Below are positions 1 through 41,706 of a stretch of DNA of 41,706 bases, in pieces. The notes beneath the pieces were generated by a model, which did no database searches, had not been told where the DNA came from, and was given only the letters and a program-made list of their open reading frames with translations. The DNA is from an uncultured Caryophanales bacterium (GTDB lineage: Bacteria; Bacillota_I; Bacilli_A; RF39; UBA660): the NCBI GenBank assembly GCA_947564265.1, contig CANOBK010000014.1, positions 1 to 41,706 on the forward strand, written 5' to 3'. The first letter of the stretch is position 1, and each line of letters begins with the position of its first letter. A program made the translations under genes and the position numbers.

Positions 1-55
1 GAGCAAGGGACTGAAAATCCCTGTGTCGCTGGTTCGATTCCCGCTGGAGCCACCA
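1..55 (+). tRNA. tRNA-Phe(GAA), 3' part only
   Basis: The window opens inside a tRNA gene. The anticodon stem AGGGA/TCCCT encloses the loop CTGAAAA, giving anticodon GAA (Phe). A T-arm with TTCGATT follows, then the acceptor 3' strand TGGAGCC, discriminator A and an encoded CCA at 53-55. The third pair of the T-stem is a T-C mismatch as read. The 5' half lies outside the window. Confidence 0.8.
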
Positions 56-66
56 ACTTAATATTT

Positions 67-92
67 AACTCGGACATTTGTTCCGAGTTTTT
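67..92 (+). terminator. Intrinsic terminator after tRNA-Phe
   Basis: AACTCGGA (67-74) pairs perfectly with TCCGAGTT (82-89), followed by a T-run. It sits 12 bp after the CCA end and closes the tRNA transcript. Confidence 0.85.
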
Positions 93-161
93 ATATGCCA
101 AATAGTATGTTATAATAGGTTTACCTCTTGAAATATTAATGTTAGAGTTAGTGAGGATTCT

Positions 162-578
162 ATGAAAGAAATAATTCAAAAAAATATTTTTGTAATGACA
201 AGAAATTTAGTGAAAGATTATCATTGGATTTGCAAACCTTCCTATTTAAAAGAAGATGCTTTATTATCAAAAATGGAAGAAACTTTTTTTTTAGTGAGTA
301 AAGCAGAAATCTTTACAAGTGAATGGTGTGCAATAAGACTAAAAAAAATAAACTACTTAATTGTATTTAGAATGGTAATAGATGGTCGAAAAGATAATTA
401 TGGTAGAATGATTAGAAGATACGAAGGATCCATTCTTCCTTTTGTGACTGATGAAACAATCTATTTATTAGAGAACTGTCTACGAGAAGTGCAGGAAAAA
501 ACTAATAATTATGGATTTGGAAATTTTTCAAATACAGTATCAAATCAGAAAATAAAATTACCAAAGGAAGCACAGTAA
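162..578 (+). CDS. Hypothetical protein, 138 aa
   Basis: Not recognised. This is a soluble, lysine-rich 138-residue protein with no signal peptide or membrane segment. A GAGG about 8 nt before the ATG serves as a modest ribosome-binding site. The middle (roughly residues 50-85) alternates hydrophobic and charged residues and may form a beta-sheet core. It precedes the GNAT gene by 44 bp in the same direction and may share its transcript. Base composition matches the neighbouring chromosome. No function is proposed. Confidence 0.6.
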   Translation: MKEIIQKNIFVMTRNLVKDYHWICKPSYLKEDALLSKMEETFFLVSKAEIFTSEWCAIRLKKINYLIVFRMVIDGRKDNYGRMIRRYEGSILPFVTDETIYLLENCLREVQEKTNNYGFGNFSNTVSNQKIKLPKEAQ

Positions 579-622
579 GAAAAATAATATAAATAAAACT
601 TTTGTTTTGGAGGGATACAAAT

Positions 623-1483
623 ATGAAGTTAAAAGAAGAATATGCAAAATTTAATTCATTTTATTATCAATGCTTAAATATTGTAAAGGAAATGGCATTG
701 GAAAATCCAAAAGGACCATATGCACAGTTTTTAAACGATTGTGTTAAAGAAGAAGTGGATTTAACATTTTCTGTTTACAAAAGACTAGTAGATGATTTTG
801 AAGTAATAGAGATAGAATCTAAATCCTATCAATTACTCCCCATGGGGCTAATTAACGAGAATTTATCTAGACGATTTTTAGAGGATGGATATGAGGATGG
901 TACTGGACGATTTTCAGTGAATGAACTCCGCCAATCTGTGATAAATAGACCTAATTTTCGATTTCTTTATTATCCTGAGGAATCAAAAGTGCCAGAAAAG
1001 GATACGCTTTATAGAATTTGCGAGTCATATAAAAAACATTATAAGGAAAATTTAAATGAATCATGGAGTGATGCAGATTTTTATAAAATGATTTCTGATT
1101 TAAGTTATTTATCAGTTAAATATGCAATGGATTTAGAAAATGGGGAAACATTTGCAGTTGGCTTCTTTGGCGTCTATATACGAAGTGGAGCTGGTGGAAA
1201 AGCATTGACCAATGCAGAATTATATGTAATGCCAGAATTTCGTCATCATGGAATTGCAAGGAAAATGGTTGGACTGACGTTTGAGAAAGCAAAAGAAGAT
1301 GGGATTGAGAGTTTTGATTCGATTACTTATCGTGTTCCCAATCACAATGCATTAGCCTTTTGGGAAAGCATAGGCGCCTCTGTAAGTGGACTCTTTCATA
1401 TTGAAGGGGAAATCTCCGAAATGTTAGAAAAGATTGATTCAAAAAAAATAGAAAAGGTTAAGATGTCGCAGTATGAGTGTTAG
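623..1483 (+). CDS. GNAT-family N-acetyltransferase
   Basis: A 286-residue protein whose C-terminal half (about residues 160-265) carries a GNAT fold. The acetyl-CoA loop is recognisable as PEFRHHGIARKMVG, followed by a helix and the typical NHNALAFWESIGA segment (asparagine, then Phe-Trp before a Gly) that ends the domain. The N-terminal 150 residues are an unrecognised extra domain, so the acceptor cannot be named. The reading frame could be extended back to a TTG at 602, but the ATG at 623 has TTTTGGAGGG just upstream and is preferred. Its end overlaps the next gene by 11 nt, which suggests translational coupling. Confidence 0.75.
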   Translation: MKLKEEYAKFNSFYYQCLNIVKEMALENPKGPYAQFLNDCVKEEVDLTFSVYKRLVDDFEVIEIESKSYQLLPMGLINENLSRRFLEDGYEDGTGRFSVNELRQSVINRPNFRFLYYPEESKVPEKDTLYRICESYKKHYKENLNESWSDADFYKMISDLSYLSVKYAMDLENGETFAVGFFGVYIRSGAGGKALTNAELYVMPEFRHHGIARKMVGLTFEKAKEDGIESFDSITYRVPNHNALAFWESIGASVSGLFHIEGEISEMLEKIDSKKIEKVKMSQYEC

Positions 1484-2030
1484 ATGTAATCAATTATTAT
1501 ATTTTGATCATTATATGAAACATACCTATTATGTGGTTCTAGCATGGAAAGAAATTAGAAACTTATTAATGGAACAGAAACTGATTGGAGAAGAGGAATT
1601 TGAAAAAATCAATCGACTAATCATATGGCATGATCATTCAAAAATAGGGGAAGAGGAATGGCTTCCTTATGCGGAAAGATTTTATTCCAATCAAGGAAAT
1701 GAGGAATCAGTAAAGAGCGAGTTTCGAAAAGCAGTATCACATCATAAAAAGGAAAATCTCCACCATTTTGAATCCTTAAAAGGATATACTGGATCAGACT
1801 GGAAGTGCTATATCATAGAAATGATATGTGATTATATTGCGATGGGTTGGGAATTTGGAAAGTATATTTTTGAGTACTATGAAGAAAATCGAGAGCAAAT
1901 AGAGTTACCGCCTGCGTATCAAGAATACTTGGATCAAGTATTGCTTGCACTGAGAGAAAGCTCAATTTATTCTTATCTAGAAGAATCACTCAGTCAAAAA
2001 AGAATGACATATCTATACTATAGTGGCTAG
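1473..2030 (+). CDS. DUF5662-like protein
   Basis: A 185-residue protein resembling the DUF5662 family found in Firmicutes and their phages. The recognisable features are a central HDHSK motif near residue 53, the KAVSHHKKENLHHFE block, and a C-terminal MICDYIAMGWEFG segment followed by a Tyr-rich helix. The clustered histidines and acids look like a metal-binding helical bundle of the HD-domain kind, but no activity is established as far as I know. The start overlaps the end of the GNAT gene by 11 nt, so the two are probably co-translated. A hairpin without a T-run follows the stop. Confidence 0.6.
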   Translation: MSVRCNQLLYFDHYMKHTYYVVLAWKEIRNLLMEQKLIGEEEFEKINRLIIWHDHSKIGEEEWLPYAERFYSNQGNEESVKSEFRKAVSHHKKENLHHFESLKGYTGSDWKCYIIEMICDYIAMGWEFGKYIFEYYEENREQIELPPAYQEYLDQVLLALRESSIYSYLEESLSQKRMTYLYYSG

Positions 2031-2127
2031 TAATAAAGAAGTTACTAGAATATTCTGAATATTTTTAAATTACTGTTGAATTTATGAAACAATGTTGTTA
2101 CAATAATTAACTAATGGAGGTTTTACA

Positions 2128-2976
2128 ATGGAAGAATTAAAAGAGTTAAACAATCAATTATATGGTGCAGATTATGGGATTCCAAAGGTAGGAGACTTTG
2201 AAACAATTTGGAATTCTATTAAAAATAGAACAGAAATATTAGAAGAAGCAATCCAAGTAACAAGGAATAAATGGAATAATGGGGATACTGTAAAAGCAGT
2301 TTCAATTAGTGAAGCAATCTTAGTTGATTTTGAAAATGTGAATCAAGAAGTATATCAACAATTGGTAAATACGATTTATACGAATCAAGATATCGCTAGA
2401 ATTAGTATACACGAGCCAGATGGTGGACAATGTTATTCATTTTTACTGATGACCTTATGGAATTTTAATTTGCAGCTCACTGAGGAACAAAAGGAATTTG
2501 CTGCAAAGGAAGCGATGATTCATTCAGGAACTATAAAAGATTTGTCTCCAAGTGTTTGTGCTGTACATGGACATGGTATATTCGATATTCGATATTGGAT
2601 TTTAAGAAACCCAAATTGGACTTTGGAAGAAAAACAAGAATTAGTTATGAGACTTTGGGATGATGATGATTTCTATGATGATACCTTAGAACAATGGGAG
2701 TGGTCTATAGTCAATGATCATGATAATTACCAAGGAGAAGCATTCCCACCATTTGATCGCTATGAACTTTTTAATGAATGGGATTATGATAGATTGCTAC
2801 AACATCATAAAAATAAGGAAATCACTGATAGAATTTGGGGAGAAATGGAGTTTTGTAAACAAATGCATCAGTTAAGACCACAACAATGGGAAAAGCCAAC
2901 AGAAGTAGAAACTGGAACCTATCCAAAGCAAAAAAGGAATACCTATCAACCAACTTCAAATAATAAAATGGAATAA
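2128..2976 (+). CDS. Hypothetical protein, 282 aa
   Basis: Not recognised. The protein is acidic, soluble and rich in Trp and Asp, with no signal peptide. An acidic stretch WDDDDFYDDTLEQWEW lies near residues 191-206. The C-terminal 25 residues look disordered (Pro, Gln, Thr, Asn, Lys). A strong ATGGAGG ribosome-binding site lies 8 nt before the ATG, and a clear terminator follows, so it is probably a single-gene transcript. A phage or defence origin is possible but nothing visible proves it. Confidence 0.6.
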   Translation: MEELKELNNQLYGADYGIPKVGDFETIWNSIKNRTEILEEAIQVTRNKWNNGDTVKAVSISEAILVDFENVNQEVYQQLVNTIYTNQDIARISIHEPDGGQCYSFLLMTLWNFNLQLTEEQKEFAAKEAMIHSGTIKDLSPSVCAVHGHGIFDIRYWILRNPNWTLEEKQELVMRLWDDDDFYDDTLEQWEWSIVNDHDNYQGEAFPPFDRYELFNEWDYDRLLQHHKNKEITDRIWGEMEFCKQMHQLRPQQWEKPTEVETGTYPKQKRNTYQPTSNNKME

Positions 2977-2984
2977 AGAATTGC

Positions 2985-3009
2985 ACGAATCGTTTTAGAT
3001 TCGTTTTTC
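2985..3009 (+). terminator. Intrinsic terminator
   Basis: ACGAATC (2985-2991) pairs with GATTCGT (2998-3004), followed by TTTTCTTT. It separates the 282-residue gene from murL. Confidence 0.85.
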
Positions 3010-3092
3010 TTTGAAATAATAGAAAAGATAAGATAAGAGTGTAAAATATTAAATGAAAAATATTGGATCGTTTTCTTTCTTCATTTTACTTA

Positions 3093-3101
3093 TGTTATAA
3101 T
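3093..3101 (+). promoter_or_regulatory. Extended -10 promoter for murL-murD2
   Basis: TGT-TATAAT (TATAAT at 3096-3101) lies 26 bp before the murL ATG at 3127. No good -35 box is present, as is common for extended -10 promoters. The start point would fall close to an upstream in-frame ATG at 3112, which argues for the ATG at 3127. Confidence 0.6.
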
Positions 3102-3126
3102 AGTATAATGTATGGGAGGGAATAGA

Positions 3127-4479
3127 ATGTTTCATAAGCTACGTAGAGAGTATCCAGAATTCATCTATGAATCTTTTGAGTTAAAAGAAAATTCCAAACA
3201 GTATGTGGTAACTTATCATTATCGAATTAAGGAATTGTCTTTTTCTCCACAGATTATTGTGGATAAAAAACAGATTACAAATACGAAAATAGAGAAAGAG
3301 TTTTTAAATTATTTATTTTTTCAATATGGGTTATTCGATTTAATGAATTATTATAAATTAACATGCTCTCCAAAAATTATCATTCGTCCAATGAAAATCA
3401 ATAAAGATCAGTGTGAGTTCTTTAAGAAAATTTTATATCATGGTCTTGGTGAGTATTTCTATAAAAATGGAATTGAACTATCTTACCAAGATTTTGTAGA
3501 ATTTGAATCGGATTCAGAAAAAGAGTATGTGAATAAAGAAGTAGAAGGAGACTTTTCTGGAAACTTAATTCCAGTAGGAGGCGGAAAAGACTCTATTGTA
3601 ACTTTAGAATTATTAAAGGGGTATCATTCGGATAATAAAGTTTTTATGCTTGAAAGAAATCTATATCCAAAAAATCAGGCAGGATATGATTCAATTAAAA
3701 TTGCAGGATATCAAGAACAAGACATCGTGATTTTTCAAAATAATCTAGATTTAGAATTACTAGAGTTAAATAAAAAAGGGTATTTAAACGGTCATATTCC
3801 GTTTTCTGCATGCTTATCAATGGCTAGTTTTTTAATGGCATATTTGACGAATAAAAAGTATATTGTATTATCGAATGAAGCGAGTGCCAATGAAGGAAAT
3901 GTCAAAGGAACAAAAATCAATCATCAATATTCTAAAAGTTATGAGTATGAGAAAGACTTTAGAGAATATGCAGAGAAGTATTTAACAAATAAAATTGAGT
4001 ATTTCAGTCTTTTACGATGCTGGAACGAGTATGAAATTGTTCAAGAATTTATGAAACACAAAGAGTATCTAAATGTTTTTAGAAGCTGCAACCGTGGAAC
4101 GAAAGAAAATGTTTGGTGTAATCATTGTTCCAAATGTTTATATGTTTATATCATGCTTTATCCATATTTAACAGAGAAAGAACTGGGCCAGATATTTTCG
4201 AATCCCATGTTAGAAGATGTTTCCTTAGAAGAGGTATTTCAATCTTTAGTTTTAGAAGATGTAGATAAACCATTTGAGTGTGTAGGAGAAAAAGAAGAAA
4301 TCAATTATTCTCTACAAAAGGCTTTGGAATTAAAGAAAGAGAAAATTCCTTATTTATTGAAGCAGTATAAAGAAAAATATAACTTTTCTATTGTTCCCCC
4401 TGAAAGAATTGAGAAATACTTCAATCATCAACATTTTATCCCTTCAGAGTATTTAGAAATCCTAAGGAGAGAGTCATGA
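3127..4479 (+). CDS. murL: MurL-like UDP-MurNAc-L-Ala-L-Glu epimerase
   Basis: Predicted to epimerise the terminal L-Glu of UDP-MurNAc-L-Ala-L-Glu to D-Glu in an ATP-dependent way, the second step of the alternative D-glutamate route first described in Xanthomonas. The 450-residue protein has a PP-loop-like ATP motif GGGKDS at about residues 151-156 and a C-terminal cysteine group, WCNHCSKC, near residues 333-340, which fit the family as I know it. The ATG at 3127 follows GGGAGGG. The TGA overlaps the ATG of the MurD-like gene (ATGA), and this coupling to a ligase is the strongest contextual support. A different PP-loop enzyme cannot be excluded from sequence alone. Confidence 0.75.
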   Translation: MFHKLRREYPEFIYESFELKENSKQYVVTYHYRIKELSFSPQIIVDKKQITNTKIEKEFLNYLFFQYGLFDLMNYYKLTCSPKIIIRPMKINKDQCEFFKKILYHGLGEYFYKNGIELSYQDFVEFESDSEKEYVNKEVEGDFSGNLIPVGGGKDSIVTLELLKGYHSDNKVFMLERNLYPKNQAGYDSIKIAGYQEQDIVIFQNNLDLELLELNKKGYLNGHIPFSACLSMASFLMAYLTNKKYIVLSNEASANEGNVKGTKINHQYSKSYEYEKDFREYAEKYLTNKIEYFSLLRCWNEYEIVQEFMKHKEYLNVFRSCNRGTKENVWCNHCSKCLYVYIMLYPYLTEKELGQIFSNPMLEDVSLEEVFQSLVLEDVDKPFECVGEKEEINYSLQKALELKKEKIPYLLKQYKEKYNFSIVPPERIEKYFNHQHFIPSEYLEILRRES

Positions 4480-5825
4480 AAAATAGAATTTTTGAAGAGT
4501 TAAAGGATAAAAAAGTTTTATTATTGGGCTTTGGTAAGGAAGGAAAGTCTAGTTACCAATTTATCCGAAGTATGGACCAAACTAAAGAGCTAGGAATTGC
4601 CAATTTAGATCCAATTCAAGATTTTGATTTTTCAACAGATTCCTATCTAACCTTTTATATTGGAGAAGATTACTTGAATGCTTGTTATGATTATGATATC
4701 ATTATCAAGGGTCCTGGTGTTATCATTAAGGACTATTTAGGTGAGGAGATAAAAAACAAAATCACCTGCCAGACTGATTTATTCTTAAAATATTGTGAAA
4801 ATAGGACGATTGGGATTACTGGTACTAAAGGAAAAAGTACAACTTCTAGTTTGCTTTATCATATGTTACAAGAATTAGGAAAGTCATGTGTATTGATAGG
4901 TAACATTGGAATTCCTGTTTTTGATGTATTAGATAAATTAGAAAAGGATACTATTTGTGTATTAGAATTAGGGGTTCATCAATTAGAATTTATGAAGCAC
5001 TCCCCAAATATTGCTGTTATTTTGAATATTTATGAAGAGCACTTGGATCATTATCTCTCAATGGAGGAATATATAAATGCCAAGAAAAATATTTATTTAC
5101 ATCAGACTGCAAATGATATCTTTCTTACAGGGAATTCACCTTATTTAAAATCGTTCAAGGATATTCCTAGCACAGTATATACGAATAGTATGCTGGAGGA
5201 CAATAGTTATTTCTTAGATAAGGATTGTCTAACGATATGTAAGAATCATGAGAGAATCGTAATCCCTCGTTCTAAGATAGAGACTTCTTTGAAGGGAGAA
5301 CATAATTTATCGAATATTTTAGTTTGTCTTGCAATTATTTCTATCTTGGGGCTTGATTTAGAAGAAGCAGTTCAATCATTAAAGGATTTTAAAGGATTAT
5401 CTCACCGATTAGAATATGTGGGAACTTATCAAGAAATTTCTTTTTATGATGATGCGATTGCAACGAGCATTCCATCTGTAATATCGGCTGTTGAAACGTT
5501 AAAGAATGTCGATACATTAATTATGGGTGGTATGGATCGGGGACTTGATTATTTACCACTTGTTACTTACTTGAAAACAAGTAGTGTCCGAAATATCCTT
5601 TTGCTTCCAGAAACGAATCAAAGGATTGAAAAAATGTTTATAGGCTCTTCTTTAAATGTCACCTCAGTATCAGACATGGAAGAAGCAGTTTCTTATAGTT
5701 TCAAAAATACCAAGAAGGGGAAAATCTGTTTATTATCTCCAGCTGCTGCCAGCTATAATGTTTATAAAAATTTTGAGGAAAAAGGGAATCATTTTAAAGA
5801 TTTAATTAAGAAAAGAGGAAAATAA
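4476..5825 (+). CDS. murD2: MurD2-like UDP-MurNAc-L-Ala--L-Glu ligase
   Basis: A Mur ligase of 449 residues acting in cytoplasmic peptidoglycan precursor synthesis. It has an N-terminal Rossmann-like segment (VLLLGFGKEGKSS, about 14-26), the ATP P-loop GTKGKSTT (116-123), the IYEEHLDHY and AKKNIY region that supplies the metal ligands and modified lysine, GEHNLSNI, and a C-terminal SPAAASYNVYKNFEEKG block matching the MurD end motif. MurD normally adds D-Glu. The ATGA overlap with a MurL-type epimerase gene suggests this enzyme is the L-Glu-adding MurD2. If the neighbour is not MurL, the safe call is MurD. Confidence 0.8.
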   Translation: MKNRIFEELKDKKVLLLGFGKEGKSSYQFIRSMDQTKELGIANLDPIQDFDFSTDSYLTFYIGEDYLNACYDYDIIIKGPGVIIKDYLGEEIKNKITCQTDLFLKYCENRTIGITGTKGKSTTSSLLYHMLQELGKSCVLIGNIGIPVFDVLDKLEKDTICVLELGVHQLEFMKHSPNIAVILNIYEEHLDHYLSMEEYINAKKNIYLHQTANDIFLTGNSPYLKSFKDIPSTVYTNSMLEDNSYFLDKDCLTICKNHERIVIPRSKIETSLKGEHNLSNILVCLAIISILGLDLEEAVQSLKDFKGLSHRLEYVGTYQEISFYDDAIATSIPSVISAVETLKNVDTLIMGGMDRGLDYLPLVTYLKTSSVRNILLLPETNQRIEKMFIGSSLNVTSVSDMEEAVSYSFKNTKKGKICLLSPAAASYNVYKNFEEKGNHFKDLIKKRGK

Positions 5826-5826
5826 A

Positions 5827-6231
5827 ATGACAGTTGAAGATCATTTGAATCATATTATTAAAAATCTCGATGAGAAAGGATCAATTGATACCAATAAAAT
5901 TAGTGATGGATGCCATACATTTGGAGAATTGTATGACCATCGTGCCAAGTTATTTAGCGTAATTTGCAATTTAAATAAAGAAATCAGTTGGAAATCAAAG
6001 CTCCATGATGATGGTACGATGTATGAAGGATATTTTATTGTGGGAATTGAAACCGAGGAAGGACAAGCAACCTATCACTATGGATTAGAGCTTTGGGATT
6101 TATTTGATGTAGCAGAGTTACCAATGGCTCCAAAATATGATGGACATAACTCAGAACAAGCAATTGAACGAATTGTTTCTTTAGGAAAAGTTAAGAAAAT
6201 AGGTAGTTATTCAAAACCAGAAGGAGTGTAA
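5827..6231 (+). CDS. WDGHT-type conserved protein of unknown function
   Basis: A 134-residue protein resembling a family common in phages and bacterial genomes. Typical blocks are DGCHTFGELYDHRAKLF near residues 27-43, SKLHDDGTMYEGYFIVGI, HYGLELWDLFDVAELPMAPKYDGH, and a C-terminal helix beginning near residue 100. The usual Trp-Asp-Gly-His is Tyr-Asp-Gly-His here. No function is established that I know of. It starts one base after the murD2 stop with GAGGA upstream, so it is transcribed with the murein pair, but a role in wall synthesis does not follow from that. Confidence 0.6.
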   Translation: MTVEDHLNHIIKNLDEKGSIDTNKISDGCHTFGELYDHRAKLFSVICNLNKEISWKSKLHDDGTMYEGYFIVGIETEEGQATYHYGLELWDLFDVAELPMAPKYDGHNSEQAIERIVSLGKVKKIGSYSKPEGV

Positions 6232-6234
6232 AAT

Positions 6235-6861
6235 ATGGCAAGTTCTGTAATACATATGTGTGTTGCAAAAAAAATAAATGAGAAACTGAATCTCCCATTA
6301 AATATGATTCTTCTTGGTTCGATTGCACCAGATATTAGTAAACATGTTGGGGAAACGAAGACAAGAAGTCATTTTTTAACAGATGGTAAAACAGAGGACA
6401 TTGAAAGGTTTTTAGAAAAGTACAAAAATCAGTTGTCACATCCGTTTATGATGGGATATTTTATTCATCTCTATACAGACTTTCTTTGGAATAAATATTT
6501 TATTAGTGAAATTGTTGAAAATAATACAATTACTCTTTTAAATGGAGATAAGATTCCAGCCAATCATGAGTTATATAAGAAATTGATTTATAATGACTAC
6601 ACGAATTTGAATATTCAATTATTAGATGAGTATAATTTAGACTTATCTTTATTCTATGAAGAAGCTGTTTTGCCAGATTTAACCATGGAGGAAATTCCGG
6701 TTGAACGGTTATCTCTATTAATTGATTATACAGGTGTTATTATTGAAAATACAAAAAAGAGTAAAGAATATACTTTTAATCTAGAACAAATTAGGTCATT
6801 TATAGAAACATCTTCTAATCTAATTTATTTAAAGATTAAAGAGTTAGAGTCAGAACAATGA
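6235..6861 (+). CDS. Zinc-dependent phospholipase C-like protein
   Basis: A 208-residue protein with the outline of the zinc-dependent phospholipase C / S1-P1 nuclease fold. An N-terminal MASSVIHMCVA is followed by LLGSIAPDIS (about 27-36), THHF-like SHFLTDGKT, and GYFIHLYTDFLWNKYF (about 93-108), in which the His, Asp and Trp match the HLxxDxxW metal motif. There is no signal peptide, so it is probably cytoplasmic. Many such short proteins are annotated only as hydrolases. It begins 3 bp after the preceding stop and ends the murL-murD2 transcript at a strong terminator. Confidence 0.6.
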   Translation: MASSVIHMCVAKKINEKLNLPLNMILLGSIAPDISKHVGETKTRSHFLTDGKTEDIERFLEKYKNQLSHPFMMGYFIHLYTDFLWNKYFISEIVENNTITLLNGDKIPANHELYKKLIYNDYTNLNIQLLDEYNLDLSLFYEEAVLPDLTMEEIPVERLSLLIDYTGVIIENTKKSKEYTFNLEQIRSFIETSSNLIYLKIKELESEQ

Positions 6862-6889
6862 TTTCTTTTAGAAACTTGTTCTTTTTTTT
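6852..6889 (+). terminator. Intrinsic terminator of the murL-murD2 operon
   Basis: AGAACAA (6852-6858) pairs with TTGTTCT (6876-6882), followed by a long T-run. The 5' arm overlaps the last codons of the preceding gene. Confidence 0.8.
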
Positions 6890-6975
6890 ATTTTTTTCAC
6901 ATAGATAAAAGAGAAGGGAATTTTATAATTTATATCAATAGAAAGTAAAAAAAGCATAAAAAAGAATTTAAGTTG

Positions 6976-7004
6976 TTGACTTATAGTACTTTTCGTGATA
7001 ATAT
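6976..7004 (+). promoter_or_regulatory. Promoter of the tRNA-Arg / tRNA-Pro transcript
   Basis: TTGACT (6976-6981), a 17-bp spacer and TAATAT (6999-7004) form a sigma-70-type promoter about 47 bp before the tRNA-Arg gene. The rest of 6890-7050 is AT-rich with no visible gene. Confidence 0.55.
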
Positions 7005-7050
7005 TATAACTGTCTTATGAATTGATAGATAAGATTTCGGTCGTTACCCT

Positions 7051-7127
7051 GCGCTCGTAGCTCAGTTGGATAGAGTGTTTGGCTACGAACCAAAAGGTCA
7101 GGGGTTCGAATCCCTTCGAGCGCACCA
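7051..7127 (+). tRNA. tRNA-Arg(ACG)
   Basis: A complete cloverleaf with a perfect acceptor stem GCGCTCG/CGAGCGC, anticodon stem TTTGG/CCAAA around loop CTACGAA (anticodon ACG), and encoded CCA at 7125-7127. The A34 would need deamination by TadA to read CGN codons. Confidence 0.95.
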
Positions 7128-7130
7128 GTT

Positions 7131-7207
7131 CGGGAAGTGGCTCAACTTGGTAGAGCACTTGGTTTGGGACCAAGGGGTTGCAGGTTCAAATCCTGTCTTC
7201 CCGACCA
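7131..7207 (+). tRNA. tRNA-Pro(TGG)
   Basis: Acceptor stem CGGGAAG/CTTCCCG is perfect. Anticodon stem CTTGG/CCAAG surrounds loop TTTGGGA (anticodon TGG), and CCA is encoded at 7205-7207. It follows tRNA-Arg by 3 bp and shares its transcript. Its 3' end appears to be the attachment site of the integrated element. Confidence 0.95.
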
Positions 7208-7209
7208 TT
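7201..7209 (+). repeat. Candidate attL core (direct repeat copy 1)
   Basis: CCGACCATT covers the last acceptor bases and CCA of tRNA-Pro plus two bases downstream. The same 9 bp occur at 18010-18018, and both copies are preceded by TTC or a near equivalent. Confidence 0.45.
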
Positions 7210-7250
7210 AGTAGTTTCAGTCCAAAAATGTTGGACTAGAACATAGATAA

Positions 7251-7286
7251 ATCGTTGGAATATAAAGGAATTCCAGCGATTTTTTG
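7251..7286 (+). terminator. Strong intrinsic terminator after tRNA-Pro
   Basis: ATCGTTGGAAT (7251-7261) pairs with ATTCCAGCGAT (7270-7280) over 11 bp with one G-U, followed by TTTTTTGTTTT. A smaller hairpin AGTCCAA/TTGGACT (7219-7237) precedes it. It closes the tRNA transcript at the element's left end. Confidence 0.85.
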
Positions 7287-7310
7287 TTTTAAAAAAATGG
7301 TGAAAAAAAT

Positions 7311-7604
7311 ATGGACTTTTTAGTAGAAAATTTATGGAAAAACGAGGAATTTGAGAAAAGAATAGCAACTACTTGTAGTTTTAATAATGCTAAATGTGAA
7401 TTTACGCAAGGAAAAATACTAAGTATTAAAAATACTAATATTAACTTATTAGAGCCTCATAAAGTGGATATTACAATTAAAGGTAAAAATTTGATATTAA
7501 TATACTTCGATAGAAATAATTTATTCTTATACAATCGAACAATGCCTATCACGATAAAGCAATTAGATAGCTTACTTAAAAATATTAAGAAAGAGCTATC
7601 CTAG
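7311..7604 (+). CDS. Hypothetical protein, 97 aa
   Basis: Not recognised. A small Asn/Lys/Ile-rich protein whose second half (about residues 33-75) alternates hydrophobic and polar residues as in a beta-sheet, ending in a short amphipathic helix. There is no signal peptide. The ribosome-binding site is weak (GGTGAAAA). It is the first gene of the integrated element and shares its low GC. A minus-strand frame over its start lacks any translation signal. Confidence 0.5.
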   Translation: MDFLVENLWKNEEFEKRIATTCSFNNAKCEFTQGKILSIKNTNINLLEPHKVDITIKGKNLILIYFDRNNLFLYNRTMPITIKQLDSLLKNIKKELS

Positions 7605-7645
7605 TTTTCTAATCAATAATAAAAGGTACTAATAAACATTTATTG

Positions 7646-7673
7646 GAATTTCCACTAAAATAAGTGGAATTCT
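7646..7673. repeat. Hairpin upstream of the rep gene
   Basis: TTCCAC (7650-7655) pairs with GTGGAA (7664-7669), extended by GAAT/ATTC at the base with some slippage. It may terminate the 97-residue gene or be part of a rolling-circle origin, since it lies 100 bp before the HUH gene. The surrounding 7605-7772 holds no other gene. Confidence 0.4.
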
Positions 7674-7772
7674 TTAATCTTAAAAATTTTAATCATAATT
7701 TTTGTATATTGTAGTGAAACCTAGCAATATAAAATAAATGGGTTTCAGTTACAGATGATAAGGAGTAAAACA

Positions 7773-8759
7773 ATGGCTATAAAAATTGAGCCTGTGAATT
7801 CATATAGGATTGGAATTAATCAAAAAGTGGATTTAAAAATTACAGGAACAACAACAGAAGTGAAATATAACGAGCATAAAAATAGAGAACAAAATATTAA
7901 GAGAATTGATAAAGAACATTATCAAGTAATAAAAACAGGAGAAATAAAAGAAGTAAAACATAAAAAAACTAGAGCTGATAGTAAAGATACCGTAAGAAAT
8001 ACATTTAAAACACTAAGAGATTATATCAATGCAAATGCAACGAACGTATGTAATTCTTTATGGGTAACATTAACTTATAAAGAAAATATGACCGATAAAA
8101 AGCAAGTGGATAAAGATTTAGTGGATTTTATTAAAGCGATAAGAAAACTACAGAAAGGTAGAAAAATAGAATATATTAATGTATTTGAGCCACAAGGGAG
8201 AGGTGCTTGGCATTGTCATTGTATTTTAATATTTGATGAAATAGCACCTTATATTAGTAATAAGAAAATTGCTGAATGTTGGGGGCATGGAAATACTAAA
8301 ACAAAACGGGCATACGATTTTGATAATTTAGGAGCATATTTAACAGCGTATTTAAGTGATATGGAATTAAAAGAAGTAAAAAAATTGGGTATGGATTATA
8401 ATGAAAAAGATATTAAAGAAGTTGAAATTGATAATAAAACGAAGAAAGTAGTTAAAAATGCAAGATTAGCTTTATATAAACCGAGTGAGAGGATATTCAG
8501 TAAATCAAATGGAATTAAGAAGCCAACTATTGTACGTGATATAGAATATGGATTAGCATTAAAAAAAATAGGACAGCCATATCCTACTTTCGTTAAGGGA
8601 TTTAAGATTATCATACGTGATAAGGAGAGGGAGTTCTCTAATCTAATATATAAAGAATTTTATAATACAAGAGCTGAGTATGTGCTTCAACTCCAAGAAA
8701 ATGGAACATATAAAAGAGTACTTAATAAGTGGAGAGATAGAAATACGTACCTCATCTAA
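7773..8759 (+). CDS. HUH-family replication initiator
   Basis: Predicted to nick one strand at the replication origin and start rolling-circle replication. The 328-residue protein has the HUH motif as HCH at about residues 147-149 in GRGAWHCHCILIF, preceded by the conserved SLWVTLTYKE strand (about 95-104). Two tyrosines in a YLTAY (YxxxY) arrangement at about 189 and 193 match two-tyrosine initiators of phage and plasmid Rep proteins. The ATG at 7773 follows AAGGAG by 7 nt; an upstream in-frame ATG at 7755 lacks a site. It could alternatively drive mobilization, but no relaxase partners are present. Confidence 0.8.
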   Translation: MAIKIEPVNSYRIGINQKVDLKITGTTTEVKYNEHKNREQNIKRIDKEHYQVIKTGEIKEVKHKKTRADSKDTVRNTFKTLRDYINANATNVCNSLWVTLTYKENMTDKKQVDKDLVDFIKAIRKLQKGRKIEYINVFEPQGRGAWHCHCILIFDEIAPYISNKKIAECWGHGNTKTKRAYDFDNLGAYLTAYLSDMELKEVKKLGMDYNEKDIKEVEIDNKTKKVVKNARLALYKPSERIFSKSNGIKKPTIVRDIEYGLALKKIGQPYPTFVKGFKIIIRDKEREFSNLIYKEFYNTRAEYVLQLQENGTYKRVLNKWRDRNTYLI

Positions 8760-8875
8760 AATCTCTTTTATATATAAAGTTTAATTTAATTAAATCATTA
8801 AATAACTTTTTCATTTTTATTCCAATTTCAATTTAAAATTTCTTCTATTTACTAAGGGTTTTACAGGTTTAGGTT

Positions 8876-8905
8876 GGAGAGTAAAATTAAATTTTTATTC
8901 TCTAC
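8876..8905. repeat. Inverted repeat between rep and the next gene
   Basis: GAGAGTAAAA and TTTTTATTCTC flank a short AT loop, with one extra base in the right arm. It is not followed by a T-run, so it may be an operator or origin element. The rest of 8760-8979 is AT-rich and shows no gene. Confidence 0.3.
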
Positions 8906-8979
8906 TTACTATTTGTTCTATTTAGATTTATAGAAGTGATTTTATATATTTAAGTAGATTAGTGATAAGGATTAAGAAG

Positions 8980-9366
8980 ATGAGTTTATTTGAAAGTATT
9001 GATAATTTAAAAAATTTTACAACATTAAAAGAAGTAGTAAAGAAAACAGAAGATCCGATTGTTACACGTATTTCATTATATTATGGAATTGATAAGGTAG
9101 TGGAAATTGATTTATGTGAAGCTGTAAAAGGCTTTAATAAATTTAATGATAAAGGTTATCTTGTAGCAAATATGGAACCTTTTATTTTAGATGAACCATA
9201 TCAAGGATTTTTTACAACACTTAATGAAGTAAAAGAAATAATAGTTCATCTTAGTGATGATACTAAAAAAGAATATGGTATTACTTGGTGTTCACCATTC
9301 AATGAGATAGCTGATAATATGTATATTATGTTATTTGAAACTAAAAGTGGTGGATATTATAATTAG
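8980..9366 (+). CDS. Hypothetical protein, 128 aa
   Basis: Not recognised. A soluble, acidic protein of the integrated element with no signal peptide. An in-frame GTG at 8962 could extend it, but the ATG at 8980 is preceded by AAGGA at a good distance. The second half (LNEVKEIIVHLSDDTKKEYG) is helical, and the C-terminus ends in a glycine-rich tail. It lies in the replication module between the HUH initiator and the SSB-like gene, so an accessory replication or copy-control role is possible. Confidence 0.55.
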   Translation: MSLFESIDNLKNFTTLKEVVKKTEDPIVTRISLYYGIDKVVEIDLCEAVKGFNKFNDKGYLVANMEPFILDEPYQGFFTTLNEVKEIIVHLSDDTKKEYGITWCSPFNEIADNMYIMLFETKSGGYYN

Positions 9367-9482
9367 AATTCTAAATTATAGAGTTCTTTTTTCTTTCTTA
9401 AATCTAAATATGGCTCGTTTTTAAGTGAATTTTCATATAAAATATTAAATAGAGTAATCAAAGCTAGCTAATTAAGTGATTA

Positions 9483-9550
9483 TTCGTTGTTTATTTCAAC
9501 TATAAACAGCTTTATCATAAAATTAATGTAATTATGTTGAAACAAACGAA
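9483..9550. repeat. Imperfect long inverted repeat
   Basis: TTCGTTGTTTATTTCAAC (9483-9500) and GTTGAAACAAACGAA (9536-9550) are near inverted copies separated by 35 bp. The gap 9367-9624 has no gene. Its place in the replication module makes a single-strand origin or regulator-binding site possible. Confidence 0.35.
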
Positions 9551-9624
9551 ACTCTTTAAATATCGGTATTTATGAGTGAATTTAAAGTGAATAGAAATTA
9601 TAACAAGATAGGAAGTGATTTAAA

Positions 9625-9894
9625 TTGAATTATGTTGTATTAGTAGGTAGAATAAAAGAATTAGAAGAAACTAATTTGTTATTAAAAGTAAATAAATCTT
9701 TTAAAAATGAAAATGGTATATATGAAAGTGATTTAATTCCATGTGTAATAAAAGGTAATATTGCTAAGGCTACAAATGAGCATTGTAATATAGGAGATGT
9801 TGTTGGTATAAAGGGAACATTAGAAAATAAAGATAAATTATATGTATTAGCTGATAAAATATCGTTTCTATCTTCTAAAAAAGTTGAATCTTAA
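9625..9894 (+). CDS. SSB-like OB-fold protein
   Basis: An 89-residue protein that reads like a short single-stranded DNA-binding protein. It opens with NYVVLVGRIKEL, the first OB-fold strand of SSB, continues with ESDLIPCVIKGNIAKATNEHCNIGDVVGIKGTLE (the strand-helix-strand core with the Gly-Asp before the Val-rich strand), and ends YVLADKISFLSSKK. It lacks the long acidic C-terminal tail of housekeeping SSB. The start has a modest GGAAGTGATTTAAATTG context; the codon is ATG right after TTG. In this element it would coat the strand displaced during rolling-circle replication. Confidence 0.7.
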   Translation: MNYVVLVGRIKELEETNLLLKVNKSFKNENGIYESDLIPCVIKGNIAKATNEHCNIGDVVGIKGTLENKDKLYVLADKISFLSSKKVES

Positions 9895-9932
9895 TAACTA
9901 TAAAAATTATAATAAATGAGGTGGTTTAAAGT

Positions 9933-10241
9933 ATGATACGTACTTCAATGGATGATATTAGTGATGAAGAATTTGATAAAATAGTATTTCCTTTTGATGA
10001 AGCAATAACAAAGTATATTGATAATATGGTATATGATTATATGGCATATTATATTGCTACAGGATATAAAATGAGTGCAATATGGAATTCATCGTTAAAA
10101 GCACATTGTAATTCTTCTATGGATAATATTTCTAGTATTGATAATTTTGATTATAATAAAATTAAGGAAATCTTAAAGGAAAAATACAAATTAAAAATTG
10201 TAAATGATGAACAACTAGAAATTGAAGAAATAAAAAAATAG
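9933..10241 (+). CDS. Hypothetical protein, 102 aa
   Basis: Not recognised. A small acidic protein with a Tyr-rich central helix (YIDNMVYDYMAYYIATGYKM, about residues 29-48) and a charged C-terminal helix. The helix is amphipathic rather than membrane-spanning. GAGGTGG lies 11 nt before the ATG. It follows the SSB-like gene by 38 bp and is probably co-transcribed with it. It faces a convergent regulator gene that starts 14 bp beyond its stop. Confidence 0.55.
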   Translation: MIRTSMDDISDEEFDKIVFPFDEAITKYIDNMVYDYMAYYIATGYKMSAIWNSSLKAHCNSSMDNISSIDNFDYNKIKEILKEKYKLKIVNDEQLEIEEIKK

Positions 10242-10255
10242 CTATTGTGTAATAG

Positions 10256-10465
10256 TTATTTTTTGTTGGTTTCTTTTAGTTGCTTTAAATCATCTTCACT
10301 TATATTTCTTAAAGCAAATTCGATACACTCATTTAATAAGCGATTAACTGATATATTAGTTTGTTTTGATAATTCGTTAATTTTGCTCATGGTATATTGT
10401 TTTAATCTAATGGTTTTTAATACACTTTGTTCTTCATCTAAATTAGGTAAAGTAAATTTTTCCAT
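10256..10465 (-). CDS. Ribbon-helix-helix (CopG/Arc-type) regulator
   Basis: A 69-residue protein with the pattern of ribbon-helix-helix DNA-binding proteins: the strand SVLKTIRLKQY, helix TMSKINELSKQTN, a turn with Ile-Ser, and helix VNRLLNECIEFAL. Such proteins bind DNA as dimers and often control plasmid copy number, partition or toxin-antitoxin operons. A textbook AGGAGG lies just upstream of the ATG on the minus strand, which shows that this strand, not the overlapping plus-strand frame, is the coding one. No toxin partner is adjacent on that strand. It is divergent from the zinc-ribbon genes at 10616. Confidence 0.75.
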   Translation of the reverse strand: MEKFTLPNLDEEQSVLKTIRLKQYTMSKINELSKQTNISVNRLLNECIEFALRNISEDDLKQLKETNKK

Positions 10466-10615
10466 CTTGCACCTCCTAATATAAGTATCGCTTTCTATAA
10501 CTAAATTATAAAATTATGTATTACTTTTTGTAAGTTACACAAATTGTAGTACAAATGTAGTATAAACATAAAAATTATGATATAATTATAAGTAATAAAA
10601 GAGGAGTGAGTTTAT

Positions 10616-11698
10616 ATGTCATTAATAAAATGTCCTGAGTGTGGGAAAAAAGTAAATAGTACAGATAATATATGCAATAGTTGTGGTCATCCTTTAAATA
10701 AAACAGAAAAAAATAAGAATAAAAGTAAAAAAAATCTTAAATTGTATTTAGTATTTATTGTAGTTGCAATTATTTTAATAGTAGTATTTTGTATGTTTTT
10801 TTCTTCAAAAAAGAAAGAAAGTATAAGTAAACTTTATGTTGCATGTTTTGAAAACAATAATATATGTATTGAAGAAGAAGAGTTAGAGCAAATGTTTACT
10901 AATACTACAAATACAGATATAAATTCATTAGTTTTTTTACTTGATGAAGCTCTTTTAAAAAATATTTATCCAAACGAAAGTAATAAAGCTCAAAAATATG
11001 CAAATGAGATATTAGATTCATACAAAGAACAATTTGATGATGAAGAAATGTATTTACAAGCTTTAAGTTATTATGGATATAGTTCAGCCGAAGAAGCAAG
11101 AAGAAGTTTTTTACTAACCTTTTATCAAAATAAAGCAATTGAAGATTACGCAAGAAAACAAATAACTCAAGAAAAAATTGAAAAATATTATGAAAATAAA
11201 ATAAGAGATAGTATAGAAGTTTCACATATACTAATAAATCCTAACAATGATGGCTTGGAAAAAGCAAAGAATATTATTAAATCATTAGACAACGGAGGAA
11301 ACTTTTCTGAACTTGCTAAACAAAATTCATATGATTTATCAACTAAAAATAAAGGTGGGTACTTAGGATATATAGATAAAGATGACGTAGAAGAAACATT
11401 TTATGAAGCAGCATTGAATTTAAAAATTAATGAGTATTCTAAGGAGCCGATATTAACAGATTATGGGTATCATATAATTTTAAAAACTTCAGAAAGTAAA
11501 AAACCAACTTTAAAGGAAGTGGAAGAAAAAATTATTTCAAAACTTATAGAAGAGTTAATGAGTTTTGATGCACAATTTGGTGTAAATGCACTGATAGAAC
11601 TTAGAAATGAATATGGATTAAAAATTTATGATGATACTTTGAAAACAAAATATGATAAATATTTAGAAAATACATTATCAAATAAAGTGAGAGAGTGA
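10616..11698 (+). CDS. Zinc-ribbon, membrane-anchored parvulin-type PPIase
   Basis: A 360-residue protein predicted to sit in the membrane with a foldase domain outside. An N-terminal zinc ribbon has Cys at 6, 9, 20 and 23, followed by a Lys-rich linker, one membrane segment at about 41-63, a helical SurA/PrsA-like chaperone arm, and a parvulin (PpiC) domain at about 200-305 with VSHILI, GGNFSELAKQNSYDLSTKNKGGYLGYI and the closing DYGYHIILK. PrsA is normally a lipoprotein without a zinc ribbon, so the architecture is unusual. GAGGAG precedes the ATG. It is followed at once by a second gene with the same zinc-ribbon and anchor. Confidence 0.8.
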   Translation: MSLIKCPECGKKVNSTDNICNSCGHPLNKTEKNKNKSKKNLKLYLVFIVVAIILIVVFCMFFSSKKKESISKLYVACFENNNICIEEEELEQMFTNTTNTDINSLVFLLDEALLKNIYPNESNKAQKYANEILDSYKEQFDDEEMYLQALSYYGYSSAEEARRSFLLTFYQNKAIEDYARKQITQEKIEKYYENKIRDSIEVSHILINPNNDGLEKAKNIIKSLDNGGNFSELAKQNSYDLSTKNKGGYLGYIDKDDVEETFYEAALNLKINEYSKEPILTDYGYHIILKTSESKKPTLKEVEEKIISKLIEELMSFDAQFGVNALIELRNEYGLKIYDDTLKTKYDKYLENTLSNKVRE

Positions 11699-11703
11699 TT
11701 TTA

Positions 11704-12675
11704 ATGAGTTTAATAAAATGTACAAAATGTGGCAAAGATATAAGTAGTAAAGCAACAAAGTGTGTTCATTGTGGATTATCATTAAAAAATAAAGAAAGTG
11801 AAAAAATATCAAAAAATGATAAAAAGAAAATAATAGTTTTAACTGCTATTGCTGTTATAACATTTTTAGTGATTATTGCTGTTTATTTTATAATTAATCA
11901 AGATAAAGTGGAAGAACTTAGTTTAGAAGAAATATTATCAAAGTATACTTGGATAAGCGATAATGAGGGTGTTACTAAAATTAATTTTGATAATTTTAGC
12001 TTAGATTCAGATTATTATAATTCGGGCTCTTGCACTATCTATTCAGATTTTATTAATAAAAATCCATCTATAAAAATAAATGAAAATAGCTGTCTTGTTA
12101 CTACAAATAGAGAAGAAAATAGTTTGAAAGTCTTGTTTACTTCTAGCGGTAGAAGTGGAGCAAGCGAAAATATGGAATTAAAACTTAAATTTAATAAAGA
12201 AACTTCTGAATTAGAATTGATTGATAATGCGGATACAATTTATAAAAAAAATTTAAAGGAAGTTTTTCCCACTACAAAAGAAGAGCCATATTTTAAAACA
12301 TATAATATAACAAATAAATATAAAGAGAAAAAAGCATATTTAGATTTATATAGAGATAATTATTGTGAAATTAGTTTTAAAGATTTTGCTGGAGTTCAAT
12401 CATTAGGTGGTGGAACTTACATAAATATTACTTATAACGATGGAGAATGCACTTATGAAAAAGTTGGAGATTTGGATTTCATAATTAAATATAAAGGTAC
12501 TTTCAGTACTACTGTAAATGTGGAAGGATTAAATAAACCACAATATAATTATGTATTCCAAACTGAAAATCAAGAAATGAAGATAACTTTTGAAGATATG
12601 AATTATAAAGACTTCACTATTACTAATGGTGTATATGACTCTATAAATGGTGCTATTTATTTTAAATCAAAATAG
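11704..12675 (+). CDS. Zinc-ribbon, single-pass membrane protein
   Basis: A 323-residue partner of the preceding gene. Its N-terminus begins MSLIKC and has Cys at 6, 9, 20 and 23, exactly the spacing of the parvulin protein, then a Lys-rich linker and a membrane segment at about 41-63. The rest (about 75-323) is a beta-rich, Asn/Thr-rich, presumably extracytoplasmic region with repeated short strands, which I do not recognise. An in-frame GTG at 11695 is less likely than the ATG at 11704. Stop and start are 5 nt apart, so coupling with the foldase is likely. Confidence 0.7.
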   Translation: MSLIKCTKCGKDISSKATKCVHCGLSLKNKESEKISKNDKKKIIVLTAIAVITFLVIIAVYFIINQDKVEELSLEEILSKYTWISDNEGVTKINFDNFSLDSDYYNSGSCTIYSDFINKNPSIKINENSCLVTTNREENSLKVLFTSSGRSGASENMELKLKFNKETSELELIDNADTIYKKNLKEVFPTTKEEPYFKTYNITNKYKEKKAYLDLYRDNYCEISFKDFAGVQSLGGGTYINITYNDGECTYEKVGDLDFIIKYKGTFSTTVNVEGLNKPQYNYVFQTENQEMKITFEDMNYKDFTITNGVYDSINGAIYFKSK

Positions 12676-12793
12676 ACCTAAAATAAAATTAGTAGAAGAA
12701 AGAAAATAAAATAGGAGCAATCCTATTTTTTCTTTATAGCTCGATTTTTAATTTAAAGTATCTTATTTTAAATATAAAGGAAGTGATTTATTC

Positions 12794-13165
12794 ATGGCAA
12801 AAGATGATGAAGTAAAGCGAGTTCTTAATCTTATTAATAAAATACATAGTTTAAGTGATGAAGTATTGCTTAGTAGCTCCACTACTACTTATGAAGAATA
12901 TAAAAAAGAGCTATTAAGAATTATTAATCTTGATAGCAATATTATTGAGTATGAGCTTAACGAGGGAGAAATCATATTTTTAAATGTATTAGAGGCTTTA
13001 AATGAAAAGTATAGTTATTGTATAAGAAAAGATTTTAGAGAGATTATATTAAAGTTAATAGCCGAATTAAAAGAAGTTGTTTATCCAGAGCATGAATTAA
13101 AAGATTATCCTATTGCTAAGTTTCGAGTAGTTGAACGAATAACGTATGATCCAAGCGATGAATAA
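12794..13165 (+). CDS. Hypothetical protein, 123 aa
   Basis: Not recognised. A soluble, mostly helical acidic protein with no membrane segment. GGAAGTGATTTATTC precedes the ATG, the same upstream context found at other genes of this element (for example GGAAGTGATTTAAA before the SSB-like gene). It ends shortly before a convergent HTH-protein gene. Low GC matches the element. Confidence 0.55.
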   Translation: MAKDDEVKRVLNLINKIHSLSDEVLLSSSTTTYEEYKKELLRIINLDSNIIEYELNEGEIIFLNVLEALNEKYSYCIRKDFREIILKLIAELKEVVYPEHELKDYPIAKFRVVERITYDPSDE

Positions 13166-13240
13166 TAAAAATGAGTACATATATAGTAAAAAAGAACCAA
13201 TTAAATGATAGAAAGTGAAAATCTATGTTTAAGGTTCTTT

Positions 13241-13888
13241 TTATAATCCACAATTTTTTTTGAAAAAAATTTTTAAATCATCTCTGTAAATATCTAGTAT
13301 CGGGTATTCCCTACAAATACGATTAACTGCTATATAAATTTCTTCTGTTGGATTTTTATCAAAGAAGTTTATGATATCATCCTTAAATATATCAAGTGAA
13401 GAAATTTTTAATTCATTTAATAATCTTTTATCAGGTTTATAGTGAGTATAATATCCTTCTTCTCTGTTTTTTCTAAACCTTAATGTTTTTCTTAAAAACG
13501 TTCTTATTTGTGTTTCACTACGTTTAATTCCTGTAAGTTGTTCTATTCTTAAGGTAGCTTCTTTAAACGTTTTAAAAGGTGCAACATAAAATTCATTTGC
13601 TATTTTTAGTGAATATGTTTGTAGCTTGGATATATTTGTAATTCTTTTTCTTTCTAGCTTTCTAATAAATGATACACCTCTTCCAGTATTCCACTTATTA
13701 ACATAAGAATATAAAGTTCTTCTGCTTATCTCATATAAATCCATTATTTCTTCTACAGAATATCCATAATAATAATCTAATATAACCATACAAAATTTTT
13801 TAGCAGTTTCATTTGAGTTGTTATTAGCATTATTTTTTAAAAGTGAAATTTGGCTGTTGCTTAAATTAAGTTTTCTCTCTCTAGCCAT
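13241..13888 (-). CDS. IS630-like helix-turn-helix protein without DDE domain
   Basis: A 215-residue protein whose first 140 residues resemble the DNA-binding part of IS630-type transposases: a helix-turn-helix with GYSVEEIMDLYEISRRTLYSYVNKW (about residues 43-67) and a second one ending SETQIRTFLRKTLRFRKN. The DDE catalytic domain that should follow is absent; the last 70 residues are a different charged helical region. It may be a domesticated regulator or a truncated transposase. The ATG at 13888 has GGAGCTGG upstream; the frame extends to a TTG at 13903. Complementary terminal repeats of an IS were not found nearby. Confidence 0.65.
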   Translation of the reverse strand: MARERKLNLSNSQISLLKNNANNNSNETAKKFCMVILDYYYGYSVEEIMDLYEISRRTLYSYVNKWNTGRGVSFIRKLERKRITNISKLQTYSLKIANEFYVAPFKTFKEATLRIEQLTGIKRSETQIRTFLRKTLRFRKNREEGYYTHYKPDKRLLNELKISSLDIFKDDIINFFDKNPTEEIYIAVNRICREYPILDIYRDDLKIFFKKNCGL

Positions 13889-14164
13889 AAAAACCAGCTC
13901 CAATACAATTATATCATAAGTGCAACCAAATCCCTATATTTTTGTTTTTAAAATCTCTCAATCCCTTATATATAAAGGCTTTCCAAAATTTTTAGCAATT
14001 CGTATAGAAGAGTTGTAATCGAAATTAAATTTTCCGTTGGCGAAACCTATTCTAAAAAATAGGTAGTGGAATAATTTAGTCGAGATTAAAAATATTAGGA
14101 AAGGTTGTGATGGTTATATAAAAGAAATTAAAAAAAGAAGTTATTAGTTAGGAGATGATTTATT

Positions 14165-14815
14165 ATGAATAACGATTTTTTTATTAATGAAGAATATAGA
14201 AATTATATTGAAAGTTTAAATGATGATATCAAATCAGCATTTATAACGGAATTTACAGAAAAAAAGAGTGAGAACAAAGATAAATTATTGCATGATAAAA
14301 TATTTGATGAGGCATGGGAACTTGAAAATAGACCTGATATAGAAGAAAATCGAAAATTGTTGGGAATAACACTCTTTGATGACTTTGCTCCTGTTTTAAC
14401 ACTTCCTATGTCTGTTATAGAAGATTTGTTTATGGCTGATATTAAAGTTAATCATATGGAGTTTTCTTGCATTAGAGATGAGTATAAATATCATAAAAAT
14501 TTCTTTTGTGGGTGTTTTAGCTTGTATGTAAAAAAAGATAAATTAACCGAATTCATGACCAATAGACTTCTTACTTTGCCCGATATTGTTGGTGTAGATT
14601 TGATATATGAAAATCAGCCAAATGAGTATTATTTTCTTCAATCTGCATATGAAAAAGGAAAAGAACCTTTGTTATTGGAAGCAGAGGAAGAAGATGATTT
14701 TGATGGTGTTTATAGCAACAACTTATGTCAAATGGTTGGGGAATGTAGTTGGGATGATAGCCAACTTCAATTAAGCATAAGAGAGTCTAATATACCAAGA
14801 AATAAAAGAAATTAG
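14165..14815 (+). CDS. Hypothetical protein, 216 aa
   Basis: Not recognised. A strongly acidic soluble protein with a charged helical N-terminus, a beta-rich centre (CGCFSLYVKKDKLTEF and LPDIVGVDLIYE) and an acidic patch near residues 174-184. TAGGAGATG lies 7 nt before the ATG. It stands alone between the HTH protein and the recombinase cluster. The 13889-14164 gap upstream contains only a small hairpin, CCTATT..AATAGG near 14047-14064, and promoter-like AT tracts. Confidence 0.55.
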   Translation: MNNDFFINEEYRNYIESLNDDIKSAFITEFTEKKSENKDKLLHDKIFDEAWELENRPDIEENRKLLGITLFDDFAPVLTLPMSVIEDLFMADIKVNHMEFSCIRDEYKYHKNFFCGCFSLYVKKDKLTEFMTNRLLTLPDIVGVDLIYENQPNEYYFLQSAYEKGKEPLLLEAEEEDDFDGVYSNNLCQMVGECSWDDSQLQLSIRESNIPRNKRN

Positions 14816-14864
14816 GCGTATAGCTTAAAGTGTACTTTTGGCAATACTGAAATATCCGTTATAA

Positions 14865-14934
14865 AAGTGTTTATAAAACACCAATTCATGATTTTTGCAA
14901 TATTTCTTATGTTTTTGGTGTTTTTGCAACACTT
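14865..14934. repeat. Inverted repeats upstream of the resolvase
   Basis: AAAACACC (14875-14882) and GGTGTTTT (14917-14924) are inverted 34 bp apart, and GTGTTT/AAACAC forms a smaller palindrome at 14867-14880. TTTTTGCAA also occurs twice (14892-14900 and 14921-14929). Serine resolvases usually act at such sites next to their own gene, so this may be a res-like site. Confidence 0.35.
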
Positions 14935-14994
14935 CAGGCTCGATCTTTGTAGATGTTGTCACATATAATTAATTTCATTAAGGAGGTGTTATGT

Positions 14995-15609
14995 GTGGCT
15001 AATAGAGTTTATGGATATGCCCGTGTTAGTAGTAAAGACCAAAATGAAGAACGACAAATTCAAGCTTTAATAGAAAATGGTGTGCCAGAAAATTTTATTT
15101 TTGTAGATAAAATTAGTGGCAAAAATATGGACAGACCTCAATTAAATGTATTGAAGAATGCTTTAAGAGAGGGAGATACATTATTTATAAAGTCATTAGA
15201 TAGAATTTCTCGTAACTATACAGATACAAAGAAATTTTTTCAGTATCTACAAGAAAATAAAATTGATATTGTAGTAATAGATATGCCATTACTAGATACA
15301 AGGCAATATAAAGATTTACTTGGAACATTTATTTTTGATTTAGTGGTTAATATTTTGGCGTACTTTAGCGAAAACGAACGCAAATACATAAAAAAAAGGC
15401 AAAGAGAGGGAATCGACTTATATTTGAAAACTGGGAAAACTAAAACTGGTAATCGAATGGGAAGACCTACTCTTCCACGTAGTACTAACTGGTGCGAAGT
15501 TTATGAGAAGTGGAACAATAAAGAAATTACAGCAAGAAAAGCTATGGAATTACTAGGTGGAATTAAACCAAATAAATTTTATGCTTGGGTAAAAGAAGAA
15601 AGAAGTTGA
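14995..15609 (+). CDS. Small serine recombinase (resolvase/invertase type)
   Basis: A 204-residue recombinase. The catalytic Ser is at residue 12 in VYGYARVSS, with SLDRISRN carrying the active-site arginines and a C-terminal helix-turn-helix starting around GRPTLPRS. Its size and domain order fit resolvases and invertases, which act on sites near their gene. AAGGAGG at 14980-14986 sits 8 nt before a GTG at 14995, so this is preferred over the in-frame ATG at 14953. It is the first of three recombinase genes with gaps of only 5-6 bp. Confidence 0.85.
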   Translation: MANRVYGYARVSSKDQNEERQIQALIENGVPENFIFVDKISGKNMDRPQLNVLKNALREGDTLFIKSLDRISRNYTDTKKFFQYLQENKIDIVVIDMPLLDTRQYKDLLGTFIFDLVVNILAYFSENERKYIKKRQREGIDLYLKTGKTKTGNRMGRPTLPRSTNWCEVYEKWNNKEITARKAMELLGGIKPNKFYAWVKEERS

Positions 15610-15615
15610 TTTAAA

Positions 15616-16266
15616 ATGAAAGAAGATACAAAGAGAATTTGTATTTATAATAGAAAAGATATGCTATTTAGTGGTGTATATGAATTTAAAACCATTAATG
15701 GCGTTAGAACTACTCGCAAAGTTGTCGGATATGGTGCTAGTGAAAAAACTAAACCAATGGGACTTTTAGAGTATGTAAAGGAATTAAAGAAAGAGGAAAA
15801 AATGAATAATATTGAAACTAAACCAGAAGTTGCTATCTATGGTAGATTAGCATATAAAGATGATAAAGGAATAATACAACAAGAAAAAGCAGTATTAGAT
15901 TATTGTAATGAAAAAGGATATAAAGTTTATAAGAGTTATATAGATAATGGTTTTAGTGGAAATAATAAAACAAGACCTAGTTTAAATCTTATGTTGGAAG
16001 ATTTAAAAAAAGGAAAGTTCACTAAAATTGTAATACTTAAACTTGATAAATTATCAAGAAATATGAGCCATCTTGTAGCATTAGAAGAAGAAATTAGAAA
16101 ATATAATTGTGACATAGAGTCGGTTTTGGATAATTTTGATACATCTACTGCTAATGATAAGTCGATTATGAATATACTAGATATATTTGCACAAATGGAA
16201 AAAGAGTTAATCAAGGATAGAATAATTAATGGAATTAAAAAGAACCTACAAAAATCTAAGGAGTGA
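15616..16266 (+). CDS. Serine recombinase homologue lacking the catalytic Ser
   Basis: A 216-residue protein with a 60-residue unrecognised N-terminal part and then the catalytic-domain fold of large serine recombinases (EVAIYGRLAYKD to the helix ending LIKDRIING). The nucleophile position is Ala79 in GRLAY instead of Ser, and the usual LDRLSRN reads LDKLSRN, losing one active-site Arg. The zinc-ribbon and coiled-coil regions of large recombinases are missing. An internal ATG at 15802 with AAAGAGG upstream could give a shorter form. It may be a regulatory or structural partner of the next gene, or a decayed copy. Confidence 0.75.
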   Translation: MKEDTKRICIYNRKDMLFSGVYEFKTINGVRTTRKVVGYGASEKTKPMGLLEYVKELKKEEKMNNIETKPEVAIYGRLAYKDDKGIIQQEKAVLDYCNEKGYKVYKSYIDNGFSGNNKTRPSLNLMLEDLKKGKFTKIVILKLDKLSRNMSHLVALEEEIRKYNCDIESVLDNFDTSTANDKSIMNILDIFAQMEKELIKDRIINGIKKNLQKSKE

Positions 16267-16271
16267 TTTAA

Positions 16272-17888
16272 ATGTTTGAAGGTAATAGTAAAAAACCTAG
16301 AGTGGCACTTTATAAAAGAGTATCAACAGATGAACAAGTAAATAATGGTCATAGTCTTGATGAGCAAGAAAAAATTATGGAAAATCATTGTAATATTTAT
16401 GGTTATGAAATTTATAAAGTATATGCAGATGAGGGCTTTAGTGGTAAAGAAACAACTAAAAGAGAAGCATTTAAACAAATGATGAAAGATATGAAAGCAA
16501 AGAAATTTGATAAAATCATAGCATTAAAACTTGATAGGATAACTAGAGATTTATATGATTTTGTAACTTTTACTAGAGATACTGAAAAATATGGTTGTGG
16601 TTTTGAATTTGTATTAGAGAAGTTTGATACAACTACACCAGCTGGGCGTATGATAATGAATATTTTAGGTGTTTTCGCTCAATTTGAGAGGGAGATCATA
16701 AAAGAACGTACTAAAATCGGTTTAAGGGGGGCAATTGAGCAAGGGCATTATGGTGGACCTATTCCATTTGGATATAAGAAAGATAAAGATACTAAACAAT
16801 ATCTAATAGATGAGGAAACAGCCCCTATAGTAAAAGAAATTTTTGACTTATGCTTAAAAGGAAAAACTTATCAGCAAATATCTTCTATAATGAAAGAAAA
16901 ATATGGTTTTGTTACATATACTAGAAGAAATAAGCATACTGGAGAAGTAACAAAGAAACTGAAAAGTTGGAGAGATTGCACTATTGGAACAATATTAAAT
17001 AATAAATGCTACTATGGTGTATGGGAGCATAAAAAGAAAAATAAAAACGAAGAAAGTATAGAAAAAACGGGTCATATACCACCTATTATTACTAAAGAAA
17101 TATTTGATGAGTGCCAAGAACAGATTAAAAAGAATAGTAGAAATTATTACAGAGATAAACAATATTTGTTTATGCAGAAATTAATTTGTCCTAAATGTGG
17201 TAGAATTATGGCTTGTAATGGTACTAGAAAACCAAATGGAAAAGATTATCTTTATTATAAATGTAAAGATTGCAAACAGCCTTTTAGGGAAGATTTGGTT
17301 GAAACAGCACTTATTAAAAAGCTAGAAAAAATATTAGAGCTTTATCTTGTACTAGAAAAAGATTATGTTGCAATAGATACAGAAACTTTAAATGAGTTAA
17401 AAAATGGTAAAGTAGATAATAGCATTAGATATGCACTCGATACTATTTTGCTAGATAAAGTGAGTAATAACTTTAACCCATTAACTTTCGTTTGGGAGCA
17501 AGTTAGTTATGAAGCTAAGTGCGAGTTTATACGAGAATATATTGATACTATAGAGATAAAGCAACGCAAAAGAAATGGCAAAAACTTTATTGAATTAATA
17601 GAGTTAAAGCTTAAACCATATAAAATGCAAGAGTTTTTAGAAATGAAAGATAAAAATATGTTTGATGAATACATTGATAGTAAGGTATCTTATTCTGTTT
17701 TTAATAGTCGAGATAAAGCTAATCAATATATAGGTACATTGATTAAGGAACACAATATAGAGGTTATAGAAGTGTCCCCTAAAGATGATTTTTCTAACAT
17801 ATTAACTAATGTATTTAAAATAGTAGAAGTTAAAAGTAAACGAGCAGTTGAAAAAGATTGTATGCTATTTTTAAAGCTTGTTAGTTAA
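16272..17888 (+). CDS. Large serine recombinase (integrase)
   Basis: Probable integrase/excisionase of the element, 538 residues. The catalytic domain begins VALYKRVSTDEQ (nucleophile Ser in RVST) and includes LKLDRITRD and the long alpha-E helix near GRMIMNILGVFAQFEREIIKERT. It continues with the recombinase domain (GGPIPFGYKKDKDTKQY, then NNKCYYGVW), a zinc ribbon with CPKCG and CKDC at about 308-337, and a helical C-terminal region. All expected residues are present. A run of six G lies in the coding sequence near 16726. It closes the recombinase operon, followed by a hairpin terminator. Confidence 0.9.
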   Translation: MFEGNSKKPRVALYKRVSTDEQVNNGHSLDEQEKIMENHCNIYGYEIYKVYADEGFSGKETTKREAFKQMMKDMKAKKFDKIIALKLDRITRDLYDFVTFTRDTEKYGCGFEFVLEKFDTTTPAGRMIMNILGVFAQFEREIIKERTKIGLRGAIEQGHYGGPIPFGYKKDKDTKQYLIDEETAPIVKEIFDLCLKGKTYQQISSIMKEKYGFVTYTRRNKHTGEVTKKLKSWRDCTIGTILNNKCYYGVWEHKKKNKNEESIEKTGHIPPIITKEIFDECQEQIKKNSRNYYRDKQYLFMQKLICPKCGRIMACNGTRKPNGKDYLYYKCKDCKQPFREDLVETALIKKLEKILELYLVLEKDYVAIDTETLNELKNGKVDNSIRYALDTILLDKVSNNFNPLTFVWEQVSYEAKCEFIREYIDTIEIKQRKRNGKNFIELIELKLKPYKMQEFLEMKDKNMFDEYIDSKVSYSVFNSRDKANQYIGTLIKEHNIEVIEVSPKDDFSNILTNVFKIVEVKSKRAVEKDCMLFLKLVS

Positions 17889-17902
17889 ATATTATTATCA
17901 AC

Positions 17903-17931
17903 AAAATCAATAAATTTCTATTGATTTTAAA
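17903..17931 (+). terminator. Terminator of the recombinase operon
   Basis: AAAATCAATA (17903-17912) pairs with TATTGATTTT (17919-17928) over 10 bp. The stem is AT-rich and the downstream tract weak, so termination may be partial. Confidence 0.55.
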
Positions 17932-17979
17932 TAAAAAAATGGTATAATTATATCACGGAGAAGAAAGGTTAAAACATTA

Positions 17980-18018
17980 AATATAATGTTTGGGAAGCCA
18001 TATTATATTCCGACCATT
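17980..18018 (+). other. Candidate attR region
   Basis: AATATAAT and ATTATATT form an inverted repeat around GTTTGGGAAGCCAT, immediately followed by CCGACCATT (18010-18018), the same 9 bp as the end of tRNA-Pro. A dyad next to a short core is what a serine-integrase site tends to look like. A TATAAT at 17943-17948 just upstream may be a promoter. Confidence 0.45.
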
Positions 18019-18030
18019 TTGAATATTAAA

Positions 18031-18056
18031 AGTCATCCTAGTAGATGGCTTTTTTC
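18031..18056 (+). terminator. Intrinsic terminator beyond attR
   Basis: AGTCATC (18031-18037) pairs with GATGGCT (18044-18050), with one G-U, followed by a T-run. It may be the original chromosomal terminator of the tRNA-Arg/tRNA-Pro transcript, displaced by the integration. Confidence 0.65.
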
Positions 18057-18060
18057 ATGT

Positions 18061-18140
18061 CTGCAACTCCCTTGCCCCAAACTTCCTTCAGTTAAATAAA
18101 ATATTTCTAGTACTGAATAGATTTCAAGTCATTCCCGAAC
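18061..18140 (-). pseudogene. Possible tRNA-Pro relic in inverse orientation
   Basis: On the minus strand, GTTCGGGAA (18132-18140) matches the 5' end of tRNA-Pro, and a 22-nt stretch (18061-18082) matches 18 of 22 positions of its anticodon arm. The order is right but the intervening part is about 26 nt too long and unlike any tRNA. It cannot form a functional tRNA. Confidence 0.35.
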
Positions 18141-18149
18141 CGGATGTCG

Positions 18150-18896
18150 TTACACATAAATTCGATCAAATAACTTTGGAAGGTCTGATTCTTTAATTTC
18201 GAACCCCGTCCCTCTATCATGAATTTCTCCTTCTCGTGTTCCTTGCCTAAAAACACCAATTTTAAAAGTTACTCTAATAATCCCCATTTCTATCAATTTT
18301 AAAAATTCATCAAAACTTTTCAATTGATAAAATTTAATATCGTAATATTGATAATGTTCTATTCCATCTATAAATTTTGGCCATGCCTTGATAAAAGCTA
18401 AAAATGATAGTTTTCTTTCTAGCTTTTCTTGAATGGCTTCAAATTCCCAATAGACATCATTTTCTAATAAATTCATATTTCTATCGCATATTTTTAAATA
18501 AATTCTTTGTTTTTCATAATCAATCCATAATTTAAATAAATAACGACTAGTGACTGGCGTTACACAATTCGCTTGAACAGAAGTAGCTAATACTTTTTTG
18601 TCCTTTAATTCCTTATCAGGATAACCATATCTGTTACAAAGTCTTTTTATTTCAAACTCACTTTTTCCTTGAGGTGTTGCACAAAAAAGTGTTGTGTAAG
18701 CGTTTGAATATCCTCTTTTTGTTTTAATTTCAATTCCACGATAATCTGGATTCTCTAAGGAATCTTCATGCTTTCCTAGTAAATCTTCGAATGTTTTTCC
18801 AATCCCCGTAAACCCACGTCTAGTCGATTTTACATATCCCATTTTCTTAATTCTTTCAAATTCTTGTTTCAAAACAACTACGTTTTCTTTTGTCAT
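18150..18896 (-). CDS. MvaI/BcnI-type restriction endonuclease
   Basis: A 248-residue nuclease resembling the MvaI/BcnI family, monomeric MutH-like enzymes that cut CC(W/S)GG-type sites. The metal-binding core shows as PDYRGIEIKTK, with Asp51, Glu56 and Lys58 in the D-x4-E-x-K pattern, followed by the family's YTTLFCATPQG; GIGKTFEDLLG lies just before it. No methyltransferase gene is in the window. GGGAGG lies 10 nt before the ATG at 18896; a TTG at 18902 is possible. It lies outside the proposed element end, facing the recombinases. The recognition sequence cannot be read from the gene. Confidence 0.75.
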   Translation of the reverse strand: MTKENVVVLKQEFERIKKMGYVKSTRRGFTGIGKTFEDLLGKHEDSLENPDYRGIEIKTKRGYSNAYTTLFCATPQGKSEFEIKRLCNRYGYPDKELKDKKVLATSVQANCVTPVTSRYLFKLWIDYEKQRIYLKICDRNMNLLENDVYWEFEAIQEKLERKLSFLAFIKAWPKFIDGIEHYQYYDIKFYQLKSFDEFLKLIEMGIIRVTFKIGVFRQGTREGEIHDRGTGFEIKESDLPKLFDRIYV

Positions 18897-18902
18897 AACC
18901 AA

Positions 18903-19225
18903 ATTTCCTCCCTTTACAAGGTGGATATTATAATGTGTGAAATGGGCGATATTTGTCGAACGATGGTTTATTTATAAAAAATGTAGAATTGATCTTTAGG
19001 GAGAATAAATTTGATTCAATTTTACCTAATTTCACCGAAAATCGACTGAATCCCACCTAGTACTTTTTTTGTACCTGAATTAATACTATAATACAGTTAA
19101 CAAATTCTATTTTATTTTTTAAAAAGCAAAATAATACCATCAAGTAGCAATTTAAAAAGGTAGTAGGATTATTTTTATAATATTGTTAGATATTATAATC
19201 TAGATTTTCTAAAAATGGGAGGTGA
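18903..19225. other. Intergenic region between divergent genes
   Basis: This AT-rich stretch holds the minus-strand promoter of the endonuclease gene (TATAAT on the minus strand near 18930) and, at its right end, AT tracts that probably drive the protease gene. No coding frame with translation signals or RNA structure stood out. Confidence 0.4.
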
Positions 19226-19441
19226 ATGGAACAATTAATAAATACAGAAGAGTTTGCAAAATATCGGTGTGCTATGAATGAAATAAAATTGTATTTATTG
19301 TTTAGAACGTCAGATTTTAATATAGAAATGGGAGAAAAAAATGAAAAAAAAGTTCATGATACCATTTTCAATTATGGTACTAGCAATTCCATTCACAGGA
19401 ATGGTTCAAGCAAAGAATTATACATCATTACAAAAAAATAA
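19226..19441 (+). CDS. Short overlapping ORF, possible leader peptide
   Basis: A 71-codon frame with a good GGGAGGTG directly before its ATG, overlapping the first 100 bases of the protease gene in another frame. The first 38 residues lie upstream of the protease start. It resembles nothing I know. Translation could couple to the protease start, or the signal may be accidental. Confidence 0.25.
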   Translation: MEQLINTEEFAKYRCAMNEIKLYLLFRTSDFNIEMGEKNEKKVHDTIFNYGTSNSIHRNGSSKELYIITKK

Positions 19442-20612
19442 TACGGGAGAAATCACTGTAATAGATGATATTCTCCAAGAAGAGGAATTTCAAAACGAAA
19501 TAAAGGAATACTTAACGAAGGAATATGGAGAAAACTATGTAGAAAAAATAGAACGGAATCAACAAGCTGTGCAAAGCGCTAACAAGATCGATTCTTATTT
19601 TTCAAAAACAAGAAGTGGACAAGTAATTTATCCAGATTATATTGGAGGGTTATACATTGATGATGAGGATACCCTTGTGATTCAAATGGTTGAATCTAAA
19701 ATCCCAACCGAGCAGGATTTAGAATATTCTACCTATCAATCTGTATTAGCAGTAGATAAAAATTCAAAAACTGAATATGTAAAATATTCTTATGAAGAGT
19801 TACAAGAAGTGCATGATCAGATTTTAGATTACTTTTTAAGTGATGGAAATAACAATATTACAGGATTATATATCGATGTAATTTTCAATCGTGTCATCGT
19901 TGACTTAAATAATTATACTGAAAAAGAAATTGAAAATTTTAGGAATTCAGTGATTGATTCACCAATCGTTTCTTTTAAAAATACAGTAGGTTTTAAAACC
20001 ATTTCAACTGTAAACCCAGGAGCAGGTTTTAGAACAAATAAAAATCATGGATGTTCCTATGGATATCGTGCAAGAACGAGTTCTGGTCAAACTGGAGTTG
20101 TTACTGCTGCGCATTGTTTTGTTGATAAGTTAGATGGAAGTATTGCTTCTGTTGGACCAGTAACAGAATGGCAATATTCAGGATCAATTGATGCCGCGTT
20201 TGTTCAGAATACAACAGGGGCTACCTTAACCAATAATTTAGCCCAAAAACCAACGACTGGAAATATAACAACAATTGGTCCCAATGTTGTAAGTACATTT
20301 CGTGTTGGACAAAAGATTGCTAAGGTTGGGCAAGTAACCGGATATACTACAGGAACTGTTACTGCTACAAGCTATTCTGCTATATTACCAACAGAAGGTT
20401 TAGGAAGTGCAACTTTTTCTGATTTAGTAAAAACGGCTATGTATGCCAATGATGGAGATAGTGGTGGAATTGTTATGGAACTACAAAATGAATTCAATTT
20501 TGGATATAATACGATGGGAATTTGCACAGCAGTTGAAACAAATAATCCAAATGTTACACTTTTTACAAAGGCAAGCAACATTAATTCTAAATTTGGATTA
20601 TCTAGGTATTAG
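19341..20612 (+). CDS. Secreted chymotrypsin-like (S1 family) serine protease
   Basis: An exported 423-residue protease. A signal peptide ends near Ala24 (FTGMVQA), followed by a propeptide-like acidic region (about 25-215). The catalytic domain has the triad His258 in TGVVTAAHCF, Asp284 in GSIDAAF, and Ser374 in DGDSGG, the order of alpha-lytic/streptogrisin-type proteases. All three residues are present. There is no LPXTG anchor, so it is presumably released or loosely attached. GGGAGA precedes the ATG. Three small exported paralogues follow, the first 4 bp after the stop, which hints at a joint role such as inhibitor or immunity partner. Confidence 0.85.
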   Translation: MKKKFMIPFSIMVLAIPFTGMVQAKNYTSLQKNNTGEITVIDDILQEEEFQNEIKEYLTKEYGENYVEKIERNQQAVQSANKIDSYFSKTRSGQVIYPDYIGGLYIDDEDTLVIQMVESKIPTEQDLEYSTYQSVLAVDKNSKTEYVKYSYEELQEVHDQILDYFLSDGNNNITGLYIDVIFNRVIVDLNNYTEKEIENFRNSVIDSPIVSFKNTVGFKTISTVNPGAGFRTNKNHGCSYGYRARTSSGQTGVVTAAHCFVDKLDGSIASVGPVTEWQYSGSIDAAFVQNTTGATLTNNLAQKPTTGNITTIGPNVVSTFRVGQKIAKVGQVTGYTTGTVTATSYSAILPTEGLGSATFSDLVKTAMYANDGDSGGIVMELQNEFNFGYNTMGICTAVETNNPNVTLFTKASNINSKFGLSRY

Positions 20613-20616
20613 ATAG

Positions 20617-21093
20617 ATGAATAAGAAAATTGTAATTCTCTTTTTTATCATTGTCATTGTAATAGCGTGTTGTATAACAGTTGAATTTCCTAAGAAAGAG
20701 GAAATTGGAAAAAATAAGCTTTCCTTAGACGAAGTAAAAGAAAGTATGCTTTTGACTAAAAAAATTGAGGCTGAAAAAATTCCTGTAGTAACTAACAAAA
20801 TGGAAACTTATCCAATCATTGAAGAAGAAGAAATTATAAAGGAAATTATAACTCTACTATCCAAGGGTTCTCTTCCACCTGAAAATACGTTTTATACTGG
20901 TACAGAGGTGGATATCTATAATTTGAAACTTTTTGATGAAAATAATCAGTTGATTGTTACGATTCGAATTGACCCTCTACCATGGAAATTTATGGGGCAA
21001 GAATATGATTATGCTCTAGACGCAGATTTTGATAATATAAAAGAATTGAAAGCTCTTTTAAAAGAAAAATGTCATATTTTTATTCCTGAATAG
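20617..21093 (+). CDS. Small exported protein, tandem family member 1
   Basis: A 158-residue protein with an N-terminal membrane segment (about 4-24); VIAC within it could be a lipobox, though the residues after the Cys are hydrophobic. The remaining domain has the pattern shared with its two neighbours: SLDEVKESMLLTKKI, EEEIIKEIITLLSKGSLP, then FYTGTEVDIYNLKLFDENNQLIVTIRID. The family is not recognised. It starts 4 bp after the protease stop and is probably co-transcribed with it. Cystatin-like or lipocalin-like inhibitor folds would be conceivable, but this is not shown by sequence. Confidence 0.65.
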   Translation: MNKKIVILFFIIVIVIACCITVEFPKKEEIGKNKLSLDEVKESMLLTKKIEAEKIPVVTNKMETYPIIEEEEIIKEIITLLSKGSLPPENTFYTGTEVDIYNLKLFDENNQLIVTIRIDPLPWKFMGQEYDYALDADFDNIKELKALLKEKCHIFIPE

Positions 21094-21160
21094 CAAGTTA
21101 ACTTAAGATTAGAAAATAATATAGTTGATTTGATATTTTAGAATTGGAAGGTAAGGATGT

Positions 21161-21636
21161 ATGAGTAAAAAAATTGTAATAGCTTTTTTGTAATTGTAGT
21201 TTTAATAGCAAGTTTTGTCACAATGAAGCTACCACTACAACTATCACAAACGGTAGAAAATGAATTTTCACTAGAAGAAGTAAAGGAAAAATTTCTATTG
21301 ACTAAGGAAATTAAAGTATCAACGATTCCACTAGAATCTAATGCTCCAATTCCCTGTCCAACAGTACAGGAAGAGAAAACAATTCAAGAAATTATAGCTA
21401 TCTTATCAAATTCCTATATTCCACTTGAAGATTGGTGGTATACTTTAGAAAGGACAGTTAACTACCACCTAGAATTGGTAAATGAAACAAGTGAGGTATT
21501 TGCTACTGTTCAAGCTAAAGGTTCTAGTCCATTAGAATTAAAAGGAAAAGGATTTGCCTATTCTATTTATTCAGATGAAAAACAACAATTAACGGATATA
21601 CTTATGAAGATTTGTGAAGATGATAAGAATGAATAG
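21161..21636 (+). pseudogene. Tandem family member 2, frameshifted in a T6 tract
   Basis: Homologous to members 1 and 3. The original start at 21161 (GGTAAGG upstream) reads MSKKIVIAFL and then stops at 21191. One added T in the six-T tract at 21184-21189 restores a full membrane segment like that of member 1 and joins the frame to the downstream 137-codon ORF (21223-21636), which carries SLEEVKEKFLLTKEI and the rest of the conserved domain. As it stands the exported part lacks its anchor, unless it starts at the weak ATG 21223. A phase-variable state, a recent mutation or a sequencing error are all possible. Confidence 0.7.
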
Positions 21637-21698
21637 TGCTTTTCTTTTTAGAAAATTGATTTTAATGAAAATTATTAGAAATAAGGAGTGGAAATTTC

Positions 21699-22151
21699 AT
21701 GACTAAGAATAAAATAATCATAGGTTTAATCTTTATCAATGCAGTTTTTGGAATCTTGATACTGATTGGAAAAAAGCCATCTTTGGAAGAAGTAAAAGAA
21801 CAACTTTTGCTAACGAAAACAATTGAAATTGATAAGACCCCAGTACTTGAGAAACAGAAAATCCATTACTGTACAATAAAGGATGAAGAAACCATAAAGG
21901 AAATCATAACGATACTATCAAATTGTTCTCTTCCTGAAGAGGAAGATAAATGGCATACTGGGACGAGTCAAGATGTCTATCATTTAGAACTTTTGGATGA
22001 AAATGATAAATTAATTGCTACTGTTCTGATTGATTCTTTATCATTAAAAATAGAAGCAAAAGGATATCATTATGAACTTGATTTGGACCAGGGGGATGAA
22101 CAAACATTAAAAAATATGATTGAACGGAGATGGGATACTTACAATCCATAG
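21699..22151 (+). CDS. Small exported protein, tandem family member 3
   Basis: A 150-residue paralogue with an intact N-terminal membrane segment (about 5-24) and the shared domain: SLEEVKEQLLLTKTI, EETIKEIITILSNCSLP, WHTGTSQDVYHLELLDENDKLIATVLID. AAGGAGTGG lies just before the ATG. It ends the run of three and is followed by a strong symmetrical terminator. The divergence between copies looks well beyond recent duplication. Function is unknown; linkage to the protease is the only clue. Confidence 0.65.
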   Translation: MTKNKIIIGLIFINAVFGILILIGKKPSLEEVKEQLLLTKTIEIDKTPVLEKQKIHYCTIKDEETIKEIITILSNCSLPEEEDKWHTGTSQDVYHLELLDENDKLIATVLIDSLSLKIEAKGYHYELDLDQGDEQTLKNMIERRWDTYNP

Positions 22152-22177
22152 TATATAAATATCAATCTAGGTATGAA

Positions 22178-22221
22178 AAAAGTGATTATCATTCAAATGC
22201 GAATCATAATCACTTTTATTG
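22178..22221. terminator. Strong bidirectional terminator
   Basis: AAAAGTGATTAT (22178-22189) and ATAATCACTTTT (22206-22217) are perfect inverted copies, extended inward with one mismatch. A and T tracts on both sides allow it to work on both strands. A second inverted repeat around CATTTAA/TTAAATG lies at 22235-22270. Confidence 0.85.
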
Positions 22222-22313
22222 TGAACGATTTGAATAAGAAAAAGACCATTTAAATAATTAAATGATCTTAAAGATAAGGAATATTTTTTGGGAGATGGAG
22301 TGAGTTTTTTATT

Positions 22314-22472
22314 TTAGTTGTTTCCTCTACAACCACAGTTATTATTAGAACCAGCACCCCAGAAGATAAAGAAAATTACAAAGATAATGATGACAATCCA
22401 TAGCCAACTACCATTAGAGTTGTCATTATATCCCTGACATCCACAAACTGGATATGGGTATCCTCCGTACAT
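22314..22472 (-). CDS. Tiny Gly/Cys-rich membrane protein (YjcZ-like)
   Basis: A 52-residue ORF on the minus strand with AAAGGAGAAG 9 nt before the ATG. It begins MYGGYPYPVCGCQGY, has one strongly hydrophobic segment (about residues 23-39, WLWIVIIIFVIFFIFW) and ends in a short Asn/Cys/Gly tail with CGCRG. The pattern resembles the small YjcZ-type sporulation-associated proteins of Bacillus, but the Cys pairs on both sides of the membrane segment are unusual. It is convergent with the third exported paralogue and divergent from mutY. Confidence 0.7.
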   Translation of the reverse strand: MYGGYPYPVCGCQGYNDNSNGSWLWIVIIIFVIFFIFWGAGSNNNCGCRGNN

Positions 22473-22613
22473 AAAATCACTTCTCCTTTCACTATAGTAT
22501 ATTTAGAAAAAATAGAAATCAATATAGCAAACACCTATTTTAAGTAAATATTTGTTGTTTATTGTAGGAAATCGATGATACAATAAAATTAATAAATTTA
22601 AGAAGGTTATGCG

Positions 22614-23669
22614 ATGGAAAATTGGGCGAAAAAAATTACAATATGGTATGAAAAGAATAAGAGAGAACTTCCTTGGAGAAAAGACAAGGATCCTTATCAT
22701 GTATGGATTTCAGAAATTATGCTTCAACAGACAAGAATTGAAGCAGTTCTTTCCTATTACAAAAGATTTATGAAAGAACTACCTACAGTAAAAGATTTAG
22801 CCATGGTAGAAGATGAAAAGCTTATGAAATTATGGGAAGGACTCGGATACTACAATCGCGCAAGAAATTTAAAAAAGGCAGCCATTATGGTTATGGAGAA
22901 ATATCATGGGAATTTTCCTTCTACCTATGAAGAAATCCTTTCTCTTCCTGGCATTGGAGAATATACGGCCTCTGCTATCGCATCTATTTGTTTCTCACTC
23001 CCAGAAGTGACGATTGATGGAAATGTCCTAAGAGTTTATACAAGAGTATATGAAGATTCCTGTACGATTGATTTAGCAAAAGAAAGAAAGAGAATCCGTA
23101 AAAATTTAATGGAAATCGTTCCACAAAATAGTGGAGATTTCAATGAAGGATTAATGGAAATCGGAGAGACGATTTGTATTCCTGCGGGAGTTCCTAAATG
23201 TAGTCAATGTCCCCTTTATGATGAGTGTCTTTCTAGAAAAAATAAAACTAGTTTAAATTACCCAGTTCGACTAGTGAAAAAAGAAAAGCCAATTGAGTAC
23301 TATACGGTTTTCATTTTTTATTACCAAGATTATTTTTTTATAGAAAAAAGAAAAAAAAGAGGACTCCTATATGGTCTTTGGCAATTTCCCAATGTTGAAG
23401 GTTTTCCTTCCACTGAAGAAATTAAAAGATATAGTAGAAATTTAGGACTTGATATCGTAAAAATTGATAAGGGAATTACCTATACACATGTATTTACTCA
23501 TAAAAAATGGAATATGAAATCTTATTATATTGAAGTTTCGTCGAAAAATATTGAACAATCATCAGGCGTTTTTGTTACGGAAGATGAACGAAAGAAAAAC
23601 TATTCTTTACCAGGAGCTTTTCAACCATTTCAAAGAAATTTTTTAGAAAGAAGGAAAAAAGAAAAATGA
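22614..23669 (+). CDS. mutY: A/G-specific adenine glycosylase
   Basis: Removes adenine mispaired with 8-oxoguanine in base-excision repair. The 351-residue protein has the N-terminal PWRxxxDPYHVWISEIMLQQT block, YYNRARNL, and the helix-hairpin-helix LPGIGEYTASAI with the catalytic Asp in DGNVLRVY. An iron-sulfur cluster motif C-x7-C-x2-C-x5-C ends at about residue 205, and a Nudix-like recognition domain occupies about 225-345. The x7 spacing, rather than x6, is seen in clostridial-type MutY. AAGAAGG precedes the ATG. The last bases overlap the metallophosphoesterase start. Confidence 0.92.
   Translation: MENWAKKITIWYEKNKRELPWRKDKDPYHVWISEIMLQQTRIEAVLSYYKRFMKELPTVKDLAMVEDEKLMKLWEGLGYYNRARNLKKAAIMVMEKYHGNFPSTYEEILSLPGIGEYTASAIASICFSLPEVTIDGNVLRVYTRVYEDSCTIDLAKERKRIRKNLMEIVPQNSGDFNEGLMEIGETICIPAGVPKCSQCPLYDECLSRKNKTSLNYPVRLVKKEKPIEYYTVFIFYYQDYFFIEKRKKRGLLYGLWQFPNVEGFPSTEEIKRYSRNLGLDIVKIDKGITYTHVFTHKKWNMKSYYIEVSSKNIEQSSGVFVTEDERKKNYSLPGAFQPFQRNFLERRKKEK
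23642..23660 (+). repeat. 19-bp direct repeat, copy 1
   Basis: TTTAGAAAGAAGGAAAAAA in the end of mutY, encoding part of its C-terminal LERRKK tail. The identical 19 bp recur at 24522-24540, on the other side of the metallophosphoesterase gene. Confidence 0.85.
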
Positions 23670-24490
23670 AAATAGCAGTAATAAGTGATATACACTCCAA
23701 TTTACTAGCATTTAATTTGGCTATCCAAGATGCAAAAAATGAAAATGTGGATACCTTTATTTTCTTGGGTGATTATATAACAGATGGTGAAAATGGAAAT
23801 GAAATAATAAACATTATTAAAAATATTTCTAGCTATGTTATTTCGGGAAATAGAGAAAAGTATATAATTAATTATTCTAAAGAAAAGAAAGATTATAATA
23901 ATTACAAACCAATAGCACATACTTATAATAGCTTAACAGAGGATAATATTAACTATATAAAAAATTTAAAAGATTCTATGATGATAGAAATTAATAATTT
24001 TAAGCTATTAATACTTCATGGTGATAAGTATTTTAATTTACCTAAGATAGATTCTTCGATGTTTGATTCAATTATATCGGAATACGCTTTTGATATATGT
24101 TTATTTGGGCATACGCATCAGTATCTTTGTACAAAATATAAGAACAAAATGTTCATAAATCCAGGCTCAATCGGAACACCAACAGATACTCCTACTTATA
24201 AATATTGTATAATTGAAATATCTGATAAAATAAATATTAAGTTAAAGGAATTTGAGGTAAGTGATACTTTTGATAAATTAGAAAAGGTATATAGAAAAAC
24301 TAATTATTATAAAGAAAATATGACTTGGGCTGAACTTGTATTAATAGGAATAAAAGATGGGAAAGATTATTGCACCCCATTTATAGAATTATTTAATAGT
24401 AAAATAAAATCATTCAATATTTTAAAATATGATCAGTTTAATAAAATCTGGGATGATACTTATAAAGAATTTATAAAAGAGATAGAATAG
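23666..24490 (+). CDS. Calcineurin-like metallophosphoesterase (YfcE-type)
   Basis: A 274-residue cytoplasmic phosphodiesterase-like enzyme. Metal motifs in order: DIHSN (Asp8, His10), GDYIT, GNREK in place of the usual GNHE/GNxE, LHGD near residue 118, and GHTHQ near 147, followed by NPGSIGTP. The last 95 residues form an extra helical region. It starts 4 bp inside the mutY end and is flanked by 19-bp direct repeats, and its codon use is more AT-rich (many ATA, AAT) than mutY or the Nudix gene. It therefore looks like a gene inserted between mutY and the Nudix gene. Substrate unknown. Confidence 0.85.
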   Translation: MKIAVISDIHSNLLAFNLAIQDAKNENVDTFIFLGDYITDGENGNEIINIIKNISSYVISGNREKYIINYSKEKKDYNNYKPIAHTYNSLTEDNINYIKNLKDSMMIEINNFKLLILHGDKYFNLPKIDSSMFDSIISEYAFDICLFGHTHQYLCTKYKNKMFINPGSIGTPTDTPTYKYCIIEISDKINIKLKEFEVSDTFDKLEKVYRKTNYYKENMTWAELVLIGIKDGKDYCTPFIELFNSKIKSFNILKYDQFNKIWDDTYKEFIKEIE

Positions 24491-24521
24491 AAATGATAAA
24501 CAATGAATCACTTAAAAAATA

Positions 24522-24540
24522 TTTAGAAAGAAGGAAAAAA
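24522..24540 (+). repeat. 19-bp direct repeat, copy 2
   Basis: Second copy of TTTAGAAAGAAGGAAAAAA, located just before the Nudix gene, where it supplies the ribosome-binding site. It lies 880 bp from copy 1. A short vestigial frame around it again reads LERRKK, like the end of mutY. Confidence 0.85.
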
Positions 24541-24541
24541 T

Positions 24542-25009
24542 ATGATGAAACGAAGTGCAGGAATATTGGTTTATCGAATCAACAATAATAGATTAGAAGT
24601 ATTACTTTGTCATATGGGTGGTCCTTATTGGAAGGGGATTGATCAAGGTGGATGGTCAATTCCAAAAGGAGAGATGAGTAAGGAAAAAGCAATTGATACA
24701 GCCGTTCGTGAATTTAGGGAAGAGACTAGCTTTCCAATAGAAAGGAATTCCTTAGAATTCTTAGGAAGTAAAAAGCAATTTAGTAAAAAATTAGTAATTA
24801 TCTTTACTGCTAATTGTGATTATGATGCTTCAAAAGCCTACAGCAATACATTTCAAATGGAATGGCCAAGAAAAAGCGGGAAAATTTGTGAATTTCCAGA
24901 AATGGATAAAGCAGAATGGATTCCAATTGAGGAAGCAAAGAAAAGGATTCTAAGTGGACAGCTATATTTTCTTTTAAAACTAGAAGAAAAATTAAAAATG
25001 CAAGACTGA
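24542..25009 (+). CDS. Nudix hydrolase
   Basis: A 155-residue pyrophosphohydrolase. The Nudix box is complete: GEMSKEKAIDTAVREFREETSF (Gly, five residues, Glu, seven residues, REFREE), preceded by GGWSIPKG. The C-terminal EFPEMDKAEWIPIEEAKKRI block is typical of the bis(5'-nucleosyl)-tetraphosphatase or 8-oxo-dGTP-like members, but the substrate cannot be told from this. It lies between DNA repair genes (mutY, exoA), which fits a housecleaning role. ATG-ATG at the start; either could be used. Confidence 0.85.
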   Translation: MMKRSAGILVYRINNNRLEVLLCHMGGPYWKGIDQGGWSIPKGEMSKEKAIDTAVREFREETSFPIERNSLEFLGSKKQFSKKLVIIFTANCDYDASKAYSNTFQMEWPRKSGKICEFPEMDKAEWIPIEEAKKRILSGQLYFLLKLEEKLKMQD

Positions 25010-25021
25010 TAGGAGAATATT

Positions 25022-25807
25022 ATGAAGTTAGTATCATGGAATGTCGCAGGATTTAGAGCTTGTTTAAAAAAGGGATTTGAAGAATTCTTTCAAGAGGTAG
25101 ATGCAGATATTTTTTGTCTTCAAGAGGTAAAGGCAACGATGGATCAATATGATTTTCATCCAAAAGGTTACTTTGAATATCTATATCCGGCAGAAAGGAA
25201 GGGATATTCGGGAACTTTAATCTTTAGTAAAATAGAGCCTATTTCTGTAACTTATGGAATAGGAACTCAAAAGTTTGATTCAGAGGGTAGGAGTATTACC
25301 CTAGAGTTTCCAAATTTTTATCTTGTAAATTTGTATGTTCCTAATGTAAAAAGATCATTAGAAAGAATGGATGAGAGAATGGAATGGGAAATAAAAATAC
25401 AGAAATACTTAAAAAATTTAGATAAGGAAAAACCTGTTATTATTTGTGGAGATTTTAATGTAGCACACACAGAAATTGATATTAAAAACGCCAAACAGAA
25501 TATCGGGAATGCAGGATTTACTGATGAAGAACGTGAAAAATTTACAGAACTATTAAATCAGGGCTTTCTTGATACCTATCGTTATTACCATCCAGATACA
25601 AAGGATGCTTACACCTGGTGGAGCTATATGCGAAATGTAAGAGAAAAGAATATTGGTTGGAGAATTGATTATTTTCTAGTTTCGAATCGTTGGATTGATA
25701 AAATTATAGATACAAAAATTTATTCAGAAGTATATGGAAGCGATCATTGCCCAATAGGGATTACATTACAAACTTTAAAATCAAGAAAAGGAGAGAAAGA
25801 TAGATGA
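25022..25807 (+). CDS. exoA: Exodeoxyribonuclease III / AP endonuclease
   Basis: A 261-residue AP endonuclease of the ExoIII/ExoA family, cutting DNA at abasic sites. Motifs in order: MKLVSWNVAGFRA, FCLQEVK (metal Glu), YSGTLIFSK, CGDFNVAHTEID (active-site Asp and Asn), WWSYMRNVREKNIGWRIDYF, and the closing GSDHCPIG with the catalytic His. All key residues are present. It would act after MutY makes abasic sites, and the two genes are in the same neighbourhood. It overlaps the next gene by ATGA. Confidence 0.93.
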   Translation: MKLVSWNVAGFRACLKKGFEEFFQEVDADIFCLQEVKATMDQYDFHPKGYFEYLYPAERKGYSGTLIFSKIEPISVTYGIGTQKFDSEGRSITLEFPNFYLVNLYVPNVKRSLERMDERMEWEIKIQKYLKNLDKEKPVIICGDFNVAHTEIDIKNAKQNIGNAGFTDEEREKFTELLNQGFLDTYRYYHPDTKDAYTWWSYMRNVREKNIGWRIDYFLVSNRWIDKIIDTKIYSEVYGSDHCPIGITLQTLKSRKGEKDR

Positions 25808-26817
25808 AATATCCAGAATTTTTAAAAGAAAAAGGTGTGATTGGAGTAACCGCACCATCTGATGGTGTCATAGATTCAGTTAAATTAAATCGATTAGAAA
25901 ATGCAATTTTAAAATTTTCTGAATTAGGATACTCAGTTTTAGAAACAGAAAATGTACGTTCTAGTGAGAAGGGAATTAGTAGTAGTGCGAAAACTAGAGC
26001 GAAACAATTAGAAGATCTATTCAAAGATCCATTTGTTTCTATGATTATCTGTGTCTCAGGAGGGGACTTTCTGTTAGAAATGTTATCAGAATTAGATCTT
26101 TCAGTGATTTCAGAAAATCCGAAATGGATTCAAGGATATTCAGATCCAACAGGCATTTTATTCTTAATTACGACAAAGTTAGATATTGCGACCATTTATG
26201 GGGATAACTTTAAAACTTTTGGAATGGAAGAGTGGCATCCTTCCTTAACAAATAACCTAGAAATTTTAAAAGGAAACTTAATTTCACAGACGAACTTCGA
26301 TTCTTATGAAAAAGAAGATATTCCTTATGTCAGTGGATTAGAGGGATATCATCTAGATACTCCTGTTGTATGGAAAAGCTTATCAAATAAAAAGAAGGTA
26401 TCTATGAAAGGAAGACTCATTGGAGGATGTCTTGACTTATTAGTTTCCATGATTGGGACAAAATTTGATTACACAAAAGAATTTATCTCTAGATATCAAG
26501 AAGATGGAATTCTTTGGTACTTTGATAATTGTGAGCTAACGAGCGAAGGAGTCATACGTGCTTTATGGCAATTAAAAGAGGCTGGTTGGTTTGAACATAC
26601 AAATGGAATTGTCTTTGGTCGCAGTATGACAAACTCTAGTTACTATGATATTCCGTTTGAGGAAGCAATCAGTCGTAGTTTGAAAGATTTAGATATCGAA
26701 GTATTATGGGATTTAGATATTGGACATGTAAAACCAAATGTCACCCTAATCAATGGAGCAATTGCAACGATAACCTATGAAAATGGAAAGGGTACAATTG
26801 ACTTTACTTTAGAGTAG
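25804..26817 (+). CDS. S66-family LD-carboxypeptidase (MccF-like)
   Basis: A 337-residue serine peptidase of the LdcA/MccF family. The N-terminal strand IGVTAPSDGVIDS is followed by MIICVSGGDFLLEMLSELD, the nucleophile region IQGYSDPTGILF (Ser in GYSD), DNCELTSEGVIRALWQL (Glu), and the His in the C-terminal DIGHVKP. The length and the long insert before the Glu block fit MccF-like members, which either trim murein tetrapeptides or detoxify microcin C-type peptides. It overlaps the exoA stop as ATGA. No signal peptide, so it is cytoplasmic. Confidence 0.88.
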   Translation: MKYPEFLKEKGVIGVTAPSDGVIDSVKLNRLENAILKFSELGYSVLETENVRSSEKGISSSAKTRAKQLEDLFKDPFVSMIICVSGGDFLLEMLSELDLSVISENPKWIQGYSDPTGILFLITTKLDIATIYGDNFKTFGMEEWHPSLTNNLEILKGNLISQTNFDSYEKEDIPYVSGLEGYHLDTPVVWKSLSNKKKVSMKGRLIGGCLDLLVSMIGTKFDYTKEFISRYQEDGILWYFDNCELTSEGVIRALWQLKEAGWFEHTNGIVFGRSMTNSSYYDIPFEEAISRSLKDLDIEVLWDLDIGHVKPNVTLINGAIATITYENGKGTIDFTLE

Positions 26818-26860
26818 AAAATTTAAAAAAATCGCATATAAATTCCTTAGGAGGAATTTT

Positions 26861-27562
26861 ATGAGAAAACCAGTAATTGGAATTTCCACTCGAAGTTTTA
26901 AAGACCATGGAAATTCTCTTCTTGGAATGGGTGAAGAATACCGATTAGCAATCATTAAAGCGGGAGGAATTCCACTTTTTATTGCACCTATCAATCTTTT
27001 GGATTATGGGAAGCATCCAACAAAAGAAGAAAGTAAATTTACAGAGGAAGAAATAAAAAACTATCATCAAATTCTTTCTCTTTGTGATGGTTTTTTAATT
27101 CCAGGAGGAGAAGAAATCTATGATTTTGATCGATTGGTATGTCAGTATGCTTATGAAAATGATTTACCATATTTAGGAATCTGTCTTGGAATGCAGATTC
27201 TTGGAAATATCGATTCCTTTTTTAAAGGTGAGGTAACAGACGATACTGTTTTAAATCAAACGGAAATCAATCACTATCAACCAGAAGTTTTATTTGTTCA
27301 TAAAAATAGAATTTTTCCAAGTAAGCTTTTTGATATTTTAGGAGTCTCAGAAATTTCTGTCAATAGTAGACACCATTACCATATTGAAGAAAAAGATATT
27401 TTTAAAGTATCAAGTCGTTCCTCTGATGGGTTAATTGAAGGAATAGAAATACCCAATAAAAAATTTATGATTGGTGTTCAGTGGCATCCAGAATCCATGA
27501 TTTCAAGTTGCCCAGTGATGCTTCGATTGTTTAAAGCGCTGATAAAATCATGTAATGAGTAG
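26861..27562 (+). CDS. Class I glutamine amidotransferase-like (PuuD / C26) hydrolase
   Basis: A 233-residue member of peptidase family C26 (gamma-glutamyl-GABA hydrolase type), which cleaves gamma-glutamyl amides. It begins with KPVIGISTRSFKDHGNS, has an oxyanion GGEE, nucleophile Cys in YLGICLGMQILGN, substrate-pocket NSRHHYHIE, and His-Glu in VQWHPESM. AGGAGG lies just before the ATG. It follows the S66 peptidase by 43 bp, and both could process wall-derived gamma-linked peptides. Terminated by a hairpin at 27563. Confidence 0.85.
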   Translation: MRKPVIGISTRSFKDHGNSLLGMGEEYRLAIIKAGGIPLFIAPINLLDYGKHPTKEESKFTEEEIKNYHQILSLCDGFLIPGGEEIYDFDRLVCQYAYENDLPYLGICLGMQILGNIDSFFKGEVTDDTVLNQTEINHYQPEVLFVHKNRIFPSKLFDILGVSEISVNSRHHYHIEEKDIFKVSSRSSDGLIEGIEIPNKKFMIGVQWHPESMISSCPVMLRLFKALIKSCNE

Positions 27563-27589
27563 AAAGAGAGAGTCACTCTTTTTTCTTTT
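27563..27589 (+). terminator. Intrinsic terminator
   Basis: AAAGAG (27563-27568) pairs with CTCTTT (27576-27581), followed by TTTTCTTTT. It ends the mutY-to-amidotransferase transcript. Confidence 0.7.
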
Positions 27590-27640
27590 GTCAAAGAATT
27601 GTAAAATTTTTTTGAATCTCTTTTTTTCTCATTTTTAGAA

Positions 27641-27649
27641 TGATATAAT
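27641..27649 (+). promoter_or_regulatory. Extended -10 promoter of pyrG
   Basis: TGA-TATAAT (TATAAT 27644-27649) lies 60 bp before the pyrG ATG. The expected start point is near 27656-27658. Confidence 0.65.
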
Positions 27650-27656
27650 TTAAGAG

Positions 27657-27688
27657 AGCCTAAGAAAGTTCTCTTGGGACTTTTTTTA
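27657..27688 (+). terminator. pyrG leader terminator (attenuator)
   Basis: CC-T-AAGA (27659-27665) pairs with TCTTGG (27672-27677) with one bulged T, directly followed by ACTTTTTTT. It lies between the promoter and the pyrG ribosome-binding site (GGGAGG at 27694). Leader termination controls pyrG in other Gram-positives. Confidence 0.6.
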
Positions 27689-27709
27689 TTTTAAGGGAGG
27701 TTATAATTT

Positions 27710-29326
27710 ATGGCAAAGTTTGTTTTTGTAACAGGTGGGGTATGTTCAGGACTAGGAAAAGGAATCACAGCATCTAGTATTGCGTTATTATTAAAATCAA
27801 AGGGATATAAGGTATTTATGCAGAAGTTTGATCCTTATATGAATGTAGATCCAGGAACGATGTCTCCGATTCAACATGGAGAAGTATTTGTGACTGCGGA
27901 TGGATGTGAGACAGATTTAGATCTTGGACATTACGAGAGATTTATCGATGAGGAATTAAACTATACTTCGAATATCACCAATGGAAAAATTTATTCTAGT
28001 GTCATTGAAAAAGAGCGTCGAGGAGATTTTTTAGGGGCGACCATTCAAATTGTTCCTCATATCTCAAATGAAATAAAAAATAAAATTTATGAAGCCGCAA
28101 CGACTTCAGGTGCCGATATCGTCATTACAGAAATCGGAGGAACAGTGGGTGATATAGAATCCTCTGTTATGATGGAAGCCTTAAGACAATTTCGACTAGA
28201 ACAAGGAAGAGAAAATACCTTATTTGTTCACACGACTTTAGTTCCCTACTTGGTGGGTTCCAATGAATTAAAAACCAAACCAACACAAAATAGTATCATT
28301 GAACTTCGTAGACTTGGAATTCAACCAGATATTTTAGTAACGAGAGCACCTATCGATCTTGGTGAAGCAGTAAGAAGTAAAATCGCACTATTTGGAAGTA
28401 TTCCTGCAGAAAATATTATCGAAGCGAAAGATGTTAATAATATTTATGAAATTCCTTGTAATTTTCATAAGCAAAATATTGAAGAAATTATCCTAAATCA
28501 ATTTCGTTTAAAAGTAACAGAAAGTAATTTAAAAGATTGGGAAGAACTAATCCATAATGTAGAAAATTTAGAGGGAGAAGTAGAAATTGCTTTAGTTGGA
28601 AAATATGTAGAATTAGAAGATGCTTATCTATCCGTAAAAGAGGCATTAAAAGCAGCTGGGTATAAATATAAAAAACATGTAAAAATAAAATGGGTAGATA
28701 GTGAACAATTAGAAAAAGCAGAAGTAAATATCAAAGATATTCTAGGAGATGTGAAAGGAATTCTAGTCCCTGGTGGTTTTGGTAGCCGTGGGATTGAAGG
28801 AAAAATTCTAGCATGTCAGTATGCAAGAGAAAAGAAAATTCCTTATTTAGGAATCTGTCTTGGAATGCAGATTGCAGTCATTGAATTTGCTCGTCATGTT
28901 TGTGGAATTGAAGACGCTTCTTCTACCGAATTTAATGAAGTATGTAAAAATCCAGTAATCGACTTAATGATTGATCAAAAGTCAATTGTTAATAAAGGAG
29001 GAACTCTTAGATTAGGAAATTATGAATGTAAAATCAGCAAGGGAACTCTCGCTTATAAAGATTATGGACAAGAAACCATTTATGAGCGCCATCGCCATCG
29101 TTATGAATTTAATAATCAGTACCGAGAAACTTTAGAAGCACATGGAATGGTATTTTCAGGAATCCATCCAGATCTTAATCTAGTAGAAATTGTCGAGTTA
29201 AAAGATCATCCACACTTTATTGCAAGCCAATTTCATCCAGAGTTTAAGAGTCGTCCTACCAAGGCACATCCACTTTTTTCTTCCTTTGTGAAAGCTGCGA
29301 TTGATTATCAGAAAAAGTGTAAATAA
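27710..29326 (+). CDS. pyrG: CTP synthase
   Basis: Makes CTP from UTP with glutamine or ammonia. The 538-residue protein has the amidoligase domain (GVCSGLGKGITASSIALLL, DPYMNVDPGTMSPIQHGEVFV, DLGHYERF) and the glutaminase domain with nucleophile Cys in YLGICLGMQ and His-Glu in SQFHPEF. The length is normal for the family. AAGGGAGG precedes the ATG. It sits behind its own promoter and a leader terminator and ends at a strong hairpin. Confidence 0.97.
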   Translation: MAKFVFVTGGVCSGLGKGITASSIALLLKSKGYKVFMQKFDPYMNVDPGTMSPIQHGEVFVTADGCETDLDLGHYERFIDEELNYTSNITNGKIYSSVIEKERRGDFLGATIQIVPHISNEIKNKIYEAATTSGADIVITEIGGTVGDIESSVMMEALRQFRLEQGRENTLFVHTTLVPYLVGSNELKTKPTQNSIIELRRLGIQPDILVTRAPIDLGEAVRSKIALFGSIPAENIIEAKDVNNIYEIPCNFHKQNIEEIILNQFRLKVTESNLKDWEELIHNVENLEGEVEIALVGKYVELEDAYLSVKEALKAAGYKYKKHVKIKWVDSEQLEKAEVNIKDILGDVKGILVPGGFGSRGIEGKILACQYAREKKIPYLGICLGMQIAVIEFARHVCGIEDASSTEFNEVCKNPVIDLMIDQKSIVNKGGTLRLGNYECKISKGTLAYKDYGQETIYERHRHRYEFNNQYRETLEAHGMVFSGIHPDLNLVEIVELKDHPHFIASQFHPEFKSRPTKAHPLFSSFVKAAIDYQKKCK

Positions 29327-29359
29327 AAAAAGAAATTTTTGTCATAAAAGTGTAAATAG

Positions 29360-29394
29360 AGAAAAGAAAGTCTTTGGAATTCTTTTCTTTTTTT
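29360..29394 (+). terminator. Intrinsic terminator of pyrG
   Basis: AGAAAAGAA (29360-29368) pairs with TTCTTTTCT (29380-29388), followed by a T-run to 29394. Confidence 0.8.
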
Positions 29395-29401
29395 CTTGGC
29401 G

Positions 29402-29410
29402 TGTTATAAT
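29402..29410 (+). promoter_or_regulatory. Extended -10 promoter of the fucO-like operon
   Basis: TGT-TATAAT (TATAAT 29405-29410) lies 29 bp before the alcohol dehydrogenase ATG. It is the same extended -10 sequence as in front of murL. Confidence 0.6.
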
Positions 29411-29438
29411 TAATTATAGAATAATAGGAGGGGAAAAT

Positions 29439-30593
29439 ATGGCAGTTAATAGAATGATTTTAAATGAAACATCTTATTTTGGACCAAAAGCAAGAGAAGT
29501 AATTTCAAGTGAATTTACATCTCGTGGTTATCAAAAGGCATTAGTAGTTACAGATAAATCATTGATAGAAGCAGGAATTACAGGAAAGGTGTTAGAAGTT
29601 TTAGATACAGATTTTATTCCTTATGAGGTATTTTCTGATGTAAAACCAAATCCTACTGTTTCTTGTGTAAAAGCAGGAATTGAGCAATTTCAAAATAGTA
29701 ATGCAGATTGTTTAATCGCAGTTGGTGGAGGAAGTGTAATCGATACCGCAAAGGCAATTGGGATCGTCGTAAAAAATCCTGAGTTTTCTGATATTGTTTC
29801 TTTAGTTGGAACAGCAGAAACAAAGAATCGATCAGTTCCAATTATTGCTTTACCAACAACGGCAGGAACAGCAGCGGAAGTTACCATTAATTATGTAATC
29901 ACAGATGAAAAGAGTGTCAATAAATTAGTTTGTGTAGATCCACATGATATACCAGTACTATCGATTATTGATACAGAACTAATGGCAGGAATGCCAGAAA
30001 ATATCGCAGCATGGACTGGTTTAGATGCCTTGACTCATGCGATTGAAGGATACATTACCAAGGGTAGTTGGTGTATGACGGATATGATGCACTTAAAGGC
30101 GATTCAAATGATTTTTGATAATCTAGTGCGTGCAGTAAAAGATAAAGATGAAGAAGCAATCAACAATATGGGAATTGCACAATATATCGCAGGAATGGGA
30201 TTCTCAAACGTTGGACTTGGAATCGTTCATTCGATGGCGCATCCATTAGGAGCAGTGTATGATACACCTCATGGACTAGCCAATGCCTTACTGTTACCTT
30301 ATGTCATGGAATGGAACGGAGAAGTATGTGTTCAAAAATTTGAAGAAATTGGAACAGCAATCGGTTTAGATATGAATGCTTTAACAAAGGATGAAATTAT
30401 TCAAAAAGTAGTAGAAAAAGTAAGAGATTTATCCATTCAGTTAGGGGTTCCTCAACATTTAAGTGAAATTGGAGTCAAACAAGAGGATTTAAAAATGCTT
30501 GCGAAAAAGGCAATCATTGATCCATGTACGGGTGGTAATCCAAGAAATGTAACAGTGAATGATATATTAGAACTTTATAAAAAGGCTTTTTAA
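29439..30593 (+). CDS. fucO: Iron-containing alcohol dehydrogenase, FucO-like
   Basis: Likely L-lactaldehyde / 1,2-propanediol oxidoreductase, an iron-dependent NAD(P) enzyme. The 384-residue protein matches FucO closely in MILNETSYFGPKA, GYQKALVVTDK, AVGGGSVIDTAKAIGI, PTTAGTAAEVTINYVITDE, and CVDPHDIP. The metal ligands lie in DALTHAIEGY, HSMAHPLGA and TPHG. The frame extends far upstream (29301) into the pyrG terminator, but the ATG at 29439 follows AGGAGGGG, so it is the start. No fucose kinase or aldolase is seen nearby; the substrate is inferred from similarity. Confidence 0.88.
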   Translation: MAVNRMILNETSYFGPKAREVISSEFTSRGYQKALVVTDKSLIEAGITGKVLEVLDTDFIPYEVFSDVKPNPTVSCVKAGIEQFQNSNADCLIAVGGGSVIDTAKAIGIVVKNPEFSDIVSLVGTAETKNRSVPIIALPTTAGTAAEVTINYVITDEKSVNKLVCVDPHDIPVLSIIDTELMAGMPENIAAWTGLDALTHAIEGYITKGSWCMTDMMHLKAIQMIFDNLVRAVKDKDEEAINNMGIAQYIAGMGFSNVGLGIVHSMAHPLGAVYDTPHGLANALLLPYVMEWNGEVCVQKFEEIGTAIGLDMNALTKDEIIQKVVEKVRDLSIQLGVPQHLSEIGVKQEDLKMLAKKAIIDPCTGGNPRNVTVNDILELYKKAF

Positions 30594-30610
30594 GAAGGGA
30601 GTAGAAAAAT

Positions 30611-31801
30611 ATGGAAGCAAAAGTTGGTTATAGTGTAGAAGCAGATAGCTTCAAATCAGGGGTAGAAACAGTGAATATGGCAACAAAGGGAATGAAGAAT
30701 GCAAAGGTTGGATTCTTATTTACATCGTGTGTTTTAGACCAAAACGAAGTAATGAAAGGAATCGAAAGTGTTTCTAAGATACCTTATATCGGATGTACTT
30801 CTAGTGCAGCGATTGTCGTATCTGGAGCAGGATATATTGGAAATGAATCTGGATATTCTGGAATGATGGCTTTCGATGGGGAAGACCTAGTTGTTGGTGT
30901 CGCTGCCAGTGAAAGAGATGGGGACCCAAGAGAAGTTGGAAAGAAAATTGCTCGTGAAGCGATTAAGAATGCTGGAATTAATAAAATTCCTTCTTATTTC
31001 TTCATGACAGCTTCTCCAAAAGAAGAAGAAGAATACTTACTCGGAATTCAAGATGTAATTGGTAGAGTTCCTATGTTTGGTGGATCTGCTGCTGATAATA
31101 CAGTCGAAGGAAATTGGTCTATTATTTGTAATGGAAAAGCATTTAGTGACGGTTGTGCAGTTGCTTTCTTCTATGCAAATAATGAGTGTAAAACAAATTA
31201 TACAGGGGCTTACCGTGAAACAGATAATGTTGGAATTATCACAGAGGTACAAAATAAGCGTACACTAGTATCGATTGATGGAGTTTCTGCTCTTAAAAAA
31301 TATGCAAAATGGATTGGTAGTACACCAAAAAATTTGAAAGGATCTAACTTATTGTCAGCTTCTATTACAAAACCATTAGGAGTAAAAGATCCGCTTGGTA
31401 ATTTAGTAGCAATCCGTCATCCAATGTTTGGAGATGATAAAAATACACCAACAACAGCAGATGATGTCATGAATTTAGGAAATCATTTAGTAGAAAAAAC
31501 AGCCATTATTCAAATGGAAGCTACTATTGATGAATTAATCCAATCTAATTCTAAAGTTCTAGAAGAACTAAATCATATGATGAAAAAGGAACCATGTGCT
31601 TATTTCTTAGTTCATTGTGGTGGAAGAAGACTTGGTATTGCAATGGAAGGTAGAGAAAAAGAAATTTATGAAGAACTAACCAAAGTAGCAAAAGACAAGC
31701 CATTTATTGTTGCCTTTACGTTTGGAGAATACGGATATAGAGAACATTCTGCCAATACTTGCGGAGGACTTTCCTTATCATTTACAGGATTCTCTAAGTA
31801 G
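30611..31801 (+). CDS. FIST-domain protein
   Basis: A 396-residue FIST N/C-domain protein, the family first described as a small-ligand sensory domain and often fused to signalling modules. The N-domain contains FLFTSCVLDQNEVMKGI, IPYIGCTSSAA and VPMFGGSAADN (near 155-165). The C-domain ends with FFLVHCGGRR-like AYFLVHCGGRRLGI and the family's final FTFGEYGY..NTCGGLSLS. There is no output domain. It lies between a lactaldehyde-type reductase and an aldehyde dehydrogenase with 17-21 bp gaps, so it is part of that operon, perhaps as a ligand-binding partner. Confidence 0.8.
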   Translation: MEAKVGYSVEADSFKSGVETVNMATKGMKNAKVGFLFTSCVLDQNEVMKGIESVSKIPYIGCTSSAAIVVSGAGYIGNESGYSGMMAFDGEDLVVGVAASERDGDPREVGKKIAREAIKNAGINKIPSYFFMTASPKEEEEYLLGIQDVIGRVPMFGGSAADNTVEGNWSIICNGKAFSDGCAVAFFYANNECKTNYTGAYRETDNVGIITEVQNKRTLVSIDGVSALKKYAKWIGSTPKNLKGSNLLSASITKPLGVKDPLGNLVAIRHPMFGDDKNTPTTADDVMNLGNHLVEKTAIIQMEATIDELIQSNSKVLEELNHMMKKEPCAYFLVHCGGRRLGIAMEGREKEIYEELTKVAKDKPFIVAFTFGEYGYREHSANTCGGLSLSFTGFSK

Positions 31802-31822
31802 GTAAGAAAGGAAGAAGCAGTT

Positions 31823-33256
31823 ATGAGAAATTTAATTGGAAATAAATGGTTGGATTCTTCGAATGGAAAGACAATAGAAGTTACCAACCCAGCAAACAAG
31901 AAATTAATTGATACCATTCCTGATTCTACATTAGAAGATGTAGATCATGCCGTTCAGATGGCAATGGAAGGACAAAAAGTTTGGGCAAAGTATTCTGTAG
32001 CAGAGCGTGGAAGAATTCTTTTAAAATTTGCAGAACTTGTAAAAGATGACGATGAAAATCTAGCACATCTTTTGAGTCAAGAAACAGGAAAACCAATCAA
32101 GGAAGCGAGAGCAGAAATTGCAAACGTACAAATTTCTGTTCCTGCCTTTGTAGAACAAGCAAAACATTTATATGGAAATATCATTCCTGCAGGGACGGAG
32201 GATGGACAAGAAAAAACAATCCAACTTGTCGAAAGACAACCACTAGGAGTAATGGCTGCAATTATTCCATTTAACTTCCCAATTGATTTGTTTGGACAAA
32301 AAGTTCCACCTGCTTTAATGATGGGAAATGCAGTAATCGTAAAACCTTCTACAGCCAATCCTTTAACCTTAACGAAACTTGTTTATCTATTAAGAAAAGC
32401 AGGAGTTCCAAGTGGTGCAGTTGAAGTACTACATGGAGCAGGATCAGTGATTGGACAAGGACTTTCTCAACATAAGGGAATTCACTTAGTAAGTTTAACA
32501 GGATCAACCGAAGCAGGAATTGAAACTATGAGAACTTGTAGTGAGAATTTAACACATGTAATGTTAGAACTTGGAGGAAATGATGCTTTTCTATTATTAG
32601 AGGATGGAGATGTAGACCTAGCCGTAGAAGAAACAATTTGGGGAAGAATGTATAATACAGGACAGGTATGTTGTGCTAGTAAAAGATTCTTAATTCATAA
32701 TAATGTAAAAGCAGAATTTACTAAGAAACTAACAGCTCGTTTAAAACAAATTAAACAAGGAAATCCTCAAGAAGAAGATACTGATATGGGATGTTTAATT
32801 AGTGAAAAAGCAGCAAAGACAGTTGAACAGCAAGTAAATGATACCATTGCTGCAGGAGCAAAACTTGTTTATGGAGGAGAAAGAAATGGTGCGTTCTATA
32901 TGCCAACCATTCTTACAAACTGTAAAAAGGACATGGAAGTTATGAAAGATATGGAAATCTTTGGACCTGTCGTATCGATTCTTGGATTTGATGATTTAGA
33001 AGAAGCAATTGAAATCGCGAATCAATCTTCGTTTGGACTCTGTGGAAATGTGTTCACTCGTGATATGAAAGTAGCTGCGAAAGTAGCACAAGAACTAGAA
33101 TGTGGTGGAGTAGTCATCAATGGTGCTAGTTTCTATCGTTCCTTCGAAATGCCTTTTGGTGGATGGAAACATTCAGGAATAGGAAATGAAGGAGTTATGA
33201 CCACATTACAAGAAATGTCTAGAATTAAAACAGTAGTATTAAAAAATATTTTTTAG
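31823..33256 (+). CDS. NAD(P)-dependent aldehyde dehydrogenase
   Basis: Oxidises an aldehyde to a carboxylate. The 477-residue protein carries the whole ALDH signature set: PFNFPIDLFGQKVPPALMMGNAVIVKPS, SLTGSTEAGIETM, catalytic Glu in MLELGGND, catalytic Cys in NTGQVCCASKR, and the closing PFGGWKHSGIGNEG. Its overall look fits lactaldehyde / succinate-semialdehyde-type ALDH. With FucO and FIST in one operon, the substrate may be lactaldehyde or a related short aldehyde. AGGAAG precedes the ATG. Confidence 0.9.
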   Translation: MRNLIGNKWLDSSNGKTIEVTNPANKKLIDTIPDSTLEDVDHAVQMAMEGQKVWAKYSVAERGRILLKFAELVKDDDENLAHLLSQETGKPIKEARAEIANVQISVPAFVEQAKHLYGNIIPAGTEDGQEKTIQLVERQPLGVMAAIIPFNFPIDLFGQKVPPALMMGNAVIVKPSTANPLTLTKLVYLLRKAGVPSGAVEVLHGAGSVIGQGLSQHKGIHLVSLTGSTEAGIETMRTCSENLTHVMLELGGNDAFLLLEDGDVDLAVEETIWGRMYNTGQVCCASKRFLIHNNVKAEFTKKLTARLKQIKQGNPQEEDTDMGCLISEKAAKTVEQQVNDTIAAGAKLVYGGERNGAFYMPTILTNCKKDMEVMKDMEIFGPVVSILGFDDLEEAIEIANQSSFGLCGNVFTRDMKVAAKVAQELECGGVVINGASFYRSFEMPFGGWKHSGIGNEGVMTTLQEMSRIKTVVLKNIF

Positions 33257-33272
33257 AAATAGAATAGGATAG

Positions 33273-33303
33273 AAAGGGAAGTAATTTTTCCCTTTTTGTT
33301 TTT
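33273..33303 (+). terminator. Intrinsic terminator
   Basis: AAAGGGAA (33273-33280) pairs with TTCCCTTT (33288-33295), followed by TTGTTTTTT. Ends the fucO-FIST-ALDH operon. Confidence 0.85.
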
Positions 33304-33394
33304 TAGAGATAAATTTAGAAAAAAAAGAAGAAAAATGTCTTTAATTGTGTTAAAATGAATATAGTATGGAAAATAAGGATACGAGGTGAAGTCG

Positions 33395-35104
33395 ATGGAT
33401 GGAGTACTTTTACTAATTATTACTTTTATTATTCTTGCGGTTATTTTGATTACAGTAGTTTTAGTTGCAATTCAAAAACATAAAATTGCAAAGATTAAAA
33501 ATGAAATTAGTGAATTAGATCGAGAAAAAAACCTAATTGCGTCTACTCCTGTTCTTTCCGAGTTATCAAAGGTAGAACCAATTATCAAAAACGATAAAAT
33601 GGGAGAAAAGTATAAAGCGTGGCAAAGACGATTTGAAATTATTAGGGATGATCGAATTACAAAAATTAATGACATGATTATTGAACTTGATATGGAAGTC
33701 AGCAATAAAAATTTAAAGAATTTCCATCAAAAACTCGCAAAAGCAGAAATCGAAATTTATAAAGCAAGAGAAAGCGCAAACGAGTTATTAGAAGAGATTA
33801 AAGAAATTACATTAAGTGAAGAGAAGTATCGAAGTATCGTTATTAAGTTGAAAACAAAGTATCGGGAATTATCCAATGAATTTGAAAAACATAAGGATGA
33901 TTACGAGGATGTTCAAGAAGTGATTGACTTACAGTTTGAAAATATTGAAAAGAGATTTATGGACTTTGATGAAACGATGGATAAAAATGAATACGATGAG
34001 GTTGCGCATATTGTCAAAGCACTTGATACAATGATTGATCATATGTCTATTGTAGTCGCAGAAGTTCCAAACTTAGTATTGTTAGCGGAGAAACTAATCC
34101 CAAAACGAATTGAGGAAATTGAGAATATCTCTAGAGATATGGAAGAGAAGGGATACCCACTTGGATATTTAAAGATTCCTTATAATATGGAAGAGTCTAA
34201 AAAGAACGTAAAAAATATTTTAGATAGAATCCGTGTATTAAATCTAGAAGATTGTATGTTTGAATTAAAAACAATGCTTGATTATTTAGATACCATTTTT
34301 AATGAATTTGAACGGGAACGATCATCACGAAAAGGGTATGAAGAAGAAATGACTTCTTTTGAAAAGAGATTTAAGAAAACAACTCGTATTATCAAAGATA
34401 TTTATGCTCAATTGGATGATATTAAAAGTATGTATGATTTAAAAGATGATGATATCGTCGTGTTAGATAATATTAGTCGTAGACTTCGTCAAATTCAAGA
34501 AGAACAAAAAGAAATTAAGAAAAAGTTAGAAGAAAAAGAAGAACCCTATTCAATCTTAGTAGGAGAGATTTCTGTTAGAAATCAATTACTATCTACGTTA
34601 GAGGAAGATTTAGAGTCTTCATTAAAATCGCTAGGTAGTATGTATGATGATGAAGTACGTGCGAGAGAACAATTAGAAGAAATTCAGGAATTATTAAAAC
34701 AATGTAAGAGTAGGATTCGTAGTTATAAATTACCAATTATCATGAATAATTATTTTATTGAATTATCAGAAGCTAATGAGGCCATCCAAGAAATTATCAA
34801 AGAACTTGGGAAAAAGCCAATTGTAATTCGTACGTTAAATACGAGAGTAGATACCGCAAGAGATTTAATTTTAAAACTTTATAATACAACCAATGAAATG
34901 ATTAAAACAGCACAGATGGCAGAGATGGCCATTGTTTATGGAAATAAATATCGTAGTAGTATGGCAGAAGTACAAGCAGGACTAAATAACGCTGAAATGC
35001 TATTTCATAAAGGAAGTTACAAAGAAGCATTAGAAGTATCAATGGACACCATCAAATTGGTAGAACCTGATATTTATGATAAATTATTAAAGTATTACAG
35101 TTAG
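33395..35104 (+). CDS. ezrA: Septation ring formation regulator EzrA
   Basis: A membrane-anchored cell-division regulator that binds FtsZ and limits Z-ring formation. The 569-residue protein has one N-terminal membrane segment (about 3-25, VLLLIITFIILAVILI) followed by long coiled-coil repeats of the spectrin-like kind, the usual EzrA layout and size. Family blocks such as KYKAWQRRFE near residue 70 and PNLVLLAEKLIP near 228 are recognisable. The GTG at 33386 is less likely than the ATG at 33395, which has GAGGTG upstream. EzrA is restricted to low-GC Gram-positives and supports the host assignment. Confidence 0.9.
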   Translation: MDGVLLLIITFIILAVILITVVLVAIQKHKIAKIKNEISELDREKNLIASTPVLSELSKVEPIIKNDKMGEKYKAWQRRFEIIRDDRITKINDMIIELDMEVSNKNLKNFHQKLAKAEIEIYKARESANELLEEIKEITLSEEKYRSIVIKLKTKYRELSNEFEKHKDDYEDVQEVIDLQFENIEKRFMDFDETMDKNEYDEVAHIVKALDTMIDHMSIVVAEVPNLVLLAEKLIPKRIEEIENISRDMEEKGYPLGYLKIPYNMEESKKNVKNILDRIRVLNLEDCMFELKTMLDYLDTIFNEFERERSSRKGYEEEMTSFEKRFKKTTRIIKDIYAQLDDIKSMYDLKDDDIVVLDNISRRLRQIQEEQKEIKKKLEEKEEPYSILVGEISVRNQLLSTLEEDLESSLKSLGSMYDDEVRAREQLEEIQELLKQCKSRIRSYKLPIIMNNYFIELSEANEAIQEIIKELGKKPIVIRTLNTRVDTARDLILKLYNTTNEMIKTAQMAEMAIVYGNKYRSSMAEVQAGLNNAEMLFHKGSYKEALEVSMDTIKLVEPDIYDKLLKYYS

Positions 35105-35105
35105 A

Positions 35106-35146
35106 AAAAGACTATTAACAGAAAAAATTGTTAATAGTCTTTTTAT
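35106..35146 (+). terminator. Intrinsic terminator of ezrA
   Basis: AAAAGACTATTAAC (35106-35119) pairs with GTTAATAGTCTTTT (35130-35143), 14 bp perfect, with a T-run. Confidence 0.9.
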
Positions 35147-35160
35147 TGACATTGCGACAT

Positions 35161-35190
35161 AATAAAAAAAGAACTTATGACAAGTTCTTT
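35161..35190 (-). terminator. Intrinsic terminator of tRNA-Ala (minus strand)
   Basis: AAAGAACTT (35168-35176) and AAGTTCTTT (35182-35190) are inverted; the A-run at 35164-35170 becomes the U-tract on the minus strand. Confidence 0.8.
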
Positions 35191-35226
35191 CTATAAAGTT
35201 CAAATAGCTTTGAACAAATTTCATAA

Positions 35227-35302
35227 TGGTGGAGCATAGCGGGATCGAACCGCTGACCTCCACGGTGCAAACGTGGCGCTCTCCCAGCTGAGCTAATGCC
35301 CC
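35227..35302 (-). tRNA. tRNA-Ala(TGC)
   Basis: Read on the minus strand: acceptor GGGGCAT/ATGCTCC with one G-U, anticodon stem CCACG/CGTGG around loop TTTGCAC (anticodon TGC), encoded CCA. It is a single gene flanked by convergent terminators. Confidence 0.95.
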
Positions 35303-35449
35303 ATTGTACTAAACACAGTCATATAGGCACTCATAACTGCATCAGTGTTTTAATCTTACCATTAAGAGAAAAAAAAATCAATATAAAATGAAAAAAAATT
35401 TAAAAAATTAAAGAAATCGCAAAATTAAAAAAGAATTTTAGATAGAAGA

Positions 35450-35478
35450 TTGGAATTTTTTTAAAGTTATGTTATATT
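35450..35478 (+). promoter_or_regulatory. Promoter of the lipoprotein gene
   Basis: TTGGAA (35450-35455), 17 bp, then TGT-TATATT (TATATT 35473-35478). The rest of 35303-35509 is AT-rich and gene-free. Confidence 0.55.
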
Positions 35479-35509
35479 GATATTAAATTAAGAATGGAAG
35501 GAAGATAAA

Positions 35510-35992
35510 ATGAAACAGAAAAAAATGAAAAGAATATTGACATTGTTGTTAGTATTTGCTGTGTTTTTAGGAGCAACTGGCTGTAATCAGAAAAAAAGCG
35601 ACAAAGTAGAAGGTAGCCTAGAAGAAATCATGGAGAAGGTATATGCTGGATTTGAAGAAGATGAACTTCCCATGTTTTTAGAAAATATGGAGGTTACCAA
35701 AGAAAATGTAGAAGGATATTTAGGAACCTCTGATATCGATTACAAAGAGGCATTAGCTAGTGAATCAATGACTGGTTCTATCGCCCATTCTGTTGTTCTA
35801 GTCCGTATGAAGGATGAAGCGAATGTAGAAGACGCAAAAACAAAACTAAAAGAACATGTTGATCCTAGAAAATGGATTTGTGTTGGCGTTGAAAACGTAA
35901 TTGTAGAAAGTCGAGGAGACTTAATCATCGTAATCTTAGATGATGAGATGGGAGACAAACTCTTAAAGAACTTCCAAAATATTGGAAAATAA
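35510..35992 (+). CDS. DUF4358-like lipoprotein
   Basis: A 160-residue predicted lipoprotein with signal peptide MKRILTLLLVFAVFLGATGC, the lipobox ATGC placing the lipid-bound Cys at about residue 25. The following domain (SLEEIMEKVYAGFEEDELPMFLENMEVTKENVEGYLG... HSVVLVRMKDEANVEDAKTKLKEHV) resembles DUF4358, a family often found in clostridial operons with MBOAT and DHHW genes. The same arrangement appears here, so it probably serves that acyl-transfer system outside the membrane. AAGGAAG precedes the ATG. A hairpin terminator lies between it and the MBOAT gene. Confidence 0.7.
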   Translation: MKQKKMKRILTLLLVFAVFLGATGCNQKKSDKVEGSLEEIMEKVYAGFEEDELPMFLENMEVTKENVEGYLGTSDIDYKEALASESMTGSIAHSVVLVRMKDEANVEDAKTKLKEHVDPRKWICVGVENVIVESRGDLIIVILDDEMGDKLLKNFQNIGK

Positions 35993-35998
35993 AAGAAT

Positions 35999-36023
35999 AC
36001 CTTCGTTTTACGAAGGTTTTTCT
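35999..36023 (+). terminator. Hairpin terminator
   Basis: ACCTTCG (35999-36005) pairs with CGAAGGT (36011-36017), then TTTTCTT. It lies directly before the MBOAT ribosome-binding site, so readthrough may set the ratio of the two products. Confidence 0.75.
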
Positions 36024-36039
36024 TAAATGGAGGGTAAAT

Positions 36040-37440
36040 ATGGTATTTTCTAGTATTCCATTTTTATATTATTTTTTACCAATTGTATTACTTTCTTATT
36101 TTGTAGTACCAAAAAAATTTAAGAATAGTATTTTACTAATTAGTAGTTTATTCTTTTACTTTTATGGAGAACCAAAATTTATTCTTGTCTTACTATTTTC
36201 TTGTGTCTTTTCCTATCTCTTTGGAAAATGGATTGACAAGTGCCAAGTTCCATGGAAGAAAAAGAGTTTATTAGTTTTGTCATTATGTATTAACTTTGGC
36301 ATTCTGTTTTACTTTAAATACTATAATTTCTTTGTAAGTAATATCAATCATTTATTCCCTGATACACTTCCATTTCTTTCGATTGTGATGCCGATTGGAA
36401 TTAGCTTTTTTACATTTCAATCAGCAAGTTATCTAATTGATATTTATCGGAAAGAAGTAAAACCAGCAACTTCGATATTCACGTATTCTACGTATCTATC
36501 TTTATTTCCCCAATTAATTGCGGGGCCTATTGTTCGTTATCAGACAATCTCCAAAGAACTAGAAACAAGAGAAAGTAAGACCAGTGATATTTCCAATGAG
36601 ATTCGACGATTTGTTTTAGGTCTTTCTAAAAAAGTGATGATTGCGGATATGTTAGGAATTTTTTCGAAAGAACTTGCTTCCTTGTCTTCAAATACGGTTA
36701 TTGGTTTTTGGTTAAAAGCAATTTCTGATAGCCTTCAATTATACTTTGATTTTTCAGGGTACAGTGATATGGCAATTGGACTCGGTCTTATTTTTGGATT
36801 CCATTTCTTAGAAAACTTTAACTATCCGTTTATCGCTAATAGTATTACAGACTTTTGGAGAAGATGGCATATTTCTTTATCTTCATGGTTTAGAGACTAT
36901 ATCTATATTCCATTAGGAGGAAATCGAGTTTCCAAATTTCGTCATTATCGTAATATCCTCATTGTATGGATGACAACAGGATTATGGCATGGAGCTAGTT
37001 GGAATTTTGTTCTTTGGGGTCTTTACTTTGCTTTTTTCTTAATCTTAGAAAAGAAAGTACTATTAAAATTTTTAAAGAATCATCAAGTATTTAGCCATGC
37101 ATATACCATTTTTTTAGTCCTAATTAGTTTTGTTATTTTCAATCAAACGGATTTATCCTTATTAGGTGAAACCTTAAAAGGAATGTTTGGATTTAGTAAA
37201 ATTGCTTTTTGTAACAAAGAAACACTCTTTTACTTAAAAGATTCTATTATTTTACTTGGAATTGCTTTATTATTCTCAACACCAATTCTAAGAAGGGGAA
37301 AAGACTATTTGACAAAATGGAAAAGAGGAGAGCTTCTTGTAGGTACCTTAGAGGTAATACTAACACTTCTATTACTTCTTCTTTCTACCGCTTTCTTAAT
37401 CGATGAATCTTTTCAACCATTCTTGTATTTTCGTTTTTAG
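36040..37440 (+). CDS. MBOAT O-acyltransferase (AlgI-like)
   Basis: A 466-residue polytopic membrane protein that transfers acyl (typically acetyl) groups towards extracellular polymers. Family blocks: SFFTFQSASYLIDIYRKE, LFPQLIAGPIVRY, LYFDFSGYSDMAIGLGLI, NYPFIANSITDFWRRWHISLSSWFRDYIYIPLGG, and the catalytic His in GLWHGASWNFVLWG (near residue 318). TGGAGGG precedes the ATG. Its partner DHHW gene follows by 12 bp. The polymer that is modified cannot be told from sequence. Confidence 0.9.
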   Translation: MVFSSIPFLYYFLPIVLLSYFVVPKKFKNSILLISSLFFYFYGEPKFILVLLFSCVFSYLFGKWIDKCQVPWKKKSLLVLSLCINFGILFYFKYYNFFVSNINHLFPDTLPFLSIVMPIGISFFTFQSASYLIDIYRKEVKPATSIFTYSTYLSLFPQLIAGPIVRYQTISKELETRESKTSDISNEIRRFVLGLSKKVMIADMLGIFSKELASLSSNTVIGFWLKAISDSLQLYFDFSGYSDMAIGLGLIFGFHFLENFNYPFIANSITDFWRRWHISLSSWFRDYIYIPLGGNRVSKFRHYRNILIVWMTTGLWHGASWNFVLWGLYFAFFLILEKKVLLKFLKNHQVFSHAYTIFLVLISFVIFNQTDLSLLGETLKGMFGFSKIAFCNKETLFYLKDSIILLGIALLFSTPILRRGKDYLTKWKRGELLVGTLEVILTLLLLLLSTAFLIDESFQPFLYFRF

Positions 37441-37452
37441 GAGGACTGTTTT

Positions 37453-38547
37453 ATGAAAGATAAATTAATCATTGGTGGTTTTTGTTTCATTCTAGGATTC
37501 TTCTTTCTCTATAGTTTGATTGATTCTGATACGCTAGTTTCTTTTTCAGAACGTAGAACGATGGCAACACTTCCCAAATTGGAAGTTTCTTCGATTCCTA
37601 CAGGAAAATATTTTGAGAAAATGAATGAGTATTTAACAGATCAATTTCCTTTTAGAAATCAATTGAGACGTAGTAAGGCGTTATTTGTAAATAGTGTATA
37701 TCAGAAAAATATTTCTCATGATGCTTATCGAATAGGAAATGAAATTTATCAGTTAGAGCCTACAGTAAATGAAAAATCAGTTACCTATTTTACAAATAAA
37801 TTAAATGAAGTAGCCGATACCCACTTTAAAAATAAAAAAGTATTCTATGCGATTATTCCAGATAAAAACTATTACGTAGAAGTAAGTTCCTTTCCTAAAA
37901 TGGATTATCCTTTTCTTTATCAAACAGTAAGAGAAGGATTAAACAAGAACTTTGAAGAAATTGATTTAAGACCTACCTTAAACTTAGATTCTTACTACCG
38001 AACAGATTTACACTGGAGACAAGAACAATTAGAAGAGGTCGTTTCTTTACTACAAAATAAATTACAGTTAGAAAAAACAAGTTTTCCTAGGAAACAGGAA
38101 TCTTACTTTCCCTTCTATGGCGCTTATTATAGTAAGAGTTCTGGCTCTGTTACCGCAGATACGATTCAGTACTTATTTTCAGGTACGATAGAAAATACAG
38201 AAGTCTATAACTATGAGAAAAAGAGAATGGAATCTGTCTATGAAAAAGAAAACTTAAAAAATATAGATTCTTATGATATCTTTTTATCAGGAGCAACACC
38301 AATTCTAATTTTAAATAATGAAGAATCATCCAGTGATCGAGAATTAATTCTATTCCGTGATTCTTTCTCAAGTAGTTTAGCACCCTTATTATTAGACAAT
38401 TATCAAAAAATTACGATGATTGATTTAAGATACTTTAGTAGCAAGATGTTATCTGAAGTAGAAGAAATTGATTTTTCAAAAACCAATCAAGACATTTTAT
38501 TTTTATATAGTGTTCCAATTATTAATCAGAGTTTTACGTTAAAATAA
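37453..38547 (+). CDS. DHHW-family (AlgJ/AlgX-like) acetylation protein
   Basis: A 364-residue protein with an N-terminal membrane anchor (about 5-22) and an extracytoplasmic SGNH-like domain. It contains FSERRTMATLPK near residue 32, the active-site block YYRTDLHWRQEQ near 180, and the second site DSFSSSLAPLL near residue 301. DHHW proteins accept the acyl group from MBOAT proteins and transfer it to the polymer. It is co-transcribed with the MBOAT gene. Confidence 0.8.
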   Translation: MKDKLIIGGFCFILGFFFLYSLIDSDTLVSFSERRTMATLPKLEVSSIPTGKYFEKMNEYLTDQFPFRNQLRRSKALFVNSVYQKNISHDAYRIGNEIYQLEPTVNEKSVTYFTNKLNEVADTHFKNKKVFYAIIPDKNYYVEVSSFPKMDYPFLYQTVREGLNKNFEEIDLRPTLNLDSYYRTDLHWRQEQLEEVVSLLQNKLQLEKTSFPRKQESYFPFYGAYYSKSSGSVTADTIQYLFSGTIENTEVYNYEKKRMESVYEKENLKNIDSYDIFLSGATPILILNNEESSSDRELILFRDSFSSSLAPLLLDNYQKITMIDLRYFSSKMLSEVEEIDFSKTNQDILFLYSVPIINQSFTLK

Positions 38548-38647
38548 AAAAATTCTTTTTCTTTCTAAAACTTTATCCGACGAATCCTTTTTTATAAATA
38601 ATATAGTTAGAAGGCAATTACCTTACTATCATTTAAAAGGAGTAGCA

Positions 38648-39577
38648 ATGAAAGAAAAAAAGAGTCGGTTAAGTTTACCAATCAATCATGAATATATTTA
38701 TAAGTTAAGTGATCGGAAAGAAGGGGAACCCTTTCCAATTGTATCTGATGTTATGTTTCATACCATGTTAAACAATGAATCAAGAAAGCAATATGTATCT
38801 TATTTCTTATCTTTATTAATAGGAAAAGATAGAAAAGAGATCGAAGAAAATATTATCTTTGTTAAAAATAAACTAGATAAGAAAAACTATCATGATTCAA
38901 GTAAGACCGTAGATTTTGTCTGTGAGATTGAAGAAGAAATCTATAATATTGAGATGAATAATAATATAAGTATTGAATCTTTAGAACGAAATATTTCCTA
39001 TATTAATGACTTATATAAATCAAAGATGAAAAGGGGAAGTGAATATCAGTATCAAAAGTCGATTCAGATTAATCTTAATAACTTTTCCTTTGAAGGAGAT
39101 CACAACACGATTGAAGTTTATCAATTACGAGATGAAGAAGGAATATCATTAACAGATAAAATTACAATTATTTATATCTATCTTCCCAAAATAAGAAAGA
39201 AATTATATAATGGAGATAAGTTGACGGAACTAGAGAGACTTCTTTTAGTATTTAATGAAGGAAGTCCTGACCGTTTAGAAAATCTAATAGGGGAGGATGA
39301 AGTAATGAGTGAATATCGGAAGGATGCATTGGAAGCATCAGATGATGAAGAAATTATCGGACTTTACGATAAAGAGTTACATTTAGAGATGTTAAGAAAT
39401 ACAGAATTACATCATGCAAAAGAAGAAGGACTAGAAGAAGGAATTGAGAAGGGTAGACGTGAAGGCATTTTTGATACTGTAAGAAGTTTATTAAAAAGCG
39501 GTGTAGATAAAAAAATAATCATGGAAGCAACAAATTTAACAGAAGAAGAAATCAAAAATATTTCAGAGAGTAATTAA
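38648..39577 (+). CDS. Rpn-family PD-(D/E)XK nuclease
   Basis: A 309-residue member of the Rpn/YhgA-like family (often called PD-(D/E)XK nuclease family transposase). It has PIVSDVMFHTMLNNE, the metal-binding VDFVCEIEEEIYNIEMNN (Asp and Glu, with Asn where Gln is more usual), and a C-terminal helical tail with HAKEEGLEEGIEKGRREGIFDTVRSLLKSG. Related Rpn proteins promote RecA-independent recombination in E. coli; here the role is not known. No inverted repeats or target-site duplication were seen around it. AAAAGGAG precedes the ATG. Confidence 0.85.
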   Translation: MKEKKSRLSLPINHEYIYKLSDRKEGEPFPIVSDVMFHTMLNNESRKQYVSYFLSLLIGKDRKEIEENIIFVKNKLDKKNYHDSSKTVDFVCEIEEEIYNIEMNNNISIESLERNISYINDLYKSKMKRGSEYQYQKSIQINLNNFSFEGDHNTIEVYQLRDEEGISLTDKITIIYIYLPKIRKKLYNGDKLTELERLLLVFNEGSPDRLENLIGEDEVMSEYRKDALEASDDEEIIGLYDKELHLEMLRNTELHHAKEEGLEEGIEKGRREGIFDTVRSLLKSGVDKKIIMEATNLTEEEIKNISESN

Positions 39578-39663
39578 ATTTATTATGAATTGAATAGAAT
39601 ATTTTCCTATTCTTTTTGTTTGAAAATTTTATGTCTATTATGTTTCGTTTCTCTAATCATATC

Positions 39664-39692
39664 TTGAAAAAATAATCAATGTGTGTTATTAT
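39664..39692 (+). promoter_or_regulatory. Promoter of tRNA-Gln
   Basis: TTGAAA (39664-39669), 17 bp, TATTAT (39687-39692) preceded by TGT. Confidence 0.65.
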
Positions 39693-39705
39693 TAATAATG
39701 TTTAT

Positions 39706-39780
39706 TGCCCCATAGCCAAGCGGTAAGGCTGCAGACTCTGAATCTGCCATGCGCTAGTTCGAATCTAGCTGGGGCAGCCA
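39706..39780 (+). tRNA. tRNA-Gln(CTG)
   Basis: Acceptor TGCCCCA/TGGGGCA, anticodon stem GCAGA/TCTGC around loop CTCTGAA (anticodon CTG), discriminator G and encoded CCA at 39778-39780. A CTG anticodon reads only CAG, so another tRNA-Gln(TTG) must exist elsewhere. Confidence 0.93.
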
Positions 39781-39789
39781 AATAGAAAT

Positions 39790-39816
39790 AAAGCTCTAGA
39801 AATAGGGCTTTTTTTA
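39790..39816 (+). terminator. Intrinsic terminator after tRNA-Gln
   Basis: AAAGCTCT (39790-39797) pairs with AGGGCTTT (39804-39811), one G-U, followed by a T-run. Confidence 0.8.
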
Positions 39817-39845
39817 TTGATAAAAAAATAGATTTTTGCTATGAT
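39817..39845 (+). promoter_or_regulatory. Promoter of gltX
   Basis: TTGATA (39817-39822), 17 bp, TATGAT (39840-39845). The -10 overlaps an in-frame ATG at 39841, so that ATG cannot be the start; the ATG at 39877 is. Confidence 0.75.
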
Positions 39846-39876
39846 AGGGTTATATTTAAAAGGGTGTGATTATAGA

Positions 39877-41532
39877 ATGACAAATAAAGAATTAGCAGAT
39901 TTAATCTTTCCGAATGTTACCAAAACAATCGAGGATTATGAAAAAATGTATCCAGAAAGAAATTTACCAGAAGGAGCAGTAGTATCTCGTTTTGCCCCTA
40001 GTCCTACGGGATTCGTTCATATGGGAAGTTTACGTTCTGCCTTTATCGCAAGAAAAGTTCCAAAAGATACGAATGGTGTTTTTTTCTTAAGAATTGAAGA
40101 TACGGACGGAGCAAGAACGGTTGAAAACGGAATTCAAGGAATTATTGATGATTTAAAAAACTTTGATATCACGATCGATGAAGGGGTTGTATCAGAAACA
40201 GAACAAATCGGGGAGTATGGACCTTATATTCAAAGTGAAAGGAAAGAAATCTATCAAACATTTGCGAAACATTTAATAGAACAAGGAATGGCTTATCCAT
40301 GTTTTTGTACACCAGAAGAAATCGAAGAAATTCGGCAAATGCAAGAATTAAATAAAGAACGAATTGGATACTATGGAAGTTATGCAGAATGTCGTTTCCT
40401 AACGAATGAAGAACGTGCAGAAAGAATTAAAAAGGGAGAATCTTATATTATCCGTTTGAAATCGCCTGGAGATTTTAATAAAAAAATTGTGTTAAATGAT
40501 CTAGTCCGTGGAAAAATTGAATTTCCAGAAAATGATTTAGATATCGTATTAATCAAAAGTGATGGATTACCACTTTATCACTTTGCACATCTAGTAGATG
40601 ATCATTTAATGAGAACAACACATGTGATTCGTGGAGATGAGTGGATTTCTTCTACCCCAGTTCATTTACAACTATTTCAAGTATTCGGATTTGAGCCTCC
40701 TAGATATGCCCATTTAGGAACAGTTATGAAGGTTGATGAAAATGGAACGAGAAGAAAACTTTCCAAAAGAAAAGATCCAGAAGCTGCGGTTAGTTACTAT
40801 CATCAAAAGGGAATTCCAGTAGAGGCAGTTAACTTATATCTAATGACGATAGCGAATACCAACTTTGAAACATGGTGGGATCAAAATCAAACACTGGGAA
40901 TTGATGACTTTAAATTTGATTTTAAGAAGATGAGTGTTTCAGGAAGCTTATTTGATTTAGAAAAACTAATGAATATTTCTAAAAGTTATATCAGTAGATT
41001 AAAAGCAAGTGAGGTTTATGACAGATTATTAGTTTGGTCAAAAGAATTTGATACAGAATTCGCTTCTATCTTAGAAAAAAATAGAGACTATGCTATTTCT
41101 ATTTTCAATATTGAAAGAGAGCAAAAGAAACCAAGAAAAGATTATGCATCTTTCTCAACAATCAAAGACTGTGTTTGGTATATGTTTGATGAATATTTTA
41201 CAGGAGATTTAGAATATCAATTTGGAAAAGTGAATGATCCAGAAGAAATTCATCATATCTTAAAAACATATATTGAAAAATACTATGATGAGAATGATGA
41301 TAAAGATACCTGGTTTAGCAAAGTAAAAGAATTATCAGAAGAATTAGGTTACTGTAGTGATATGAAAGCTTACAAAGCAGATCCAGATACCTACAAAGGT
41401 AGTGTTGCGGATGTTTCTACAGTAATTAGAGTAGGCGCAACTACAAGTTCTATGACGCCAGATTTGTATGAAATTTTAAGATTGTTAGGAAAAGAAAAAA
41501 CAAAAGAACGCTTTGAAAAACTATATCGTTAA
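39877..41532 (+). CDS. gltX: Glutamyl-tRNA synthetase
   Basis: Charges tRNA-Glu (and possibly tRNA-Gln where GatCAB is used). The 551-residue class I enzyme has the signature FAPSPTGFVHMGSLRSAF (HMGS as HIGH), FFLRIEDTD, HLVDDHLMRTTHVIRGDEWISSTPVH and KLSKRKDPEAAV (KMSKS-like). It is longer than typical bacterial GluRS because of the C-terminal extension. The start at 39877 is fixed by the promoter overlap at 39841. It follows the tRNA-Gln gene as its own transcript. Confidence 0.95.
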   Translation: MTNKELADLIFPNVTKTIEDYEKMYPERNLPEGAVVSRFAPSPTGFVHMGSLRSAFIARKVPKDTNGVFFLRIEDTDGARTVENGIQGIIDDLKNFDITIDEGVVSETEQIGEYGPYIQSERKEIYQTFAKHLIEQGMAYPCFCTPEEIEEIRQMQELNKERIGYYGSYAECRFLTNEERAERIKKGESYIIRLKSPGDFNKKIVLNDLVRGKIEFPENDLDIVLIKSDGLPLYHFAHLVDDHLMRTTHVIRGDEWISSTPVHLQLFQVFGFEPPRYAHLGTVMKVDENGTRRKLSKRKDPEAAVSYYHQKGIPVEAVNLYLMTIANTNFETWWDQNQTLGIDDFKFDFKKMSVSGSLFDLEKLMNISKSYISRLKASEVYDRLLVWSKEFDTEFASILEKNRDYAISIFNIEREQKKPRKDYASFSTIKDCVWYMFDEYFTGDLEYQFGKVNDPEEIHHILKTYIEKYYDENDDKDTWFSKVKELSEELGYCSDMKAYKADPDTYKGSVADVSTVIRVGATTSSMTPDLYEILRLLGKEKTKERFEKLYR

Positions 41533-41547
41533 TTGAATAGTAAAATG

Positions 41548-41574
41548 AAAGGATGGTGAAAGCCATTCTTTTTT
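41548..41574 (+). terminator. Intrinsic terminator of gltX
   Basis: AAAGGATGG (41548-41556) pairs with CCATTCTTT (41563-41571), one G-U, ending in a T-run. Confidence 0.75.
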
Positions 41575-41660
41575 ATGCCCAAAATTCGACATATTTCTTG
41601 GTAAGAAAATGGTAAAAAAATAATAACCAACATCCCAATTTTAGATGATTATATTCTGGG

Positions 41661-41692
41661 TTGACAAAAAAGTCTGGGGGGGGGGGTATAAT
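41661..41692 (+). promoter_or_regulatory. Promoter with a G11 tract in the spacer
   Basis: TTGACA (41661-41666) and TATAAT (41687-41692) are both perfect consensus boxes but 20 bp apart, and 11 of the 20 spacer bases (41676-41686) are a run of G. Loss of three G would give the optimal 17-bp spacing, so slippage could switch expression of the gene beyond the window end. The -10 is also followed by an AT-rich start region. Confidence 0.75.
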
Positions 41693-41706
41693 TGGATTAT
41701 AATTAG

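Follow-up and report, generated by a model that had tools for sequence, protein, structure and literature searches.

The best-known promoter-spacer switches are those of Neisseria. In Neisseria meningitidis, a homopolymer lies between the -35 and -10 boxes of porA, opc and fetA with a surface-protein gene downstream, and at porA one base gained or lost alters transcription (PMC2791445, PMC3899988); as far as the accessible text of these two sources goes, they bear out the porA precedent that an earlier note on this DNA had invoked. Tract-length variation is also described at other surface genes. The pilus switch of Bifidobacterium breve, a gut commensal, involves a G tract and surface appendage genes, with a mixture of lengths in the population, and the accessible part of the same source mentions further B. 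breve G tracts in promoter spacers, with no detail (PMC9187656). Leucine-rich, BspA-like surface genes of Ca. Mycoplasma girerdii vary in tract length in metagenome reads, mostly through dinucleotide repeats that cause frameshifts within genes, not in promoter spacers as far as the accessible text shows (PMC5476646), and the tracts treated in the accessible part of another source likewise lie inside coding genes (PMC2831843). At Spy1336/R28 of Streptococcus pyogenes, a one-base change in an intergenic T tract alters the transcript level of an LPXTG protein gene, the tract lying between a divergent gene pair and, in the text available, not being placed between perfect -35 and -10 boxes (PMC7098570).

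The promoter described here ends a window of 41706 bp (the whole stretch of DNA that was analysed) from a low-GC, uncultured, Bacilli-related family. Like porA, opc and fetA, it has a homopolymer between the -35 and -10 boxes and, by synteny, a surface gene downstream. Unlike them, it has two perfect hexamers and a G run that abuts the -10 box, its host is a low-GC Bacilli relative, its length effect is predicted, and up to 21 copies of the arrangement occur in a single family genome of ~1.4 Mb (G135). It shares a G tract and surface genes with B. breve, a member of a different phylum whose studied tract is in coding sequence and acts by frameshift; leucine-rich surface protein genes with Ca. 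M. girerdii; and an intergenic homopolymer, an LPXTG protein gene and the phylum Bacillota with S. pyogenes. The mechanism is already known, and the hosts, the number of copies and the spacing away from 17 bp appear to be new; the open-licence papers searched contained no description of G-tract spacer promoters in these organisms.

Promoter anatomy at the window end

The window is a complete contig (C14) of a 1.68-Mb assembly with 25 contigs and a completeness of 89.6%. Its 3' end contains the following features.

39841..41532, + strand: glutamate--tRNA ligase ORF (gltX), the upstream neighbour (Pfam tRNA-synt_1c)
41661..41666, + strand: -35 hexamer TTGACA, perfect consensus (pattern match)
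41667..41675, + strand: 5' part of the spacer, 9 bp, non-repetitive (sequence)
41676..41686, + strand: G11 tract, the presumed slippage site (one of two runs of at least eight G in the assembly)
41687..41692, + strand: -10 hexamer TATAAT, perfect consensus, abutting the G tract (pattern match)
41693..41706, + strand: presumed start of the transcribed leader, ended by the contig end (contig-end comparison)

The earlier note had placed a run of 11 G between TTGACA and TATAAT, with a 20-bp spacer, in an AT-rich setting. These coordinates are exact, the assembled spacer measures 20 bp, and the GC content of the window is 29.9%; 14 bp remain past the -10 box. Both runs of at least eight G in the whole assembly lie between a perfect TTGACA and a perfect TATAAT. 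The hexamer pair TTGACA-N14-24-TATAAT alone is not rare, being expected 0.31 times per window and occurring at least once in 26 of 100 shuffles. The significance therefore lies in the G run within the spacer; when the window was shuffled 100 times with dinucleotides preserved, a run of nine G never arose. A promoter scan limited to 16-18 bp spacers did not return the window promoter, since its spacer is 20 bp. That the element is a product of chance, or an assembly artefact at a contig end, is highly improbable in view of these shuffles, of a second copy ~7 kb inside a 250-kb contig (C1) and of the many family copies that are internal to contigs.

The element would be a sigma-A-type promoter with a slippery G tract in its spacer, and the best reading is that it is probably phase-variable. 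Slipped-strand mispairing at replication would add or remove Gs, and each gain or loss would change the distance between the -35 and -10 boxes, shifting transcription between a weak or OFF state and an ON state near 17-18 bp. We infer both slippage in the window's species and the effect of length on transcription from sequence patterns. The tract lies 3' of the gltX stop (41532), between the promoter boxes, and no ORF of at least 80 aa covers it among the listed ORFs ending inside the window. A coding-sequence tract switch of the B. breve or M. girerdii type was rejected on this location. A MutS_I domain was detected in 16 of 18 genomes of the genus, including the window's genome, and loss of mismatch repair is therefore not supported as the cause; instability would thus rest on tract length alone.

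MerR-type promoters typically combine 19-20 bp spacers with consensus hexamers, and the 20-bp spacer and consensus hexamers of the window would suit activation of a long-spacer promoter by a regulator of the MerR kind, one that binds in the spacer and distorts the DNA. However, no inverted pair of at least 12 nt lies within the spacer. The sole inverted pair in 41400-41706 (12 nt, 83%), in a region that ends with the contig 14 bp past the -10 box, has one arm inside the promoter and the other 91 bp upstream, and regulation of this kind is very improbable. That pair is also all that this region shows of the flanking inverted repeats that an invertible promoter would have. Upstream of the gltX region, a PD-(D/E)XK nuclease family transposase (PDDEXK_2) is located at 38648-39577.

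A second G-tract promoter and the paralogues of its gene

The other long G run of the assembly belongs to a promoter of the same kind.

C1:243658-243688, - strand: second G-tract promoter, G11, spacer 19 bp (whole-assembly scan)

A start codon follows 31 bp past its TATAAT, with a Shine-Dalgarno-like AGGAG between them. The 1157-aa product of the ORF behind it combines a hydrophobic N-terminal segment with a vWA domain (VWA 1.7e-8) and eight DUF285 (leucine-rich) stretches (DUF285 2.5e-136). Three paralogues of this gene, the next two on C1 and one on C16, have perfect-hexamer promoters with non-repetitive 18-bp spacers, indicating that one gene family mixes fixed promoters with a G-tract promoter whose spacer is one base longer. 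The earlier note had proposed that a change to 8 G would restore 17 bp at the window. The arithmetic holds, and 8 G does not stand as the sole ON state, since the 18-bp spacers of the three paralogues make 9 G (18 bp) equally likely.

Two further genomes of the genus (G006 and G007) contain similar promoters, with 13 and 12 G and spacers of 21 and 19 bp (L012 and L013). The 390-aa proteins behind them closely resemble each other, and the one at L013 lacks both a strongly hydrophobic N-terminus and any family match above cut-off.

The probable gene behind the window promoter

Read inwards on the reverse strand, contigs C21 and C1 both start with AATTGGATTATAGATAGG, which is close to the end of C14. 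The C14 end and C21 agree over 12 bases, after which two of five differ, and the same first bases match the C1 end. No exact end overlap of at least 8 bases was found between C14 and C21, C1 or C16, and synteny was therefore used to place the next contig. The first gene of C21 encodes a 1025-aa vWA/DUF285 protein (DUF285 1.2e-50, VWA 1e-13), which like the C1 protein combines DUF285 leucine-rich repeats with a vWA domain. The second encodes 696 aa with SpaA and LPXTG-anchor matches, and further secreted-looking ORFs follow. In the closest relative, G010, whose gltX product shares 93% protein identity with that of the window, an orthologue of the 696-aa gene lies ~160 bp past gltX, and ~13.7 kb are collinear with C21 at 74% nucleotide identity. 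Because G010 places the counterpart of C21 after gltX, the simplest order is C14 followed by C21, and in that order the window promoter would head the C21 surface gene cluster. Given this synteny, C21 is very likely the target of the window promoter, with the leucine-rich 1025-aa vWA/DUF285 surface protein encoded at the C21 end as the most likely product, ahead of the LPXTG-type gene; we infer the physical join between C14 and C21 from the gene order of the relative. The earlier note had expected a surface or defence gene just outside the window and had proposed reading the downstream gene. Read through synteny, a surface protein is indicated, which upholds the first half of that expectation; defence as the usual target of such promoters was rejected, as described below.

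The G010 gltX junction has no G tract and no 1025-aa vWA/DUF285 gene. Runs of at least seven G are likewise absent downstream of gltX (up to 1.5 kb) in all ten relatives' loci in which the gltX end was located, six further loci (L230, L231, L233, L237, L238, L239) being excluded because that end was not located. Conservation of the G tract across the genus was not seen at these ten located junctions.

Alternatively, the switch may be real with the truncated gene at the C1 end as its target, C21 then following C11. The terminal 55 bases of C11 are common to C21 and C1, and C11 could therefore precede C21. However, the position of the C21 genes straight after gltX in G010 makes this order unlikely, and the C21 and C1 genes share nearly the same surface-protein N-terminus either way.

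Contig C11 also contains a G-tract promoter of the same kind, on the minus strand, that is split by a 1079-bp insertion (L245:64-1142, that is G000:C11:64-1142), which separates TTGACA and six G from five G and TATAAT. The 18-bp inverted ends of the insert agree at 16/18 positions, and its one ORF, of 209 aa, matched nothing in Pfam or PADLOC. The end sequence recurs once in G010 and was found in none of the 16 remaining genus genomes that were searched.

Distribution of G-tract promoters

A loose pattern detected the arrangement in 49 of 291 genomes sampled from the window's family, representing 38 of 150 genera, and in 32 of the 206 genomes of the good-completeness subset; a reversed-pattern control gave zero matches in the sample of 291. 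The spread is patchy, with 242 of the 291 genomes lacking the arrangement. Within the genus, a narrower pattern matched 3 of 18 genomes, and class-wide a stricter pattern matched 17 of 395, with zero matches in the control. As in the window's assembly (G000, 2/2), every run of at least eight G forms a promoter of this kind in G075 (8/8) and G303 (2/2). Other genomes are richer in G runs than in such promoters, for instance G151 with 49 runs and two perfect promoters. Among 20 runs of at least eight G outside perfect promoters that were read by eye, several lie in near-perfect ones (e.g. L175 and L179, which pair TTGACA with TAGAAT), but not all do (exceptions include L177, L186 and L187). A one-genome-per-species scan, a sample restricted to spacers of 14-20 bp and to G runs abutting the -10 box, returned at least 119 stretches, and among the matches listed most are titled Clostridia and Bacilli, with some Spirochaetota, Fusobacteriota, Saccharibacteria and others.

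In three genomes, several similar secreted-looking proteins each have their own near-identical G-tract promoter (L209-L213 in G135, L200-L203 in G250 and L195-L199 in G075), with the exception of L202 (G250), where a short ORF without such a hydrophobic N-terminus lies behind the promoter. In G283, G runs of 22 and 18 lie directly 3' of TTGACAAAT, near contig starts (L181, L182).

Spread by phages found no support, a stricter-pattern scan of viral contigs giving one match. The ORF downstream of this match (L174:2319-2344, minus strand, spacer 14) encodes 308 aa; its N-terminus looks hydrophobic, and its Phage_Mu_F match falls short of the curated cut-off. We take the surroundings to resemble a phage tail module.

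Genes downstream of the promoters

Among the matches listed, 152 matches less five duplicates left 147 unique promoters, 123 with a downstream ORF and 24 without one (14 of these near a locus end). A hydrophobic N-terminus, defined as a best 15-residue hydropathy mean of at least 1.9 within the first 60 residues, occurs in 92 of these 123 ORFs versus 151 of 568 neighbours (Fisher p 3e-23), the neighbours being mechanically called ORFs of at least 100 aa from the same loci, which may include spurious ORFs. Other cut-offs gave 98/123 versus 176/568 (1.6) and 78/123 versus 121/568 (2.2) in the same matches listed; at 1.9, 31 of the 123 downstream proteins have no N-terminal hydrophobic segment. 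In own-family loci, the hydrophobic N-terminus was found in 19 of 22. A prepilin-motif expression showed no enrichment (1/123 versus 4/568, among the matches listed). The promoter-to-start distance has a median of 36 bp, and a Shine-Dalgarno-like match is present in 114/123, again among the matches listed. Direct contact between G run and -10 box was a requirement of the pattern behind the at least 119 named promoters, all of which have it; in the looser-pattern loci it occurs in 15 of 28.

Pfam and PADLOC searches covered 104 of the 123 downstream ORFs (Shine-Dalgarno-like match, at most 110 bp from the promoter, at least 80 aa). Among the best 25 of 67 Pfam families, LRR_5 (BspA-type) was matched in 10 proteins, VWA_2 in 3, and DUF285, N_methyl and the YSIRK signal in 2 each, and ABC transporter ATPases in 4. 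A surface product thus stands directly behind the C1 copy (the vWA/DUF285 protein) and, by synteny only, behind the window copy, and surface-type features are enriched behind related promoters. A defence gene as the usual target was rejected: the 104 proteins matched 21 PADLOC families, and the UzuA match among them was examined. It belongs to L142 (Streptococcus henryi DSM 19005), where a G10 promoter with a 20-bp spacer lies 26 bp before a UzuA-family match (1.5e-51), and this UzuA-like gene is a possible phase-variable defence gene.

Spacer length and variation in tract length

Perfect-hexamer sites without a G tract peak at 17 bp in the examined loci (13 of 30 within 14-21 bp). Of 34 such sites in the genome of the window, 16 have 17 bp and 7 have 18 bp; the reversed pattern gave 13 matches there versus 36 forward, so some forward sites are background. 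G-tract promoters have 17 bp in only 7 of 148 cases within 14-21 bp (Fisher p 2.5e-7) and are most frequent at 16 and 19 bp, among the matches listed. Counting each combination of isolate and spacer once gives 7/136, again among the matches listed. In other lists, which overlap in part with the examined loci in the case of the family list, 17-bp spacers make up 5 of 110 distinct family spacers (among the matches listed) and 0 of 35 class-wide spacers (35 of 37 matches, the two from G000 being excluded). The G-tract spacers among the matches listed cluster at 18-20 and 15-16 bp. That 17-bp spacers are so scarce is a plain numerical pattern for which two readings remain: either most cells in these populations hold the promoters OFF, or the G tract shifts the best spacing. 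In Ca. M. girerdii metagenome reads, the majority form is predicted OFF for a number of genes, including a BspA-like example (PMC5476646).

Copies from the same genome with spacers identical except for the G run form 20 groups among the matches listed, and 15 of these vary in G number. This comparison concerns spacer bases of paralogous promoters in relatives, not clonal cells, and assembly error may contribute, since short-read assembly can misjudge the length of a homopolymer. Its input was 145 promoter strings from 42 genomes, comprising the listed family matches and two narrower-pattern genus matches, with 7 listed matches left out whose -10 box is at least 24 bp away. The tract might instead set a fixed, weak promoter strength through a long spacer and a stiff G run, with no switch. 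Such a role would fit the narrow grouping of spacers at 18-20 bp and the five of 20 groups that are invariant, e.g. the group in G135 with G9 in 8/8 copies (both among the matches listed). However, the length variation in the other 15 groups argues against it, AT-rich genomes could have a fixed weak spacer without a homopolymer of 8-16 G, and the association with surface genes fits contingency loci; a fixed strength is thus an improbable explanation.

Implications for uncultured Bacillota

Collectively, the C1 copy before a surface gene, the recurrence in the family with a zero control, the synteny with C21 and the differences in G number between paralogues support the earlier note's proposal of a phase-variable promoter, with the switch itself probable. 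The best reading is that slipped-strand, phase-variable promoters of the porA type have been multiplied over the surface genes of uncultured Bacillota. With 38 of 150 sampled genera positive, the data suggest that cell-to-cell variation of surface proteins is routine in many uncultured bacteria that, judged from record titles only, are largely host-associated. A tentative extension, which we consider possible rather than probable, is that many uncultured Bacillota lineages keep up to ~20 surface genes per genome behind G-tract promoters that are one or two bases off the 17-bp optimum in most cells. An assembled genome would then depict a mostly OFF antigen repertoire from which slippage produces rare ON cells. 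Since the state would be written in tract length, it would be readable from metagenomes without culture, and tract length in metagenomes could thereby report the surface state of organisms that have never been cultured.
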